NCBI GenBank assembly: GCA_902763865.1
Contig: CACWTR010000008.1
Span: 79,481 to 143,480 of the forward strand
Source: an uncultured Bacteroidales bacterium
Lineage (GTDB): Bacteria; Bacteroidota; Bacteroidia; Bacteroidales; Bacteroidaceae
Direction of reading: 5' to 3'
Length of the DNA: 64,000 nt
In this document: in pieces, positions 1 to 64,000 of the stretch
How the letters are laid out: each line of letters opens with the position of its first letter
How positions within the stretch are numbered: position 1 is the first letter of the stretch
The notes under the pieces: model-generated
Databases searched by the model: none
What the model saw: the letters and a program-made list of their open reading frames with translations, nothing else
What the model was told of the DNA's origin: nothing
Translations under genes and position numbers: made by a program

Positions 1-1
1 C

Positions 2-280
2 ATGATCGACTGCGGAGTAGAGGAAGAGTACGACGAAGAGTACGACGAGGAGAAGGACGTGACCACCATCACCATCTATGGTGAACCCACCAGCTTCAAC
101 ATGATACAAAAGAAGCTTGAAGCAGACGGATTCGAAGACGTCGGCGGAGAGTTCACCTACATCCCCAACGACGTAAAGGACGTCACCCCCGAGCAGCGCG
201 AAACCATCAACAAGATGATAGAGAAGCTCGAAGAGTTCGACGATGTCCAGACCGTCTATACAAACATGAAGCCCGAATAA
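2..280 (+). CDS. yebC: YebC/PmpR-family DNA-binding regulator, C-terminal part (runs off the left edge)
   Basis: The 92 visible residues match the C-terminal domain of the YebC/PmpR family: an acidic stretch, then the ferredoxin-like segment with 'FNMIQKKLEADGFE' and the terminal 'LEEFDDVQTVYTNM', where family members normally end with a D-V-Q-x-V-Y-x-N motif. The protein is usually about 240 residues, so roughly the first 150 lie outside the window and the first visible Met is internal. Family members are described as transcriptional regulators or as factors easing ribosome stalling; the sequence does not tell which. It is followed by a hairpin at 340-364 and is convergent with dnaB. Confidence 0.9.
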   Translation: MIDCGVEEEYDEEYDEEKDVTTITIYGEPTSFNMIQKKLEADGFEDVGGEFTYIPNDVKDVTPEQRETINKMIEKLEEFDDVQTVYTNMKPE

Positions 281-339
281 GCAAGAGCAAAACCGAATGT
301 ATTCAGGTTTTGCCGAGCGCAAAAGGGCTCGATGCAATG

Positions 340-364
340 AAGCCCGAGGAATAACCTCGGGCTT
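340..364 (+). terminator. GC-rich hairpin between yebC and dnaB
   Basis: A perfect 10-bp stem (AAGCCCGAGG / CCTCGGGCTT) with a 5-nt loop lies 60 nt after the yebC stop. The flanking T-run is weak, so it is a plausible but not textbook terminator. It may also serve the convergent dnaB gene. Confidence 0.6.
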
Positions 365-378
365 GATGCTTATTATTG

Positions 379-429
379 AGTCTCATTGGTCCCCATTAGT
401 CTCATAGGTCCCATTAGCCTCATTAGCTT
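379..429. repeat. Degenerate 9-10 bp minisatellite (CATNRGNCC-like units)
   Basis: About five imperfect units of the type CATTAGTCT / CATAGGTCC run tandemly up to the dnaB stop codon. Similar 9-bp arrays occur at 30393-30446 (intergenic) and 11821-11964 (inside a gene). No coding role is apparent here. Confidence 0.6.
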
Positions 430-2000
430 CAGAAAGAATCATCCTGCTGTGTGCTCTGCAGGTTCGAGAAGGAATCGCCGGTGCCGATGGCATTTGCGAT
501 TCTTTCGTTCTCTGCCATCTCCTCCGCCGTCATCTTGGGCGAAACGAAACGACCGCCCATGTCGCTCTCCTGAGTGCCGGGCAAGGGAATGGACGACTCC
601 AGGTCGGAGAAACGGGCAAACTCGCTGCGGAAGGCAAGCTTGATGTCGCCGACAGAGCCGTTGCGGTGCTTGGCAATGATGAACATGGCCTTGCCGTGCC
701 AGTCGAAGCCCTGGTCGTCAACGTACAGCTTGTAGTACTCGGGCCGATGAATGAAGCAAACGATGTCGGCGTCCTGCTCAATGGCACCGGACTCGCGCAG
801 GTCGCTCAGCTGAGGACGCTTGCCTTCGATACCTTCGCGGCTCTCCACGCCACGGTTCAGCTGGCTCAAGGCGATGACGGGAATGTTGAGCTCCTTCGCC
901 AGACCCTTCAGGGCACGGCTCACCGTGCTCACCTCTTCCTGGCGGCTATTGATGTTCAGGCCGCTGGCATGCATCAGCTGTAGGTAGTCGATCATGATGG
1001 CTTTCACACCATACTCACGTACCAGGCGCCGAGCCTTCGTCTGAAGCTCGAAGACGCTGAGCGATGGCGTGTCGTCAATGTAGATAGGCGCATTGTAAAG
1101 CTGCCGGACTCGCTTGTCCAGCTGTCCCCACTCGTAGGGCGCAAGCTGACCGCTGCGCAGCTTCTCGCCGCTCAGTTCGCTCACGTTGACCATCAGGCGC
1201 TGCACAAGCTGCTGGTTGCTCATCTCCAGGCTGAACATTGCACACGGTATCTTGTAATCGACAGCCATGCGCTTAATCATGGAGAGCACAAAGGCCGTCT
1301 TACCCATCGAAGGACGGGCGGCAATGATGATGAGGTCGCTGTTTTGCCAGCCGTTGGTTATCTTGTCCAACTCGTGGAAGCCCGTTGGAATCCCGCTCAG
1401 TCCGCCCTCCTTGGCCTGAGCTTTCTGAATGAGCTCAATGACCTGACTGATGATGGGGTCAATCTGCGTGAAGTCCTTCTTCATGTTCTTCTGCGAGATG
1501 GCAAAGAGCATGCTCTCTGCTTCCTGCATCAGGTCGGCCACGTCAATCGTGGCATCGAAGGCTTTCGTCTGCACGAGGCTGGCAAAGGTGATGAGCTGGC
1601 GTTGCAGGGATTTCTGCGCAATGACCTTCGCATGGTACTCAATGTGGGCGGAGCTGGCTACCTGGGCATTGATTTGCATCAGATAGACTTCGCCGCCTGC
1701 TGCCTCGAGGTTGTCGGTGCGTTCCAGCTGCTCTATGACGGTCATGATGTCAACGGGCTTCTGCTCGGCATTGAGTGTCTGAATGGCCTGATAGATGAGT
1801 TGGTGGCGATGATCGTAGAAGCTTTCAGGCTTGAGCAGCTCTGCCACAAGGCCGTAAGAATCCTGTTCCACTATGAGTGCACCCAGCACAGCCACTTCCA
1901 TGTCAAGGCTCTGCGGTTGCTTGTGTCCGTATTGGTCAACCTGTGGCACCTCGACAATCTTCGTCGTGCCGGAGCGTCTTCTTCCTTTCGATTCTGCCAT
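429..2000 (-). CDS. dnaB: Replicative DNA helicase DnaB
   Basis: Hexameric 5'-3' replicative helicase that unwinds DNA ahead of the polymerase. It has the N-terminal primase-interacting domain (roughly residues 25-140), a linker, and a RecA-like ATPase domain with Walker A 'ARPSMGKTAF' near residue 235, 'FSLEMS', Walker B 'IMIDYLQLM', and the late motifs 'LSQLNRGVESR' and 'LRESGAIEQDAD'. No intein is present. The open frame reaches an upstream ATG at 2033, but that ATG directly abuts the -7 promoter box at 2035-2042, so it would lie at or before the transcription start. I therefore chose the internal Met at 2000, giving 523 residues starting 'MAESKGRRRSG'. Convergent with yebC. Confidence 0.95.
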   Translation of the reverse strand: MAESKGRRRSGTTKIVEVPQVDQYGHKQPQSLDMEVAVLGALIVEQDSYGLVAELLKPESFYDHRHQLIYQAIQTLNAEQKPVDIMTVIEQLERTDNLEAAGGEVYLMQINAQVASSAHIEYHAKVIAQKSLQRQLITFASLVQTKAFDATIDVADLMQEAESMLFAISQKNMKKDFTQIDPIISQVIELIQKAQAKEGGLSGIPTGFHELDKITNGWQNSDLIIIAARPSMGKTAFVLSMIKRMAVDYKIPCAMFSLEMSNQQLVQRLMVNVSELSGEKLRSGQLAPYEWGQLDKRVRQLYNAPIYIDDTPSLSVFELQTKARRLVREYGVKAIMIDYLQLMHASGLNINSRQEEVSTVSRALKGLAKELNIPVIALSQLNRGVESREGIEGKRPQLSDLRESGAIEQDADIVCFIHRPEYYKLYVDDQGFDWHGKAMFIIAKHRNGSVGDIKLAFRSEFARFSDLESSIPLPGTQESDMGGRFVSPKMTAEEMAENERIANAIGTGDSFSNLQSTQQDDSF

Positions 2001-2034
2001 ATTCTTTCTTTGGTTCGTTTCTGCAATGACCATG

Positions 2035-2042
2035 CAAAGTTA
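2035..2042 (-). promoter_or_regulatory. -7 promoter box of dnaB (TAACTTTG)
   Basis: Matches the Bacteroidetes -7 consensus TAnnTTTG on the minus strand, 35 nt before the chosen dnaB start. Confidence 0.7.
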
Positions 2043-2111
2043 CGAAAAATAATTTGAATCTCTGTCCATCGCTCGGAATAAATCTTGTTGTGTGCAAAGT
2101 TCCATCAAACT

Positions 2112-2150
2112 GGCAATCCCCGAGGCGCAGTTCGCGCCCCGGGGATTGCC
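2112..2150 (-). terminator. GC-rich double palindrome downstream of peptide gene 1
   Basis: GGCAATCCCC pairs with GGGGATTGCC, with a second inner stem GGCGC/GCGCC. It lies 43 nt after the 50-residue peptide gene stop. Close relatives sit at the same place at 34432-34471 and 38828-38862, so it is part of the conserved locus unit. Likely terminator. Confidence 0.6.
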
Positions 2151-2192
2151 TGTTGTCCCCCTCTCGTCGAAGAGGGGATGGTGGTGAGGTTC

Positions 2193-2345
2193 TTATTCTT
2201 CGCCCCAGATGTTCCAGCTGTCGTTTGCATTGCCAAGAGCCTGGCTGCCGTCAACAGGGTCGTTACTTATGATAAGGCTCTCTGCCAGCATCTGCGCTGC
2301 CTGGGCCTCTTCGGTCTGCATTACGGGTGCAATGTATTTTTTCAT
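2193..2345 (-). CDS. Small acidic 50-residue protein, copy 1 (unknown function)
   Basis: A complete 50-codon frame, ATG at 2345 to TAA at 2193. It starts 'MKKYIAPVMQTEEAQAAQML', has a central 'SNDPVDGSQALG' and ends 'DSWNIWGEE'. Two other copies (34537-34689, 38930-39082) have identical length and differ at only a few positions, including silent codon differences, which argues for a real protein. There is no signal peptide, membrane segment or cysteine. The start lies 18 nt after the 12-bp palindrome ATTATTAATAAT shared by all copies. It is downstream, on the same strand, of the giant secreted protein ending at 2424, separated by a GC palindrome. Function unknown; no maturation enzymes for a peptide product are visible nearby. 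Confidence 0.8.
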   Translation of the reverse strand: MKKYIAPVMQTEEAQAAQMLAESLIISNDPVDGSQALGNANDSWNIWGEE

Positions 2346-2363
2346 ATTATTATGGTATTATAT

Positions 2364-2375
2364 ATTATTAATAAT
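2364..2375 (-). promoter_or_regulatory. 12-bp palindrome ATTATTAATAAT upstream of peptide gene 1
   Basis: A perfect palindrome 18 nt before the ATG. The same element lies 18-19 nt before the other two copies (34708-34719, 39102-39113). It could be an operator, an AT-rich translation enhancer, or part of a promoter; the sequence does not decide. Confidence 0.5.
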
Positions 2376-2380
2376 GTGTC

Positions 2381-2416
2381 ACCCCTTTTGCTCCCCCTTG
2401 CGGGGGAGTCAGGGGG
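2381..2416. repeat. CTCCCCC...GGGGGAG palindromic repeat, copy after giant gene 1
   Basis: CTCCCCC-TTGC-GGGGGAG core flanked by CACCCC / GGGGTG, starting 8 nt after the giant gene's stop codon. Same family as the inverted repeats bracketing the DUF559 gene at 7977-8479 and copies at 34728-34768 and 39122-39163. It may also act as a terminator or processing hairpin. Confidence 0.75.
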
Positions 2417-2423
2417 TGAGTGT

Positions 2424-5400
2424 TTACTTCAGAATCTTCTTGCCGCCTACGATGCTGATGCCCTTCTGAACCTTGCTGATGCGCTGACCTGCGAGGTTGT
2501 AGATGACAGCATTCTCGGTGGCCTGTCCGTTAGCAATCTGGCTGATGCCTGTGGCATCCTCGCCGAAGGGATAGAATGCCTTCACGCTGGAACCTTCGAT
2601 GCTGAGGAAGCCCTTGCCGGCAGGAATCTTTGAGTCGGGAGCAGCCTTAGCGAAGCCGGCTACGCCGTCCACCTCAGCCAGGATGTACTGTGTGCCGTCG
2701 GCTGTCACCTCTTCTGTGCTGGACTGCAGGTCGTTGTATGTGCCGAGCTCGGCAGCCCTTGCGGTTGCGTTGAAGGTGTATGTGCCTTCGGCAGCCTTCA
2801 GGACGACAGCTTCGCCGGCGGGGATGGCTGCAACGGGCTCCAGATGAACGTACTTGTCAGCGGGGTTGGCCTGGGCAGCGAATGCCTCTACGCCTTCGGG
2901 GATGGCCTTGATGTTGGCGGGAGCAACGAAGGTTGCATAGCCTGCACTGGTGACAGTTACTTCAACGGGATTGCCCTTGTAGTAGAGACGGAAGTTATCG
3001 ACAACAATCCAGTCGCCTTCCTTGACTTCTTCCTGAGTGTCGCGGTAAACGCCAATCTTGAGTTTGCCGTCTGTACCGACTACAGCGTCGATGGTGTTGA
3101 CGTAGGAACCAACCTGGAAGAACCTGGCAGCATCGCGGCAGCCGTCGGGGATGACGATGCCGCTGGCACCGCCACGTCCGTAGCCGGGCATGTTGCCGCT
3201 GTCCTCAACGATATTTGCGAGAGGCGTGCAGTTGTCTTCGCTGCCTGCGAACAGGTATGCGAGCTGACGCACGTTGCCTTCGTCGGTGCTTTCGAAGTTA
3301 CCGTCGCGGTAGTAGCCGTTCATCTGTACGGTGTAGTTACCTGCGGGCAGTCCTTCAACTTCCTGAATCAGATATACTCGGCCTACGTTCTTGGTGTTCC
3401 ACATCTCGAATGTGTAGTCACCGCCTGCGTCGTTGCCCTTCCAGTTCCAGATGTTGCCGGCGTTGCGCTCCCATGCGGAGTCGTCCAGCTCGGCGTTACA
3501 CTTTTCTGCCCACTTGTCATTACCGTCGAAGTCGTTCTGAGAGAATGTGGCCTGATGAACGAGGTGTCCGAGGTCAACGGGGTTCTCTTCCGTGGCTTCT
3601 TCTGCCAGGGCGTAGAACTCTTCGGGAGTGACGAGAATCCACTTGTTGTAGGGGTTGTCAGCGCCGGCCTTGTCGGTATCGACCTGAAGGCGCTCGTCGT
3701 CGGTCATGCCGAGGTAGATGTTGTCGCCGCTGTTCTGACAGTTGATGATGCGATAGCTGCCATCGCCGACAGCCTCGAACTGCCAAGCCCAGTCTATAGA
3801 TGTTGTATTCCAGTCGCCGCAGTCAACGTAGCCATTGTGACCGAGTCCGTCGTTTCTTCCACGGAGTCCGTTGGGCAGGTTGGTCTGGATGCTGTAGCAG
3901 TTCTCGCCGTATGTGTTGATGTGCAGCACGCACTTGGCACCCATGTGGTTCAGTGAGGCGTGTGTACCCCAGTCGTTGCCGCCGGCGAGGAACATCTTGG
4001 CACCTACGTTGAGGATGTAGGCCACGAGTCCGTCCTGAGGCTCTGTCCCGACGAAGTTCTCTGTGCGAGCGTCGAAGGCGATGCGGCGAGCCTTGCGCAG
4101 CTGTGCAAGACCGGAGCTTATGCCGTTACGATAGTTGCTCTTGGATTTGGCATATTCGATGACTGCTGCATCGATGCCTTCAGCTTCTGCCAGTGCGATG
4201 GTAGCCTCGATGCAACGATACTCGTTGTTGAAGTCGTTGACCATGTTGCCGGCTGTGTAGAGGCCACCGTCGGCATAGCGTCCACCCCAGTTCTGGTGAA
4301 CGTGAAAGGCAAAGACGTTAACAGAGCCGTCGGTCTTGATGAGGGCTTTCTGCTCGTCGGTGAGGCGGACTACTTCCCATTCGTTCCATCCGTCGGTTTC
4401 GCTCCAGATGAGCTGGCCGTTGATGTAGTACTCGCAGGGAGCGTCGTCGTGGGGTACAGGCATGTAGAGAGTAGAAGGTATTTCGCCCTCGACGGTGAAG
4501 TAGCGTACTGCATAGACGTCGGCGGGGTCGCCGTTGCCGAAGTTGGGCAGGTCCTTGCCATAGTTCCATGCCGATGTGTTGTAGCCGGGAGCATACCATG
4601 CATAGCCGTCCTGCTCTTCGGGTGTGCCGACGATGACGTTGTAGTTGGGATTGCTCTCGTTCCAGTCGCCGAAGCCATAGTCAGCCTGTGCAACGAAGGT
4701 GTATGCGCTGTAGGAACCGCCCCACTTGAATGAGGGCAGGATGCAGTCGCTGCTGCCGTTGCTGCTTTCAACATCTACGTTTGCATAGCTTTTGCCGGAG
4801 AGGATAACCTTCTTGCCGGTGAAGTTGGGGTATGCGTCTTGGCCCAGAGTCTGGCCGAAGGCACCGCCCAGCAGGTAGCAGAGTTCGCCGCTTGCAACCT
4901 GCTCGGCTGTAATCTGTGTTACGCCTCCGTCGTTGCCTACGGTCTGGTAGCAGTTGTTCATGCTCTTGTTGCCGCGTGCCCAGGTCTCGCCTTCTGACAC
5001 TTCGCCGATGTTGTAGCAGTTGTTGAAGGTTGCACCGCCGCCGCACCATCCGCTGAATGCGCCATTCTCCCAGCCGCCGCTGACCTTACCGGTGTTGTAG
5101 CAGTTGTTGAAGACGATGTTCGTGCCGCCATAGTTGCAGCCGAGGAAAGCGGCATTGTTCTGCTTGGTGCCGGTTACGTTGGCTTCGTTGCCGCAGTTCT
5201 CGAAGACGATGGTGCCGTCGTTATTGCAGCAACCTACGAATGCTGCCATGCATTGTCCCTCGGTGCTGACGATGTTGCAGGAAGCGTCCATGATGAGGTT
5301 CTTGATGACAGCGCCCGCACCGGCTACGCCGAAGAGTCCCTGTTCCTTCAGGGCACCATTCACGTTCATGCCCTTGACGCGGAAGCCCTGTCCGTCGAAT

Positions 5401-6005
5401 GTACCGATGAACTTCTTGCCGTCGGTGCCGATGGCTGTCCAGACTGCGATGCTGCTCAGGTCGATGTCCTGTGTCAGGACAACGCTGCAGTCATTGTCGA
5501 TAAGGCCGGAATTCAGGTCCTTTGCAAAAGTCTCGAAGTCTGCTGCATTAGAGATCTGATAGACGCCATCTACCTGCGGCACAGCAGAAGCTACCTCACC
5601 AGCCTTTTCGAGCTCAACCAGTACGTCGGTCTCGCGGAAGGTGACGCGCAGTGTGTATTCTGCTGTCTCGGAGATTGTCCACTTCGTGTCGGGGTCGCCG
5701 CTGTAGGGCAGGGCAACGACGTCGGAGCCGACTTCGTTGAGGACGAGACCCGCCGTCGAGGGGTGCATGCCGGGGTTCCAGTCCTTCTGTGTGAGAAGCT
5801 TGAAGCCTTCGCCGGTAGTCTTGGTCAGGAGGCCTGTCCACTCAAAGACATTGTCGCTGACTTTTGTCATTGTGGCCTTGGCGAGATTCGCGTCATCAAG
5901 GCTCCATCCAGCCGGAGAAGAGTCTCCGACGACGTACACCACATCATACGCTTTCATGCCAACAAAGCATGCGAGCGCAAAAACAAGAGCTAATACTTTC
6001 TTCAT
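2424..6005 (-). CDS. Giant secreted multidomain GLUG-repeat protein with T9SS-like C-terminal tail
   Basis: 1193 residues. A Sec signal peptide (about residues 1-19, 'MKKVLALVFALACFVGMKAY') is followed by a SusE/SusF-like starch-binding type domain ('VVYVVGDSSPAGW', about 20-125). Next is a GLUG-type beta-helix region (about 145-390: 'IGTFDGQGFRVKGM', 'GLFGVAGAGAVIKNLIM', repeated 'FNNCYN'), then a beta-sandwich module with 'YYINGQLIW' and 'HQNWGGRYADGG' (about 450-600). A ricin/trefoil-like stretch ('NGYVDCGDWN', 'YRIINCQNSG') and a galactose-binding-like domain (about 840-1010) precede an Ig-like region and the tail 'YNLAGQRISKVQKGISIVGG'. That tail matches C-terminal sorting signals of Prevotella T9SS cargo (family knowledge). 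Probably an exported, surface-attached glycan-binding or adhesive protein; substrate unknown. It is followed by peptide gene 1. Confidence 0.85.
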   Translation of the reverse strand: MKKVLALVFALACFVGMKAYDVVYVVGDSSPAGWSLDDANLAKATMTKVSDNVFEWTGLLTKTTGEGFKLLTQKDWNPGMHPSTAGLVLNEVGSDVVALPYSGDPDTKWTISETAEYTLRVTFRETDVLVELEKAGEVASAVPQVDGVYQISNAADFETFAKDLNSGLIDNDCSVVLTQDIDLSSIAVWTAIGTDGKKFIGTFDGQGFRVKGMNVNGALKEQGLFGVAGAGAVIKNLIMDASCNIVSTEGQCMAAFVGCCNNDGTIVFENCGNEANVTGTKQNNAAFLGCNYGGTNIVFNNCYNTGKVSGGWENGAFSGWCGGGATFNNCYNIGEVSEGETWARGNKSMNNCYQTVGNDGGVTQITAEQVASGELCYLLGGAFGQTLGQDAYPNFTGKKVILSGKSYANVDVESSNGSSDCILPSFKWGGSYSAYTFVAQADYGFGDWNESNPNYNVIVGTPEEQDGYAWYAPGYNTSAWNYGKDLPNFGNGDPADVYAVRYFTVEGEIPSTLYMPVPHDDAPCEYYINGQLIWSETDGWNEWEVVRLTDEQKALIKTDGSVNVFAFHVHQNWGGRYADGGLYTAGNMVNDFNNEYRCIEATIALAEAEGIDAAVIEYAKSKSNYRNGISSGLAQLRKARRIAFDARTENFVGTEPQDGLVAYILNVGAKMFLAGGNDWGTHASLNHMGAKCVLHINTYGENCYSIQTNLPNGLRGRNDGLGHNGYVDCGDWNTTSIDWAWQFEAVGDGSYRIINCQNSGDNIYLGMTDDERLQVDTDKAGADNPYNKWILVTPEEFYALAEEATEENPVDLGHLVHQATFSQNDFDGNDKWAEKCNAELDDSAWERNAGNIWNWKGNDAGGDYTFEMWNTKNVGRVYLIQEVEGLPAGNYTVQMNGYYRDGNFESTDEGNVRQLAYLFAGSEDNCTPLANIVEDSGNMPGYGRGGASGIVIPDGCRDAARFFQVGSYVNTIDAVVGTDGKLKIGVYRDTQEEVKEGDWIVVDNFRLYYKGNPVEVTVTSAGYATFVAPANIKAIPEGVEAFAAQANPADKYVHLEPVAAIPAGEAVVLKAAEGTYTFNATARAAELGTYNDLQSSTEEVTADGTQYILAEVDGVAGFAKAAPDSKIPAGKGFLSIEGSSVKAFYPFGEDATGISQIANGQATENAVIYNLAGQRISKVQKGISIVGGKKILK

Positions 6006-6086
6006 TGTTTTTTGATTAAGTTAATTAATAGGTTAATAAAAAGGTTTTTTTGTCTTTGTTGTCGTGCTTTTGATGATTTATCCCAA

Positions 6087-6094
6087 CAAAGTTA
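6087..6094 (-). promoter_or_regulatory. -7 box (TAACTTTG) of the giant secreted gene 1
   Basis: TAnnTTTG on the minus strand, with TTGAC about 23 nt upstream, leaving a leader of about 75 nt containing 'TTATTAACC' as in the other two giant loci. Confidence 0.6.
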
Positions 6095-6320
6095 CACATT
6101 ATTTGTTAATTATCCGTCAAAACAGCCCTCAAATAACATCTTTTAAGGAATAATTGCTCTGCGGGGGCATCGTCAAGGCCCTACTCGAGGGTTGTCAGAG
6201 TATAAAAACACCGAAATCAAGATACGATATTGCCTTCCGACGCGGACAGAAAAGCTGAGACGTGCATGATGAAGTCCTCAGGTCCGCAAAGACAAACCTT
6301 GAGGAACGCGGCGAAAAGTT

Positions 6321-6402
6321 ATTTTCAAACCATGAAAATCTATTTTCAAACTTTGAAAATTAATTTTCATGACGTGAAAATTGATTTTCACGTCATGAAA
6401 AT
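6321..6402. repeat. 21-bp-period palindrome array A (4 units)
   Basis: Four 19-bp units ATTTTC-N7-GAAAAT start at 6321, 6342, 6363 and 6384 with exactly 2-nt spacers, so the period is 21 bp. The N7 centres are AAACCAT, AAACTTT, ATGACGT and ACGTCAT; the last two are reverse complements. AAAAGTT precedes and AGTTTTT follows. Apparent translations are a by-product of the 7-codon period. Of the rest of the 6006-6667 gap, I see only the promoter at 6087, this array, a small CCTCGTAT/ATACGAGG hairpin near 6435-6458 and the hairpin at 6475; 6110-6310 holds nothing I recognise. Confidence 0.9.
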
Positions 6403-6474
6403 AGTTTTTGCAACACGTTCTTTCGGCGTCCAGACCTCGTATCTCAATAATATACGAGGGGATATCATGATAAG

Positions 6475-6564
6475 CAACAACGGATTAAACGGATTAGACG
6501 GATTTATGCTACACTGATAGCCAGCATAAAAGAAAATCCGTCTAATCCGTTTAATCCGTTGTTG
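6475..6564. repeat. 31-bp perfect inverted repeat made of 9-bp units
   Basis: Left arm 6475-6505 and right arm 6534-6564 are perfect reverse complements. Each arm is three 9-bp units of type ACGGATTAA. The spacer carries a second 8-bp stem (TTTATGCT at 6503-6510, AGCATAAA at 6523-6530). A T-run follows on the + strand at 6581-6589. It lies about 100 nt downstream of the DUF4831 gene, so a 3'-end role is possible. A related structure is at 60956-61051. Confidence 0.85.
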
Positions 6565-6667
6565 TTTACGTTTAATCCGTTGTTTTTTTATATAATGGTA
6601 TTATGACACAGCCCCGTGCTGAATGATTCCGGTTGTCGTCTTGTCTGGAACAGTCTTCGCGGGGGAG

Positions 6668-7741
6668 CTATTCCATCACGTCCTTCGTGCCGCCGGTAGC
6701 CTGGAAGAAGGTGACCTGTGTGGTGGTCTTCTTGTCGAAGAGCGTGTTGGAGAGAACCTCGACGATGCCGAACTGTGCCATCGGTGTCTCCATGTTGACG
6801 TACTCGCGGCCCATGAAGTTGACGTTCACCTTTGCGCGGACGGGTATGTTGTAGTAGATGCCGCGCTCCATCTTGGCACGCTTCTTAGCCACTTCCTCCG
6901 ATGGTACGGCGGCGGGAATGGTCTCCAGAAGTTTGACGGATGCAATGACGGGCTCGCCGGCCAGGTTGTCGGCATCCAGTACGCCGAGTTTCTGCGAGAA
7001 GCGGAAGAGGACGTCGCGGTCCGTCTCCTGCTGCGGGTCGTAGAAGAGGGAGAAGACTTCTGTGTCGGTCTGCGAGGTGCCGCTGAAGAGCGACTCCAGC
7101 ACGGCGGCCTGACGGTCGAGCTGTTCGAGCATGAGCTTGAGCTGTGCGCCGTCCTTGGGTGTGTTGTCCGCTTCGCCTCGGGTGAGTGCATTCTTGCTTT
7201 CGCGTATGTCGTAGATTTCCTGTGCGCAGAGCTCGGCCATCTTTGCCGTGCTACCTGCGGAAAGTATTTCCTGCGTCATGTAGGAGCGCGGGTCCTCGGG
7301 AGCCGCTCCCCTCTCGGGTTTCGGCAGGTCTGGCAGGAAGGATTCCTCGGCCTCGCAGTTGATGCTCAGCAGTATGCCGTCGCGACTAAGGCCGACGAGG
7401 GGTGCTACGGTTTTGCTCTTCATCTTGATGCTGAAGGCTTTGCTCGGGTCGGGCTTGCCGTAGGGTTCAAGGGTGATGCTTTTCAGGCTCCACTTCACGC
7501 TTTCCTCTGTCGGGACGTCCTTGAGGCGCAGGTAGCGGTCGGCATACTTGTTGAAGTCACCAGGTCGGATGGTGGTCTTCTCGCAGATGACGGTGATGCG
7601 GAATGCTGTTCGCGGCAAGTAGTAGGTGACGCCTTCCAGGGTGCTGCCCGGCACGAAGGGCTCCACTTCCGTCTGTGCGGTTGCCGTCAGGGACATTACG
7701 CAGCAGAGGACGGGGATGAGGGAATAGATGTGTATTTTCAT
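6668..7741 (-). CDS. DUF4831 family secreted protein
   Basis: 357 residues with a signal peptide (about 1-22, 'SLTATAQ' cleavage region). The body matches the Bacteroidales DUF4831 family: 'GSTLEGVTYYLPRTAFRITV' at the start, 'GDFNKYADRYLRLKDV', and a conserved Arg/Asp-rich middle 'SRDGILLSINCEAE'. It also has 'LTRGEADNTPKDGAQLKLML', typical of this family. Function is unknown; members are generally predicted periplasmic or outer-membrane-associated. It is downstream of the DUF559 element and purH on the same strand, with a degenerate ORF between, and may be in the same transcript. Family assignment is from memory of the motif pattern. Confidence 0.8.
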   Translation of the reverse strand: MKIHIYSLIPVLCCVMSLTATAQTEVEPFVPGSTLEGVTYYLPRTAFRITVICEKTTIRPGDFNKYADRYLRLKDVPTEESVKWSLKSITLEPYGKPDPSKAFSIKMKSKTVAPLVGLSRDGILLSINCEAEESFLPDLPKPERGAAPEDPRSYMTQEILSAGSTAKMAELCAQEIYDIRESKNALTRGEADNTPKDGAQLKLMLEQLDRQAAVLESLFSGTSQTDTEVFSLFYDPQQETDRDVLFRFSQKLGVLDADNLAGEPVIASVKLLETIPAAVPSEEVAKKRAKMERGIYYNIPVRAKVNVNFMGREYVNMETPMAQFGIVEVLSNTLFDKKTTTQVTFFQATGGTKDVME

Positions 7742-7769
7742 TCTTGGTTCTTAAATCTTGATTCTTAAC

Positions 7770-8045
7770 TCATTTATGTCTGTTGGCGCGTTGGCGTCGG
7801 ATGTCTGCTTTCTTCTTGGCGGCTCCGCTGCCGTGAGCGCCGGTGATGTACTGTTTCTTCTTCGCCTTGGTCTTGACTTTAGCTTCCTCCTTCCTTGTGC
7901 CGCCTTTTGCGCCGCCACGGAAGGTTATGCCTTCGAGGATGACGGCATCGATGTCGTCTCCTCCGTGGCTTCGGCCAAGACCCCCTCTAACTCCCCCGTG
8001 AGGGGGAGAACCGTTGGGCGAGTCATTTGTATTGTTCTTGTTCAT
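7770..8045 (-). CDS. Doubtful small basic ORF, partly overwritten by the DUF559 element
   Basis: A 91-codon frame. Its first third ('SPNGSPPHGGVRGG') is a translation of the element's left inverted repeat at 7977-8011, and its start lies inside the DUF559 coding region. The remaining part ('GDDIDAVILEGITFRGG', then a Lys/Arg-rich tail 'KKKADIRRQRANRHK') could be the remnant of a small basic protein that lost its own start when the element inserted. No family recognised. It may equally be spurious. Confidence 0.3.
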   Translation of the reverse strand: MNKNNTNDSPNGSPPHGGVRGGLGRSHGGDDIDAVILEGITFRGGAKGGTRKEEAKVKTKAKKKQYITGAHGSGAAKKKADIRRQRANRHK

Positions 8046-8479
8046 GAAGTATCTCTTTTATTTTGTCTATAACGTGGTCTGTTTGGAGGATTACCTCGTC
8101 ATTGGTGAAAGGAATGAGTGTGAAGCCGAGTGACTCCAGACGTTCTGTCCGTCCTTCATCGTATTGCTGCTGTTCGTATTCAGAATGATATGCGCCATCC
8201 ACTTCAATGATAAGTTGTGACTTCAGCGACACGAAATCTACGATATAGTCTGCAATTATGTATTGCCTGAAGAACTTTGTCCTCAATGTTTGACCTCTGA
8301 GCCGTTCCCGCAGAACCGCTTCTGCTCTCGTGGGATTCTTCCTGTTCTGCCGTGCCCAGTCCTTCAGGAGCGGGTACCTGTCACTTGCAGCCCATTTCAG
8401 CTCATCAATCATCTCGCCTGTTTCTTTTCCTTTTCTGCGGACACGTTCTCCCCCTTACGGGGGAGTTAGAGGGGGTCTT
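7977..8479. mobile_element. 503-bp element: DUF559 nuclease gene between 35-bp inverted repeats
   Basis: Left repeat 7977-8011 and right repeat 8445-8479 are reverse complements at 34 of 35 positions. Each contains the palindrome CTCCCCC-4nt-GGGGGAG plus an outer AAGACCCCCTCTAA arm. The only gene between them is the DUF559 nuclease (8023-8412), 11 nt from the left repeat and 32 nt from the right repeat. The right repeat ends exactly at base 8479, next to the purH stop codon at 8480-8482. I see no target-site duplication. Calling it mobile is inference from the inverted-repeat structure and the dispersed copies of the same palindrome elsewhere in the window. Confidence 0.6.
8023..8412 (-). CDS. 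DUF559 family endonuclease-fold protein
   Basis: 129 residues, full length for DUF559, which shares the PD-(D/E)XK fold with Vsr-type repair nucleases. The family pattern is visible: 'RKNPTRAEAVLRERLRGQ' near residue 27, 'TKFFRQYIIADYIVDFVSL' near 45-63 (catalytic Asp in 'ADYIVDF'), 'LIIEVDGAYHSE' (catalytic Glu/Asp, about 67-78), and 'DEGRTERLESLGFTLIPFTNDEV'. Predicted to cut or nick DNA; the physiological target is unknown. It is bracketed by 35-bp inverted repeats of a family scattered through the window, suggesting it helps move or maintain those repeats (inference). Confidence 0.85.
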   Translation of the reverse strand: MIDELKWAASDRYPLLKDWARQNRKNPTRAEAVLRERLRGQTLRTKFFRQYIIADYIVDFVSLKSQLIIEVDGAYHSEYEQQQYDEGRTERLESLGFTLIPFTNDEVILQTDHVIDKIKEILHEQEQYK

Positions 8480-9661
8480 TTAGTGGTGGAACAGTCTGAT
8501 GCCGGTGAAGGTCATGGCGATGCCGTACTTGTCGCAGGTCATGATGACGTGGTCGTCGCGGACGCTGCCGCCGGCCTGTGCGATGTATTCCACACCGCTC
8601 TTGTGGGCGCGTTCCACGTTGTCGCCGAAGGGGAAGAAGGCATCGCTGCCGAGGCTCACGCCCGTGTTCTTCGCTATCCACGCCTGTTTCTCCTCACGGC
8701 TGATGGGTTCGGGCTTCTCGGTGAAGAACTTCTGCCACTCGCCTTCTGAGAGCACGTCCATGTAGTCGTCGCTGATATAGACATCGATGGTGTTGTCGCG
8801 GTCGGCCCTGCGTATGCCCGGCACGAAAGGCAGCGACATCACCTTCGGGTTCTGGCGGAGCCACCACGTGTCGGCCTTGTTGCCAGCCAGACGGGTGCAG
8901 TGGATGCGGCTCTGCTGGCCTGCGCCGATGCCGATGGCCTGCCCGTCCTTGACGTAGCAGACGCTGTTGCTCTGCGTGTATTTCAGCGTGATAAGGGCGA
9001 TGATGAGGTCGCGCCTGGCATCGGCAGGGAAGTCCTTGCAGGCCGTGGGTATGTTCTCGAAGAGGGCGGGGTCGTCTAGCTTCACCTCGTTGCGACCCTG
9101 CTCGAAGGTCACGCCGAACACCTGCTTGCGCTCGATGGGTGCGGGAGTGTAGTCGGGGTCAATGCGGATGATGTTGTACGTTCCCTTGCGTTTCTCCCGG
9201 AGGATTTGCAGAGCATCCTCGGTGAAGTCGGGTGCGATGATGCCGTCGCTCACCTCGCGCTTGATGATGAGAGCCGTGGCCTCGTCGCATGTGTCGCTCA
9301 GGGCAATGAAGTCGCCATAGCTGCTCATGCGGTCGGCTCCCCTGGCACGTGCGTAGGCACAGGCAATGGGGCTGAGGGGCACCTTGATGTCATCTACGAA
9401 ATACACCTTAGCCAGCGTGTCGCTCAACGGCAGGCCGACAGCAGCTCCGGCGGGGGAGACGTGCTTGAAGCTGGCTGCTGCGGGCAGGCCGGTGGCAGCC
9501 TTGAGCTCTTTGACGAGCTGCCAGCTGTTCAGTGCGTCGAGGAAATTGATGTAGCCGGGTCGTCCGCCCAGCACCTCGATGGGCAGTTCGCCCTCTTCCA
9601 TGAAGATGCGGGAAGGCTTCTGGTTTGGGTTGCAGCCGTACTTGAGCTGAAGTTCTTTCAT
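8480..9661 (-). CDS. Stand-alone AICAR formyltransferase (purine synthesis)
   Basis: 393 residues covering only the AICAR transformylase part of the usual bifunctional PurH (about 510-530 residues); the N-terminal IMP cyclohydrolase domain is absent. The reaction is formyl transfer from 10-formyl-THF to AICAR, giving FAICAR. The catalytic motif 'KHVSPAG' is at residues 66-72; other landmarks are 'SDGIIAPDFTEDAL', 'KYTQSNSVCYVKDGQAIGIGAGQQSR' (abridged) and C-terminal 'SDAFFPFGDNV'. The cyclohydrolase step must be encoded elsewhere. It has its own -7 box at 9694-9701. The inverted-repeat element abuts its stop codon. Confidence 0.9.
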   Translation of the reverse strand: MKELQLKYGCNPNQKPSRIFMEEGELPIEVLGGRPGYINFLDALNSWQLVKELKAATGLPAAASFKHVSPAGAAVGLPLSDTLAKVYFVDDIKVPLSPIACAYARARGADRMSSYGDFIALSDTCDEATALIIKREVSDGIIAPDFTEDALQILREKRKGTYNIIRIDPDYTPAPIERKQVFGVTFEQGRNEVKLDDPALFENIPTACKDFPADARRDLIIALITLKYTQSNSVCYVKDGQAIGIGAGQQSRIHCTRLAGNKADTWWLRQNPKVMSLPFVPGIRRADRDNTIDVYISDDYMDVLSEGEWQKFFTEKPEPISREEKQAWIAKNTGVSLGSDAFFPFGDNVERAHKSGVEYIAQAGGSVRDDHVIMTCDKYGIAMTFTGIRLFHH

Positions 9662-9693
9662 ATCTTTATTCCGTTATTTACGTATTTCGTCTG

Positions 9694-9701
9694 CAAAGTT
9701 A
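9694..9701 (-). promoter_or_regulatory. -7 box (TAACTTTG) of the AICAR transformylase gene
   Basis: TAnnTTTG on the minus strand 32 nt before the ATG. Just upstream is an AT-rich stretch of ATTCATAATT repeats (9703-9738). Confidence 0.65.
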
Positions 9702-9767
9702 CGAATTATAATTCACAATTCATAATTCATAATTCAGAAAATTCCTCTTCTTTGCAAAAGCAGATAC

Positions 9768-11177
9768 TCAGAAACGGAAATAGAGGAAAGGCTGGATGTC
9801 GCTTGTGTGAAGTTCGATGACAAGCTGAATGACGAGGAAGAAGACAATCAGCTTCATGAGCCAGGGCCAATGGATGAACTTGGCTTCGGCATGCAGGTAG
9901 AGCCTCTCGCCCACGAACAAGGACAGGATGCTGCCCCCCAGCAGGAGGCACCACGTGGTGCGGGCAGCAAAGAACGGAGCCGCATAGCTCAGGTCCATCC
10001 GCGTGAAGATAGCCGAGAAGAGCTGCTGGGCTGCTTCGAGGTTGGGCGAGCGGAAGACGGCCCAGCAAAGGATGACGAAAGTGAGCGTCAGGAAGCGGGA
10101 GACGGAGATGGTCAGCCAGTTGTTGCGGATGTCGCGCAGGGCAGGAAGGAAAACTTTGTGAATGCACAGTCCGATGCCGTGTAGGGCTCCCCAAATGGCA
10201 AACATCAGTGTGCTCCCATGCCAGATTCCGGCTGCCAGCATCGTCAGTAAAAGGCTCAGGCAAGTACACAGAATGCCGTAGCGGTTGCCGCCGAGCGGAA
10301 TGTACACGTAGTCGCGGAACCACGTGGAGAGCGAGATGTGCCAGCGATGCCAGAACTCCGTCAGGTTACGGCTGCGGTAGGGGAAGGAGAAGTTCTCGCG
10401 CAGCCGGATGCCCATCATGGCTGCTATGCCGATGCTGATGTCGCTGTAGCCGCTGAAGTCCAAGTAGATTTGCATCGAAAAGCCGATAAGCCCCATCAGG
10501 CATTCGAAGCCCGAATAGGCATCGGGAGCAGAGAAGATCCAGTCGTTGTATTGAGCAATGTAGTCGGCAACGATGGCCTTCTTGACAATACCGAGGATGA
10601 CGAGCCAGAGCCCCATGTAGAGCAGTCGCTCGCTGACCGTGTTCTCGCGTCTGACTTGCGGGAAGAATGTCTTGGCACGGGTAATGGGACCAGCCAGCAG
10701 AAGCGGGAAGAAGGAAAGGTAGAGAAGATACTCGAGGAAGTTGACCTTCAGGCAAAAGTCGCGCCGATAGACATCTACGGAATAGCTGATGGCCTGGAAC
10801 GTATAGAAGGAAATGCCGATAGGGAGAGCAATGGCTGGCAGCGAAAAGTTCGATTGGAGCATCTGACCGAGCAGTTCCGAGAAGGGGGAGGCGTACTTGA
10901 AGAAAAGGAGCGGCAACAGGTCGAGCACGACGATGAGGAAGAGCAGGCACTTCCGTCCAGTGCCTTTCATGCCGGACATCCATTCCGTCAGTACCCACGA
11001 GATGAGAGCCGTGGCGGGCAGAAGCAACATGAGCCAACGATTGCTCAAATAGAAGAACCCGAGACTGGCAACGATGACGTAGAGCATGAGCAGTTCGCGC
11101 TTCGCCCGTCGCAGCAGTGCAAAGAGGAAGAGAAAGGCGATGAAGGCTGCCCAGAACTGTATCGTCGTGAATATCAT
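9768..11177 (-). CDS. MBOAT family O-acyltransferase (AlgI-like)
   Basis: 469 residues, multi-pass inner-membrane protein with about 10-12 hydrophobic segments. It carries the AlgI/DltB-type motifs: 'PIGISFYTFQAISYSVDVYR' (about 119-138), 'FFPLLLAGPITRAKTF', 'DFSGYSDISIG' (240-250), 'EFWHRWHISLSTWFRDYVYIPLGG' region (274-297; split here only for naming) and the catalytic His320 in 'IWHGSTLMFAIWG'. Family members transfer acyl, usually acetyl, groups onto exported polysaccharides. It is 36 nt downstream of an SGNH hydrolase, the usual AlgX/AlgJ-like partner, so the pair probably O-acetylates a surface or capsular glycan. Acceptor unknown. Confidence 0.9.
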   Translation of the reverse strand: MIFTTIQFWAAFIAFLFLFALLRRAKRELLMLYVIVASLGFFYLSNRWLMLLLPATALISWVLTEWMSGMKGTGRKCLLFLIVVLDLLPLLFFKYASPFSELLGQMLQSNFSLPAIALPIGISFYTFQAISYSVDVYRRDFCLKVNFLEYLLYLSFFPLLLAGPITRAKTFFPQVRRENTVSERLLYMGLWLVILGIVKKAIVADYIAQYNDWIFSAPDAYSGFECLMGLIGFSMQIYLDFSGYSDISIGIAAMMGIRLRENFSFPYRSRNLTEFWHRWHISLSTWFRDYVYIPLGGNRYGILCTCLSLLLTMLAAGIWHGSTLMFAIWGALHGIGLCIHKVFLPALRDIRNNWLTISVSRFLTLTFVILCWAVFRSPNLEAAQQLFSAIFTRMDLSYAAPFFAARTTWCLLLGGSILSLFVGERLYLHAEAKFIHWPWLMKLIVFFLVIQLVIELHTSDIQPFLYFRF

Positions 11178-11213
11178 GTCTTTTTACTTGCGTTTCAGGA
11201 ATGATGGATGATG

Positions 11214-12137
11214 TTATCTCCAATTGTTCAGCGGCTGGAGAGCATAGGTCTTGTAGGTGTGCTTCTTGCCGTCCGTGGGCTGGTCCATGCGGATGGGGTG
11301 GGCTGTCGAAGGCCCCGACATCCATTCTGCCACCAGGTCCATCCAGTGGCTGGCGGCGTTGAAGGTGGGGTGCATGCGGTCTCGCCCGCGTTGCAGGGTG
11401 AGGCCCCGGCTGTCGAAGTAGCGGCTCTCGCCTACGACTCGCTTCGTTAAATCATTGATGCCCGTGTCCTCCTTCCATGCGGGCACTCCGATCCAGACGA
11501 AGGGCGTGTCGCCAAGTTCCCGGAGTATCTGCCGGATGTACGTCTCGCGTCCTGCTGCATCTTTGATGAACTGCTCGTTGGCTCCGATGCTTATCATGAC
11601 GAAGGTCGGCTCCGCCTTGTCTAGGAAGTAGCGCAGCGTGTCGGTTTGAGCCCATATCTCAGTTGTCGAGCTGTACCAGACGACGTTGGTCATCTGATAC
11701 CCGTTGGCAAAGGCATAGCAGTTCATGCGCCGCAGCAAGCCTTCCACCATCGAGTCGCCAAAGAAGAGGATGCGATGAGCCGATGAGTCGGGAAGGACCT
11801 CATGGGGCACAGGAGCTTTTCTAGTCTTCCTAGACTCTATAGACTCTCTAGATTCTCTAGACTCTCTAGACTCTCTAGTCTCCCTAGATTCTCTAGTCTC
11901 TCTAGATATACTAGTCTCTCTAGAATTTCTAGACTCTCTAGTTTCTCTAGTCATGCTAGAAGAACTCGTATCCTTGTTCTCTGTTGCCTGTGGTGTGGTA
12001 GGCAGTTGCAGCTTGGTCAGCTTCCATCCCGGGGGCGGAATCTGTACAGGGCTATAGGCATAGTAAAGGATGAACGCCAAGGGCAGTGTCAGTATTCCTA
12101 TAAGTTTCAGATAACTCTTCATTCTCCCTCCGTTCAT
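11214..12137 (-). CDS. SGNH/GDSL hydrolase-type acyltransferase partner with 9-bp repeat linker
   Basis: 307 residues. An N-terminal membrane anchor or signal (about 7-29) is followed by a low-complexity Arg/Glu/Ser linker (about 62-107, 'RETRESRE' type) encoded by a 16-unit 9-bp DNA repeat. The SGNH domain begins near residue 121: block I 'ILFFGDSMVEG' with Ser129, block III 'ISIGANEQF', and a C-terminal 'DRMHPT' giving the Asp-x-x-His pair. The start overlaps the stop of the zinc-ribbon gene (ATGA), so translation is coupled; an ATG at 12122 is an alternative. Together with the downstream MBOAT protein it probably acetylates an exported glycan in the periplasm. Confidence 0.85.
   Translation of the reverse strand: MNGGRMKSYLKLIGILTLPLAFILYYAYSPVQIPPPGWKLTKLQLPTTPQATENKDTSSSSMTRETRESRNSRETSISRETRESRETRESRESRESRESIESRKTRKAPVPHEVLPDSSAHRILFFGDSMVEGLLRRMNCYAFANGYQMTNVVWYSSTTEIWAQTDTLRYFLDKAEPTFVMISIGANEQFIKDAAGRETYIRQILRELGDTPFVWIGVPAWKEDTGINDLTKRVVGESRYFDSRGLTLQRGRDRMHPTFNAASHWMDLVAEWMSGPSTAHPIRMDQPTDGKKHTYKTYALQPLNNWR
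11821..11964. repeat. 16-unit 9-bp tandem repeat (CTAGACTCT) inside the SGNH hydrolase gene
   Basis: Sixteen consecutive 9-bp units; 15 begin with CTAG. The unit length is three codons, so copy-number change would alter linker length without shifting frame. CTAG is usually a rare tetranucleotide in bacteria, which makes the array conspicuous. Confidence 0.9.
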
Positions 12138-13255
12138 TTGTAGATATTCATCTTTACAATCTTCTGCTCCTGACTAATCAGGGCCGTAATGCGGTAGAGG
12201 TTCGACGAGGGACGGCTGGTGTCGCTGCGGCTGATTGTCTCCTGCACGCCGACCTCTACGGCAAAGCCCGTGTTGCCGTCGGGAAGTGTTTCTTTTCGGA
12301 TCTCCATCTGTTGTCCAATGGCATAGTGGAGCCCGATGACGTCCTTCTCCATCTTGTCGCGACCATATTGGACTACTGTCTCGGCGTTGGCCTGCTTCTT
12401 GCCGCAGAACTCCTGCATGCTGTCGGGTATGGCTTCAAGGGCTGCCTCCATGTCCTGCTTGCCAATGGCCTTGGAGAAGAATGCCTCCAGGGTGCCGCGT
12501 ATCACGTCGCGTTCAGCAGGCGTGACCTTTGCCAGGAGCAGTGCATTCTTCATCTCGGCTGCCTCCGTGACGTGGCTGCCGGATGGATGCTTCGCAAGGT
12601 AGTCTGTCATGGCTTCTTCGCTGCTGTCGGCTTGTGCCTCGTTCCAATCGATGGAGTCGAGCATGTCTTCGCAGGCCCTCAGGCGAAGGGTGGCGGGATA
12701 TTTCTGCATGAAGCGCGACAGGCTTGTGCGGTTGATGTCTTTCTGGAGCTGCTCCCAGTCCTTGGCTTCTGTTTGAAGGGCAAGCATGCGTCCTTTGATT
12801 TCGTCGTAGTGCTTGCTTTCCGGGTAGTCAAGGAGGAATTGCTGGTAGAACTCAGGATTGGTGACGTCGGCAAGGCGCTCAAAATCGGCCTGCTCCTTTT
12901 GCTCGAGATATTGCTGGTAATAGAAGTAGCCGCCTGCCGAGAGAAGGGCAAGCAGAAGGAGCGTCCCGAAGAGACAGCCCCAGCGGATGCTTTTCTTTTT
13001 CTTCTTTCGGGGAGTGGCTTCGTGTGGCGTGTCCTGCTGTTCGGGAGAAGGGGCAGGGGAGGGGACAGACGAGGGAGCCGGAGTAGGTTGGAGAGGTTTG
13101 CCGCATTCGGGGCATTCTTCCTGCGACTCGAGGCAATAGCCTCCGCATTCCGGACATTTGCGAAGCTGGCTGGATATTTTAATGCCACAGTGCGGACAGG
13201 TGCCGGCCATGGTGGATACTTGTCCACGACATACGGGACATTTGATGATGCTCAT
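12134..13255 (-). CDS. Membrane protein with tandem zinc ribbons (unknown function)
   Basis: 373 residues. Four CxxC pairs at the N-terminus (CPVC 6-9, CPHC 20-23, CPEC 34-37, CPEC 48-51) can form two zinc ribbons. A Pro/Ser-rich linker and a basic patch 'PRKKKKKSIRWG' lead into one membrane helix (about 92-112). The C-terminal 260 residues are predicted extracytoplasmic, with repeated 'FLLDYPESKHYDEI' / 'FMQKYPATLRL' / 'YLAKHPSGSHV' segments that look like TPR-like units, then a DUF-type NTF2-like end ('FFSKAIGKQDMEAALEAIP'). First gene of the operon with the SGNH hydrolase and MBOAT protein. Role unknown; possibly envelope quality control or regulation. Confidence 0.7.
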   Translation of the reverse strand: MSIIKCPVCRGQVSTMAGTCPHCGIKISSQLRKCPECGGYCLESQEECPECGKPLQPTPAPSSVPSPAPSPEQQDTPHEATPRKKKKKSIRWGCLFGTLLLLALLSAGGYFYYQQYLEQKEQADFERLADVTNPEFYQQFLLDYPESKHYDEIKGRMLALQTEAKDWEQLQKDINRTSLSRFMQKYPATLRLRACEDMLDSIDWNEAQADSSEEAMTDYLAKHPSGSHVTEAAEMKNALLLAKVTPAERDVIRGTLEAFFSKAIGKQDMEAALEAIPDSMQEFCGKKQANAETVVQYGRDKMEKDVIGLHYAIGQQMEIRKETLPDGNTGFAVEVGVQETISRSDTSRPSSNLYRITALISQEQKIVKMNIYK

Positions 13256-13284
13256 GTGTGGTTAGGTTCTGCTGATTCGATATG

Positions 13285-13292
13285 CAAATTTA
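13285..13292 (-). promoter_or_regulatory. -7 box (TAAATTTG) of the zinc-ribbon/SGNH/MBOAT operon
   Basis: TAnnTTTG on the minus strand, 30 nt before the ATG at 13255. Confidence 0.55.
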
Positions 13293-13334
13293 ATCATTTT
13301 TCTTCAGACAGAAAAACATTTTGGGCGAAAAGGA

Positions 13335-13373
13335 ATGAAAAAGGGGATGTAGCGATGTGCTGCATCCCCTTTT
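13335..13373 (-). terminator. Rho-independent terminator of the rpsF-rpsR-rplI operon
   Basis: An 11-bp stem (AAAAGGGGATG / CATCCCCTTTT) followed on the minus strand by a run of five T, 29 nt after the rplI stop. Confidence 0.8.
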
Positions 13374-13401
13374 GGGCTTATTGGGTATCGTTATTGGATA
13401 C

Positions 13402-13947
13402 TTATTCTGCGCTCTGCTCGGGAAGTTCCTCTGCAACGGGAGCCTCCTCCTGAACGGCGGGAGCTTCCTCTTTGACAGCAGGTGCCTCTTCCTTGACAAC
13501 GGGAGCATTCTCGGCAACAACGGTGAAAGGTACCTGTGCTGCAACCTCCTTGTGGAGCTTCACAGTGGCAACATATTCGCCAACAGCCTTCACGTCCTTC
13601 ACGACGATAGTCTTGCGGTCGATGTTGAAACCGAGCTTCTGGAGTTCGTCGGCAATCTGCAGGCTGTTCACGCTGCCATAGATGACACCGGTGCTGCTCA
13701 CCTTTGCGCTGATGCAGAGGCTGACTGCACTCAGCTTTTCTGCGAGAGCCTCGGCCTCGGCCTTAATCTTGGCAAGCTTGACGGCCTTCTGCTTGAGTTC
13801 CTCGGCAAGGGCCTTCTTTGCACTTACGCTGGCGATGACACCCTTCCCCTGAGGAATCAGGTAGTTGCGGCCATAACCGGGCTTAACGTTCACGATATCG
13901 TTCTTGTAACCGAGTCCGATTACGTCTTCTTTCAGTATAATTTCCAT
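13402..13947 (-). CDS. rplI: 50S ribosomal protein L9 with Ala/Glu/Pro-rich C-terminal extension
   Basis: 181 residues. The N-domain 'MEIILKEDVIGLGYKNDIVNVKPGYGRNYLIP' (abridged to its landmarks: GLG, GYGRN-YLIP) and the long helix with 'ALAEELKQKA' match L9, which binds 23S rRNA at the L1 stalk base. The normal protein ends near residue 148. Here about 33 extra residues follow, made of four imperfect repeats of the type 'KEEAPAV', ending 'EELPEQSAE'. Such acidic tails occur in some Bacteroidetes L9 proteins; function unknown. Last gene of the rpsF-rpsR-rplI operon, followed by a terminator. Confidence 0.95.
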   Translation of the reverse strand: MEIILKEDVIGLGYKNDIVNVKPGYGRNYLIPQGKGVIASVSAKKALAEELKQKAVKLAKIKAEAEALAEKLSAVSLCISAKVSSTGVIYGSVNSLQIADELQKLGFNIDRKTIVVKDVKAVGEYVATVKLHKEVAAQVPFTVVAENAPVVKEEAPAVKEEAPAVQEEAPVAEELPEQSAE

Positions 13948-13966
13948 GTGTCTTCCTCCTTTTTGT

Positions 13967-14233
13967 TTACTTCATCAAATCAGTTACGAAAGGCAGCAGG
14001 GCCAGGTGACGGGCACGCTTCACGGCCTGAGCGACACGGCGCTGGTACTTGAGGGAAGTGCCGGTGATGCGGCGGGGCAGTATCTTGCCCTGCTCGTTGA
14101 GGAACTTCTTCAGGAATTCGGGGTCCTTGTAGTCGATATACTTGATGCCGCTCTTCTTGAAACGGCAGTACTTCTTTTTCTTGACGTCGATGGCGGGAGC
14201 GGTCAAGTAGCGGATTTCTGATTGCTGTGCCAT
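13967..14233 (-). CDS. rpsR: 30S ribosomal protein S18
   Basis: 88 residues, normal length: '[20 protein letters not shown]' near residue 18 and the conserved '[20 protein letters not shown]' at 52-71. A longer open frame extends upstream to 14395, but that part overlaps rpsF in another frame and has no similarity, so the ATG at 14233, one base after the rpsF stop, is the start. S18 binds S6 on the 30S platform. Confidence 0.97.
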
Positions 14234-14234
14234 A

Positions 14235-14582
14235 TTATGCCTCCTGCTCTTTAGGTTGTTTGTTACTTCTTCTCTTGGCAGCATACTCGGCTGCATACTT
14301 CTCCATCTTGACGGTGAGGTAGCGGAGCACTTTCTCGTCGCGACGGTAAGCAATCTCAAGGTTCTTGATGATCTCGGGAGCTGCGTTGAATTCAATCAGC
14401 TCATAGAATCCTGTTGTCTTTTTCTGGATGGGGTAGGCAAGTTTCTTCAGGCCCCAGTTCTCCTCGCTGATGATCTCTGCACCAGCGTTGGTGAGCACGC
14501 CTTTGAACTTTTCTACCGCTTCCTTCATCTGTTCATCAGACAAAACGGGAGTCAAAATGAAAACGGTTTCGTATTGGTTCAT
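14235..14582 (-). CDS. rpsF: 30S ribosomal protein S6
   Basis: 115 residues: '[18 protein letters not shown]' start, '[20 protein letters not shown]' and '[14 protein letters not shown]' are S6 landmarks. It partners S18, encoded next. Promoter box at 14634-14641. There is no ssb or priB gene between rpsF and rpsR, unlike many Proteobacteria. Confidence 0.97.
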
Positions 14583-14633
14583 AATACGTCAAATAAATTA
14601 ATAAATTATGTATAGTTTGTGCTAAAAGCGCGG

Positions 14634-14641
14634 CAAAGGTA
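14634..14641 (-). promoter_or_regulatory. -7 box (TACCTTTG) of the S6-S18-L9 operon
   Basis: TAnnTTTG on the minus strand, leaving a leader of about 45 nt. Confidence 0.7.
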
Positions 14642-14749
14642 CGGCTTTTTCTCGAAACGGCCAAGCTTTCCCCTGACTTTTTTGTTCTTTCTTGCCTGTT
14701 GTGCTTCAGAAAGTATCTTCCTGCCTGGCAAGGGGGGCTTTTGATGTGT

Positions 14750-17700
14750 TTACTTGACGAGGATGCGGCGCACGCTTGCCTTGCCGTCCGGCTCGATGGT
14801 GCGCAGGATGTTGATTCCGCGCTGCGGACTGCTGACCTTTATGCCGTCAAGCCGATAGACTTCGGTGCTGCCGACAGCCGTCTGTCCGCCTTCGTCGGCA
14901 CGTGGCGCGGTGAGGGCATCGAGATAGTCCTTCTCGTTGAAGTTCTCGTCGATGCCGCAAAGCCATTGGCTGTAGGAGGTGAGTGTGTTTGGCTTTCCGA
15001 TGGTGGGGCGGGTCATGCGGTAGATGCGTTTGCCGCCGTCGGGATAGCGTCCGACGCTTTCGTCGCCTCCGTGTGCCTGATAGGTGAAGCAGTCGCTCCA
15101 TGAATGGTCGGCTGCGGTCAGGGTGACGCTCTCCTCGTCGCTGTTGGCAAGTTTGAAGCCGGCATGGAGTTGTCGCAACGGGTCGAGGTCGTCAGCCCAG
15201 ATGATGTAGTGGCCGTGGGCGGGAATGACTGTTGATTGACCATTAATCGCTGACTGTTGCCCGTTGGGGGATGGCGAGATGGTGCTTGGGGTTATCTGGT
15301 ACTTCTCGGGTTGGGACGGGTCGTCGGTGAGGAACATTCCTTCGAGGTCGATGTCGCGGTCAGTTGTGTTGTAGAGCTCTATCCAGTCGTTGCGCCTGCC
15401 GTACTCGTTGGCGGCAACGGAGTTGGCCGCGCTGACTTCGTTGATGATGACCGGCGGCGAACCTGCGGCTACGAGACATTCGGGCTGCAACGGACGGAAG
15501 ACGGCCTGCACCTGTGTGTCAGCATCTGTGTCGAGGCGGAAGGCGTGCTCTGTGCTGACAATGGCCGTGCCGGAGACGACATTGTAGCTTATTTCGGCAT
15601 CCCAATAGATGTCGGATGAGCCGGGTACGTTGTTGTGCACTTCGACGGCAATGATGTTCCTGCCCTTCCGAAGCAGGCTGGCAGGCAACTCTACTGTGCC
15701 GGAGTCTGGGTTGTCGGGAGCATAGGTCGTGGCGTATGTCTCGTAGGTGATAAGTCCTTCGGGCAGGAGGTAGCGGTATGCTTCCGCTCCGTTGACATAG
15801 ACGATGAATCCGTCGTCGGCTGTGAAGTTGAGCGTCACGGACGCGATGTCGGAGGGGTCGGTGTCGATGTTGAAGTCTTTGCGGAAGTAGTAGGTGGGGT
15901 ACTTTTCGCTGCTGTTGCCGCCGTAGCTGATGGTAGTGGCGATGGTGTTCTTGCCGTAGCCGAGGGGCGTGGCGCCTTCGGACCATTCGGAGGTGCCGGC
16001 AGTCTGCCATTCTGTGCCGTCGAGCGAGCCGCGGTCCCAATAGCTCCAGCTGTCGCCCTTGCGTATGGGGGTGACCGTGGCATTCCCCGTCTTGCTCCAT
16101 CCTACAAAGTTATAGCCGGCAGGCGCGGATGCCTCGATGGTGACAGGGGCGAAGAGTGTGCCGATGAATGTTGCTCCCGGAACGGGTTGTCCGTTGATGA
16201 GGAATGCCGCCCCGGGTACGTTGGCATTGAACTGGACGTTCATGCCGTCCGAGAGTGAGAAGACTGACCGGAGGGCATTCATGCGGCTGGTTCGCGATGT
16301 CACACCGGCCATGCGCGACTTCTGTTCATTGTAGGATGTCCAGGGTTCCTTGCCTTCGAGAGCAAGTGCAGGCTCGACGAGTCGGCAGATGCTGTCGCCT
16401 ATTTCGAGGCACCGTTCCTTCGTGAAGACGCTTCCGGCGAGGATGCAGTAAGCATCGACGAACCGGCGGCAGAAGTCGGCGCTGCCCCTTTTCATATTAT
16501 TATATATGCCGAGGAGCTCGTTGCCGTAGTTGCCGTCAAGCAGTTGCACGCCGTTGGTGTTGCTCCATCCCCAGTCCTGGTCGTGGAGGATGAGGTGGAA
16601 CTTGCCGTCGGGGAGAGAACGGTAGCCCTTGACGTTGTTGTTGTTGCAAATCCAGTCGGAGCAGCCGATATAGCTTATTGCGGCGAAGAAGTTGGTGACT
16701 TCATCGATATCGACGAGCTGTTTGAGCTGTTCGTAGGTGTCGGGCGACGAGCACCCCTGAGCCAGGTACCGCCATTGGTTGAAGGCATCCTTCGTGCCTG
16801 CCATCTGGAAGTATCCGTTGGAGTACTCGAAGGCATCCATCTGGTCGTCGTCGTAGCCGTAGTAGGCATAACCGTGATAACGGTTGTTGGGCTCGCGCAG
16901 GTTGAGCTGTGCGAGATAGCGCCCGTTAAAGAAGACGTGTACGGGCTGGTAGTCCTGACAGTCGCAATAGAATCCGCTGGAAAGCAGGACCTGCTGCGTA
17001 ATGGCGTCGCGCACCCTGCCGTGGGCCTGCGAGTTGTTGTCGTTGCCTCCGTTGCGTACCATTATCTGCCTGTACTTGTGGTGAGGATTGTTCGGGAAGA
17101 ACGGATAGTAGTCGATGGTCTTCTTGCCTTCGTAGCGATTCGTTCCCTTAATCTTGAAGGAGGAAGGTGCGTAGTGGCGGCTCCAGCCTCCAGAGATGAC
17201 GAACTCCGCTTCCTGGTTGACAGCCATCTCGCCGTCGGCGGTGATATATTCGAAGTTGACGGGTCGCTCCCAATCCATGTTGATGTTGGAGGGCCCGTGG
17301 TTGCGTCCGCTTACGCCGTTGTTGCCGTCGGTATAGACGCCAATCTTCCCGTCGTAGAGGTTGTCGGGGTCGGTGGCGACAGAGATGACGGGCAGGTAGA
17401 AGTCCTTGTTGCGGAAGATGTAGCTGCGCGTGACGACGGGGCTGGGAAGCATGTCTTCCTGGAAGAGGCAGAAACGATAGACTTTCGTGGCGCTGACGTC
17501 GAATGTGCCGTCTTCGCTGGTCGAGCCGTTGGTGAGGCTTGGCGTGGAGCCGTCGGTGGTGTAGCGGAGGGTGGCACCCTGCGGAATGCTGACCCGGACG
17601 GTGAAGGGGTCGGTGAAGAGGCGCGAGTCGGTGTCAACCCGGGGCGCGTCGAGCCGGAAGTCGGCGAACAGGCTGCCTGCGTTGGAGGCTGCCGGCGTTG

Positions 17701-19177
17701 GATTGCCCGTCCATCGCCATTCTTTGCCTCCGTCCTCGGTGCGTGCCCAGGAGCATCGTGGGATGAGTTCGGGGTATTCTGCGGAGGAAAGCATTTTGCC
17801 TTCTTGGTCGAAGAGGTAGAGCTTGCCGCCTCCGTTCTGAAGCTTGAAGCGCACTTGCTTGTAGGCCGAGTCGCCGAAGGTGCCGTCGGCAGAGTTGTGG
17901 TCGAAGTAGATGACGCGGAAGTCTCCGCCCTTGACGACGCCTGTGCCGTTGGGCAGCTGGAACTTGAAGGGCTCTTCGGCATTGTCGGAGACGTAGAGCC
18001 CGTCCATCTGTATGTTTTCCGTCGTGGGGTTGTAGAACTCGGCCCAGGCTCCGTAGTTGTAGGAGAAGTCGATGTACTGGTCGATGTTGCCTACCTGTAT
18101 TTCGTTGATGATGAGCTTCGAAGGGTCGGCATCGGGGTCGGCATCCTCGTAGAAGTCTCTTTCCTCGGTCAGTCCGCAGTCGTAGAGCTTGCCGCCCCAG
18201 TTCTGCTGTACGTAGGCTGCAATGACGTTGCGGCCTCCTTGCAGCAGTTCGGCAGGAATCTCCAGCTTGACGGCTTCGGTGCCGACGGTCCAGTTGTCTG
18301 CCTCGTCGAGCTGTGTGCCGTTGACCCAGATGCGGTAGTTGTCATCGTGGAGGACGTGGAGCATGTAGCGCGACTTGGGGTGTACTTCCTCGAGGGTGAA
18401 GGTGCGTCGGAACCAGAAGTTCGTGTTGTCGCCTCCCGGCCATACGGTCTGGATGAAGCTGACGTCGGGGCTGCCGATGGGCATGGGTGCTTCGCTCCAG
18501 TCCGTGTCGTCGTAGAGGGGCCGGGTCCAGCTCAGTGTCTCGGTGCGGCCTTCTATTTGTGGGTCGGGGATGCGGTTGCCCCATTCGTCGGCATAGAAGC
18601 ACCAGTTGTAGAAGGAACAGCCGGTCCAGAGCTCGCGGCCTTCCGTGGTGTCGTAGATGCTGAGGCCCGAGATGGCGATGCTGACGTCGTCCTCTGTCGT
18701 GGGGAAGCGGAAGGCTATTTTGGCATCGCCGATGTCTGTGCCGGTGAGGTTGCTCTTCGAGATGAATTTCTTGGTACCTGCCGAGAGGTTGGTTTCTATC
18801 TGATAGATGCAGATGCCGTCGTCTTCATTCTCGCAGAGGGCAACGCTGATGTCGCTGACGGCCTTGTCTGCCTGCAGCGAGACGGAGAAGCGATAGCTGT
18901 GGCCGGCCTGGAGCGTGACCGGGCTCTTGAACTGTACTTGCCCGTAGTCGGCCTCGCGGCATGCTGTGGGCATTGTGATGGTGTAGATGTCGCCCTTCTG
19001 TGCCTCGTAGAGCTGTTCCCAGTCGTGGTTGGCTCCCGTATTGTAGCCGCCTTCGCTGTTGAAGAGCATCTTGCCTGTCCAGGGCTCGTTGTATCCCATT
19101 GGGAGGATGAAGTCCTGGGCACCGGCTTCCTGCAACATGCAGGCCACGAGAAAGAGGCAGGGTATGGTTTTCCTCAT
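14750..19177 (-). CDS. Secreted CotH-kinase family protein with lamin-tail and chitobiase-type domains
   Basis: 1475 residues with a signal peptide (about 1-20, 'LQEAGAQD'). In order: a carbohydrate-binding-like domain; a beta-sandwich module with 'HDDNYRIWVNG' and 'QQNWGGKLYDCGL' (about 200-345); a lamin-tail domain ('IINEIQVGN', 'WAEFYNPT', about 350-490); a CHB_HEX_C-type Ig domain ('LRYTTDGSTPS', about 535); and a CotH kinase domain (about 600-1010: 'VNFEYI', 'RDAITQQVLLSSGFYCD', 'YLAQLNLREPNNRY', catalytic-type 'HLILHDQDWGWSN'). A second sandwich module (about 1090-1210), a second lamin-tail domain ('VIINEVSAANS', 'DWIELYNT') and a divergent tail ('LDGIKVSSPQRGINIL', ending 'RRILVK') follow. 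CotH proteins are atypical Ser/Thr kinases. Start overlaps the stop of the GH18-like gene (ATGA). Likely exported; substrate unknown. Confidence 0.85.
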   Translation of the reverse strand: MRKTIPCLFLVACMLQEAGAQDFILPMGYNEPWTGKMLFNSEGGYNTGANHDWEQLYEAQKGDIYTITMPTACREADYGQVQFKSPVTLQAGHSYRFSVSLQADKAVSDISVALCENEDDGICIYQIETNLSAGTKKFISKSNLTGTDIGDAKIAFRFPTTEDDVSIAISGLSIYDTTEGRELWTGCSFYNWCFYADEWGNRIPDPQIEGRTETLSWTRPLYDDTDWSEAPMPIGSPDVSFIQTVWPGGDNTNFWFRRTFTLEEVHPKSRYMLHVLHDDNYRIWVNGTQLDEADNWTVGTEAVKLEIPAELLQGGRNVIAAYVQQNWGGKLYDCGLTEERDFYEDADPDADPSKLIINEIQVGNIDQYIDFSYNYGAWAEFYNPTTENIQMDGLYVSDNAEEPFKFQLPNGTGVVKGGDFRVIYFDHNSADGTFGDSAYKQVRFKLQNGGGKLYLFDQEGKMLSSAEYPELIPRCSWARTEDGGKEWRWTGNPTPAASNAGSLFADFRLDAPRVDTDSRLFTDPFTVRVSIPQGATLRYTTDGSTPSLTNGSTSEDGTFDVSATKVYRFCLFQEDMLPSPVVTRSYIFRNKDFYLPVISVATDPDNLYDGKIGVYTDGNNGVSGRNHGPSNINMDWERPVNFEYITADGEMAVNQEAEFVISGGWSRHYAPSSFKIKGTNRYEGKKTIDYYPFFPNNPHHKYRQIMVRNGGNDNNSQAHGRVRDAITQQVLLSSGFYCDCQDYQPVHVFFNGRYLAQLNLREPNNRYHGYAYYGYDDDQMDAFEYSNGYFQMAGTKDAFNQWRYLAQGCSSPDTYEQLKQLVDIDEVTNFFAAISYIGCSDWICNNNNVKGYRSLPDGKFHLILHDQDWGWSNTNGVQLLDGNYGNELLGIYNNMKRGSADFCRRFVDAYCILAGSVFTKERCLEIGDSICRLVEPALALEGKEPWTSYNEQKSRMAGVTSRTSRMNALRSVFSLSDGMNVQFNANVPGAAFLINGQPVPGATFIGTLFAPVTIEASAPAGYNFVGWSKTGNATVTPIRKGDSWSYWDRGSLDGTEWQTAGTSEWSEGATPLGYGKNTIATTISYGGNSSEKYPTYYFRKDFNIDTDPSDIASVTLNFTADDGFIVYVNGAEAYRYLLPEGLITYETYATTYAPDNPDSGTVELPASLLRKGRNIIAVEVHNNVPGSSDIYWDAEISYNVVSGTAIVSTEHAFRLDTDADTQVQAVFRPLQPECLVAAGSPPVIINEVSAANSVAANEYGRRNDWIELYNTTDRDIDLEGMFLTDDPSQPEKYQITPSTISPSPNGQQSAINGQSTVIPAHGHYIIWADDLDPLRQLHAGFKLANSDEESVTLTAADHSWSDCFTYQAHGGDESVGRYPDGGKRIYRMTRPTIGKPNTLTSYSQWLCGIDENFNEKDYLDALTAPRADEGGQTAVGSTEVYRLDGIKVSSPQRGINILRTIEPDGKASVRRILVK

Positions 19178-20469
19178 TTTATCAGTATTTTTTTGCCGTT
19201 GACGATGTTCACGCCCTTCTGCATCTTGTCTGTCCGCTGACCGGCGAGGTTATATGTGGCCTCTTGCTGCGGGGCTTCGTCCTCTGCGATGTTGTCAATG
19301 CCTGTCGCTACGGATTCCACGATGATGGAGCAGACGTTGTTGTCGTAGTTTGTTGCCAGCTGCTTGGCCGACGTCTTACGTGTGATTTTTGCTCCGGTGA
19401 AGTCTGGCGTGGTGAAGAGTGTGACGCGATAGTCGGGGTCGAGAAGTTCGAGCGATGAAAGGTCCTTTGCCGTCAGTCCATAGACGGCGAGGTCGGCCTG
19501 TGTGAAGCGTCCCAGGGGCAGCGGCACGCAGTAGCCCTTGTAGTTCTTCTCGCTGTAGCATCGCACGGCTACTTTGTCCTCGGGGACGCTGACGGCTCCG
19601 AAGATGCGGTTCATGCCCGATGCCCATGCGTTCAGGTCCCATGTCTCGTCGTTATAGACCCAGACGAATCCGCCGTTGGCTACGCCGTCGTCCTTCCACT
19701 TCTGAAACTGTGCCAGGGAGGTGTTCATGTCCGTCTGGTAGTTCGTGCGCCCTGCATGGCGGTTGCTGACTCCGGCGAAGGTCCAGCTTCCCACGCTGTT
19801 GGTGTTGCCTGCTCCGCCGTCGTAGCACTGTACCATGACGCGGTCAACGGCTCCGGGGCGCTCTGCCAGAATCTTGGAGCACAGCTGTGTCCAGTAGCTC
19901 TTATACGTGTAGGGGGCCAGTGTAGTGAGGTAGCCCAGGTCGTACATCATGACGTGGAACTTGGCGGCGCTGTTCACGTCGTAGTCCTGCTCGATGTCGT
20001 TGTTGACGGCATCCACTTCGGGCAGTGCCTCCTTGAGCGCCTTGAAGTTGCGGTAGAGTATGGAGTTTGGCCCCACGCCCTGGGAGTTGACCAGGTTGCG
20101 GATGTTGGTGTAGGAGTCGTTGCCCCAGCCGCCGATGCAGATGTCGATGCGCGAGATGCTGGTGGGTGCCGTCTTGAGGTCCCTGACGTCTCCCTGATAG
20201 TTGGGTTGCGGCTTCTGGAAGACGTATTCGCCGTCCTTGCAAATCGTCTCGCCGTCAGTCTTGAGCGTTCCGTCCGTGTCAACATGTACGTTGAAGAGGA
20301 TGACGTAGGTGAAGCCCGAATTACGGAGCTTCTTGACTGTCCCCGGACGCTCGCGGCGGATGTGGCCGCCGACATAGACTCCCGATACTTCGTTTTGCGC
20401 AAAAGTGTCTGAAAAGGCAAATAATGTGCAGAGAACTGCAAGAAAGACTTTTTTCTTCGTGTTATCCAT
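19174..20469 (-). CDS. Secreted GH18-like protein with beta/gamma-crystallin domain and T9SS-like tail
   Basis: 431 residues. The signal peptide is about 1-24 ('AFSDTFAQ'). A GH18-like barrel covers about 28-310: 'CIGGWGNDSY' (111-120) resembles the SxGG strand of chitinases. 'DAVNNDIEQDYD' (153-164) sits where DxxDxDxE occurs, leaving D158 and E160 as candidate acid/base, but the motif is not canonical. A beta/gamma-crystallin-like domain ('RCYSEKNYKGYCVPLPLG', 'LFTTPDFTGAKITRK', about 315-395) follows, then the tail 'YNLAGQRTDKMQKGVNIVNG'. It may hydrolyse or bind N-acetylglucosamine-containing glycans. First gene of a two-gene operon with the CotH protein. Confidence 0.75.
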   Translation of the reverse strand: MDNTKKKVFLAVLCTLFAFSDTFAQNEVSGVYVGGHIRRERPGTVKKLRNSGFTYVILFNVHVDTDGTLKTDGETICKDGEYVFQKPQPNYQGDVRDLKTAPTSISRIDICIGGWGNDSYTNIRNLVNSQGVGPNSILYRNFKALKEALPEVDAVNNDIEQDYDVNSAAKFHVMMYDLGYLTTLAPYTYKSYWTQLCSKILAERPGAVDRVMVQCYDGGAGNTNSVGSWTFAGVSNRHAGRTNYQTDMNTSLAQFQKWKDDGVANGGFVWVYNDETWDLNAWASGMNRIFGAVSVPEDKVAVRCYSEKNYKGYCVPLPLGRFTQADLAVYGLTAKDLSSLELLDPDYRVTLFTTPDFTGAKITRKTSAKQLATNYDNNVCSIIVESVATGIDNIAEDEAPQQEATYNLAGQRTDKMQKGVNIVNGKKILIK

Positions 20470-20488
20470 ATATATTCATAATTTCATG

Positions 20489-20496
20489 CAAAGATA
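20489..20496 (-). promoter_or_regulatory. -7 box (TATCTTTG) of the GH18-like/CotH operon
   Basis: TAnnTTTG on the minus strand, 20 nt before the ATG. Confidence 0.65.
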
Positions 20497-20546
20497 CGAA
20501 GTATTTTCTCTTGCTGCAATGGAAAGCCGATGTTTTTTGCCGAATT

Positions 20547-20579
20547 GTTTTGAGTTTCGTGAAATTAGTCGTACTTTTG
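20547..20579 (+). promoter_or_regulatory. Promoter (TTTTG ... TACTTTTG) reading toward the M16 peptidase
   Basis: A -33-like TTTTG at 20547-20551 and a -7 box TACTTTTG at 20572-20579 are separated by 20 nt. The next + gene starts at 20868, so the transcript would carry a leader of about 280 nt containing palindrome array B. The 20470-20867 gap holds the two divergent promoters and array B; nothing else recognised. Confidence 0.6.
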
Positions 20580-20691
20580 CGCAGATAAATCAGGCGGCTT
20601 CCTGCTCAATCTGCGTTGCAGAGCGACCAGACCCCCGACATGAAACCCTACGCGAAGCAAACAAAAACCTCCGTCAACATGATTGAAAACT

Positions 20692-20773
20692 ATTTTCAAG
20701 GTTTGAAAATCAATTTTCACGTCATGAAAATTAATTTTCACGTCATGAAAATCTATTTTCATGGTTTGAAAAT
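20692..20773. repeat. 21-bp-period palindrome array B (4 units)
   Basis: Units ATTTTC-N7-GAAAAT start at 20692, 20713, 20734 and 20755 with 2-nt spacers. Centres are AAGGTTT, ACGTCAT, ACGTCAT and ATGGTTT. GAAAACT precedes and AGTTTTTT follows, as in arrays A and C. It lies within the probable leader of the M16 gene. Confidence 0.9.
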
Positions 20774-20867
20774 AGTTTTTTCTCGTGTCGGGAAGAATTA
20801 TTCCACCCGCGCCGGGAGGTTTCCCTGCCCGTACCGATGTGTTTATAACTCCTAATATATATATAAT

Positions 20868-23780
20868 ATGTCACACATGAAACATCTCACCCACCTCTTC
20901 CTGTTAACCGCTGTGTGCGGTTTGTTCTCATGCACGAGCGGTTCCGACTACGAAAGCGTCGGCGGCGATCCGATGCAGACACGTATCTACACCCTCGACA
21001 ACGGACTTCGCATCTACCTCTCCGTCAACAAGGCCGAGCCGAAGATTCAGACCTACATCGCCGTACGTACCGGTTCGAAGAACGACCCGGCTGAGACGAC
21101 CGGCCTGGCCCACTACCTGGAGCACCTGATGTTCAAGGGAACAAAACAGTTCGGCACGACAGACCCCGAAGCCGAAGCACCCCTGCTCGATGAAATCGAA
21201 CAGCGCTACGAAGAGTACCGCACCATCACCGACGAGGCGACACGAAAGCAGAAGTACCACGAGATTGACAGCGTCTCGCAGCTCGCTGCCCAGTACTTCA
21301 TCCCCAATGAATACGACAAACTGATGGCTGCCATTGGCAGCGAAGGGTCCAACGCCTTCACCTCCAACGACGTGACGTGCTACGTGGAGAACATTCCCGC
21401 CAACGAAGTTGAGAACTGGGCCAAGGTGCAGGCAGACCGCTTCCAGAACATGGTCATCCGAGGCTTCCACACCGAGCTCGAAGCAGTCTATGAGGAGTAC
21501 AACATCGGCCTCACGAGCGACGGCAACAAGCAGTACGAGGCTTTGCTGGCCAAGCTCTTTCCCTCGCACCCCTACGGCACGCAGACCACCATCGGCACAC
21601 AGCAGCACCTGAAGAACCCCTCCATTACGAACATCAAGAACTACTTCGCAAAGTGGTACGTCCCCAACAACGTGGCTATCTGCATGGCCGGCGACTTTGA
21701 CCCCGACAAGACGCTGGCCGTGCTGAAGAAGTACTTCGGCGAGTGGAAGCCGGGTGAGGACGTCAGTCAGCCCGTCTTTGCACCATGCCCCCCGCTCCTT
21801 GCCCCCACGGACACTACCGTCGTCGGTCTGGAAGCCGAGAATATCTGGCTGGGCTGGCGCAGCGAAAAGGCACAGTCGCTCCAGAACGACACCCTGCAAC
21901 TCATCAGCACCGTGCTCTATAACGGCAAGGCAGGCCTCTTCGACCTGGACCTGAACCAGGAGATGAAGGTGATGGAAGCCTGGGCTGGGGCCGAAGCGCT
22001 GCAGGACTATGGCTTCTTCCTGCTGGGCGGCATGCCCAAGGAGGGGCAGACGCTCGACGAGGTGAAAGACCTCATGCTCTCCGAAATCAACAAGCTGAAG
22101 TGCGGCGACTTCGACGAAGACCTGCTCACCGCAGCCCTGAACAACTGGAAACTCGGCGAACTCCGCGGCCTCGACAACAACCAGGCCCGCGTAGGCAAGA
22201 TGCTGGACGCCTTCATCAACGGCATAGACTGGCAGCAGCAGGTTGGGCAAATAGCTCGCCTCGAAAAGATAAAGAAGGAGGAACTTGTGGACTTTGCAAA
22301 GCGATTCTTCACTGAAGGCTACGTCACCGTCTATAAGCGACAGGGCATCGACACTACTCAGAAGAAGATTGACAAGCCGGCCATCACGCCCATCCCCACG
22401 AACCGCGACCAGGTCAGCCAGTTCGTGCAGGACATCCAACAGGCAGAGGTAGAACCCATCCAGCCGCAGTTCCTCGATTTCCAGAAGGACCTCACCTTCT
22501 TCGACACAGGGAACGGCCTCCCCGTCATTTACAAGCAGAACACCGAGAACGGCCTCTTCGACCTGCAGTTCCGCTATGAGTTCGGACAGGAGGACGACAA
22601 CCGCTACGACGTGGCTGCCAGCTACATCGACTATCTCGGCACAGACAAGCTCTCGGCTGCCGAGGTCAAGCAGCAGTTCTACAAGCTGGCCTGCAACTAT
22701 GCCATCAGCGTGAATGCCGACGCCATCACCATCGGACTCTCCGGACTCAGCGAGAACATGCCCGCAGCACTCACGTTGCTCGAAGACCTCCTGCACAACG
22801 CAAAGGCAGACTCCGTCGCATACGAGCAGATGGTAGGACTCATCCTGAAAAACCGTCAGGACCAGAAGACCGAACAGCGCAGCTGCTTCACCATGCTGAG
22901 CCAGTACGCCATGTACGGCCCGCACAATGCCATGCGCGACAACATGACCGAACAGCAGCTTCGCGAGACCGACCCGCAGCAACTGCTCGACCTGCTGAAG
23001 AACATCGACACCTACCAGCACAGCGTCCTCTACTACGGTCCGCTCTCGAAGGACGAACTCGACAAGGCCGTCAGCGAAGCTCACCCCGCAGCAAAGCCCT
23101 TTGCGCCTGTGCCCGAAGGCAAGCCCTACACCATGCAGACCGTACAAAGCCCCGAAGTGCTCATCGCACCCTATGAGGCCAAAAACATCTACATGCGCAT
23201 GTACCTCAACGAAGGACGGCAGACCGACCTCAGCGAGCGCGCAGCCATCCGCCTCTTCAACGAATACTACGGTGGAGGCATGAACGGCATCGTCTTCCAG
23301 GAGATGCGCGAGGCACGCGGACTGGCCTACAGCGCCGCCGCATACTACGTCACGCCCTCGAAGAAGGATGAACCCGAGTCGTTCTTCACCTACATCATCA
23401 CGCAGAACGACAAGATGATGGACTGCGTCCGGCAGTTCCGTGAGATTCTCGACAAGATGCCTCAGAGCGAGGCCGCATTCCAGATAGCAAAGGATGCCCT
23501 GACAAAGCAGATTGCCAGCCAGCGCACCATGAAGTTCGGCATTATCCTCGCCTACCTCAATGCCAAGCGACAGGGCCTCGACACCGACATCAACAAGCAA
23601 GTCTATGAAGACCTGCAGGGCCTGACACTCCAGGACATCGTCCGCTTCGAGCAAGCCCGCATAGCTGGCAAGGAAGGACAGTACGTCATCCTTGGCGACG
23701 AAAAGGAACTCGACATGGAAGCCCTTAGTGGCATCGCCCCTGTCCGCCGCATCTCGCTCGAAGAAATCTTCGGCTACTGA
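20868..23780 (+). CDS. M16 family zinc peptidase (pitrilysin/insulinase-like) lipoprotein
   Basis: 970 residues. A lipoprotein signal ends 'CGLFSC' (Cys22), so it is probably anchored to a periplasm-facing membrane. The inverted zinc motif HxxEH is at 82-86 ('HYLEH'), with 'EAVYEEYNIGLTS' supplying the distal Glu. Four M16 half-domains are visible; the second half (about 560-960, 'YYGGGMNGIVFQEMREARGLAYS') is the usual non-catalytic partner. Length is about twice that of short M16B proteins, as in Bacteroidales periplasmic members. A second ATG three codons in (20877, 'MKHLTHLF') is an equally good start. Cuts peptides; natural substrates unknown. Convergent with tldE, 7 nt apart. Confidence 0.9.
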   Translation: MSHMKHLTHLFLLTAVCGLFSCTSGSDYESVGGDPMQTRIYTLDNGLRIYLSVNKAEPKIQTYIAVRTGSKNDPAETTGLAHYLEHLMFKGTKQFGTTDPEAEAPLLDEIEQRYEEYRTITDEATRKQKYHEIDSVSQLAAQYFIPNEYDKLMAAIGSEGSNAFTSNDVTCYVENIPANEVENWAKVQADRFQNMVIRGFHTELEAVYEEYNIGLTSDGNKQYEALLAKLFPSHPYGTQTTIGTQQHLKNPSITNIKNYFAKWYVPNNVAICMAGDFDPDKTLAVLKKYFGEWKPGEDVSQPVFAPCPPLLAPTDTTVVGLEAENIWLGWRSEKAQSLQNDTLQLISTVLYNGKAGLFDLDLNQEMKVMEAWAGAEALQDYGFFLLGGMPKEGQTLDEVKDLMLSEINKLKCGDFDEDLLTAALNNWKLGELRGLDNNQARVGKMLDAFINGIDWQQQVGQIARLEKIKKEELVDFAKRFFTEGYVTVYKRQGIDTTQKKIDKPAITPIPTNRDQVSQFVQDIQQAEVEPIQPQFLDFQKDLTFFDTGNGLPVIYKQNTENGLFDLQFRYEFGQEDDNRYDVAASYIDYLGTDKLSAAEVKQQFYKLACNYAISVNADAITIGLSGLSENMPAALTLLEDLLHNAKADSVAYEQMVGLILKNRQDQKTEQRSCFTMLSQYAMYGPHNAMRDNMTEQQLRETDPQQLLDLLKNIDTYQHSVLYYGPLSKDELDKAVSEAHPAAKPFAPVPEGKPYTMQTVQSPEVLIAPYEAKNIYMRMYLNEGRQTDLSERAAIRLFNEYYGGGMNGIVFQEMREARGLAYSAAAYYVTPSKKDEPESFFTYIITQNDKMMDCVRQFREILDKMPQSEAAFQIAKDALTKQIASQRTMKFGIILAYLNAKRQGLDTDINKQVYEDLQGLTLQDIVRFEQARIAGKEGQYVILGDEKELDMEALSGIAPVRRISLEEIFGY

Positions 23781-23787
23781 TTGCCCT

Positions 23788-25107
23788 TCAGCAGCCGCTG
23801 AATGCAACGTCTTCAAAGGTGAGGGAAGGAATAAGCTCAGTCTCCCAGGGGTCAGCGTCGTCGGCAACATGGCTCAGACGCTGCCAGACATCCAGCATAT
23901 TGCCTGTTATGTTCATGCCGCTGACCGGCTGTACGACGGTTCCGCCTTCCATGAGAAGCCCCTCAATGCCGTAAGAGAAATTACCCGTCACAGGGTCGCA
24001 GTTCCCTCCGTTGAAGTCCGTGACGAGGATAGAAACTCCCTCCCCGCTCCCTCCTGAAGAGAGTGGGGAGGGGTTTGTATGAGGCTTCATGATGAGGCGG
24101 TGGATGCCTTGCGTGGTGGCCGCAATGCCCAGCTTCCGACTCATGGGCGTGTCGATGAAGAACGTCTTCAGGCAACCATCGGTGAAGAGCTCCCGACGCT
24201 GTGTCGCCACGCCGTCGTAGTCAAAGAGGGAGGCACCGCGGGTGCCTGGCTGCAGCGGGTCATCGACAATGTTTACCAGAGGCGAAAGCACTCGTTCCCC
24301 CAGCTTGCCCAGAAGGAACGACGACTTTTGCTGCAGGGCCTGTCCGTTCATTGCGTTCAGGATGGGTTGCAGGAAGTTGCCCGCACAGGGCGACTCCAGT
24401 ATCATGCGGTAACGTCCGCTTGGCGCGGGCCGCTGCCCAACCTTCTGCAACGTGCGGCGGAGGGCTACGGGTGCAATGCCGTGGCGTGGCATCTGATGAA
24501 AGAAGAGGCGCGACTCGCCCCATCCGTCCATGGGATGCTGGCCGCCTTCGCCTTCTACCGTGACGATACTTGTCAAGGTGCAATAGCTGCTTTGCTCGCT
24601 TTGGTCGAATCCGTTGCTGATGAGGTAACGGGCCTGATGTTGGCGGTCAGTGTAGCGCGTCTGCATACTGATGATGCGCGGGTCACTCCCTTCCGCTTCC
24701 GCAGCTATGTCGCGCAACAGGCTGATTTTCTCTTCGGGGTCAATCTCGGAGAGCGAGGCATCGAAGTTCTGCAGGTCGGGTCCGCCGCCTTGATAGTAGC
24801 GGCTTGGGTCTGCCAGCGTACGACTGTCGTCCGGCTCAAGGAGGCGCGTCGTCTCGAAGGCTTGGCGAATGAAACCCTTGACGGAGTCAGGCCGCAGGTC
24901 GTTTGTGTAGAAGAACCCGTCCCGTCCGTCAAGATAAAGGTTGATGGCAAGTGAATGCGATGTGGCCCGCAGCGTCTTCTCCACCTTCCCGTCGCGCAGC
25001 ACGATGTTGTCTTCATGGTTCTCCAGCAGGACCAGCTTGTAGTCGAGACGCGCGGGAAGCCTCTGAATGTCTTCCTCGGCGCGGTATATCAGTTCGTCGT
25101 TCATCAT
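23788..25107 (-). CDS. TldE/PmbA-like modulator protein
   Basis: 439 residues. It has the PmbA/TldE pattern: 'NIVLRDGKVEKTLRATSHSL' near 34, 'YTNDLRPDSVKGFIRQA', 'SGRYRMILESPCAGNFLQPI', 'FDYDGVATQRRELFTDG' and the C-terminal 'DFNGGNCDPVTGNFSYGIEG'. TldE lacks the HEXXXH zinc motif of TldD and forms a TldD/TldE heterodimeric metalloprotease that degrades unstructured peptides (known from E. coli). A GC palindrome is translated in frame near residues 342-357 ('NPSPLSSGGSGEG'). It starts 3 nt after the tldD stop. Confidence 0.9.
   Translation of the reverse strand: MMNDELIYRAEEDIQRLPARLDYKLVLLENHEDNIVLRDGKVEKTLRATSHSLAINLYLDGRDGFFYTNDLRPDSVKGFIRQAFETTRLLEPDDSRTLADPSRYYQGGGPDLQNFDASLSEIDPEEKISLLRDIAAEAEGSDPRIISMQTRYTDRQHQARYLISNGFDQSEQSSYCTLTSIVTVEGEGGQHPMDGWGESRLFFHQMPRHGIAPVALRRTLQKVGQRPAPSGRYRMILESPCAGNFLQPILNAMNGQALQQKSSFLLGKLGERVLSPLVNIVDDPLQPGTRGASLFDYDGVATQRRELFTDGCLKTFFIDTPMSRKLGIAATTQGIHRLIMKPHTNPSPLSSGGSGEGVSILVTDFNGGNCDPVTGNFSYGIEGLLMEGGTVVQPVSGMNITGNMLDVWQRLSHVADDADPWETELIPSLTFEDVAFSGC
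24036..24075. repeat. GC-rich palindromic repeat inside tldE
   Basis: An imperfect palindrome (ACTCCCTCCCC ... GGGGAGGGG) within the coding frame, translated on the minus strand as 'NPSPLSSGGSGEGV'. It keeps the frame open. Related copies are in tldD. Confidence 0.7.
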
Positions 25108-25110
25108 TAT

Positions 25111-26466
25111 CTATCCTACAATCAGCTTGTCTATAAGCACCGTCGGAAGTCCCTGACTTACGGCCACCCTCTGGCCTTCCTTGCCGCACATGCTGGCACT
25201 GTGGTCTATCTTGAGATTGTCGCCCACCATGCTGATGCGGCGAAGAGCCTCGGGTCCGTTGCCGATGATGTTCAGGTCGCGAAGCGGTCGCGTCAGCCTT
25301 CCGTCCTCAATGAGGTAGCCGGTCTTCATGAAGAAGGTGAAGTCGCCTGCACCGATCTGTACCTGGCCGTTGGTAAACGACTCAGCATAGATGCCGCGCT
25401 TCACGCTTCGGATGATGTCTTCCTCTCGGGCCTCGCCAGGCAGCATGTAGGTGGAACGCATTCGCGGAAGGGGGAGACAGCGGAAGCTCTCCCTGCGTCC
25501 GTTGCCCGTCGGCTTTACGCCGAAGTGGTGCGCACTGATACGGTCATAGAGGAAACTGTTGAGCTTGCCTTCGTGGACGAGAACGGTACGTTGCCCGGCG
25601 ATGCCTTCATCGTCATAGCGCAGCATGCCGGCATCGCCGGTGAGTGTGCCGTCATCGACAATGCTGATGCTTGGATGACAAATCTGCTGACCCAGCTTGC
25701 CGGTAAAGATACTGTCGCCGGTTCGGATGAAGTCGGCTTCGAATGCGTGCCCGATTGCTTCGTGAAGCAAGATGCCACTGCTGCCTGCCGCCATTACTAC
25801 AGGCATCTCGCCACCTTCTATCTGGGAAGCGGCGAAGAGGAAGTCGGTGCGGCTGACGGCTTCCCTCACGACTTCGTCAATGAGAGCATCGCTGAAGAAT
25901 TCCTGCCCCATCTGCATCATCCGCGATGCGAAGCCCATCTGTGTCTGGCCACCACGCTCCATGACAATGCTGACCGAGAGTGACGTCCGTGGACGGAAGT
26001 CCTGAAAGGCCGTGCCGTCGCTGCCAGCAAACTGCACCTGCTGCATCCGTTGCGAGACGTAGGCTTTGACCCTGATGATGGAGGAATCGAGGGCGCGGGC
26101 CTTCTCTTCTACGTCAAGGAGAATTTTGCGAACGGCCTCGCCCCCCATCCCTCTCGGAGAGGAAGGGTTGAACGGATGAATAAAGTCCTGCAACGGAAGC
26201 CCCCCTCCACGGAGAGGGGTTGGGGTGAAGCTGTTGGCCGCCTTCCTCAACCCTTCTTCGCTCAGGTCCATTGTATAGGCATAACTCGTCTCGCTGCCGC
26301 AGACGGCACGGATGCCGGCACCATAGAGACGGACTTGCTGAGCCTGACTCACCTTGCCGTCTTGCAGCACCATGCTGCTGATGTCGGTGTTCTCTACAAA
26401 GATGTCGGCATAAACCCTCTCTGACTCCCCCTTGAAGGGGGAGAAACATTCGCACGATGAAGTCAA
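25111..26466 (-). CDS. TldD-like zinc metalloprotease, 5' end remodelled by repeats (TTG start uncertain)
   Basis: About 451 residues from the TTG at 26466; no in-frame ATG exists between the upstream tlpA stop and residue 36 of this reading. The zinc motif HEAIGH ('GILLHEAIGHAFE') and the C-terminal 'SMCGKEGQRVAVSQGLPTVL' identify TldD, the active subunit of the TldD/TldE protease. The usual N-terminal helix before 'ADIFVENT' is missing or replaced by sequence from a palindromic repeat ('FSPFKGESERV'). Two more repeats are translated within the N-terminal domain as 'TPTPLRGGG' and 'NPSSPRGMGG'. The open frame continues upstream into tlpA, but that is a shadow. Whether the protein is fully functional is unclear; the catalytic part is intact. 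Confidence 0.75.
   Translation of the reverse strand: MTSSCECFSPFKGESERVYADIFVENTDISSMVLQDGKVSQAQQVRLYGAGIRAVCGSETSYAYTMDLSEEGLRKAANSFTPTPLRGGGLPLQDFIHPFNPSSPRGMGGEAVRKILLDVEEKARALDSSIIRVKAYVSQRMQQVQFAGSDGTAFQDFRPRTSLSVSIVMERGGQTQMGFASRMMQMGQEFFSDALIDEVVREAVSRTDFLFAASQIEGGEMPVVMAAGSSGILLHEAIGHAFEADFIRTGDSIFTGKLGQQICHPSISIVDDGTLTGDAGMLRYDDEGIAGQRTVLVHEGKLNSFLYDRISAHHFGVKPTGNGRRESFRCLPLPRMRSTYMLPGEAREEDIIRSVKRGIYAESFTNGQVQIGAGDFTFFMKTGYLIEDGRLTRPLRDLNIIGNGPEALRRISMVGDNLKIDHSASMCGKEGQRVAVSQGLPTVLIDKLIVG
26140..26230. repeat. Two GC-rich palindromic repeats inside tldD
   Basis: Copies at about 26140-26171 and 26199-26230 share the pattern CCCC...TC...GGAGAGG...GGGTTG and bracket 27 nt of unique coding sequence. 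Both are read through in frame. Confidence 0.7.
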
Positions 26467-26504
26467 GTCCCTCCCTTTAGGGGAGGGTTGTTGGGGAGGG
26501 GCTG
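26415..26504. repeat. Two GC-rich palindromes at the tlpA/tldD junction
   Basis: One copy (26415-26446, core CTCCCCC-TTGAA-GGGGGAG region) falls inside the tldD frame. The other (26469-26504) lies between the tlpA stop at 26519 and the candidate tldD TTG at 26466, so the tldD start region is largely repeat sequence. Confidence 0.75.
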
Positions 26505-26518
26505 TTGGTTTTAGTCTC

Positions 26519-27628
26519 TTACTTGTCAAGGTACTCTGCCAGTGTCTTGCCCAGTTCTTCGCCACGCAGGTTAGTCTTGAGCACCTTGCCGTCCGGACCG
26601 TAGAGGATGGTGGCGGGAATAGCCTTGATGTTGTAGAGGTCGCTGGCTGCACACTGCCATCCCTTCAGGTCGCTGATCTGAGGCCAGGTAATGCCCAGGT
26701 CTTTCACGCCTTTTGCCCAGTCTTCCTTCTCGCTGTCGAAAGAAATGCCAACCACTTCGAAGCCCTTCTCATGGTACTTCTCGTAGCAGGCCTTCACGTT
26801 GGGCATCTCGGCACGGCAGGGGCCGCACCAGCTTGCCCAAAAGTCAACGAGGACATACTTGCCCTTGCCCACGTAGTCTGTCAGGTGGCATTCCTGGTCG
26901 TCGAGATTCTTGCCCACGAAGTCAACCACGGGTGCTCCGACCTGCTTGTTCTTTTCGCCTCCAAGAGAGGCTACGATGGGCTCGAGTGTCTTGTTGTCCT
27001 TGTACTTATAGTCCTTCAGGAAGTTCTCAATGAACTCTACGCCGAGGTCTGTTCCGCCGATGCTGAGGAAGACGATGGGCAGCATGTTGTCGGCATTCTC
27101 GGTGATGATTTGCCTTTGAGTGGCATATATGTCTTCCTGGATTGCTTCGTAGCGGTTGTCGAAGCCTTCCATCTCTTCGTCGGGAATCTGTCCCTGATAC
27201 TTTTCGTGAGCTTCGCTGTAGTCCTTCATGAGTTGATCCATCTGGCTGCTTGTCTCGTTCATGCGCTGGAAAGCCTCGCTGAGCCTCATGTTCTGGTCGG
27301 AACCTTTTGTCACTTCAGCCTTTCCGTCCTTGATGCTGACCTCAATGGGCGTGCCGTCGAGGAAGACAGTGCACACACCTTGTGGCCTGTTTTCGTCGCG
27401 GCAGATGGTGGCGATGACGGTCTCGGCTGTGTCAACGGTGAAGGTTATCACTCCGTCAGCGTTTTGTCCTTTGCCGATGATTTGTCGCGACTGGAATGCG
27501 CAAAGCACGTCGGGCTCGGGGCTGCCAAGTTCACCTGTCACCTTGATTTCTGTCTTCGTCTTTGTCGTCTCAGCGCAAGCTGCCAGACAGATGGCAGCAA
27601 GCATCGTCAGAATAAAGTTCTTTTTCAT
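26519..27628 (-). CDS. TlpA-like thiol-disulfide oxidoreductase lipoprotein (DUF4369 type)
   Basis: 369 residues. The lipobox 'LAAC' (Cys18) indicates a lipoprotein. The N-terminal part (about 25-230) is the DUF4369-like beta domain found in Bacteroidales TlpA proteins. A thioredoxin fold follows with the active site 'WASWCGPCR' (C268, C271), 'GISFDSEKEDW' and the cis-Pro loop 'IKAIPATILY'. It likely reduces or oxidises disulfides in the periplasm. It has its own promoter at 27693-27700, so it is separable from the upstream hexuronate operon, and may be co-transcribed with tldD-tldE. Confidence 0.9.
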   Translation of the reverse strand: MKKNFILTMLAAICLAACAETTKTKTEIKVTGELGSPEPDVLCAFQSRQIIGKGQNADGVITFTVDTAETVIATICRDENRPQGVCTVFLDGTPIEVSIKDGKAEVTKGSDQNMRLSEAFQRMNETSSQMDQLMKDYSEAHEKYQGQIPDEEMEGFDNRYEAIQEDIYATQRQIITENADNMLPIVFLSIGGTDLGVEFIENFLKDYKYKDNKTLEPIVASLGGEKNKQVGAPVVDFVGKNLDDQECHLTDYVGKGKYVLVDFWASWCGPCRAEMPNVKACYEKYHEKGFEVVGISFDSEKEDWAKGVKDLGITWPQISDLKGWQCAASDLYNIKAIPATILYGPDGKVLKTNLRGEELGKTLAEYLDK

Positions 27629-27692
27629 TGACTGTAAGCAATTATAGGATTGTCTGTATATATATAATAATGTATGTATGCCTTATGCGTTG

Positions 27693-27700
27693 CAAAAGTA
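27693..27700 (-). promoter_or_regulatory. -7 box (TACTTTTG) of tlpA
   Basis: TAnnTTTG on the minus strand in the 112-nt gap after uxaC, giving a leader of about 60 nt. Confidence 0.6.
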
Positions 27701-27740
27701 CGCTTTCTTTTTCTATCTGCCAAATGTTTTGAAGGAAATG

Positions 27741-29144
27741 TTAGAAACAGAAGTAGCGTTTGGCATTGTAGTAGGAGATATCCTCGACCATTTGGCGGAT
27801 GAATGGCATCTCCTCGGCTGGCAGCAGTCCGTTCTCCACGTCGCGACCGATGAGGTTGCAGAGGCAGCGGCGGAAGTATTCGTGGCGCGGGTAGGAGAGG
27901 AACGAGCGGCTGTCGGTCAGCATGCCGACGAAGCGGCTTAGCAAGCCGAGCTGCGAGAGACTGTTCATCTGGCGCTCCATGCCGTCGAGCTGGTCGTTGA
28001 ACCACCAGCCGCTGCCGAACTGCAGCTTGCCCGGCACGGGACCCTCCTGGAAGTTGCCTATCATGGTGGCTATCATCTCGTTGTCGGAGGGATTGATGGG
28101 GTAGAGGATGGTCTTGGCGAGGAGTCCTTCGCTGTCCAGTTTGTCGAGGAAGCGTGACAGGTTCTCGCTGGTGTTCCAGGTGCCGATGCTGTCGTAGCCT
28201 GTATCGGGACCGAGCTTCCGGAACATGCGTGAGTTGTTGTTGCGCATGGGGCCGTAGTGGAACTGCTGTGTCCATCCGGCACGGGCATCCATACGTCCGC
28301 CTTCCAGCATCAGGGCGGAGCGGAACTTGCCGACTTCTGCAGCAGTGGGGAGTTTGCCGTCCATCACTTTCTGGAAGATGTTGCTCACTTCCGTCTCGGT
28401 GAAGCTGTCGGCATAGAACTCGTTCACGCCGTGGTCGGAGAGGCGACAGCCGACACTGCCGAAGAAGTCGTGACGCTTCTGCAGGGCATCGAGCAAGTTG
28501 GTGTAGGAACGAATCTCCATGTTCGAGGTTTCGCCCAGCTTCTCGATGTATTCGCGGTAGGTACTCGGATTGTCGATTCCCATTGCTTTGTCAGGGCGCC
28601 ACGTCGGCAGCACCTTGGTGCCGAAGTTGCTATACCGGATGGCAATGTGGTGCTCGAGGTTGTCGGCAGGGTCGTCCGTCGTGCAGACGACCTCCACGTT
28701 GTAATGTTGCATGAGCCCTCGGGCTGAGAACTCCGGCTGTTGCAGTTTCTCGTTGCACTCGTCGAAGATTTCCCTGGCGGTGGAGGCATTGAGGAGCTTC
28801 GTAATGCCAAAGGCTGTGCGGAGCTCCAAGTGTGTCCAGTGGTAGAGAGGGTTGCGCATGCAGTAGGGCAACGTCTCGGCCCACTTCTTGAACTTCTCCC
28901 AGTCGGAAGCATTGCCGGTAATGTACTTCTCGTCCACTCCGTTGCTTCTGAGGGCTCGCCACTTGTAGTGATCGCCCCCAAGCCACAGCTCTGTGATACT
29001 CCCGAAGCGATGGTCCTCGGCTATTTCCTTGGGGTTGAGGTGACAGTGATAGTCGATGATGGGCAGGCTGGCTGCATGGTTGTGGTACAATTCCTGGGCC
29101 GTAGGCGACTGCAGCAGGAAATCTTTATCCATAAATGTTTTCAT
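27741..29144 (-). CDS. uxaC: Glucuronate isomerase
   Basis: 467 residues, the usual UxaC length. It converts D-glucuronate to D-fructuronate (and galacturonate to tagaturonate). Landmarks: 'MDKDFLLQSPTAQELYH', 'PIIDYHCHLNPKEIAEDHRF' (metal-binding His pair of the amidohydrolase-like fold), 'GDHYKWRALRSNGV', 'VVCTTDDPADNLEHH' and 'SRSFLSYPRHEYFRR'. Fourth gene of the hexuronate operon, 12 nt after uxuA. Confidence 0.95.
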   Translation of the reverse strand: MKTFMDKDFLLQSPTAQELYHNHAASLPIIDYHCHLNPKEIAEDHRFGSITELWLGGDHYKWRALRSNGVDEKYITGNASDWEKFKKWAETLPYCMRNPLYHWTHLELRTAFGITKLLNASTAREIFDECNEKLQQPEFSARGLMQHYNVEVVCTTDDPADNLEHHIAIRYSNFGTKVLPTWRPDKAMGIDNPSTYREYIEKLGETSNMEIRSYTNLLDALQKRHDFFGSVGCRLSDHGVNEFYADSFTETEVSNIFQKVMDGKLPTAAEVGKFRSALMLEGGRMDARAGWTQQFHYGPMRNNNSRMFRKLGPDTGYDSIGTWNTSENLSRFLDKLDSEGLLAKTILYPINPSDNEMIATMIGNFQEGPVPGKLQFGSGWWFNDQLDGMERQMNSLSQLGLLSRFVGMLTDSRSFLSYPRHEYFRRCLCNLIGRDVENGLLPAEEMPFIRQMVEDISYYNAKRYFCF

Positions 29145-29156
29145 AGTTCATTTGGG

Positions 29157-30368
29157 TTAGCGTGTTGTGTTGATTGAATTATCGTGGTGCGTCGAGCTCG
29201 ACACCATGCTTTGTGCGATGCCCATCTCCAGTCCGCGCAGTTCGGCCAGTCCGCGCAGCCGGCCTATGCAGCTGTAGCCGGGGTTGGTCTTCTTGCGTAG
29301 GTCGTCGCACATCTGGTGTCCGTGGTCGGGGCGCATGACGATGCTCTTCTGCCGTTTCTGCTGAATCTCGAGGAAAGCTTTCATCACCTCGTACATCGGC
29401 ACGTCGCCCTCCAGATGGTTCGCTTCGTGGAAGTTGCCCTCGCTGTCGCGCTGGGTGGAGCGCAGATGGACGAAGTCTATGCGGTCCCAGAAGCGGCGCA
29501 TCATGGCCGGAAGGTCATTCTTGGGGCTGACTCCGAAGGAACCCGTGCAGAGACAGAGCCCGTTGGCCGGGCTGGGTACGGCATCGACGAGGGCCTGGAA
29601 GTCCTCGGCTGTGCTGAGGATGCGAGGCAGTCCCAGGATAGACATGGGCGGGTCGTCGGGATGGATGACGAGTCGCACGCCGGCTTTCTCGGCAACGGGG
29701 CATACCTCGCGCAGGAAGTGGATGAGGTTTGCGCGGAGCTTTTCCGGCGTAATGTCCCTGTAGCGGTCCAGTTCTTTCTGGAATTGCTGTAGTGTGAAGC
29801 TCTCCTCCGACCCTGGCAGGCCGGCTATCATGTTGCGGGTGATGAGCTGTTTTTCTGCATCGTCCATCTGCCCGAAGCGTGCCTTGGCCTTGACTTTTTC
29901 TTCGTCGGAGTACTCATCTTCTGCACCCGGACGACGCAGGATGAAGAGGTCGAAGGCGACGTAGGCGGCCCGCTCGAAGCGCAAGGCCCGGCTTCCGTCG
30001 GGCATCTCATAGGCCAGGTCGGTGCGTGTCCAGTCGAGCACGGGCATGAAATTGTAGGTGACGACATCTATGCCGCACTCGCCCAGGTTCAGGATGCTTT
30101 GCTTGTAGTTGTCGATGTAGAGACGGAAGTTGACCGTCTGAGTCTTGATGTGCTCATGGACCGGTACGCTCTCCACGGCGGCCCATCGCAATCCTGCTTC
30201 CTCGACAACCTTTTTGCGCTTGAGAATCTCTTCCTTTGTCCACACCTCTCCATTGGGGATGTGGTGCAGGGCCGTCACTACGCCGGTTGCTCCTGCCTGA
30301 CGTATGTCTTGCAGGCTGACGGGGTCACTGGGGCCGTACCAGCGGAAGCTTTGTTCGCAGAGAAACAT
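29157..30368 (-). CDS. uxuA: Mannonate dehydratase
   Basis: 403 residues. It dehydrates D-mannonate to 2-keto-3-deoxy-D-gluconate. Landmarks: '[20 protein letters not shown]' start, '[12 protein letters not shown]', '[17 protein letters not shown]' and 'MRPDHGHQM' metal- and substrate-binding segments near the C-terminus. The 84-nt gap before it carries a 9-bp minisatellite. Third gene of the hexuronate operon. Confidence 0.95.
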
Positions 30369-30392
30369 GGTATGGTTGGCTTTTGGGGGTTG

Positions 30393-30446
30393 ATAGGTCT
30401 TATGAGACTTATAGGTCTTATGGGACTTATAGGACTTATAGGTTTG
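30393..30446. repeat. Six-unit 9-bp minisatellite (ATAGGTCTT) between the SDR gene and uxuA
   Basis: Six tandem 9-bp units (ATAGGTCTT, ATGAGACTT, ATAGGTCTT, ATGGGACTT, ATAGGACTT, ATAGGTTTG) lie in the intercistronic gap of the operon. The 9-bp period also occurs at 379-429 and 11821-11964. Confidence 0.85.
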
Positions 30447-30452
30447 TTATTC

Positions 30453-31262
30453 TTAAATTGAGAAGGCGTCGAATCCGCCGTCAACCACCGAGAGTGCTCC
30501 GGTGACGAAGCTGCTGGCATCGCTGATCAGATAGTGTATGGTGCCGAAGAGCTCTTCCGGTTCGGCGAAGCGGCCAGCTGGCGTGTGTGCGATGATGGCT
30601 TTGGCGCGGTCGGTCAGCGTGCCGTCCTCGTTGGTCAGGAGCGAGCGGTTCTGGTTGGTGAGCAGGAAGCCCGGCACGATGGCGTTGACGCGCAGGTTCG
30701 GACTGAACTTGCTGGCCAGCTCGGTGGCCATGTATTTCGTGTAGTTGGTGATGGCAGCCTTTGCTGCTCCGTAGCCCACGACGCGTGTGAGGGGGCGCAG
30801 TGCACTCTCGGAACAGAAGTTCACGATGGCACCCTTCCCGCTTCGGGCCATTACGGGGACGAACACTTGAGTGGGCAGGACTGTGCCGAAGAGGTTCAGT
30901 TCCACCACCTTGCGGAAGTCGCCGAGGTCGAGGTCGAGGAAAGTCTTGTCGGGCGGGATGGTTGCACCGGGCATGTTGCCTCCGGCAGCATTGAGCAGGA
31001 CATCGATGGTGCCGAAGCGAGTCACGATGTCGTCGCGGTTCTGTTCTAGCAATTCTTTCTTCAGCACGTCGCTTACGAGGAAGAGTGCTTCGCCTTTCTT
31101 GCAAAGCTCGGCCTCCAATTCCTTGCCCCGGCTCTCATCGCGGCCAAGCACGACAACCTTGGCTCCCTGCTCTACGAGATAGTGGGCAATGTTCCTGCCA
31201 AGAATGCCGTAGCCGCCAGTGAGCACGACTACTTTTCCCTGAATGTCAAACAGATTTCTCAT
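30453..31262 (-). CDS. SDR-family mannonate/fructuronate oxidoreductase (UxuB role)
   Basis: 269 residues from the Met at 31262 ('MRNLFDIQGKVVVLTGG'); an ATG at 31295 would add 11 low-complexity residues, and SDR proteins normally begin close to the nucleotide site. The NAD(P)-binding 'TGGYGILG', 'NAAGG' and catalytic 'YGAAKAA' (Tyr/Lys) are present. Context between the transporter and uxuA implies it reduces D-fructuronate to D-mannonate, the step done by the unrelated polyol-type UxuB in E. coli. The substrate is inferred from the operon. Confidence 0.85.
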   Translation of the reverse strand: MRNLFDIQGKVVVLTGGYGILGRNIAHYLVEQGAKVVVLGRDESRGKELEAELCKKGEALFLVSDVLKKELLEQNRDDIVTRFGTIDVLLNAAGGNMPGATIPPDKTFLDLDLGDFRKVVELNLFGTVLPTQVFVPVMARSGKGAIVNFCSESALRPLTRVVGYGAAKAAITNYTKYMATELASKFSPNLRVNAIVPGFLLTNQNRSLLTNEDGTLTDRAKAIIAHTPAGRFAEPEELFGTIHYLISDASSFVTGALSVVDGGFDAFSI

Positions 31263-31307
31263 TGTTGTGTTGTGTTGCGTTGTTGAAACAGACATGACCG
31301 GCAGCTA

Positions 31308-32753
31308 CTATCCTTTCACTGCCTTGAACCTGGGAACGAGAGCCTTCAGACAGCACCATCCGACCATGTAGGCTATGGCACAGTAGCAGAAGATGATGAA
31401 GTATCCGGCGGGTTTCCCCTCGAAGCCGAGGAACTGCATCTGTGTCTGGTCGGCATAGTCGAAGAGCTTGCCGCTGTACTTGTTGATGCAGTAGCTGCCT
31501 ATGCCGCCGGCCATGCCGTTGATGCCCGTCATTGTTCCCACGGCTTTTTTCGGGAAGAGGTCGCTGGCCACCGAGAAGAGGTTGGCCGACCATGACTGGT
31601 GTGCTGCTCCGGCCAGGCCAATCAGGACGATGGGGAACCAGTAGCTGTAGGCCCCCAGAGGCTGGGCGAAGAGCGTCAGCAGGGGAATGACGGCAAAGAC
31701 GAACATGGCCTTGAGGCGTGCGTCGTAGGGATGCTGTCCCGTGCGGTTGACAATGATGGTGGGAAGTTTTCCGCCATATATGCTCAGCATGGTGATGGCA
31801 TAGAGGGTGAAGATGAGCAGTATGGCCGTGGGGTCGTCGGAAGGCAGCTTATATACGTCCGAGATGTAGGCGGGTGTCCAGAAGAGGAAGAACCACCAGA
31901 CACCGTCCGTCACCAGCTTGGCAAGGAAGATGGCCCACGTCTGTGGGAAGGTGAGCATCTTCAGGAAGGGAATTCCCTTTTCTGCGTTGTTCGTGCCAGC
32001 CGTCTGCTCAGAGCGGGAGTCTTGCTGGATATAGGCAAGCTCCGCTGAGTTCACGGCCTTGCATTCTTCGGGCTTCTGGTAAACGAATATCCATGCTCCC
32101 AGCCAGATGAAGCCCAGCGCACCGATGATGATGAAAGCCATCTCCCATCCGCCTCCGATGCCTTGGTCCTTGAAGTAGCGGGCCAGCAGGGGAATGGAAA
32201 GTGGAGCCACGAGAGCACCGATGGTGCTGCCGCTGTTGAAGATGCTGGTGGCATAGGCACGGTCTTTCATCGGGAAGTACTCTGCCGTCACCTTGATGGC
32301 AGCAGGGAAGTTACCGCTCTCGCCCATTCCCAGCACTACGCGGGAAATCATGAAGCAGTAGGTGCTTACGGTCGAGATGGCCAGGGCCAGGTCGCCCGTG
32401 GCTTGCATCATTTCCTGCGTGCTGCCCAGGTCGAGTTTCCACATGGTAGCCAGTCCGCACAGGGCGTGCATGCAGGCTCCCAGCGACCAGATGCCGATGG
32501 CCCACAGGTAGCCCTTCTTTACGCCTATCCAGTCCATGAAGCGGCCCGAGAAGAGATTGGCTATGGCATAGACCAGTGCAAAGACGGCAGTAATGTTGCC
32601 GTAGTCGGTGTCGGTCCAGTGGAAGTCGGGCGCAATGAAGTCTTTCCAGGTGAGGGAAAGCACTTGCCGGTCCATGTAGTTGATAGTCGTGGCAAGGAAC
32701 AGCATGCCACAGATGACCCATCGGTAGTTTGTTTTCTTCAGTTCAGAGCTCAT
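31308..32753 (-). CDS. MFS hexuronate transporter (ExuT-like)
   Basis: 481 residues with about 12 membrane helices. It resembles the anion:cation symporter branch of the major facilitator superfamily: 'WVICGMLFLATTINYMDRQVLS' (abridged: TINYMDRQ), 'GRFMDWIGVKKGYLWAIGIWSLG', 'SRVVLGMGESGNFPAAIKVTAEYF' landmarks. It probably imports glucuronate or galacturonate with protons. First gene of the hexuronate operon; promoter box at 32782-32789. Confidence 0.9.
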   Translation of the reverse strand: MSSELKKTNYRWVICGMLFLATTINYMDRQVLSLTWKDFIAPDFHWTDTDYGNITAVFALVYAIANLFSGRFMDWIGVKKGYLWAIGIWSLGACMHALCGLATMWKLDLGSTQEMMQATGDLALAISTVSTYCFMISRVVLGMGESGNFPAAIKVTAEYFPMKDRAYATSIFNSGSTIGALVAPLSIPLLARYFKDQGIGGGWEMAFIIIGALGFIWLGAWIFVYQKPEECKAVNSAELAYIQQDSRSEQTAGTNNAEKGIPFLKMLTFPQTWAIFLAKLVTDGVWWFFLFWTPAYISDVYKLPSDDPTAILLIFTLYAITMLSIYGGKLPTIIVNRTGQHPYDARLKAMFVFAVIPLLTLFAQPLGAYSYWFPIVLIGLAGAAHQSWSANLFSVASDLFPKKAVGTMTGINGMAGGIGSYCINKYSGKLFDYADQTQMQFLGFEGKPAGYFIIFCYCAIAYMVGWCCLKALVPRFKAVKG

Positions 32754-32781
32754 AGTTCTTGGTTCATAGTTGTTTTCGATG

Positions 32782-32789
32782 CAAAGTTA
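32782..32789 (-). promoter_or_regulatory. -7 box (TAACTTTG) of the hexuronate operon
   Basis: TAnnTTTG on the minus strand, 28 nt before the transporter ATG. No obvious operator palindrome is seen beside it. Confidence 0.65.
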
Positions 32790-32841
32790 GCAAAAAAAAT
32801 ATAAATAGCAATATCTTTTGCCGAAAAGTAATGAATCATCA

Positions 32842-32872
32842 TTGATTCTTTCCCGATAATTGTGTACCTTTG
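32842..32872 (+). promoter_or_regulatory. Promoter (TTGATT ... TACCTTTG) of the metallophosphatase gene
   Basis: TTG at 32842-32844 and TACCTTTG at 32865-32872 with about 20 nt spacing, 24 nt before the ATG at 32897. Divergent from the hexuronate operon promoter. Confidence 0.65.
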
Positions 32873-32896
32873 TAGTGCATTATTTAAGATAATACT

Positions 32897-34228
32897 ATGA
32901 AAAGACGTGAATTCTTACGCAATGCTGCTCTCGTGGCAGCCACAAGCGGCATCCCGGACAACCTCATGGCCGAATCCTCCCGCTCTCTTCTTCGCGAGGA
33001 GACCGGCAGCAGTACCCTAATCGACAGCGAGCCTGTCCTGCAGAACTATGCCGAAACGAGCATGGGCATTGCCTTCAGCGTGACTGATTGGGCCAATGGC
33101 TATGTCATCTTCGGCGAGAAGCCCGACCTGAGCGACGGCAGGAAGGTGTGGTGCGGCGGATACCGGCTGACGGCGATGGACAACGAGGCAATCCAGGTCC
33201 GCCTGACCGGACTCAAGCCCGGTACATTATATTATTACAGGATAGGGGCTGACCGCATCGAGTACAAGGACGGCTACCACATCCGCATCACCGGCAACGA
33301 GGAGCCGGAGCGCATCTACTCCTTCCGCACGGCAGGCAAGGAAGCCAAGGCTCACTTCTGTGTCATCAACGATACCCATGCCAGCTGGAAAGCCTTCAAC
33401 CCCACCATCAACAAGGTGATGGAGCTCCAGCCCGGCTGCGTCATCTGGAACGGAGATGCCTGCAACACGGAAGAGACCGTCGCGGCACAGAAGCGCATCT
33501 TCTTCAAGCCCGAGATAGACCGCAAGGACTTTGCAGCCACCATCCCCTACCTCTTCTGCCCCGGCAATCACGACAACCGAGGCTTGGCAAACCGCCACCT
33601 CGAGCGCATCTGGATGTACCGCCAGCCGGAGGAACGTCAGCCTCGCGACTGGGACCTCGGACGCAACTTCGCCGTCCGCATGGGCGACGTGGCCTTCGTC
33701 GGCCTCGACACGGGCGAGGACAAGCTGGACGTCAACCCGAAGTTCTGCAACCTCTTCGTCAGCGGACCTTACCGCGAAGCACAGCAGACTTGGCTGACCG
33801 ACGCTCTGAAGCAGCCCGAGATAAGGAAAGCACCCTTCCTTGTGGCCCTCTGCCATATACCGCTGTTCGACTCCCGACCCAAGGCCAATCCGGGCGACCT
33901 CTATCCCAATGATACAGACGAACACCACAGCTCTAACTTCGCGGCCTGGCAGCGGACGTGCTACAAGCTTTGGAGCCCGCTGCTCGAGAAGGCAGGTTGC
34001 CAGCTCCTCATCACGGCCCACCAGCACCGCTATCGCCTCGACCAGCCCAACGACCAGCATAAGTGGATGCAGATAGTCGGCGGCGGCCCCGACATGGACG
34101 GCGAGAACGCGAAGCACTTCCCCACCGTGATAGAGGGCGAGGTCCGCGACGGGAAGCTCCTCATCACCGTGCACAACATCTACACCGGCCAAGTCCAGGA
34201 AACCCTGACCATCGCCAAGAGAAGATAG
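32897..34228 (+). CDS. Tat-exported purple-acid-phosphatase-like metallophosphatase
   Basis: 443 residues. The N-terminus 'KRREFLRNAALVAATSGIP' is a twin-arginine signal. An FN3-like domain (about 45-145, 'IQVRLTGLKPGTLYYYRIGA') precedes the calcineurin-like domain with metal ligands in 'INDTHASW', 'WNGDACN', 'CPGNHDNR', 'ALCHIPLF' and 'ITAHQHRYR'. The arrangement resembles purple acid phosphatases. Probably hydrolyses phosphomonoesters or diesters in the periplasm; substrate unknown. Followed by array C and a bidirectional terminator. Confidence 0.9.
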   Translation: MKRREFLRNAALVAATSGIPDNLMAESSRSLLREETGSSTLIDSEPVLQNYAETSMGIAFSVTDWANGYVIFGEKPDLSDGRKVWCGGYRLTAMDNEAIQVRLTGLKPGTLYYYRIGADRIEYKDGYHIRITGNEEPERIYSFRTAGKEAKAHFCVINDTHASWKAFNPTINKVMELQPGCVIWNGDACNTEETVAAQKRIFFKPEIDRKDFAATIPYLFCPGNHDNRGLANRHLERIWMYRQPEERQPRDWDLGRNFAVRMGDVAFVGLDTGEDKLDVNPKFCNLFVSGPYREAQQTWLTDALKQPEIRKAPFLVALCHIPLFDSRPKANPGDLYPNDTDEHHSSNFAAWQRTCYKLWSPLLEKAGCQLLITAHQHRYRLDQPNDQHKWMQIVGGGPDMDGENAKHFPTVIEGEVRDGKLLITVHNIYTGQVQETLTIAKRR

Positions 34229-34293
34229 GGCCGTGAGTTCCCAAAAGCCCCAGACGCCTTAGCGAAAAGTCAGAAGAACGGGATATAAAAACT

Positions 34294-34375
34294 ATTTTCA
34301 TGACGTGAAAATTAATTTTCACGTCATGAAAATTAATTTTCAAACTTTGAAAATAGATTTTCACGTCATGAAAAT
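34294..34375. repeat. 21-bp-period palindrome array C (4 units)
   Basis: Units ATTTTC-N7-GAAAAT start at 34294, 34315, 34336 and 34357. Centres are ATGACGT, ACGTCAT, AAACTTT and ACGTCAT. AAAACT precedes, AGCTTTT follows, then a short CCCG-tgt-CGCGGG hairpin. The 34229-34536 gap holds this array and the terminator at 34432-34471; nothing else recognised. Confidence 0.9.
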
Positions 34376-34431
34376 AGCTTTTATCCCGTGTCGCGGGAAA
34401 CTTTGAGTGTGGTATAACAGCTTTTTATAAC

Positions 34432-34471
34432 AAGAATCCCCGAGAATGCGAACTGCATCTCGGGGATTCTT
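34432..34471. terminator. Bidirectional terminator downstream of the phosphatase and peptide gene 2
   Basis: 13-bp perfect stem AAGAATCCCCGAG / CTCGGGGATTCTT with T-rich sequence after it on the + strand (TTGTTTT) and an AT-rich stretch on the minus strand. It is a relative of the hairpins at 2112-2150 and 38828-38862. Confidence 0.75.
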
Positions 34472-34536
34472 TGTTTTCACCCTTCTCCGATGAGAGGGGG
34501 TTGACTATCGTCGAGCCTTGCTTGGGGGTGAGGCTT

Positions 34537-34689
34537 TTATTCTTCGTCCCAGATATTCCAGCTGTCGTTTGTCTTGCCAAGAGCCTGGCTGCCGTCAACG
34601 GGATCATTACTTATTATCAGACTCTCTGCCAGCATCTGAGCTGCCTGAGCCTCTTCGGTCTGAATTACGGGTGCAATGTACTTCTTCAT
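34537..34689 (-). CDS. Small acidic 50-residue protein, copy 2 (unknown function)
   Basis: 50 codons, ATG at 34689 to TAA at 34537. Compared with copy 1 it has Ile for Met at residue 9, Lys-Thr for Asn-Ala at 39-40 and Asp for Gly at 48 ('SWNIWDEE'). The conserved core 'EEAQAAQMLAESLIISNDP' is identical in all three. It sits 87 nt downstream of the second giant GLUG gene, behind a CTCCCCC palindrome and the ATTATTAATAAT element. No signal peptide or known family. Confidence 0.8.
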   Translation of the reverse strand: MKKYIAPVIQTEEAQAAQMLAESLIISNDPVDGSQALGKTNDSWNIWDEE

Positions 34690-34707
34690 AGTATTCTTGA
34701 ATTATAG

Positions 34708-34719
34708 ATTATTAATAAT
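34708..34719 (-). promoter_or_regulatory. 12-bp palindrome ATTATTAATAAT upstream of peptide gene 2
   Basis: A perfect palindrome 18 nt before the ATG, identical in sequence and spacing to copy 1. Confidence 0.5.
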
Positions 34720-34727
34720 GTGTGGAA

Positions 34728-34768
34728 CCACCCCCTTCGCTCCCCCTTGCGGGGGAGTTGGAGGGGAG
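34728..34768. repeat. CTCCCCC...GGGGGAG palindromic repeat, copy after giant gene 2
   Basis: CTCCCCC-TTGC-GGGGGAG with TTGGAGGGGA following, ending about 8 nt after the giant gene's stop codon. Same family as 2381-2416 and the DUF559 inverted repeats. Confidence 0.75.
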
Positions 34769-34775
34769 TCTCTGT

Positions 34776-37700
34776 TTACTTCAGAATCTTCTTGCCGTTC
34801 ACGATGTTGATGCCCTTCTGAACCTTGCCGATGCGCTGGCCGGCGAGGTTGTAGATGACCGTCTTCTCAGCAGCCTGTCCGTTTTCAACTGTCTCGATGC
34901 CAGTCGTGCCGTCGCCGAAGAAGTAGTAAGCCTTAACTTCGGAAGCGGGAACATCGAGGTAAGCCTTGCCAGCCTGAATGGTGCCGGTCTCGGCCAGATA
35001 GAATCCTGCGGGCTGGCCTTCGGGCTGAGCCAGGATGTACTTGCCGGCTGCCTGGATGTCCTCGGCTGCACCCTTCAGGACGTTGCCTTCGATGTTAGCG
35101 GAAGCACCGCTTGCAACGCTGTAATATACAACCATGCTCTTGATGCGGAACTGATTGCTTGTTTCGTTGCTGAGTGTCACGGATGTAGCTTCACCCTCCC
35201 ATGTAGAGGTGGTCGAATTGTATGTGCCCGAGTCGAATGTGGGAGAGCTGGTAGCGGAGAATGTGAACACAATCTTTGTGATAGTGGCGCCGCCTGCATA
35301 GACGTTCATGGAGTTGCCCTTGTAGATGCGGGCCGTACCACCGCCAGAGGAGTAGAATGCAGGAGGATTGCTGCCTTCACCCTTCTCGAAGGAGAGGTCA
35401 ACATTCTCTATGCATAGCGTACGGGTTGTGAGGTCGTAGGCATTCTCAAGTCCCAGTGTATTATTGAAGACGATTTCTATGCTCTCCGTTGCGGCAGCAG
35501 CAGGCTTGAAGCCGTAGTAGCCGGGGGTGCCCTTCAGTACGACGGGCTCCAGGGCGGGAACGTTGCCCTCGACGGGATTGAGCTTCAGCCATGTCTCCTC
35601 GAGCTCGCCGGTGAATACCTCTACGCCTTCAGGAATTATCACTGCGTCGGGAATGTACATGGTGGCATAGCCGGCCTCGGTGATCTCCTTCATGACTGCA
35701 TGCGTCGGGTCGAATACGGGATGTGCATCCTCGCCTACATCCTGGCGGAAGGCTGTGGTGCCCAGTTTGGCACAGAGTGCGCCGTTGGCAACCTCCTCGG
35801 CTGTGATGAGGTTGGTCCTGTTGGCACCGGACTTGTTGTTCTGCGTGCCTACGCCTTCAATCTCGTAGCAGTTGACGCAGGCTGCGCTGCCGCGAGTGAA
35901 GGAGTCTTCGTTGCCGTATTTGCCTTCCAGGGTGGCAGTGCTCCAGCAGTTCTTCACTACAGAAGAAGCATTTGACCAGCTGCAGATGACGGCTGATTCG
36001 CGAGCGCCCTTTACGGCACCTGTCACATAGCAGTTGCTGATGAACAGCGTAGCTGCGCCGCCCATGTCAACACCGAGGATGCCGGAGACGTTCTGGGCCG
36101 TACCCGTCACGGGAGCTTCGTTGCCCAGGTTGGAGATATATACGTTGCCGCCGCCGTTGGTGCCGCCGATGATGCCGCAGAATGCGTTGCCGCTGATGGC
36201 GCAAGTGCTGTCGAGAACGAAGTTCTTGATGACGGCTCCGCCACCGATTACACCGAACAGGCCTGTGTAGTCGCTGCTGGTGGTGAGAACAAAGTTCTTG
36301 ATGGTGTGGCCTTGACCGTCGAACTCGCCGACGAACAGGTTAGCCGCGGAACCTATGGGGATGAAGCGGGTCATGTTGCCATCCATGTTGATGTCGGCTG
36401 TCAGACGTGCCTTCACACCAGGATTCTTGGCAACAAAGTTGCTGAACCATGCGAGCCGCTGGCCGTTGCTGATTTCGTACCATCCATCGACGGGAGTGAT
36501 GAAGTCCTCCTGGAGAGTACCGCAGACTGTGCACCAGCCGTTCACGTTTGTGTGGTCGGGAATATCGACGGCAGTCTCTGAATTGGTGTATGTCACGTCG
36601 TCGCCCAGAGGCGTGCCGTCGCAGCGATAGTTTGCAGCTACACTATAGACGAGTGCGCCATCCTTCTTGATGGGCATGGGCTCCGGATCAGTGCCAATCA
36701 GCTGATAGAAACGTGCCAGGCCGCTCTCCTTGCCGTTCAGCAGGAATGCGAGTTCGCCATTGGCGATGCCCTCGGTGTTCGTGTAGTGGATGTACTTATC
36801 GGAGTCACCGACGGAATTACCCTTGATGGGGTTAACAACATAGACGTTCTCAGAGACTACGTTGCCATAGTTGCGTGAGATGTTGCCGGAATTCTCGGTG
36901 TCGTTGTCAAGGGTCTGGTCGCCTGCACCGACGAAGTTGCCGAGCACAGCACAATTGACGAAGTAGGTCTTCGTGGCAGCCCAGCCACTGAAGCCACCCA
37001 CGCGAGCGCATCTTGCGCCTGCATCAGCTCCGGGCAGGGTGAAGGTGCCGGCGTAGATACAATTCTCGACGCGCTTGTCCTTTTCGCCCATCCAGCCGCA
37101 GAAGCCGCCGGAGGTGTTGTCGCCTACCATAGACGATGTAATGTCGATGTCGGAATAGACGTTGCGAATCAAAGCCATGCGGCCATTTGCGGAGATGGAA
37201 CCTGCACGACCGCCGTTTGTCGAAATTTTGCCGTGCATGATGACGTTCTCGAAGTTGCCAGTCATCTCGGGGATGAAGGCTGCGTGTTCGCCTACATTGG
37301 TCATCTCGATGGTCAGCGTATGGCCTTGGCCGTTGAAGTTGCCATCTACCCAGTTGCCGGTGTTGAAGATGTATTGGCCTTCGGGAGCAATGACCTCGAT
37401 GTCGTTTGCCATCTTCATGTTCAGCTTGAAGCCGTCGCCGATGCGGTTCCAGCCTTCTGCCAGATAGATGTCGTCAGCACTCTTGAGCAACACGGAGGCA
37501 TCGGTCATATCATACTCGAAACCACCGAAGTTGAAGCAGCCGCAAGTGGTGCAGATGCCGTACTTGTCGAAGGTGTGCGCTGCGGCCTGGACTGTTCCTT
37601 CGTTGGAATAGGTGAGGCCTTCTGCCTGTCCGTTACAGCCGGTTGGGCCGGAAGCATAGACCTGACCCTCGCCGAAAGCTGCGGGAACGGGGAACGGATC

Positions 37701-38591
37701 GGTACCAATCCTCTGCACCCAGTTAATCTTGCTCTGGTCGTTGTTCAGCTGATAGCAGATTTTGCCGTCGGCCAGCTCTTCGAGAGGCACGACGGTTGTT
37801 GCATTGCTGTTGCCCCACTGCTGAGTGACATAGTTGTTGTAGTTGGCACCTGCAGCACGGTTGGCATAGGGATTTTCATTGTAGGTCTCGAGGTTGACAA
37901 CGGGCAGGTTGCCTCCGTTGCGTGCAATGTTTGCACTGGCACCGTTTCCGATGCTGAGGGTGCTGCCGTCGCTGACTACCAAGCAGTTTGCCACGTTAAT
38001 TTTATCGTTGGCCCAACCGACAACGCCGCCGCAGTTCTCAGTGCCTTCGCCGAGGATGGCAATTTTCGCCAGACAGTTCTCGATGACAGTGCCGCGATAG
38101 GCGATACCCACCAGGCCGCCGTCGGTGGCATCTCCCTGCTTCGAGCTCTTGATGTTGACATCGACGTAGCAGCCGCTGATGCGTCCGCTGCTCCATCCGG
38201 CAATGCCGCCAGCGTAAGATGCACTGGTTGTGATAGTGCCCTGTACCTTCAGGTCCTTGATGACGGCATGCACGCCGACGTTGCGGAAGAGTCCGGCACC
38301 GTTCTCCTCGAAGGTCATGTCGTAGGTGATAGTGTGGCCGGCACCGTCAAAGAATCCCTGGAAGTCTTGACCGTCGCGACCGATGCGGGTAACGTCGGTG
38401 CCCTTGTCGATGTCGGCTGTCAGCACGGCATTGGCATAGGGATTCTCACCGTTCACGAGTTCTGCGAAAGCCTTCAAGTCTTCCGCCGTACCAATCTGAT
38501 AGACGCCATCAACTTGGTCAAGCGCCCATGCAGTTGTGCTCGCAATGCTCAGCACTGCTGTCAAGCACAGATTTAGAAGTTCTTTTCTCAT
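34776..38591 (-). CDS. Giant secreted GLUG-repeat protein with T9SS-like C-terminal tail
   Basis: 1271 residues. A signal peptide (about 1-23, 'STTAWALDQ') leads into three successive GLUG-type beta-helix blocks (about 25-240, 370-620 and 700-960). Each opens with 'YQIGTAEDLKAFAELVN'-like or 'YEISNGQRLAWFSNFVA'-like sequence, then 'FDGQGHTIKNF' and 'GLFGVIGGGAVIKNF'. Two short Cys-containing inserts ('YGICTTCGCFN', 'NGWCTVCGTLQ') separate the blocks. The C-terminal 300 residues carry an Ig-like region and the tail 'YNLAGQRIGKVQKGINIVNG', typical of Prevotella T9SS cargo. Likely adhesive or glycan-binding at the cell surface. Same architecture and flanking elements as the locus at 2193-6005. 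Confidence 0.85.
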   Translation of the reverse strand: MRKELLNLCLTAVLSIASTTAWALDQVDGVYQIGTAEDLKAFAELVNGENPYANAVLTADIDKGTDVTRIGRDGQDFQGFFDGAGHTITYDMTFEENGAGLFRNVGVHAVIKDLKVQGTITTSASYAGGIAGWSSGRISGCYVDVNIKSSKQGDATDGGLVGIAYRGTVIENCLAKIAILGEGTENCGGVVGWANDKINVANCLVVSDGSTLSIGNGASANIARNGGNLPVVNLETYNENPYANRAAGANYNNYVTQQWGNSNATTVVPLEELADGKICYQLNNDQSKINWVQRIGTDPFPVPAAFGEGQVYASGPTGCNGQAEGLTYSNEGTVQAAAHTFDKYGICTTCGCFNFGGFEYDMTDASVLLKSADDIYLAEGWNRIGDGFKLNMKMANDIEVIAPEGQYIFNTGNWVDGNFNGQGHTLTIEMTNVGEHAAFIPEMTGNFENVIMHGKISTNGGRAGSISANGRMALIRNVYSDIDITSSMVGDNTSGGFCGWMGEKDKRVENCIYAGTFTLPGADAGARCARVGGFSGWAATKTYFVNCAVLGNFVGAGDQTLDNDTENSGNISRNYGNVVSENVYVVNPIKGNSVGDSDKYIHYTNTEGIANGELAFLLNGKESGLARFYQLIGTDPEPMPIKKDGALVYSVAANYRCDGTPLGDDVTYTNSETAVDIPDHTNVNGWCTVCGTLQEDFITPVDGWYEISNGQRLAWFSNFVAKNPGVKARLTADINMDGNMTRFIPIGSAANLFVGEFDGQGHTIKNFVLTTSSDYTGLFGVIGGGAVIKNFVLDSTCAISGNAFCGIIGGTNGGGNVYISNLGNEAPVTGTAQNVSGILGVDMGGAATLFISNCYVTGAVKGARESAVICSWSNASSVVKNCWSTATLEGKYGNEDSFTRGSAACVNCYEIEGVGTQNNKSGANRTNLITAEEVANGALCAKLGTTAFRQDVGEDAHPVFDPTHAVMKEITEAGYATMYIPDAVIIPEGVEVFTGELEETWLKLNPVEGNVPALEPVVLKGTPGYYGFKPAAAATESIEIVFNNTLGLENAYDLTTRTLCIENVDLSFEKGEGSNPPAFYSSGGGTARIYKGNSMNVYAGGATITKIVFTFSATSSPTFDSGTYNSTTSTWEGEATSVTLSNETSNQFRIKSMVVYYSVASGASANIEGNVLKGAAEDIQAAGKYILAQPEGQPAGFYLAETGTIQAGKAYLDVPASEVKAYYFFGDGTTGIETVENGQAAEKTVIYNLAGQRIGKVQKGINIVNGKKILK

Positions 38592-38667
38592 GGTTTGATA
38601 ATTAATAAAGGTAAAGTGGTTAATAAAAAGGTTGATTATATAGTGTATAATAGTTGTTTTTCCCTCA

Positions 38668-38675
38668 CAAAGATA
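38668..38675 (-). promoter_or_regulatory. -7 box (TATCTTTG) of giant gene 2
   Basis: TAnnTTTG on the minus strand; leader of about 70 nt with 'TTATTAACC' as in giant gene 1. Confidence 0.6.
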
Positions 38676-38827
38676 GTTTTTTCCTATATATCTTCAAAAC
38701 TTTTTAACATCTTTCTTTGCTTTGAAAGAAATTTTAGGACTTGAAGCGTCTCAAATGATGGTTGACCGTTGCCGCAGGTACGTTACATCTTCTTGTTATG
38801 CTTCTTTCATGAGATATCCACCTACAG

Positions 38828-38862
38828 CAATCCCCGAGGCGCAATTCGCGCCCCGGGGATTG
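38828..38862 (-). terminator. GC-rich double palindrome downstream of peptide gene 3
   Basis: CAATCCCC / GGGGATTG outer stem with GGCGC/GCGCC inner stem, nearly identical to 2112-2150. The rest of the 38592-38929 gap holds the promoter of giant gene 2 and a block around 38888-38929 shared almost exactly with 34501-34536; nothing else recognised. Confidence 0.6.
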
Positions 38863-38929
38863 GCCGTTGAGTTCCCCTCTCCTCGGAGAGAGGTTGACTA
38901 TCGTCGAGCCTTGCTTGGGGGTGAGGCTT

Positions 38930-39082
38930 TTATTCTTCGCCCCAGATGTCCCAGCTGTTGTCTGTCTTGCCAAGAGCTTGGCTGCCGTCAACAGGGTCGT
39001 TACTTATAATCAGGCTCTCGGCCAGCATCTGAGCTGCCTGAGCTTCTTCAATCTGCGTTGCAGGTGCAAAATACTTCTTCAT
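38930..39082 (-). CDS. Small acidic 50-residue protein, copy 3 (unknown function)
   Basis: 50 codons, ATG at 39082 to TAA at 38930. It begins 'MKKYFAPATQIEEAQAAQML', keeps 'AESLIISNDPVDGSQALGK' unchanged and ends 'DNSWDIWGEE'. The most diverged of the three copies, yet identical in length, with conservative changes. It is 84 nt downstream of the third giant secreted gene, preceded by the same 12-bp palindrome and a CTCCCCC repeat. Function unknown. Confidence 0.8.
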   Translation of the reverse strand: MKKYFAPATQIEEAQAAQMLAESLIISNDPVDGSQALGKTDNSWDIWGEE

Positions 39083-39101
39083 ATTATTTATAGTATTATA
39101 T

Positions 39102-39113
39102 ATTATTAATAAT
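39102..39113 (-). promoter_or_regulatory. 12-bp palindrome ATTATTAATAAT upstream of peptide gene 3
   Basis: Perfect palindrome 19 nt before the ATG, matching the other two copies. Confidence 0.5.
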
Positions 39114-39121
39114 GTGTAGAA

Positions 39122-39163
39122 CCACCCCTTACCTCCCCCTTGCGGGGGAGGCAGAGGGGGGCT
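39122..39163. repeat. CTCCCCC...GGGGGAG palindromic repeat, copy after giant gene 3
   Basis: CCTCCCCC-TTGC-GGGGGAGG core flanked by CACCCC and GAGGGGGG, ending within 3 nt of the stop codon of the giant gene. Confidence 0.75.
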
Positions 39164-39165
39164 GT

Positions 39166-42100
39166 TTACTTCAGCACCTTCTTGCCACCTACGATGTTGA
39201 TGCCCTTCTGCATCTTCTGGATGCGCTGGCCTGCAACATTGTAGATAGGAGCGTTCTCTTCAGCGATTTCAACGGCGTTGATGCCAGTAGCGTCATTGGC
39301 AGCGAAGGGATAGAATGCCTTGACTGCAGAGTTGATTTCCAGGAAGCCCTTGCCCTCGGCAATTGTGCCGGAAGCCTTGTAGAAGCCTACCGTCTCGTCA
39401 ACCTTGGCGAGGACATACTGATTGCCGTTGGTGAGGACGTCGGTAGTGGCAGCAACGAGCTCGTTGGTTGCTTCGAGAACTGCATCGGATGTTGCGGGCA
39501 CGGTGTAGGTGCCTTCGGCGGCCTTCACTACGACAGCCTGATATGCGGGAACAGTTGTTACGGGAGTAAGCTGAACGTAGTTACCGTCGAATGTGACAGC
39601 ATTGGCAGTGATTGCTTCGTTGCCGGAGAAGTCCACATCAACGGGAGCCACGAAGGTGGCATAGCCTGCATCGCTGACCTCGATGGTAGCACCGGCGTTG
39701 CCTACGAGATAGAAGTCGCAGTATGCGCCGCCCCAGTTCTGTTCGATGTACATGGCAACTACGTTGTTGCCCTGGACGAGCAGTGAGGGATCGACGTCGA
39801 GGTTAACCCAATCTGTACCATTGGTCCAGCCGCCGGCTTCGTCAATCAGCGTGCCGTTCACGTAGATTGCGTAGTCGTCGTCATGCAGAACCTTCAGCGT
39901 CAGCTTGGTGATAGCGTCGGGATTCTCGACGTAGAAGTTGCGACGGAACCAGAAGGTGTTGTATTCGTTCTGCCAGATGGTGTGCTGAACGCCATAGCCT
40001 GCTGTGCCGAGAGGCATTACCATTTCGTCCCATGCAGAGTCGTCGAAGTCGGCGGTGTTCCAGCCCTCTTCGATGTTGCGGTCGTTCTCAGAACCAATCA
40101 TGTGGCGGAACTTGGCAACGTAGTCATGTTCCTGACCGTTGGCGAGGAGCACGGGCTCGGAAGCCTTTGCACCGCAAACGGAGCAAACGCCGTCCTGGTA
40201 GAAGTGTCCAGTGGCGGGGATGGGCTTAACGTAGAGCACATGTGTGGCTGCATCTTCGTAAACCACCTTGCCTTCTGCTGTGCAGGTTGCTTCTACGCGT
40301 GCTTCGGGCTTCTCTGCGAAGTTCAGAGCCTGAGCGTTAATCCAGAACTCGCCGAGCTGGAAGCCGCCGTTGAAGTTGTCGGCAGAGAACTTGAAGAACT
40401 TGTAGGTGTCGGTGCCGTTCACTTCGAAGACGGTCTGTTCCATGTTGGAAGTCTTAACCTTGTAGTTCTGTTCCTGCTGGTCGATGACGAACCATGACTG
40501 GTTGTCGTTGGAGCCTTCGAGCTTCCAGTTGCGCGGTGTGCGTCCGGGGTTGTTGTAGGTGTCGGCACCTGTCACGAAGCTGTACTGCTGTACGGCAACG
40601 GGCTCGCTGGCAATGATGATGGCCCATGCGTCGCCTGCGCCGCTGCAACCGAACTTGGTTGTTGCGTCATTGTCGATGAGAGCGGAGAGGGGAGAGTCGC
40701 CCCAGCCGTTGCCGCCGGTAATGATGGCATAGCCAACGCCGTTCACGTCGCGGCGCACATAGTTAGGTTCGGAGACGGTAAGCTCGTAGCTTGCTGTCCA
40801 GCCGTTGTCGGCATCTGTTGTTGCGGTGATGATGACCTTGCCTGCGGACAGACCTGTCACGGTACCGTCGGCAGCAACAGTTGCGATGCTCTCGTCGGAG
40901 GTGGTCCAGGTGAAGGTAGCGCCGTCGAGGTTCTGCACGTCGGGCAGGAACTGAGCGGTGGTGCCTACGATGGCGATGCGTGTCTCCTTGGAGAAGGTGA
41001 CGTAGGTCTGGTCTTCGAGCTTGCCGTAGCCATAGCCGTCATAAGAACCACGTGCGGGCTGAACGAACAGCTTCTTGGTGGCGTCGTAGTAACCGAAGAC
41101 ACCGTCGTGACGCATTACGGGCTGGAAGTCGAAGATGGTTTCTTCACCTTCCTTGATGGTGCAGTAGTTGATGCGTCCGCGCATGGGGTTGTCCCATTCG
41201 GGGTTAGCGAAGAGGGAGAGCTTGCGAGAGGTGGGGTTGGTCACGGTGTTGCCGGTGGGATACTCGGTGCCGTTCACAACCAGCTTGGTCACGTCGGCGA
41301 TTACCTCGTATTCGGTGTTGACGCTGAAGGGAGCGAAGTTGTCGCCGCTACCTGTTGTGCCACCGGTGAAGTAGCCAAAGTTGGCCTTGTTGCCGTTCAT
41401 GTAGAGGCTGATACCAGTACCTGCATGAGTGTTACGTGCGCAGAAGATGCCGCACCATCCGTTGGAAGAATCATAGACGGTGAACTTGGTGCTGATCTGT
41501 GTCTCTGTCACGGGGATGTAGGGCAGTGTGAATGCGTTCTCGCGAGCTGCGCTTGTACTTTCGATGTAAGCCAGCGGCGTGTAGGCGTTGTTGTCGAAGG
41601 CGACAAGCTTGAAGTTGTTGACGTACTGCTCAACGATGGGCACGCGCTCAATCTTGAGGTCAGCGAATTTGAATGCGAATGCGGGGTCGTGGGAACCGTC
41701 ATCGCAAACGCCGAACTGTACAGCCAATACGCAGAAGTCCTTGTCTGCTACGAACTGGAGGGTGTATTCCTGGTCGGTGGTTTCCGTGTTGGGCAGGAGA
41801 GCAACGGCAAGCACTTCGTTGTTGGGCTCTTCCACGTAGAGGGTGCTGCCGAAGTCGGGATTGTTCAGCACGTAGAAGGGGAGCTTGGTGTAGGAAGACC
41901 ATGAACGCCAAGCCGAGCCGGTATATTTGAAGGATACCTTGTAGGTGTCGCCCGGGTTCAGACCTTCAATTTTGAAGCTCTGATAGGGCTCCCAGCCGCC
42001 TGCGCCCTCGTAGGGATTGACGGAGTTGACGTTTGTCTCTGCATCATAGACGAACCTGTTGAAGGTGTTGGCGTAGCCCCAACGACAATACCAACCGCCG

Positions 42101-43116
42101 TTGGGATTGCTTTCTTCGTTGTAGTACGTCATGTTCTTGTAGTTGGCCTCGGTAGCGATTTCCTGCGGGAGCACTGAACCGACGTTGACCCACTTGCCGC
42201 CTACGAACTTGTATTCGCAGTTGTCGGTGTTGAGGACGGCCAGCTTGCCATCGTAGGTTGTCAGGCTTTCCAGGTCGTTGACAGCTTCCATGACGCCCCA
42301 CTTCTCGTACTGTCCGAGGTTGTTGAGGGCATAGATTTCGCCTGTCACGTAGTCGCAGATGAAGGGTTCTGTGCCGGTGTAGGTTGCGGCGTTGGCAACG
42401 TACTTAGCCTCGGGCTGCACTACGGTGACGGCTGTTTCCTTGGACCAGCGGTTTCCGTTTTCCTCGTCGATGATGGTGGTCACGGTGCAGGTGCCTACGG
42501 CTACGCCGGTCACCTTGCCGTTAGCGGCAACGGTGGCTATCTTTGCGTCGCTGGTGGTGTAGGAGACGGCCTTGGGTGTGCCTTCCATTGTGAACTCAAT
42601 CTGTGCGCTCTGTGCTATGCCGACGGTGAGTTCCTGTGTCCAGGATGTCACGGGGTCGTTGCCTGTGTTGGAGAGCGTGTAATCTACCGCAATCTTTGTG
42701 ATGCGGAAGTTGTTAGTGCAGTTGAATGTCACCTCCTTTGTGTCGTCCAACGCGTTCCATTCTCCTTTGTAGAATTCGCCGGTGCTGGCCTCGGCATTGC
42801 CATTCTGGTTGGCGGGGTTGGTGCTGATTTTGATGCTGTTGAGTGTGGCGGCTCCTGATGCAGCTACTATGATTTTGTGGTCTTTCGAGAGTGGAATCAC
42901 TGTGCTGACACCGGCTGAGCCTTCTAAGTCATCCTGCCTGGCGATGGTGACTGTCACGGGTGCAGGAGCTCCGTCCCATGTGTAGGGAAGGTCAATGTTT
43001 GTCTTGTCGGCTGGCAGCGATGCCTTCAGGTCACTTACCTTGAAAGTAACCTCGTCGGCAAATAGCTGACCAAACCCAAGCACAAACGAAGCAAAAATTA
43101 ATAGATGTTTCTTCAT
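39166..43116 (-). CDS. Giant secreted Ig-like/discoidin protein with T9SS-like C-terminal tail
   Basis: 1316 residues. Signal peptide about 1-20 ('LGFGQLFADE'). Domains in order: a galactose-binding-like region (about 20-150); a bacterial Ig-like group 2 domain ('DAKIATVAANGKVTGVAVG', about 170-235); a carbohydrate-binding-like region (about 320-490); a concanavalin/LamG-like region (about 500-720); a second Ig-like domain ('DESIATVAADGTVTGLSAG', about 765-815); and an F5/8 type C (discoidin) domain ('RTPRNWKLEGSNDNQSWFVI', about 825-960). A sandwich module with 'HDDDYAIYVNG' and 'EQNWGGAYCDFYL' (about 1060-1165) and the tail 'YNVAGQRIQKMQKGINIVGG' end it. Probable surface glycan-binding adhesin exported by T9SS. 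It has no GLUG repeats but the same flanking unit as the two GLUG loci. Confidence 0.85.
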   Translation of the reverse strand: MKKHLLIFASFVLGFGQLFADEVTFKVSDLKASLPADKTNIDLPYTWDGAPAPVTVTIARQDDLEGSAGVSTVIPLSKDHKIIVAASGAATLNSIKISTNPANQNGNAEASTGEFYKGEWNALDDTKEVTFNCTNNFRITKIAVDYTLSNTGNDPVTSWTQELTVGIAQSAQIEFTMEGTPKAVSYTTSDAKIATVAANGKVTGVAVGTCTVTTIIDEENGNRWSKETAVTVVQPEAKYVANAATYTGTEPFICDYVTGEIYALNNLGQYEKWGVMEAVNDLESLTTYDGKLAVLNTDNCEYKFVGGKWVNVGSVLPQEIATEANYKNMTYYNEESNPNGGWYCRWGYANTFNRFVYDAETNVNSVNPYEGAGGWEPYQSFKIEGLNPGDTYKVSFKYTGSAWRSWSSYTKLPFYVLNNPDFGSTLYVEEPNNEVLAVALLPNTETTDQEYTLQFVADKDFCVLAVQFGVCDDGSHDPAFAFKFADLKIERVPIVEQYVNNFKLVAFDNNAYTPLAYIESTSAARENAFTLPYIPVTETQISTKFTVYDSSNGWCGIFCARNTHAGTGISLYMNGNKANFGYFTGGTTGSGDNFAPFSVNTEYEVIADVTKLVVNGTEYPTGNTVTNPTSRKLSLFANPEWDNPMRGRINYCTIKEGEETIFDFQPVMRHDGVFGYYDATKKLFVQPARGSYDGYGYGKLEDQTYVTFSKETRIAIVGTTAQFLPDVQNLDGATFTWTTSDESIATVAADGTVTGLSAGKVIITATTDADNGWTASYELTVSEPNYVRRDVNGVGYAIITGGNGWGDSPLSALIDNDATTKFGCSGAGDAWAIIIASEPVAVQQYSFVTGADTYNNPGRTPRNWKLEGSNDNQSWFVIDQQEQNYKVKTSNMEQTVFEVNGTDTYKFFKFSADNFNGGFQLGEFWINAQALNFAEKPEARVEATCTAEGKVVYEDAATHVLYVKPIPATGHFYQDGVCSVCGAKASEPVLLANGQEHDYVAKFRHMIGSENDRNIEEGWNTADFDDSAWDEMVMPLGTAGYGVQHTIWQNEYNTFWFRRNFYVENPDAITKLTLKVLHDDDYAIYVNGTLIDEAGGWTNGTDWVNLDVDPSLLVQGNNVVAMYIEQNWGGAYCDFYLVGNAGATIEVSDAGYATFVAPVDVDFSGNEAITANAVTFDGNYVQLTPVTTVPAYQAVVVKAAEGTYTVPATSDAVLEATNELVAATTDVLTNGNQYVLAKVDETVGFYKASGTIAEGKGFLEINSAVKAFYPFAANDATGINAVEIAEENAPIYNVAGQRIQKMQKGINIVGGKKVLK

Positions 43117-43167
43117 ACTTTTTTTTGTTTAGTTAATAATTAAGGTTAATTAATATGTTTTCTGCCC

Positions 43168-43175
43168 CAAAGTTA
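43168..43175 (-). promoter_or_regulatory. -7 box (TAACTTTG) of giant gene 3
   Basis: TAnnTTTG on the minus strand; leader of about 50 nt. Confidence 0.6.
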
Positions 43176-43277
43176 TATATTTTTTTAATAATGTGCAAGT
43201 GTGCCTGCATTTATTTTTTGATTTTCTTCGTTTCTTTCTCTCTCCCTTGCCGTGTACGGAGCTTTGGCTATACGGAG

Positions 43278-43318
43278 AACCCCTCCGAGGCATCCTGCCG
43301 GACGCTCGGAGGGGTTAT
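43278..43318 (-). terminator. Hairpin downstream of asd
   Basis: Perfect 10-bp stem CCCCTCCGAG / CTCGGAGGGG with a 15-nt loop, 53 nt after the asd stop. No strong T-run on the minus strand, so a terminator role is probable rather than certain. Confidence 0.55.
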
Positions 43319-43370
43319 TTAAGGGAAAGCGGCTTTTTCTGCTTGACTTTATTTGACGAACCAGTCGCCT

Positions 43371-44381
43371 TTACTTGATGTTGCCCACCTCAATCAGGTA
43401 CTCTGCAATCTGCACAGCATTGAGGGCGGCACCTTTCTTTATCTGGTCGCTGACGAGCCAGAAGGCGATGCCGTTGGGGTTGGCAAGGTCCTTGCGTACA
43501 CGGCCTACGAAGACGTCGTCGCAGCCTTCGTGGAAGAGGGGCATGGGGTAGGTAGAGGAGGAGGGGTTATCCTCCAGCTGGAGCCCTTTGCCCTGGCGGA
43601 CGGCCTCTTGGAACTCTTCGACGCTGACGGGGCGTTCCGTCTCGGCCCAGACGCTTTCGCTATGGCAGCGCAGAGAGGGGACGCGTACGCACATGGCGCT
43701 GACCTCGCAGTCGGTGTGCATGATTTTCTTCGTCTCGTTGTACATCTTCATCTCCTCCTTCGTGTAGCCGTTGTCGCAGAAGACGTCGATCTGCGGTATC
43801 ACGTTGAAGGCGAGCTGGTAGGCGAACTTCTCCACGGTCGGTTTCTCTCCGGCCAGCACCTGTCGGTACTGCTCGTAGAGCTCGGCCATAGCTGCTGCTC
43901 CGGCTCCGCTGGCGGCTTGGTAGCTGCTGACATGCACGCGACGTATGTGGGAGATGTTCTCCAGGGCCTGCAGCGCCACGACCATCATGATGGTGGTGCA
44001 GTTGGGGTTGGCGATGATGCCTCTCGGACGGTTGAGCGCGTCTGCGGCATTGCATTCGGGGACCACCAGGGGCACGTCCGGATCCATGCGGAAGGCGCTG
44101 GAGTTGTCGATCATCACGGCTCCGTGCCGGGTGATGGTCTCGGCAAATTCCTTGCTCGTGCCGCCTCCGGCGCTGGTGAAGGCTATGTCAACGCCCCGGA
44201 AGTCATCGTTGTGCTGCAGAAGCTTCACTTCAATTTCCTTGCCCCGGAAGGTGTATTTCCGTCCCGCGCTGCGCTGGCTGCCGAAAAGCAGCAGCTCGTC
44301 AATCGGGAAATTTCTCTCGTCCAGTACTCGCAGGAATTCCTGCCCAACGGCACCGCTGGCACCTACAATTGCTACCCTCAT
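43371..44381 (-). CDS. asd: Aspartate-semialdehyde dehydrogenase
   Basis: 336 residues, standard length. It reduces aspartyl phosphate to aspartate semialdehyde with NADPH, the branch point to lysine/diaminopimelate, threonine and methionine. Nucleotide-binding 'GASGAVG' at 7-13, '[10 protein letters not shown]' at 91-100, catalytic Cys128 in 'ANPNCTT', and '[13 protein letters not shown]' near 230 with the conserved Arg and His. A promoter box at 44501-44508 leaves a leader of about 115 nt. Confidence 0.95.
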
Positions 44382-44500
44382 AATGTTCTGTCGTTTGGTT
44401 GTTTAGTGTTTTGTCGTTCAGGGGAAAGCACCTGCCGGTTGCGGGGATGTTTCCCGGGCTGCCGGGCGACTGGAATCTCCCCCTGGCGACTAAGCGTGTG

Positions 44501-44508
44501 CAAAGTTA
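44501..44508 (-). promoter_or_regulatory. -7 box (TAACTTTG) of asd
   Basis: TAnnTTTG on the minus strand, about 120 nt before the ATG. The leader is GC-rich, unlike other leaders here; no known riboswitch fold was recognised. Confidence 0.6.
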
Positions 44509-44678
44509 CGAAAAAAAGAGATACGAAGAGCGGGGAACGGTTTTTTATTTGGCAAATGCCGCGGGTTTTTGACAAATGTCAAACGGACCGTGGCGGCGAT
44601 GGTCCGGTCTCAAGGAGCAAATCGACTGGTTGTGCTGCCGTGGCACACGCGATGTGTTCATTGCTTCATCGTGAACAA

Positions 44679-44726
44679 GCAATTGCTTCATCGCGATGAA
44701 GCAATTGCTCCATCGCGATGAAGCAA
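44679..44726. repeat. GCAATTGCTTCATCGCGATGAAGCAATTGC palindrome cluster (30-bp perfect palindrome, copy 1)
   Basis: 44679-44708 is a perfect 30-bp palindrome, centred on TCGCGA. A second 22-bp palindrome-like unit, one base changed, follows at 44705-44726, sharing TTGC. A related cluster is at 55530-55595; both are followed by AATCAA and then CGCGTCG. The 44382-44881 gap holds this cluster and the two divergent promoters; nothing else recognised. Confidence 0.85.
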
Positions 44727-44865
44727 TCAAGTCAACGCGTCGGCCCGTGCAAAAGTTCCCGTGAGCGGCACCGATTTCTGCTCGCGAAGTTCCGTTCATC
44801 AAGAAAAATGTTGGTGCGAGGGTTTATTTGTTCCCCATTCGCTTTCGGTTTTTTACTTTTTTTCG

Positions 44866-44873
44866 TATCTTTG
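44866..44873 (+). promoter_or_regulatory. -7 box (TATCTTTG) of the antiporter-subtilase gene
   Basis: TAnnTTTG only 8 nt before the ATG at 44882, so the transcript would have almost no leader. Confidence 0.6.
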
Positions 44874-44881
44874 CATGCGAA

Positions 44882-47800
44882 ATGAACACATCTGCCCTCA
44901 TAACCGACCCTACATGGATATTCTCCGTGGTAATGGGCATCATCCTGGTGGTGCCGTTGCTGTTCCGGCGGCTTCGTATTCCGCCGGTCATCGGTCTTAT
45001 CCTGGCAGGCATCCTTGTAGGTCCCTACGGCTTCAATCTGCTGGCTCACGACAGTTCCTTCAAGCTGTTCGGTCAGGTCGGTATATATTATATAATGTTC
45101 CTTGCCGGTCTGGAGCTGGAGATGGGCAGCGTGGAGCATTACGGGCAGGCTGGGTTCCGTTTCGGTGTCCTGACCTTTGCCATCCCGTTCCTGCTCGGCT
45201 TGGGGACGAGTCTGTGGCTGCTCCACTACAGTTTGCCCACCAGTCTGCTGCTGGCCTGTCTCTATGCCAGTCATACGCTGGTCTCCTATCCTATCGTGGG
45301 GCGCTACGGCCTGAACCGTCACAGGGTGGTCGTCGTCAGTGTGGTAGCCACAGCCTTTGCTCTCTTTGCCGCCCTCTTGGTGCTGGCTCTGGTCGTGGGA
45401 GGTCAGAATCCCGACACGACCTGGCTCACCTGGCTCCTCTTCGGCCTGAAATGCCTTCTCTACGTCGGCTTCGTCGTCTTCCTGTTCCCCTTTGTAGGTC
45501 GCAGGTTCCTGCGCAGGTATCAGGACGGTGTGATGCAGTTCATCTTCATCCTGACCCTTGTGTTCATCAGCGCGTCGATGGCAAAGATGGTGGGACTGGA
45601 AGGCTTACTCGGCGCTTTCCTTGCCGGACTGACGGTCAACAGGCTCATTCCTAAGACCAGCCCGCTGATGTCGCGCCTGGAATTCGTAGGCAATGCCCTG
45701 TTCATCCCTTACTTCCTTATCGGCGTAGGCATGATTATCGACATAGGCATCCTCGTGCGCCATCCCGAGACGCACTGGCTCGTAGCCGTAATGGTGACGA
45801 CGGGCATACTCTCCAAGCTGATTGCCTCCGCCCTCATGGCATGGTCGATGGGCGAAAACAGGAGCGCAATGTGGCTGATGTTCGGACTGACCAATGCCCA
45901 TGCTGCCGGTGCCCTCGCCATCGTGACGATTGGCACCGCCCCCGGCATCCAGCTCATGAACGACGAGATACTGAGCGGTACCGTCATGCTGATCCTCATC
46001 AGCTGCACCGTCAGTGGTTTCGCCACCAGCCGCGGAGCCAGACAGATAGCCCTGAGCGACACTTCCTTCGAGGACAACCGCGGTTCGTATCACGGCAAGT
46101 GCCTCATCACTTACAGCCAGGAAGACAACGTCGATGTGATGACGCAGCTCGCCATTCTCATCCGCAACCCCTTCATCCCCGACAGCCTGATGGGACTCTG
46201 CGTCTCCTACGACAACGGGCAGAAGGAACTGACGGACAACAGCCATCGCAAGGGCCGTCTGCTCCTGGAGCAGGCACAGATGATAGCTGCGTCTGCCGAT
46301 GTTCCTATGGCTGTGCTCAACCGCATGAGCACCAACATCGCGGGCGGCATTCTCCACACGATGAACGAATACGACTGTGGCGAGGTCATTCTCTGCCTGA
46401 ATGACCGCTCGGGCGAAGGCACGAGGTCTTCGCTCGGCACTATTATAGACGATGTCGTCAACGGCAGCCACCGCGAGGTGATGCTGGTGCGCTGCATCGT
46501 GCCGCCGGGCAACATCCGCCGCGTCGCCGTCGTCGTTCCGCAGAAGGCAGAGTACGAGGTGGGCTTCTACAAGTGGCTGGAGCACATCTGTCGCATCGGC
46601 GAAGAGCTCGACTGCCACCTGGAGTATCACGCCCATCCCGACACCTTACCTTATATCAGAGGCTACATGGAGCAGAAGCACTCCCATGTCCGCTCGCACT
46701 ACGCCGAGATGGAGCAATGGTCGCAGTTCGTCGAGCTCCGCAACTTCATGAATAGCAGCAGTATGCTGGTGGCCGTCACAGCCCGTCCCGGCTTCATCTC
46801 TTACCAGAACCAGTTCGACGAGATTCCGCTGCTTCTCCACCGTCATTTCACGCAAACCAGCGTCATGATTCTCTATCCGGACCAGTGGGGCGAGCCGCAA
46901 GAAAGCATTTCCGTCTTTACGCCCAACGGCACAGCCGTACAGCGTCAGCCGCGTTCACTCAGCGGCATAATTCGCCGTTGGCTGTTCACAGCCCGTCGTA
47001 CAGCTGGCCTTCTGCTGGCCTTGTCGCTTCCGGTGCTTGCCGAGGCACAGCGTCCGCGCTTCGACAAGATGTCGCCCCTCGTCAGGCTTGCTGCGATGCA
47101 GGAGACAAGGGGCATGGAGCAAGGAGCAAGGAGCACGGGGCATGGAGCAAGGAGCATGGAGCTTGTCCCCCGCCCATCTCTTCTCGCCCTCGTCCAGTCC
47201 GACAGCGAAGAAGTCCTTGCACAGCACGGCTGCCGCACCTATGCCCGCTGGGGAAACATCTATGCCGCCACTGTGCCGAAAGCAGAACTGGCAGCCCTCT
47301 CTCTCCGGAGGGAAGTGAAGCGCATCGAGCGCGGCAAGCCCTGTACGGCCCTCACCGATACGTCCGCCATCATCACCCGTTCCGACCTGCTCCGTGTGGC
47401 TACACCTTCCCGCTCTGCCTATACGGGCAAAGGCGTCGTGGTCGGAGTGATGGACATCGGCTTCGACTTGACAAATCCCACCTTCTACAGCCGCGACCTC
47501 TCGACCTACCGCATCCGTTCCTTTTGGGACATGCTGGACTTCGGAGAAGGAAACACTTCCTCTGAGGATGAGTCCCGGGAAGATTCATTGCCTGTCGGGA
47601 CAGCCTACACCTCTGCCGAAGCCCTGCTCAGCAAAGCTTGCTCCTCCGACAGCCGCCTTCAGTATCACGGTTCGCACACAGCCAGTACAGCAGTCGGCAG
47701 CGGCTACGACTCGCCCTACGTAGGGATGGCACCGGATGCCGACCTCTGTCTCGTCTCCAACGCCGTCACCGACGACAAGGAACTCGTGCCCGACTCCCTT

Positions 47801-49099
47801 TGGGACTTCTTCGGACCAGTGGCCGACCTGCTCGGCTTCGCCTACATCTTCCGATACGCCGACAGCGTCGGGAAGCCCTGTGTCATCAACTTCAGCGAAG
47901 GCTCGCACGAAGACCTCTGGGGCGAAGCACAGCTCTACAGTACGGTCCTCGACAGCCTCGTGCGCCCAGGTCGTCTCATCTGCGCCTCCGCCGGCAACCA
48001 AAGCATTTTCGATACCTACATCCACAAGCCTGCCGGCAAGGAACGTGCCGCCGCACTCATCCTGCCAACCGGAGCCACTACCTACATGATGCTCCGCAGC
48101 CGCGGCAGCTTCAACATCTGCCTTGACTTCATGGGCTCGCCCACGGAGACGTTCCTCAACTACGAAGTGCCGATAGAAGATGTACTTGCTGCCGAGGACA
48201 GCCTGCTCGTTGACACCATAACGGCAGGACCGCTCACGTACCAGCTCATGTTCGGATGCTACCCGAGTTGTTACGACAGCAGCCAGCTCGTCACCGATGT
48301 CGTCATCACCATGATCGGCAAAGGCTACCTCAGCTCCGTGCAGATGGGAATCGGTGTCCGAGGCGAAGATGCCGACGTGGAAATCTTTCAGGAAGTAGGA
48401 TGGCTCACGAGCCGCGCCGAATATCCCAACCACCAGGACGCCGAAGCGACACATAACATTCACTTTCCCGCCTCTGACCCCAGCGTCATCTGTGTAGGCG
48501 CCACATCCTACAGGATAGGATTCCACAACTGCGACGGCACCTGGATGGACTACGACAGAGGTGCAGGCGGCGAAGTAGCCACCTATAGCAGTCGGGGACC
48601 GACCCTCAGCGGAGCCATGAAGCCAGACGTCGTTGCCCCGGGAACCAACATTGTTGCCGGATTCAACAGCTATTACACGGAGTTGAATCCCGGCGACTAC
48701 ATGATGGACTACGACGTGGCCCGCTACACCTTCCGCGAGCGCAACTATGCCTGGTCATCGCAGAGAGGAACCAGCATGGCCTGTCCCATCGTGGTCGGCA
48801 TCATTGCACAATGGATGGAAGCCGTCCCGGACCTCACGCAAGAACAAGTCATCGAGACCTTCCGGGCTACCTGTCGCCATCATGACCCCGAGCTCAACTA
48901 TCCCAACTACGATTACGGCTACGGCGAGATAGACGCTGAAGCCGGACTCGCATACCTGCTGGAGAACTGCGTGGGGATAGACGTCGTGCAAGGTCCGCGC
49001 CCCGCAACGCAGGGCAGCATCTACAACATCATAGGCCAGCGCCTGTGCAGACCTCAAAAGGGCATAAACATCATCAATGGTAAAAAAGTCTTGAAGTGA
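44882..49099 (+). CDS. Cation:proton antiporter fused in frame to a signal-peptide-bearing subtilase (S8) with T9SS-like tail
   Basis: 1405 residues in one uninterrupted frame. Residues 1-390 form a CPA2-type antiporter with about 12 membrane helices ('[20 protein letters not shown]' near 40, '[13 protein letters not shown]', '[17 protein letters not shown]'); 400-690 resemble the cytoplasmic regulatory/USP-like tail of such antiporters. At 698-722 a signal-peptide-like segment follows: basic 'RRWLFTARR', hydrophobic '[12 protein letters not shown]', cleavage site A-E-A/Q. Then a prodomain-like part and a subtilase domain with D858 ('VGVMDIGFD'), H929 ('YHGSHTAS'), the Asn of 'SAGNQS' and S1298 ('GTSMACP'), ending '[20 protein letters not shown]'. 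The open frame extends to an ATG at 44828, but the promoter box at 44866 supports 44882. No ATG/GTG start is seen at the subtilase junction. It is either a true fusion cut by signal peptidase or a lost stop codon. Confidence 0.8.
47109..47164 (+). repeat. 8-unit heptanucleotide repeat (GGAGCAA type) within the subtilase linker
   Basis: Units GGGGCAT, GGAGCAA, GGAGCAA, GGAGCAC, GGGGCAT, GGAGCAA, GGAGCAT and GGAGCTT run without gaps, encoding residues about 743-761 between the signal peptide and the catalytic domain. Seven is not a multiple of three, so gain or loss of one unit would shift the frame and remove the catalytic domain. Confidence 0.9.
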
Positions 49100-49758
49100 T
49101 AGAGATTCGTAACATCAGGAAAAGCTTCGGCAGCCTTGAAGTGCTGAAGGGTATCGACCTCGACATAGAGCGGGGAAAAATAGTCAGCATCGTCGGCGCA
49201 AGCGGTGCAGGCAAGACAACCTTGCTGCAGATAATGGGCACACTCGACAAAGCCGACTCCGGCAGCGTCGTCATCGACGGCATCGATGTCTCGAAACTTA
49301 GCGATGCCAAGCGCTCTGCATTCCGGAACAAGCACATGGGCTTCGTCTTCCAGTTCCATCAGCTCCTTCCTGAGTTCACAGCACTGGAGAACGTCATGAT
49401 GCCGGCCCTCATCGGAGGAACATCCTGGCGCGAAGCAAGAAAAAGGGCAGAGGAGTTGCTTGCCTTCATGGGCCTTTCTGAACGTGCATCCCACAAGCCA
49501 AACGAACTCTCCGGTGGCGAGAAGCAACGAGTGGCCGTAGCCCGTGCCCTGGTCAACAAGCCTGACGTGGTATTTGCCGATGAGCCCAGCGGCTCCCTCG
49601 ACACTCAGAACAAACAAGAACTGCACCGCCTCTTCTTTGACCTCCGCGACCAAATGGGGCAAACCTTCGTCATCGTCACTCACGACGAACAGCTCGCCGA
49701 CCTTGCCGACCAGAAAATATCCATGCAGGACGGCATCATCGTGAGCCACAATCAGTAG
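49096..49758 (+). CDS. ABC transporter ATPase, LolD-like
   Basis: 220 residues. GTG start at 49096, overlapping the stop of the previous gene (GTGA), so translation is coupled. Walker A 'GASGAGKTT' (34-42), Q-loop '[21 protein letters not shown]' (abridged), signature 'LSGGEKQR', Walker B 'VVFADEPSG' and the H-loop 'IVTHD' are intact. '[19 protein letters not shown]' closely resembles LolD, the ATPase of the lipoprotein-release system LolCDE. No LolC/E permease is next to it; Bacteroidetes often encode these apart. It overlaps the sialidase-like gene's 3' end by 7 nt, tail to tail. Confidence 0.9.
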
Positions 49759-51569
49759 AGTCTCTTCTTCCCTCCCTTGATGAAAATGCCGCGGTGTGTC
49801 AGGCAATCTGCTACCGGATGCCCCTGCAAATCGAATGTTCCCTGAAACGTCGCTTTCCCTTGAACGGCGTGTAAAGATGTTGCGTCGGGTTCGATGAGAT
49901 TGAGCAGCATCCATGTGGCGGGCTTTATCGGGGAAGCATCCGCGATGCGCTCCACGAGCTGCTGTGTGCCGTCGCCCGTTAGTACTTCCAGATTGACGCT
50001 GATATTTTGTCCGACAGGAGCTGTGCTGAGGCCAATAGCCGACCAAGGAATTGCCAGCTCCACACGATAGTTCGAGCTTGCAACACTTCCTGCCGCCTGT
50101 ACCGAAGGCATGTCAGTCTGCACCCACTCTCTTCCATTACCTTTGTCCGTGACGAGTGTGCCGTCAGGCAACAGGCGGAACCTGTAGGATGTGCCTATAG
50201 GAGTGTCGGTGCTGGCTCCTTTGCTCTCGACGCAGAGCGTCACACCGTCGGGATATGGCTCTTCGCTTCTTGCCTGCCGACGGAAGACGCAGCACGTCAT
50301 GTATAGCATCTCACGGTCATAGGAGAAGTCGGCATAGGAGAAGGTTCCCGTCTCGCAGCCCATCGGAACCTGTTGGGCCGACTTGGTGAAGTAGGCATCG
50401 TCGTCGGTGAGCTGGCCGTCGGTGAGTTGTGAGCCGTATGGTGCCTGGAAACGATTCATGGGGTAGCCCTTCATCATGACAATTTTGCCGTCCAGTCCTC
50501 CGACGGCTACCACGATGCCTGTGTCAACAACGGCCAGCGAGTTCCACAGGCAGTTCTTCGTCGTGCCTTGCAGAAAGGGCTTGGACATTGCCTTGAAGTC
50601 CTTTGCTTGTTTGTTGCCGACATAGACATACATCTTGTGGTTGTCGCCGTTGCCGTAGGTGGATTGATGCGAAAGGACGGTCTCGCCGTTTGGGAGGACC
50701 CGAAGGTAGGGAGCTCCGCCTTTTGCCTGCGGGCAGTAGTTGTAGTTGATGCTGCGATTGCGCTGGCTGCTTGTACCGCTGACGTAGAAGTTTCCCTTCC
50801 AATTATTGGTAAGCGTCGTGCGGACCGTAGTAGGGAGGAAGTCACCGACGCCGCTCCATCCATTGTCTTCAATGGCAACGACGATGTTCTTCCGGTCGCT
50901 AAGCAGCACGGGCACAGGCATTCCGTCGCGATATCCGCTGCGATAGGAGATGCGTTGAGGTTCTGTCCATGTCAGGCCGCCGTCGAAACTGCGGCAGAGT
51001 GATATCTGCTGGTCGCCATTGGTTGTGTAGGGGCTTTCATCTGCAAAGTAAAGTTGGAGTTCGCCGCTCGGAAGCTCGAGGAAGGAGGGTTCCCAGCATC
51101 CGTTTTCGAAGGTGCAGTCGGCGTCATAGACAAATATCTCGTTGCTCCAGCTGAGTCCGTTGTTGGTGCTTCTGCGTAGTCGTATGCCAAAGCGCCTGTC
51201 GCTGGTGTATGGTTGCGACGGACGTGGATTGTAGGCTACGAGGATGGTGCCATCGGCCAACTGGATGAGGTCCGGTACACAGTTGGGTGTGTTGTTTGCA
51301 TTCGGCGCGATGAGGGTAGGGGAGGTCCAGCTCTTTCCTTTGTTCGAGGAGAAACTTATCTTGATGCCTCCGCTCTCGCAGCAGGCCAGCAGCCGTCCGT
51401 TGTTCAACTCAATCATTCTGGCATAGCCTCCGCCGCTGAAGACGGTGACGGGATTCCGCGCGTCCCAAAAGATGCGACTGCCGTTGTAGCGGGCAATGGT
51501 GGCGGAAAAGGTGAAAAGCGAATAGTGAAGAGTTAATAATAGGAACGGGAGTAGGTTTTTCCTTTTCAT
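49752..51569 (-). CDS. Secreted sialidase-fold protein with CBM9-like domain and short sorting tail
   Basis: 605 residues with a signal peptide (about 1-24). A six-bladed propeller of BNR/Asp-box type covers about 30-400: '[11 protein letters not shown]', 'STNNGLSW' and 'SFDGGLTW' are Asp boxes. 'ESGGIKISF' and '[21 protein letters not shown]' suggest an exo-acting glycosidase (sialidase or GH93-type arabinanase); which one cannot be told. A CBM9/DOMON-like domain (about 420-555, '[15 protein letters not shown]') and a tail '[22 protein letters not shown]' follow. It starts inside the stop of the upstream M6 protease (ATGA overlap), third in that operon. Confidence 0.8.
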
Positions 51570-53191
51570 TGGATTAGTATCTTTTTGCCGTCTGTGATGA
51601 TTATTCCTTTGTATTGCCTGCCGACTTTCTGTCCTCTGAGATTGTAGGCATTGGCTTCTCCCTTCCGAGGGGACGAATGGGGGTGGGCTATGTCAAGTGC
51701 TTCTTCGTCGAAGATGAAGCTGATGTGTCCGTCGTTTGTCTCACTGATTTCTGTGAAGGAGTGGTGCATCAGTTTGTCTCCCTCGGCATTCGCGTTGAAG
51801 AGTGTGGCTGCCGGTGTGCTGGTGTCCGAAAGCTCTGTCTTGCCTGTCGTGCCGGGCCAGGTGTCGCCTGCCATCGAGAAGCGTGAGAGGAAGTTGTCGG
51901 CAGGAATGATAGTCATTCGCTGATGCGTGCGGATGGTGTTGACGGTGTTTGCTTCCCAGGCCTGCCTGTCGTAGTCAACATGGAGGATGAGCAACCCGTG
52001 TCCGGCGAGCTCGGCATCCCAGCCTTCCAACTGCCGGTTCTCGAGGAGGTAGTATTCGCTGCTCTTCCCGCTGTTGTATAATATGTAGGCGATGGGTTCG
52101 GAGGTGAGGGCAGGCATGTCCTGGACAGTGCAGGGTTCTGTCAGTTCTTGCGGTTCGAGCCATCCGCAGAACATTCGCTCGTAGCTGGTGAAGCCGGCGG
52201 GCGTTCCTCCGCCTCCGTTGTATTCGCCATAGTCCATGAGGTCCCATGAGTCCATTCCGAAGCAGTTCCCCTCGGTGTCATAGAAGTCGGGCAGTCCGAA
52301 GCAGTGTGAGAACTCGTGGCATGCGATGCCGATGCCTGACAAGGCTGCGCCTGACCTGCCTCGCAGCTCTGAACTGGTGGCATAGCTGTCAACGGTGACA
52401 CCGTCGGCAGTGATGACGGGTCCGTCGCCGTCGCCCTCGTCCTTTGCTTCGGAGAGTGCCCAGGCATGCGACCAGATTTGGTCTCTCATGTTGCTTTGCG
52501 CTTCGTCGTAGCCGGAATGGATAACGAAGACTTGTTCCACCTCGCCATCGCCGTCCCAGTCATACTTCCGGAAATCTATCTTCTCGTCAATGATTCTCAC
52601 GGCCTCTGCGACCATTTCTGCCGGGTGCTTGTCGTCGCCGTTTGTGTTGTTCCCACCGTAGTAGGCGAGGGGCTGGCTTACGGTGACGGGTCCGATGACG
52701 TCGAAATTGAATTCGAACTGTCCGTAGCTTGCGTCGAGGAAGTAGTCGCGTACGGAGCCGATGTTTATTTCGTCGGTATATCCTGCTTCGTTGAAGAAAC
52801 TGCGGAAGGTTGCGTTGGAATAAGTGAAGGGCATGTCGGTGAACTGCACGAGGATGACGAGTCCGCGTTTGCTGCCTACAATTTTGTTCTGCGTTTGTTG
52901 CCCTTTTGCGGCTTGGCGTTTGCTCCTTGCCGCTTGTCGGCGTCTGCTTCTTGCCTGCCAGCGGTCCTGTATGTCGTGGGCTTCGACGTAATGGGCAATG
53001 CCCAGAGTATCGCATTGCAGGAAGCGTCCGTCGTCGGTCCGGAAGAAGTGGAGCATTTCGTCGCCCATCATCGTTGCCGTGATGTATGAGCCGTCGGCAA
53101 GTTGCAGCTTGTATCGGTCCCTTTTTGCGGGAACGGCAGAAAGCATCAGGGCCTGGATGCAGCAGATGATTGTCAGGAGGAGTCTTTGCAT
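51566..53191 (-). CDS. Secreted M6-family metalloprotease with T9SS-like tail
   Basis: 541 residues. Signal peptide about 1-20 ('ALMLSAVPAKR'). A basic low-complexity stretch 'ARSRRRQAARSKRQAAKGQQ' (about 79-98) lies between the prodomain and the protease. The catalytic zinc motif is 'ACHEFSHCFGLPDFYD', a HExxHxxGLPD signature typical of M6 (immune-inhibitor-A-like) peptidases, followed by the Met-turn region 'SWDLMDYGEY'. The tail is 'YNLRGQKVGRQYKGIIITDG'. Likely exported to the surface. Second gene in an operon of two M6 proteases and a sialidase-fold protein; 46 nt after the first. Confidence 0.9.
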   Translation of the reverse strand: MQRLLLTIICCIQALMLSAVPAKRDRYKLQLADGSYITATMMGDEMLHFFRTDDGRFLQCDTLGIAHYVEAHDIQDRWQARSRRRQAARSKRQAAKGQQTQNKIVGSKRGLVILVQFTDMPFTYSNATFRSFFNEAGYTDEINIGSVRDYFLDASYGQFEFNFDVIGPVTVSQPLAYYGGNNTNGDDKHPAEMVAEAVRIIDEKIDFRKYDWDGDGEVEQVFVIHSGYDEAQSNMRDQIWSHAWALSEAKDEGDGDGPVITADGVTVDSYATSSELRGRSGAALSGIGIACHEFSHCFGLPDFYDTEGNCFGMDSWDLMDYGEYNGGGGTPAGFTSYERMFCGWLEPQELTEPCTVQDMPALTSEPIAYILYNSGKSSEYYLLENRQLEGWDAELAGHGLLILHVDYDRQAWEANTVNTIRTHQRMTIIPADNFLSRFSMAGDTWPGTTGKTELSDTSTPAATLFNANAEGDKLMHHSFTEISETNDGHISFIFDEEALDIAHPHSSPRKGEANAYNLRGQKVGRQYKGIIITDGKKILIQ

Positions 53192-53237
53192 TCTTTTGTG
53201 TGTCGGTTGTTGTCGGTAGCCGGCAGCTGCAGGCTTC

Positions 53238-55214
53238 TTATTGCCTTATCATCAGCTTCTTTGCCGTGCCGTCGCTGCGGCGGACGATGTAGATGCCGTG
53301 TGTGAAGGGGATGCGGTTCAGCTCGTCGGCAAAGCATTCTCCGGCGAGGCGGCCCCTCATGTCGTAGATGCGAACCCGCTCCGTGCTCTCTGCTATGTCG
53401 GAAATGGCATCGGGGTTGGGACGGAAGCTCTCGCTTTCTGTCCATTCGCTGTTGCAGTAGCTGTTGCTGATGGCTTGGACGGAGTAGGTGTAGTCCACGT
53501 CGGGTTGCATGTCGGTCAGTCGGAACGAGGTGCCGGCGATGCTGTCTTGCCGGAGGACGGGTTCTCCTTCGCGGCAGAGCGTCAGGTTGTAGAGTTCTGC
53601 CCCCTCGACGCTATCCCAGATGGCTGTGGTGCTACCGGGCTGGGTGTCCTGGAAGGCCAGCCCTGTCGGGGCATCGAGTGTTCCCAGGGGCATTGCCTTG
53701 ACGGTGATGATGCCGTCCGTCGTTTCCTGGATGTCAACGAGTGGCTTGCCCATATACGAACCGGTGAAGACCAGGCTGGCTGGCTCGGAGTAATCCGTCA
53801 GCTCATGGTTCTCGGTGATGCCGGGGTAGGGGTTCCCTTGCAGGCTGGTCTGCCATTCTTCTCTGCTCTTGGAATTATTTGCGCCGAAGAGTGTGCCGTT
53901 GGCGGGGATGATGGTGAGGCGCTGGTGGTTGAGGGCGGTGTTCACCCTGTTGCTCGTCCACGATGCCCGATTGTAATCGACGTGATAAACCAGCATCCCG
54001 TGGCCGCGATTGCTGCATGCACCCCAGTCCCAGCCTACGGCCTGCCTGTTGTCCAGTATGTAGTACTCGTTGGGGTTGGCGTCGTTCACCAGCTTGTAGC
54101 CTTTGCCGCCTTGCGCGAAACAGGAGATGTGCAGCGTGGTCGGCCCGCTGATTACTTCTGTCTGCTGCCAGCCCATGAACTCGCGCTCGTAGGCCGTGTA
54201 GCCGACAGGCATCTTTCCGCTGCGGGTGTACATGCCATAGTCCATGATGCTCCAGAAGTCGAGTCCGAAGGCCACATTGTTCGTGTCGTAGAAGTCGGGC
54301 AGTCCTATTGCGTGGCCCAACTCGTGGATGACCACACCGACGCCGTCGGGCTGTGTCTGGGTGATGACGCCTCCGCTGGCGGCTGTCGGGCGAAGTTCGC
54401 AGCTGGAGGAGCAGCCGGAGATGGTGATGCCTCCGATGCTGTAGGAGGTTGGTATCTCTTGGGGCCAAAGGGTGTGCTTGTCGCCGTAGTTGGTTGTGTA
54501 GTTTTGTCCGAGTCCGGCAAAGAGGAAGATGCACAGGTCAACCTTGCCGTCGCCGTTGTTGTCGAAGGGTGTCCAGTCCCCCCGCTGCGCCAGCGCCTTG
54601 GTGATTGACTCGCGGTAGAATGTGCTGTAGTTCTTGTCCCTGACTCCTCCGGTGTCGCCTCCGTAGTAGCTATAGACGCTGTCGAGCTGCACGGGGCCGA
54701 TGATGGTGAACTCCGGCTCGAACTGTCCCAGGCTCTGGTCGAGGAAGTACTGGCGGACGCTGCCCCAGTTGCCTGTGGAGGCGTAGATGTCTGTGCCGTT
54801 GAAGAATTCGTCGAAGTATGCATTCACTTTCGCGTCGTTTGCCCCTACGGTGAACTTTTTGTCCTTGAAGGCGGCCAGTATGACAGGGATTTTCTTCTTG
54901 CCGTATGGCTGTATGAGGGCCGATTCCACGCTGCCGACGCGTTGCCTGGCTTTCAGGGGGCGCTGGGGCAGGGTCTCCAGATACTCCGTGTAGGTCAGCC
55001 CTGTGGCATGGAAGACGCTGTCCTTCTCCAGCACCACTTCGCCCTCGTCGGTCAGCAGGTAGTCGAAGAATTCATCGCCGAAGGCCGTCACCGTCACCGT
55101 CCGTCCGTCGTCCAACGTCACGTTGAGGCGTGTCCTCATGACGGGAACTGCCAGCATCCACAGAGACATGCTGACTAAAAAACAGAAGAGTATGTACCTT
55201 TTCATCTTTTCCAA
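53238..55214 (-). CDS. Secreted M6-family metalloprotease with FN3 and T9SS C-terminal domain
   Basis: 658 residues. Signal peptide about 1-22 ('WMLAVPVMRTR'). A prodomain, then the M6 catalytic domain with 'VVIHELGHAIGLPDFYD' (zinc ligands in HELGH) and 'LDFWSIMDYGMYT'. An FN3-like domain (about 535-610, 'YNLTLCREGEPVL', 'YTYSVQAISNSYCNSEW') and a type A C-terminal sorting domain ('RVRIYDMRGRLAGE', 'FTHGIYIVRRSDGTAKKLMI') follow. The tail is closer to the classical Porphyromonas-type CTD than those of the other giant proteins. First gene of its operon; promoter box at 55229-55236. Confidence 0.9.
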   Translation of the reverse strand: MEKMKRYILFCFLVSMSLWMLAVPVMRTRLNVTLDDGRTVTVTAFGDEFFDYLLTDEGEVVLEKDSVFHATGLTYTEYLETLPQRPLKARQRVGSVESALIQPYGKKKIPVILAAFKDKKFTVGANDAKVNAYFDEFFNGTDIYASTGNWGSVRQYFLDQSLGQFEPEFTIIGPVQLDSVYSYYGGDTGGVRDKNYSTFYRESITKALAQRGDWTPFDNNGDGKVDLCIFLFAGLGQNYTTNYGDKHTLWPQEIPTSYSIGGITISGCSSSCELRPTAASGGVITQTQPDGVGVVIHELGHAIGLPDFYDTNNVAFGLDFWSIMDYGMYTRSGKMPVGYTAYEREFMGWQQTEVISGPTTLHISCFAQGGKGYKLVNDANPNEYYILDNRQAVGWDWGACSNRGHGMLVYHVDYNRASWTSNRVNTALNHQRLTIIPANGTLFGANNSKSREEWQTSLQGNPYPGITENHELTDYSEPASLVFTGSYMGKPLVDIQETTDGIITVKAMPLGTLDAPTGLAFQDTQPGSTTAIWDSVEGAELYNLTLCREGEPVLRQDSIAGTSFRLTDMQPDVDYTYSVQAISNSYCNSEWTESESFRPNPDAISDIAESTERVRIYDMRGRLAGECFADELNRIPFTHGIYIVRRSDGTAKKLMIRQ

Positions 55215-55228
55215 TCGTTTTCAGACGT

Positions 55229-55236
55229 CAAAGGTA
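55229..55236 (-). promoter_or_regulatory. -7 box (TACCTTTG) of the M6 protease operon
   Basis: TAnnTTTG on the minus strand, 14 nt before the ATG, so the leader is very short. Confidence 0.65.
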
Positions 55237-55331
55237 CGAAATTATATTATATAAATAATGTATTAGGTGCAAAAAAATACGTAAAGCTACACATTTTTCG
55301 TGTTTTGCTTTCATGTTTCCGCTTTTTGCCG

Positions 55332-55339
55332 TACCTTTG
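55332..55339 (+). promoter_or_regulatory. -7 box (TACCTTTG) of tRNA-Ala
   Basis: TAnnTTTG followed by C, 11 nt before the mature tRNA 5' end. Confidence 0.7.
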
Positions 55340-55350
55340 CAAAAGCAATC

Positions 55351-55424
<74 letters not shown>

Positions 55425-55446
55425 CGACGATTTCCCCGTCCCTTTG

Positions 55447-55483
55447 GTGGGCAGTCTCATTCCGAGGCTGCCCACTTTGTTTT
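55447..55483 (+). terminator. Rho-independent terminator of tRNA-Ala
   Basis: GTGGGCAG pairs with CTGCCCAC, followed by TTTGTTTT, 23 nt after the tRNA. Confidence 0.8.
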
Positions 55484-55511
55484 ACTGCACCGGAAGCTTC
55501 CTGCCGCCGGA

Positions 55512-55623
55512 TGCGACGCGACGACTTTGTTGCTCCATCGCGATGGAGCAATTGCACATACATGTAGATGCAATTGCTTTATCGCGATGAAGCAATCAAC
55601 TCCACGCGTCGTGTCCGCTTCCG
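55512..55623. repeat. TCGCGA-centred palindrome cluster, copy 2
   Basis: A perfect 22-bp palindrome TTGCTCCATCGCGATGGAGCAA-like core at 55530-55551 and an imperfect one at 55574-55595, joined by ATTGC arms and a short CATACATGTA palindrome. CGACGCG on the left and CGCGTCG on the right form an outer inverted pair. Related to 44679-44726. The 55425-55809 gap contains the terminator, this cluster and the promoter at 55713; nothing else recognised. Confidence 0.8.
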
Positions 55624-55712
55624 TTTCAGGTCGTCCTCCCCCATAGCTCTGCAAAGATGTTAAAATACTTTAAGAGATGAACGCTGACAGACCAAGTCTG
55701 ATTAAAAAAATG

Positions 55713-55720
55713 TACTTTTG
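55713..55720 (+). promoter_or_regulatory. -7 box (TACTTTTG) of the giant dockerin gene
   Basis: TAnnTTTG on the + strand, leaving a leader of about 85 nt. A weaker TACTTTTC occurs at 55771. Confidence 0.5.
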
Positions 55721-55809
55721 TAACAATCTGACCGTACTGGAGTGTACTTTTCCGTATTCAGGAGGGGACAATTACTAAACATTAATATATCTACTATACT
55801 AAAAGTAAA

Positions 55810-58800
55810 ATGAGAAAACTTACCTCTCTCGCCGTCCTCGGCCTCATGTGGCTCTGTGGGGCGGCTACCTATGCAGACGAGCACGGATACGTGAACGGTA
55901 TCTGCACGATGCACGACGAGTGCGACGCTCATTTCCAGCGTCCCGAACAGGATGCTGACGGCTTCTACATGCTCTGCAATGCGGGCAACGTGGAGTGGAT
56001 CTCACAGCAGGTTGAAGGCGGAGTCCTCGACCTTGACTGCAAACTGATGAACGACATCGACTTCGAGAACATCGAGAATCTGCACAATCCTATCGGCCCG
56101 ACCGACGGCAGGAAGTACAATGCAACCTTCGACGGCCAGGGACACCGCATCAAGAACATGATAATCAATCGCCCCAATGTCGAGCGTCAGGGCTTCTTCG
56201 GCGACCTGCGCGGCAACCCCAACTCCCGCGGCCAGGGCACTGTCATCAAGAACCTCATCATCGACAAGAGCTGTTCCATAACAGGTGCCTTGCGCACGGG
56301 TGGCATCACCGGTACGGGTCAGAACAACGAGAAGGAAATCGTCATCATGAACTGCGTGAACGAAGCCGACATCACCACCACGGCCAAGAATGCCGGCGGC
56401 ATCACGGGTGGCAGTACCAGCAATCACCCCATCTGGAAAATCACCAACTGCGTCAACACGGGTAAGATCACCTCGCTGGGCGACGGCGAGTCGGCAGGCA
56501 TCTCCGGATGGCTGGGCGACAATGCCAATACCCGAGTGGTGAACTGCATCAACATCGGTCAGGTAGAAGGCATCGACGGCAACGGACGCGGACTCTTCCG
56601 CCAGTCGAGGGAATGCGGCGTGAACAGCTACGACATCAGCGGCAACGAGCTTGCCTTCCAGTATGCCGACCACGACTTCACCGCCGAAGATGTTGTCAGC
56701 GGCAGGGTAGCTTACCTTATTAACAAGCAGGCAGGCGAGATAGTCTATTGGCAGACCATCGGCCAGGATGCTTACCCCATGCCTTTCAGCACGAGCAAGC
56801 AGGTGTATCTGCAGGGCGAACTGCTGTGCGACGGCACTCCCGTCGAGGGCGGCACCTATACGAATGACCCCGTCGAGCCCGTCCGTCCGCCTCATGTATA
56901 TGAAGACGGCGACTACCACTGCGTCAACTGCGGCGGCATCAGCAACGACTACTGCCAGCTTGCCGACGGCTTCTATCAGCTGAACAGCGAGCTCGACGTC
57001 TGCTGGTTTGCCGAGTTCACCAAGGCTGGCAACACCGAAGTGAACGCCAAGCTGAACTGCGACCTGGACTTCTCCAACTATCCCGACTTCAGTGGTATTG
57101 CTGACCGCGACCACGGCTTCAAAGGCATCTTCGACGGCGGTTTCCACACCGTCAGCAATATGGACATGAGCTGGCGCGAGAGCGAAGAGTGGGTAGGCTT
57201 CATCAATTTCCTCAATGGCGGCGCTACTGTCCGCAACCTGCGCGGCGACAACACCTGCCTCATCAGCGCAACCGGCAATGCCGGATTCATCGGAGGCTCC
57301 ACAGCTCCCGGCGACATCTTCCTGGAGAACATCGGTTTCGAAGGCGACGTCTCCTGCACCAGGGCCGGAGCAGGCGGCATCTTGGGCTGCAATACTGGCT
57401 CGCAGGCACACATCCACATGACCAACTGCTACTCCACGGGTTACATCACCGGATTCACCGTCAGCGAAAACGGCGCACTCAGCGCCTGGCTCGGCAGCAG
57501 CGGAGCAGTGCTCACCAACTGCTGGTCCAGCGCTACGGTCAGCGGCGTACAGAACGATGAAAAGTACCTGGCCCGCTATGACAACGCCACCATCACTAAC
57601 TGCTACAGCGTCAACGGCACACCGCTGCAGACCACCGTCATCGATTTCGAGGACGTGGAGAGCGGTGCCCTCTGCTACAAACTGAACGGTGAACAACAGA
57701 ACATCCAATGGTTCCAGAACCTCGGCGAGGATGAGTTCCCCACCTTCATGCCCGGACACAAGCAGGTATATGCCGTGGCCGAGATGCGTTGCGACGGCGC
57801 GTTTGTCTCCGATGAAGTCAGCTATTCCAACACGTCGGGTTCCGTCATCCCGGACCACCAGTTCGCGGACGGCTTCTGCAAGGTATGCCACCAGCAGGAC
57901 CCCGACTTCCCCTTCCTCGATGTCTTTGCCAACGCCGACCACGACGTGACGACGGGCTACGTCACCCGCAACTCCGGCGACGGAAGCGGACTGGCTATCA
58001 ACAACAGCGTGGCCGAGCATTGGAACATGCACTGGTTCGAGACCACTCAGACCGTCAAGGGACTGGAGCCCGGCATCTATCGCCTGCGACTGCAGGGACT
58101 GTCGCGCGTGGCACAGTGGAACAACGAAGCCGGTTCGCCCTATGAGTCCGGCGAGTTGAGCGAAGAATATGCTCCCCTCTACCACAGCAGCCAGTACTTT
58201 GCCGAAGTGAACGGCAAAAAGGTTGCCGCCCGCTTCATGGACATAGCAAAGGACGCTCAGGAAACGCGCGTCGGTGAGACAGAAAACTTCAACGACGTGT
58301 CGGGCCTGTGGGTGCCCAACTCCCTGGCTGCCTGCCGCAAGTACTTCGCCCGCGGACTCTATTGGAACGAACCGCTCTACTTCGTCATCGAGAATGCCGA
58401 GGACAGCGTCAACATCGGCGTGGAAAACAGCCTCTACCTCTACGGCAACTGGACCGTATGGGACAGCTGGCGCCTCGACAAGCTAAACGAGGGCGACATC
58501 GAACTCATCCGTAAGCAACAGCTCGCCGCCATTCAGAACGACATCGAAGAACTCGAGCCGCAAGTATCCCTCATGCAAGCCTACAATGCTGCGAAAGAAG
58601 CCATCGCCGAGGCAACGACGCTTGAACAGATACTCAATGCTGCCGACGTGCTCTCCCGTACCCCCAATCTCATTCGCACCAGCCACCTCGCCTACATTGC
58701 ATACGAAGAGGCAATCACCGCCATTGCCGACGAGCGCAAGGGCCGTGAAGACCTCAGCGGTGCTGCCGCTGACTTGCTCGACCGTTACCTCAACAACGAC

Positions 58801-60936
58801 GAGGAAGGCGACGAAGAACTGCCCAACGGCACCTTCACCTACATTCTCGAGAACCGAACCCTCAGCGAGGAAGAGCTGACGGCTGAGGTTGCCTTGGCCC
58901 GCCAACTGCTGGAGAACGCCATCATGGCCAGCATCAGCGAAGGCTCCGACGTCAGCAACATCATCAAGAATGCTGCCTTCACCGAGGACGGCAACTTCAA
59001 GAATTGGGAGACGCAGATTACCTACCAAAGTCCTTCCGGCTCCAATTTCAGCTCCAACACCGGCTTCACCGACATCTATCCCGTGGCAGGAACTTGGAAC
59101 ACCGCTTTCAGCGTCAGCCAGTACATCATTGCCGACATCCCCGACGGTATCTACGAGTTGGAAGCTCCGGCCTTCTACAGGCCCGGCGGCAACGGACTTG
59201 GGGACGTCTATGGCAATGACTACGTGCCTGCCGACCTCTTCATCAATGACTACTTCACTCCCGTCATGAACATTTATGCCGGACGCGTGCTCTACGAGGA
59301 TGCTGTCAACGGTGTGAACTGCCGCTACGATGCCACCGGCGATCCCTCGGCTCCCCACAACGGCGAAGTAACTTCCGCTCAGGACTACAACACGGGCGAC
59401 GGCTATGTGCCCGAGCAGCGCGAGGCCGTCAGCTTTGCATTCGGCGGCGGACGCTACGTGAACAACGTCTATGGCGTTGTCACCAACGGAGAACTCCGCA
59501 TCGGCATCCGCAACACCGGCAAGCCCTGGTACGAGAGCGGCATGACCATGTGGGGCAAGTTCAAGCTCACATATCGCGGCTACAGCCAAGAAGCCATCGA
59601 TGCCATGATGGAGAACTTCAGCAAGCGCCTCGAAGCCCTCAAGTGGGGTCAGCAGGAACAGATGGCCGTGTTCTACAGCTTGAGTCACATAGACAACATC
59701 GAGGCTCTCATGACTCAGGCTGAGGCTGCTAACTCTGTCGAAGAGAAACTGGCAGTCATCAAGAAGCTCAATGATGAGTTCAACACCATCCCCGACAGCT
59801 ATGATGCCTACGAGGAACTGCGCATCCTGGGCGACTACTGCATCCAGAAGGCAGACGAGTATGTTGACGACGAGGCGCTCAGCACAGCGTTTGCCGAGGC
59901 CGGCAACACCATCTTCGACCATTATTACATGGGCGACCTTACCGACGAAGAGGCACGCAACTACCGCGAGACCATTCTCAACGACCCCAAACTTGGCGGC
60001 GGATACTACGTGCAGGGCGACCTGCTCGATGCGGAAGGCAACGAACTGAGCTATGCTGTCCGCAACAAGAACTATCCCATGACGCTTCAGGAGGACGGCA
60101 CCTACACGGCTACCGTCAAGGTGCAGAACCGTGCTAACCGTGCCAACAGCGAAGCCCGTGCCGGCCTCTTCATCAGCCGCATGGACGAAGTCTATAAGGC
60201 CGAACAGAGCACCCGCCGCTTCGTGACGCCGGACGTTACCACCTTCACTCTGACCAAGAATGCGGCCAACGACCTTCAGATGGTGGGCGGTGAGTTCAAG
60301 GTCACCTTCAATCCTGCTACTGGACAGACAACACTGGAGGCTATCACCTACAACTGGCATGACAATGTCTATGTCGTAGGCTCCGTCATCAATCAGGCTG
60401 GAGAGCAGCACCGCTGGAAGAACGATGAGATGGTTCCCCTCCCTCACAAGGGCAATGGTGTTTACGAGGGTGTTGTCACCTTCTACCGCGACGACCTGGA
60501 GAACATGTACCCCAATTTCACCATCTTCTCCTGCCGCTCCAATACCGGTTCGATTCCTTATTCTACCGCAACACGCGCCGGATGGAACGAAGGGCGCTAT
60601 GGCAGCGAACAGAACAAGCTCATCCTCGGGAACAACGTTCCGCAAAGCGACCTGATTCGTGGAGCTGACCGCAAGTGGTACATGCAATGGGACGAGCAGA
60701 ACCCCGCCGAGACGCAGAAGTACTTTATCCACTTCGACATGAGCACCAATACCGTCTTGACGCGCAACCTGAAGGGCGACATCAACGGGGACACCAAGAT
60801 TGACATCGCCGATGCCGTATCCATCCTGAATGTCATGGCCGAAAGTGCGTATGTGCCCGAGGCAGACATTAATCACGACGATAAGGTGGATATTGCCGAC
60901 TTCGTGACCGTACTGAACATTATGGCCGGCAACTGA
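55810..60936 (+). CDS. Giant secreted GLUG-repeat protein ending in a type I dockerin
   Basis: 1708 residues, signal peptide about 1-22 ('CGAATYADE'). Two GLUG-type beta-helix blocks (about 60-290 and 385-600: 'FDGQGHRIKNMIINRP', 'GGITGTGQNN', 'FDGGFHTVSNMDM') are separated by short 'YHCVNCGG' / 'GFCKVCHQ' inserts. A carbohydrate-binding-like domain (about 700-890), a helical region (about 900-1020), another sandwich domain (about 1050-1260), a second helical region and an Ig/SusE-like part follow. Instead of a T9SS tail it ends with a dockerin: two F-hand repeats 'DINGDTKIDIAD' and 'DINHDDKVDIAD' each with D1, N3, D5 and D12 calcium ligands. No cohesin is visible in the window. Function probably glycan binding at the surface. 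Confidence 0.85.
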   Translation: MRKLTSLAVLGLMWLCGAATYADEHGYVNGICTMHDECDAHFQRPEQDADGFYMLCNAGNVEWISQQVEGGVLDLDCKLMNDIDFENIENLHNPIGPTDGRKYNATFDGQGHRIKNMIINRPNVERQGFFGDLRGNPNSRGQGTVIKNLIIDKSCSITGALRTGGITGTGQNNEKEIVIMNCVNEADITTTAKNAGGITGGSTSNHPIWKITNCVNTGKITSLGDGESAGISGWLGDNANTRVVNCINIGQVEGIDGNGRGLFRQSRECGVNSYDISGNELAFQYADHDFTAEDVVSGRVAYLINKQAGEIVYWQTIGQDAYPMPFSTSKQVYLQGELLCDGTPVEGGTYTNDPVEPVRPPHVYEDGDYHCVNCGGISNDYCQLADGFYQLNSELDVCWFAEFTKAGNTEVNAKLNCDLDFSNYPDFSGIADRDHGFKGIFDGGFHTVSNMDMSWRESEEWVGFINFLNGGATVRNLRGDNTCLISATGNAGFIGGSTAPGDIFLENIGFEGDVSCTRAGAGGILGCNTGSQAHIHMTNCYSTGYITGFTVSENGALSAWLGSSGAVLTNCWSSATVSGVQNDEKYLARYDNATITNCYSVNGTPLQTTVIDFEDVESGALCYKLNGEQQNIQWFQNLGEDEFPTFMPGHKQVYAVAEMRCDGAFVSDEVSYSNTSGSVIPDHQFADGFCKVCHQQDPDFPFLDVFANADHDVTTGYVTRNSGDGSGLAINNSVAEHWNMHWFETTQTVKGLEPGIYRLRLQGLSRVAQWNNEAGSPYESGELSEEYAPLYHSSQYFAEVNGKKVAARFMDIAKDAQETRVGETENFNDVSGLWVPNSLAACRKYFARGLYWNEPLYFVIENAEDSVNIGVENSLYLYGNWTVWDSWRLDKLNEGDIELIRKQQLAAIQNDIEELEPQVSLMQAYNAAKEAIAEATTLEQILNAADVLSRTPNLIRTSHLAYIAYEEAITAIADERKGREDLSGAAADLLDRYLNNDEEGDEELPNGTFTYILENRTLSEEELTAEVALARQLLENAIMASISEGSDVSNIIKNAAFTEDGNFKNWETQITYQSPSGSNFSSNTGFTDIYPVAGTWNTAFSVSQYIIADIPDGIYELEAPAFYRPGGNGLGDVYGNDYVPADLFINDYFTPVMNIYAGRVLYEDAVNGVNCRYDATGDPSAPHNGEVTSAQDYNTGDGYVPEQREAVSFAFGGGRYVNNVYGVVTNGELRIGIRNTGKPWYESGMTMWGKFKLTYRGYSQEAIDAMMENFSKRLEALKWGQQEQMAVFYSLSHIDNIEALMTQAEAANSVEEKLAVIKKLNDEFNTIPDSYDAYEELRILGDYCIQKADEYVDDEALSTAFAEAGNTIFDHYYMGDLTDEEARNYRETILNDPKLGGGYYVQGDLLDAEGNELSYAVRNKNYPMTLQEDGTYTATVKVQNRANRANSEARAGLFISRMDEVYKAEQSTRRFVTPDVTTFTLTKNAANDLQMVGGEFKVTFNPATGQTTLEAITYNWHDNVYVVGSVINQAGEQHRWKNDEMVPLPHKGNGVYEGVVTFYRDDLENMYPNFTIFSCRSNTGSIPYSTATRAGWNEGRYGSEQNKLILGNNVPQSDLIRGADRKWYMQWDEQNPAETQKYFIHFDMSTNTVLTRNLKGDINGDTKIDIADAVSILNVMAESAYVPEADINHDDKVDIADFVTVLNIMAGN

Positions 60937-60955
60937 CTTTGAAGTGACCTGAGTC

Positions 60956-61051
60956 TCATAACTACGAATTACACGAATTGCACGAATTTATAGTCAACTT
61001 GCAATCTACAGTTGAACTATTCGTGTAATCCGTGTAATTCGCGGTTATAAG
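60956..61051. repeat. Imperfect inverted repeat of 9-bp ACGAATTNN units (convergent 3' ends)
   Basis: Left arm holds ACGAATTAC, ACGAATTGC, ACGAATTTA; the right arm is its imperfect complement. The spacer has its own stem (GTCAACT / AGTTGAA). It lies between the convergent dockerin and recG genes, so a bidirectional terminator is plausible. Same design as 6475-6564 with a different unit. Confidence 0.75.
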
Positions 61052-61098
61052 CTATTGGCCGTATTATGGACACGCCCTTTTACCCGTGATGAATCTCA

Positions 61099-63198
61099 CT
61101 ACGAAATCTGGCTCCAGTCGCGATGCTCCTTCTTCAGTTCCTGCATGTGCCGGCGGAGCAGGGCATTGTCCGGTGCAAGCAGTTCCGGGTCGGCATCCAG
61201 CACAAACGATGCCGTGTCGCGTGCAAGCTGGACGAGCTGACCGTCGCGTCCCAGGTTCGCCAGCTTCAGGTTGAAGGCGATGCCGCTCTGCTGTGTTCCC
61301 TCCAGGTCGCCCGGGCCGCGCAGCTTCAGGTCTGCCTCCGCTATCTCGAAGCCGTCGTTGGTCTCGGTCATGATGTGCAGGCGTTTGCGCGTCTCGGCTG
61401 ACAGCTTGAAGTTCGAGACGAGGATGCAGTACGACTGCTCCGCCCCTCGTCCTACACGGCCACGCAGCTGGTGCAACTGCGCAAGGCCGAAGCGCTCGGC
61501 GTTCTGGATTATCATGACCGAGGCGTTGGGCACGTTCACGCCTACCTCGATGACCGTTGTAGCAACGAGAATCTGCGTCTCGCCCGAAACGAAACGCTGC
61601 ATCTCTGCGTCTTTCTCCGCTGGCTTCATCTTGCCGTGGACCATGCTGATACGGTACTGTGGAAAGACTTCTTTCAGGTGGACGAACTCGTCCTGCACGT
61701 TCTTCAGGTCGAGTTTCTCGCTCTCCTTCACCAGCGGGAAGACGAAGTAAGCCTGGTGGCCGGCCTCTATCTCGCGGACTACTCCCCGATAGAGCTCCTC
61801 GGGCTGATTGTCGTAGATGTGTATCGTGCGGACCGGCTTGCGGCCAGGCGGCAGTTCGTCGATGACGGAGACGTCCAGGTCGCCGTAGAGTGTCATCGCC
61901 AGCGTGCGGGGGATGGGAGTGGCGGTCATCACCAGTACGTGAGGGACAGCCCCCGCCTTTTCCCACAGCTTCGCTCTTTGCGCCACGCCGAAGCGGTGCT
62001 GTTCGTCGATAATCACAAGCCCAAGGTTCCTGAACTGCACGTTGTCCTCGATGACGGCATGAGTGCCGATTAGGATGTCGATGCTCCCGTCTTGCAGACC
62101 CGTCTCAATGGCGCTGCGCTTCTTCCCCTTGACGTTACCCGTCAGCAGCTCAACGCGGATGGGCATGTCCTTCAGGAACGAGCGGAACGTCTGCAGGTGC
62201 TGTTCGGCCAGGATTTCGGTCGGGGCCATAATGCAGGCCTGGCACCCGTTGTCGATGGCAATGAGCATCACCATCAGGGCAACAAGCGTCTTGCCACTGC
62301 CAACGTCCCCTTGAAGCAGACGATTCATCTGCCTGCCGCTCTTCATGTCGGCATGCATCTCGCGGATGACGCGCTTCTGAGCCTCGGTGAGCGGGAACGG
62401 CAAGTGCTGGTGGAAGAAAGTGTTGAAAGCATTGCCTACGCGAGCAAAGCGCAGGCCCTTGCGCTGTTGCTGTCGCTTACGCGCATAGCTCATGATGATG
62501 AGCTGGATGAAAAACAGCTCCTCGAACTTAAGGCGCATGTTGGCAGCAGCCAGTTCCTCGGCAGTGGTAGGGTAGTGGGCCGCACGAAGCGCCTTGTCCA
62601 ACGACATCAGGTGCAGGCGCTCCGTCAGGTAGGAAGGCAACGTCTCGGGCAGCGTCCAGGTAATCTTGTTGAACAAAGCACTCGTGAAGCGTTCCATCGA
62701 GCGCGACGTCATCCCGGCCTTCTTCATGCGCTCCGTCGTGCTGTAGAAGGGCTGCATGCTCATCTTGCTGAGAACCGTCGATTCCGGATCGTCCAAGTCG
62801 GGATGGATTACGCTCAACCTGCCGCCATATACGCCGGGACGACCGAAAAGGATGTAGTCCTTGCGCACCTTGATGCTCTTCTTGATGTAGCTGATGCCCT
62901 GAAACCATGTGACGTCCAGAAACATCTCGCCGTCCCAGAAATGGCCCGTCAGCCGATGCTTGCGCCCCTGACCGGCTTCCTCGAAGCTCATGAACTGACC
63001 CAGCACCTGGACGAATGGCATCTCCGTAGTCAGCTCACGAATCTTGTAGAGGCGGCTACGGTCAATGTGCTTGTACGGAAACGTGTACAGCAAGTCGTGC
63101 CAGCTCCGGATACCCAGCTCCGACTCCAGCACCTTCGCCCTCTGCGGACCAATGCCCGGCAGGTAGGTAATCGCCTTCTCGCGTAAGTCTTCCACCAA
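61099..63198 (-). CDS. recG: ATP-dependent DNA helicase RecG
   Basis: 699 residues. It remodels branched DNA at stalled forks and Holliday junctions. The N-terminal wedge/OB domain begins with 'YLPGIGPQRAKVLESELGI', a RecG hallmark. Helicase motifs: 'LLQGDVGSGKTLVALM' (I), 'MAPTEILAEQH' (Ia), 'IIDEQHRFGV' (II, DEQH), 'VMTATPIPRTLAM' (III), 'VATTVIEVGVNVPNA' (V) and 'QLRGRVGRG' (VI). C-terminal 'LKLRGPGDLEGTQQSG' is also typical. Full length. Its 3' end faces the dockerin gene. Confidence 0.97.
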   Translation of the reverse strand: MVEDLREKAITYLPGIGPQRAKVLESELGIRSWHDLLYTFPYKHIDRSRLYKIRELTTEMPFVQVLGQFMSFEEAGQGRKHRLTGHFWDGEMFLDVTWFQGISYIKKSIKVRKDYILFGRPGVYGGRLSVIHPDLDDPESTVLSKMSMQPFYSTTERMKKAGMTSRSMERFTSALFNKITWTLPETLPSYLTERLHLMSLDKALRAAHYPTTAEELAAANMRLKFEELFFIQLIIMSYARKRQQQRKGLRFARVGNAFNTFFHQHLPFPLTEAQKRVIREMHADMKSGRQMNRLLQGDVGSGKTLVALMVMLIAIDNGCQACIMAPTEILAEQHLQTFRSFLKDMPIRVELLTGNVKGKKRSAIETGLQDGSIDILIGTHAVIEDNVQFRNLGLVIIDEQHRFGVAQRAKLWEKAGAVPHVLVMTATPIPRTLAMTLYGDLDVSVIDELPPGRKPVRTIHIYDNQPEELYRGVVREIEAGHQAYFVFPLVKESEKLDLKNVQDEFVHLKEVFPQYRISMVHGKMKPAEKDAEMQRFVSGETQILVATTVIEVGVNVPNASVMIIQNAERFGLAQLHQLRGRVGRGAEQSYCILVSNFKLSAETRKRLHIMTETNDGFEIAEADLKLRGPGDLEGTQQSGIAFNLKLANLGRDGQLVQLARDTASFVLDADPELLAPDNALLRRHMQELKKEHRDWSQIS

Positions 63199-63269
63199 CG
63201 TGCAGATTCTGTTACGTTAACCCATGTCTCAGTTACCCGTCTCAACGGAGTATCATCTCACAGCAAGTG

Positions 63270-63277
63270 CAAAAATA
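63270..63277 (-). promoter_or_regulatory. -7 box (TATTTTTG) of recG
   Basis: TAnnTTTG on the minus strand, about 70 nt before the ATG. Confidence 0.5.
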
Positions 63278-63385
63278 CGAAATAATCCCCGAACCCCCAA
63301 ACAAAACGGCAGAAAAACGAGCAGTCCGCCGGCACAAAAGCCTGCCCGCAGGCATAAAAACTCCGAAGCACACGGTCCCAAAACT

Positions 63386-63425
63386 ATTTTCATGACGTGA
63401 AAATCAATTTTCACGTCATGAAAAT
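63386..63425. repeat. 21-bp-period palindrome array D (2 units plus a broken third)
   Basis: Units ATTTTC-N7-GAAAAT start at 63386 and 63407 (centres ATGACGT and ACGTCAT). AAAACT precedes. The third unit would start at 63428 but reads ATTTCCCG, so the array appears truncated next to the inverted-repeat element at 63441. Confidence 0.9.
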
Positions 63426-63440
63426 TAATTTCCCGTTGCA

Positions 63441-63612
63441 CCGGAAGTTTTCCTTTATGATTATCCGCAATCGTGCCGCCAGCGTCCTGCTTCCTGTCAC
63501 ACTGGGCATCTGGGGCGATGCCCTGGGCTATGGGCTTGCAGCCCTTTCCGTGCTGATTCAAGACTAATGAATGGTGATACGATTGCGGATAATCATCTTA
63601 AAGGACTTCCGG
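63441..63612. repeat. 172-bp inverted-repeat (MITE-like) element with a 36-codon ORF
   Basis: Left arm 63441-63474 and right arm 63579-63612 are reverse complements with two small indels; both contain TGATTATCCGCAATCGT exactly. Total length and structure resemble a MITE or an imperfect long-stem RNA. No transposase or target duplication is visible. It sits directly beside the truncated array D. Confidence 0.7.
63457..63567 (+). CDS. Candidate 36-residue hydrophobic peptide inside the inverted-repeat element
   Basis: ATG at 63457 lies inside the left arm and TAA at 63565. The peptide begins 'MIIRNRAASVLLPVTLGIWG' and continues hydrophobic with a short Gln-Asp end, which could form one membrane helix. 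No family recognised and no upstream promoter was identified for it. May be chance. Confidence 0.3.
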   Translation: MIIRNRAASVLLPVTLGIWGDALGYGLAALSVLIQD

Positions 63613-63735
63613 ACAGGAGAGCCATTCAGCATGCTTTTCCTGCGCCTTCCTTCCCCTCTCTTTCGCGCGCGTGTAATATATAATAATGTGTAGGGAGAAT
63701 AAATGAAGAAAAAGATGAAAAAAAATGCCTAATGC

Positions 63736-63766
63736 TTTGCCATTATTCAGAATTGTTGTACCTTTG
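63736..63766 (+). promoter_or_regulatory. rRNA operon promoter (TTTG-N19-TACCTTTG)
   Basis: TTTG at 63736-63739, exactly 19 nt, then TACCTTTG at 63759-63766: the best match to the Bacteroidetes consensus in the window. It reads into an rRNA-type leader. Confidence 0.75.
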
Positions 63767-63772
63767 CACCCG

Positions 63773-64000
63773 CAAACGAGAGGACGCCGCCTCTTCCGGG
63801 GCGGTAGTAGCTTGGATGCGCTCCTGAGCGGAGCCAAGTTCTTTGAAAGATTTACATAGACAGAAATTGTAGTACAAGAAAAAGCGAACCGTCAATATCC
63901 TTTTTTAGAGGATAGAGATTAAGAAAAGAGAAGGAGTTCAGGTGCGTGCTCTTCTTGCAAAAGTCAGACAGTCCCGTGTAGATTCACGGGAAGAGAGATA
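63773..64000 (+). other. Transcribed leader of an rRNA operon (16S begins beyond the window)
   Basis: The sequence after the promoter contains 'GTTCTTTGAAAGATTTACAT' near 63837 and 'GTAGTACAAGAAAAAGCGAA' near 63870, which resemble Prevotella 16S leaders (boxA-like and processing-stem region). The 16S 5' signature AGAGTTTGATC is not yet reached. No protein gene seen. Confidence 0.65.

Follow-up and report, generated by a model that had tools for sequence, protein, structure and literature searches.

The window, a stretch of 64,000 nucleotides from an uncultured Bacteroidales bacterium, contains a compact element of 503 bp (7977-8479, minus strand) made up of two palindromic arms and a single DUF559 gene, and standing in place of the spacer that in relatives separates purH from the following gene. 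Upstream lies purH itself (AICARFT/IMPCHase; 8480-9661, minus strand), whose stop codon touches the first arm: the last position of the arm is 8479, and that of the purH reading frame, counting its stop codon, is 8480. An earlier note, made from the letters alone, had described two inverted repeats agreeing at 34 of 35 positions, each with an internal CTCCCCC/GGGGGAG hairpin, that enclose a sole DUF559 gene and abut the purH stop codon, and in each of these particulars it was correct. The arms (7977-8011 and 8445-8479) are 35 nt each, 97% complementary and separated by 433 nt, and share a layout of outward tail, short spacer and GC-rich hairpin. Read on the minus strand, the upstream arm (8445-8479) consists of the tail AAGACCCCCTCT, the spacer AA, the hairpin CTCCCCC-GTAA-GGGGGAG and a final AAC. 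The downstream arm (7977-8011, plus strand) is its inverted copy (34/35), and its G strand runs CTCCCCC-loop-GGGGGAG-TTA-GAGGGGG, a hairpin followed by a mirror third strand as in a triplex motif, with a mirror score of 7 for the 7-nt stem (7/7). Between the arms is one open reading frame (8023-8412, minus strand), encoding a DUF559 nuclease of 129 amino acids (PF04480, E 6.9e-29). The part of the next gene that follows (containing GGDDIDAVILEG; 7770-7976, minus strand) is outside the element and without its native start region, which is present in the empty sites of relatives and gone beside the window element.

The genome from which the window derives (84% complete) encodes two DUF559 genes. 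The second copy is framed by arms of another sequence and begins after another stop codon, that of a gene which from its sequence we take to be yicC. This second copy, on contig C18 (L001), runs in frame into the next gene, presumably guanylate-kinase-like, the start of which is missing. DUF559 frames likewise continue into a next gene at four other loci (L040, L079, L082 and L235), and relatives have open frames of similar length.

A structure model of the window protein (pLDDT 85) has as its nearest solved structures NGO0050 (3hrl) and the homing endonuclease I-Bth0305I (3r3p). Profile searches agree on these two proteins (I-Bth0305I, Foldseek E 7.5e-5 and profile E 1.7e-8), Vsr is a weaker structural match, and PADLOC returned weak homing-endonuclease matches. 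In an alignment of 50 sequences that includes the window protein, E31, D59, E70, D72, H76 and D85 are among the invariant residues. In the accessible part of one source a DUF559 gene is assigned to the EDxHD family of homing endonucleases (PMC9403480). DUF559 proteins may also serve in other roles, Caulobacter VsrA having been proposed, in the portion available, to act as a repair nuclease of the Vsr type (PMC12907096).

Are the arms part of a wider family of palindromes in the window? The hairpin CTCCCCC-N4-GGGGGAG occurs five times in it (up to two mismatches were permitted and all five are exact), against a mean of 0.22 in shuffled sequences, none of 100 of which reached five. The earlier note took three further hairpins (copies at 2381, 34728 and 39122) as solitary members of the arm family, and this reading fails. 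These hairpins (2391-2408, 34740-34757 and 39133-39150) all read CTCCCCC-TTGC-GGGGGAG, lie shortly 3' of the stop codons of one gene family and have only the 18-nt hairpin in common with the element arms; the 39133 copy differs from the arm core at 3 of 19 positions. Together with two loci elsewhere in the genome (L009 and L010) they have both flanks in common, namely the 3' end of the gene family and an A+T-rich downstream region, and so represent repeated gene ends rather than dispersed arm copies. That all hairpins of the window form one dispersed family is therefore ruled out. A fourth proposed copy, at 26415, is indeed an arm-like palindrome, not an exact solitary one: it makes up one half of a mosaic doublet in which two unlike tail-plus-hairpin palindromes are combined (26425-26487), its 26425-26443 copy departs from the arm core at 3 of 19 positions, and the doublet sits in frame inside an ORF (25111-26652, minus strand) that we take from its sequence to be TldD-like. 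Among the window and the loci fetched for DUF559 or the hairpin (L001-L017), the exact arm core is confined to the element itself. Elsewhere in the window, a spacer between two genes (6300-6600) contains A/T palindromes in runs (ttttcatgacgtgaaaatt), and ggattaaacggattagacggattt occurs there as an inverted repeat. An Rfam search of the window gave one tRNA as its only match.

By comparison across genomes, the palindrome-framed DUF559 arrangement is general and extends far beyond the window. DUF559 is present in 100 of 139 genomes of the genus. From the better-scoring part of the match list there, 93 matches were reduced to a non-redundant set of 83 with enough flank by removal of one short-flank match and nine near-duplicates; these correspond to 81 loci, since L061, split by a stop codon, counts twice and L032 has two genes. 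The earlier note had staked its proposal on the DUF559 genes of relatives possessing flanking inverted repeats, and an inverted repeat scoring at least 30 spans the flanks in 77 of the 83 matches, against 1 of 147 displaced placements within these loci. The latter figure rules out chance framing from C-rich flanks. Six of the 83 score below 30 (L031, L032, L035, L041, L052 and L069); most lower-scoring genus matches also show tail-plus-hairpin arms, and L052 is framed by an interrupted palindrome. When flanks of different elements were paired, 19.8% of 1245 combinations reached 30, which we attribute to palindrome types being common to several elements; this control is accordingly not neutral. 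In further Bacteroidales (from the best 80 of 534 named records), 55 of 63 matches are framed and 8 of 63 score below 30; the control, covering all loci of that comparison, from which 19 near-duplicates and 2 short matches had been dropped, gave 2 of 147. One locus is framed by two unlike palindromes (L137). On one contig (G024 contig C4, L246), a short DUF559 remnant still lies between arms, apparently a decaying element.

In other phyla, 14 of 18 loci, two of which are near-copies of others, reach 30 as a framed or one-sided pair, against 3 of 40 in the control; the one-sided pair was added after the loci had been read, the original criterion having been satisfied by 8 of 16 loci from other phyla. 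Four loci stay below 30 even with one-sided pairs (L218, L222, L233 and L234). Among records of a plasmid collection, the gene is framed by arms in Neisseria, Sphingomonas, cyanobacteria and Deinococcus, and in Sphingomonas the element lies between sufB and sufC with tails inward (L225). A palindrome pair or array on one side only is found in Escherichia coli, Sinorhizobium, Photobacterium, Azospirillum, Methylobacterium and Shinella. The unframed other-phyla loci were considered as counterexamples and rejected as such, all six having a one-sided pair or array. Phage records yielded three weak DUF559 matches only.

The earlier note had also looked to purH sites lacking the element, and such sites exist in relatives; near-identical empty sites were found at other loci as well. 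At the purH site, 30 orthologous loci were read by eye over 260 bases each. Full elements are present in G000, G087 and G076; G085 and G090 each have one palindrome standing alone; G016, G027 and G052 have pieces resembling tails; and G112 and G053 have a hairpin or tail-like piece. Nothing element-like was seen by eye within the 260 bases at the other 20 of the 30 loci. A full element at purH was also read in G074 (L098), and a gene-less doublet in G017. Five loci in three close genome pairs provide filled and empty alleles, and no target-site duplication was seen on inspection at any of the five. Instead, target bases are replaced, 26-54 bp where measurable. At L239 the element lies in frame inside an epimerase-like gene in place of 26 bp (boundaries by eye) that form a hairpin with an 8-bp stem, and at L243 the replaced 26 bp contain the neighbours' stop and start codons. 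The empty genome has 48 bp at L242, the L236 site involves 54 bp, and at L247 the counterpart genome bears a different solitary palindrome. The filled alleles at L243 and in the window are without the native start of the next gene, which suggests that the filled state is the derived one. Compared across genomes, the element is present at many unrelated sites and arrives without target-site duplication. It tends to lie directly behind a stop codon: in 72 of 126 elements the start is no more than 15 bp from an ORF stop on the nuclease strand, and in 13 this holds for the other side, compared with 92 of 2520 random positions. Such placement could arise because insertions that break genes are selected against, or because the element genuinely prefers these targets.

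The two arms of one element match as a rule, and are unlike the arms of other elements in the same genome. Where nucleases are at least 75% identical and sit at non-orthologous sites, the arms are alike (mean similarity 0.83 in 16 pairs, mostly of one clade). Elements of the same genome whose nucleases are less than 60% identical have an arm similarity of 0.36 (22 pairs), against 0.33 between genomes. The overall correlation of arm and protein, calculated with 11 of the 83 left out, is weak (Spearman 0.17), and was reached in none of 500 permutations. The nuclease itself is under purifying selection, with a median dN/dS of 0.066 in the 29 of 159 pairs that have a finite dS, the rest being saturated.

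Copies of the arms without the gene are numerous in some genomes. The earlier note had proposed counting palindromes against the presence of DUF559, and with GACTCTCCCCCNGCCCTCCCT, counted in 139 genomes, copies go with the cognate nuclease, a link that is confounded by phylogeny and based on counts uncorrected for it or for genome incompleteness, to each of which the element itself adds two. The median is 37 copies in the 13 genomes with a cognate nuclease (at least 77% identity); 11 of the 13 have at least nine and the other two just one. The median is 1 in 27 genomes with a nuclease 60-73% identical, 0 in 60 genomes with other DUF559 only (7 of which hold at least nine), and 0, with a maximum of 7, in 39 genomes without DUF559. 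The reversed pattern, used as a control, occurs 0 times in the 139 genomes. Among the matches listed, 20 of 22 palindrome pairs within 200 bp have, by eye, their tails outward. Twenty such doublets were fetched and read, and have the form of REPIN-like inverted doublets, a non-autonomous unit. Aligned to the ends of the cognate element, 19 of 20 match over at least 40 nt and 14 of 20 over at least 50 nt, the arms being about 35 nt. One doublet keeps 121 bp, reaching the last codons of the nuclease (L332), and another keeps the start codon and codons of both ends of the nuclease gene (L325), the codons being recognised by eye in each case. From these retained ends, the doublets are read as internal-deletion derivatives of the element. 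A 493-bp doublet on another contig (L329, G018 contig C67) contains several arm copies together with other palindromes.

The arms recall the BoxC, PIT or TM_ECO palindromes, known since the 1990s according to the accessible text of Holder et al. 2015 (PMC4666352). Both have a GC-rich hairpin with a mirror third strand, occur as inverted pairs and are found in many genomes. The window arm moreover has the second loop T-T-A of TM_ECO type A, which the same text describes as a purine-type intrastrand triplex (PMC4666352). Over 261 arms the mean mirror score is 5.3, against 3.2 for shuffled tails; mirror symmetry beats shuffled tails at p<=0.1 in 142 of the 261 and at p<=0.02 in only 87, so that the hairpin with mirror third strand typical of BoxC/PIT is a property of the arms as a set, not of every arm. 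As far as the available text goes, the TM_ECO triplex was seen in vitro, a stable triplex in vivo was unsupported by the authors' own data, TM_ECO loci are variable in E. coli, the authors report no mobility function close to these motifs, and their text mentions neither ycjD nor endonuclease (Holder et al. 2015, PMC4666352). YcjD of E. coli is a DUF559 protein. TM_ECO no. 9 of MG1655, placed at 1,351,239-1,351,204 in the portion of the table available (PMC4666352), lies 168 bp after the ycjD stop codon (1,351,407). Of 5426 complete genomes, 3364 contain the ycjD region. In an even-step sample (60 rows minus 2 partial records), in which the link to ycjD is confounded by lineage, 37 ycjD-bearing genomes have a median of at least 35 matching places (23-37 among the matches listed) and 21 complete chromosomes without ycjD a median of 8 (4-37). 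A simple empty site in E. coli was sought and rejected: the two ycjD-less strains read carry efflux genes after sapF, so there is no clean element boundary there. Titles and abstracts linking DUF559 or YcjD to palindromes were not found in a literature search that subscription journals and bioRxiv largely fell outside. Two of the papers it turned up mention both DUF559 and palindromes, and seven both DUF559 and REP.

Taken together, the framing, the empty sites and the doublets make it likely that these loci are a mobile element of about 450-600 bp, with two palindromic ends and a single DUF559 gene, the nuclease of which is the probable mobiliser. We infer the latter role from comparison. Each end of the element is a palindrome, as a rule with an outward tail, and the layout of hairpin and tail matches that of an intrastrand triplex motif. 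The nuclease would recognise its cognate tail and hairpin, perhaps as an extruded hairpin or triplex, and the break it makes would free or copy the element, open the target, or both. Host repair would then join the element in, and the bases lying between its two junctions would be lost. Doublets and single palindromes would be moved in trans or be remnants.

If a nuclease is the only protein encoded, could it be a mere passenger, trapped between palindromes that are mobilised in trans, for example by a Y1/RAYT transposase? E. coli also has a RAYT, which counts for such a reading, and RAYTs are proposed movers of REP doublets elsewhere, in the accessible part of the source (PMC3116915). The linkage of DUF559 to palindromes (77/83, 55/63 and 14/18 in the three comparisons) argues against it, as do the tracking of palindrome type with nuclease clade, the remnants of the nuclease gene in doublets and the purifying selection on the nuclease. 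Of 278 arms, moreover, a single one has GTAG immediately at the 5' foot of its hairpin; 6 have it up to 14 nt away on the 5' side, and 31 no more than 15 nt away on the 3' (inner) side. We regard the passenger explanation as unlikely. Slightly less probable still is that the nuclease acts like a homing endonuclease, cutting an allelic site into which repair copies the element, with spread between genomes. The closest characterised structure, I-Bth0305I, the EDxHD homing endonuclease classification of a DUF559 gene in the part of the literature available (PMC9403480), and the recurrence of different elements and palindromes at the purH 3' end all speak for homing. Related elements, however, occupy non-orthologous sites, where homing would confine them to a single allelic position within an intron or intein, many gene-less copies occur per genome, and homing alone yields no terminal inverted palindromes. 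That the palindromes are terminators or fragile sites near which Vsr-like DUF559 repair genes persist or recombine draws on the proposal for Caulobacter VsrA (accessible part of PMC12907096) and on the gene-end hairpins without DUF559 in this genome, and is very improbable given that arms match within an element and differ between elements of the same genome, and that arms and gene are jointly absent at empty sites.

Mobilisation by the DUF559 nuclease itself is thus our preferred reading, and a broader form of it is on balance favoured, with less assurance than the mobile element as such: that DUF559/YcjD proteins are dedicated mobilisers of pan-bacterial palindromic repeats. Such elements would combine one EDxHD nuclease, two triplex-forming ends, replacement of a few tens of bp of target, the lack of any known transposase or recombinase, and gene-deleted doublets. 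The same broader reading would cover BoxC/PIT/triplex REPs and relatives in Bacteroidota, Cyanobacteria, Deinococcota and Pseudomonadota. The DUF559 family may then supply the mobiliser so far lacking for triplex repeats of the BoxC/PIT type, which have been without an enzyme able to spread them. DUF559, a family of so far unassigned function, occurs in or beside palindromes in several phyla, even in E. coli K-12 as YcjD. If the proposal is true, these elements are a class of transposable element whose enzyme type and insertion signature, target replacement without duplication, are unlike those of known systems. It would also account for DUF559 genes located between the genes of an operon and for those joined in frame to a neighbouring gene.

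How do these elements compare with systems already described? MITEs of insertion sequences are internal-deletion derivatives that retain terminal inverted repeats, and the gene-less doublets resemble them as deletion derivatives keeping the ends of the element. Unlike insertion sequences and MITEs, the five filled/empty pairs have target bases replaced and no target-site duplication, and the master copy is without a DDE or other known transposase. Compared with BoxC/PIT as described in the available text of Holder et al. (PMC4666352), the motifs here differ in enclosing a nuclease gene and in having doublets derived from the element. To the EDxHD homing endonuclease I-Bth0305I the likeness is one of catalytic-domain fold; that enzyme is, in the portion of the source available, the protein of a mobile intron, and its DNA-binding region is extended (PMC3943268), whereas DUF559 is a stand-alone domain of about 130 amino acids whose gene sits in an element with palindromic ends. 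CGTC-tagged REPs are apparently without a dedicated transposase, as far as the accessible text goes (Di Nocera et al. 2013, PMC3733652); considered as DUF559 partners, none was noticed by eye beside the DUF559 loci read. REP/REPIN/RAYT systems are the parallel drawn by the earlier note, and the likeness is considerable: short palindromes with an unpaired tail, tails-outward inverted doublets, a linked nuclease-type gene and several families per genome (available parts of PMC3116915, PMC6006769 and PMC3733652). Framing, empty sites, non-autonomous doublets and a copy number that goes with the cognate nuclease all support a REP/RAYT-like reading. Enzyme, tail motif and the occurrence of the gene with its arms at several sites differ. 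Instead of a Y1 (HUH) transposase, the only gene of the window element is PF04480 DUF559, of the PD-(D/E)XK/EDxHD fold; a GTAG-type guide is not a feature of the DUF559 arms, the tails of which by inspection mostly start with G(A/C)C(C/T); and, in contrast to RAYT, the DUF559 gene itself is found at multiple sites together with its arms, and the interiors of the doublets derive from the element.
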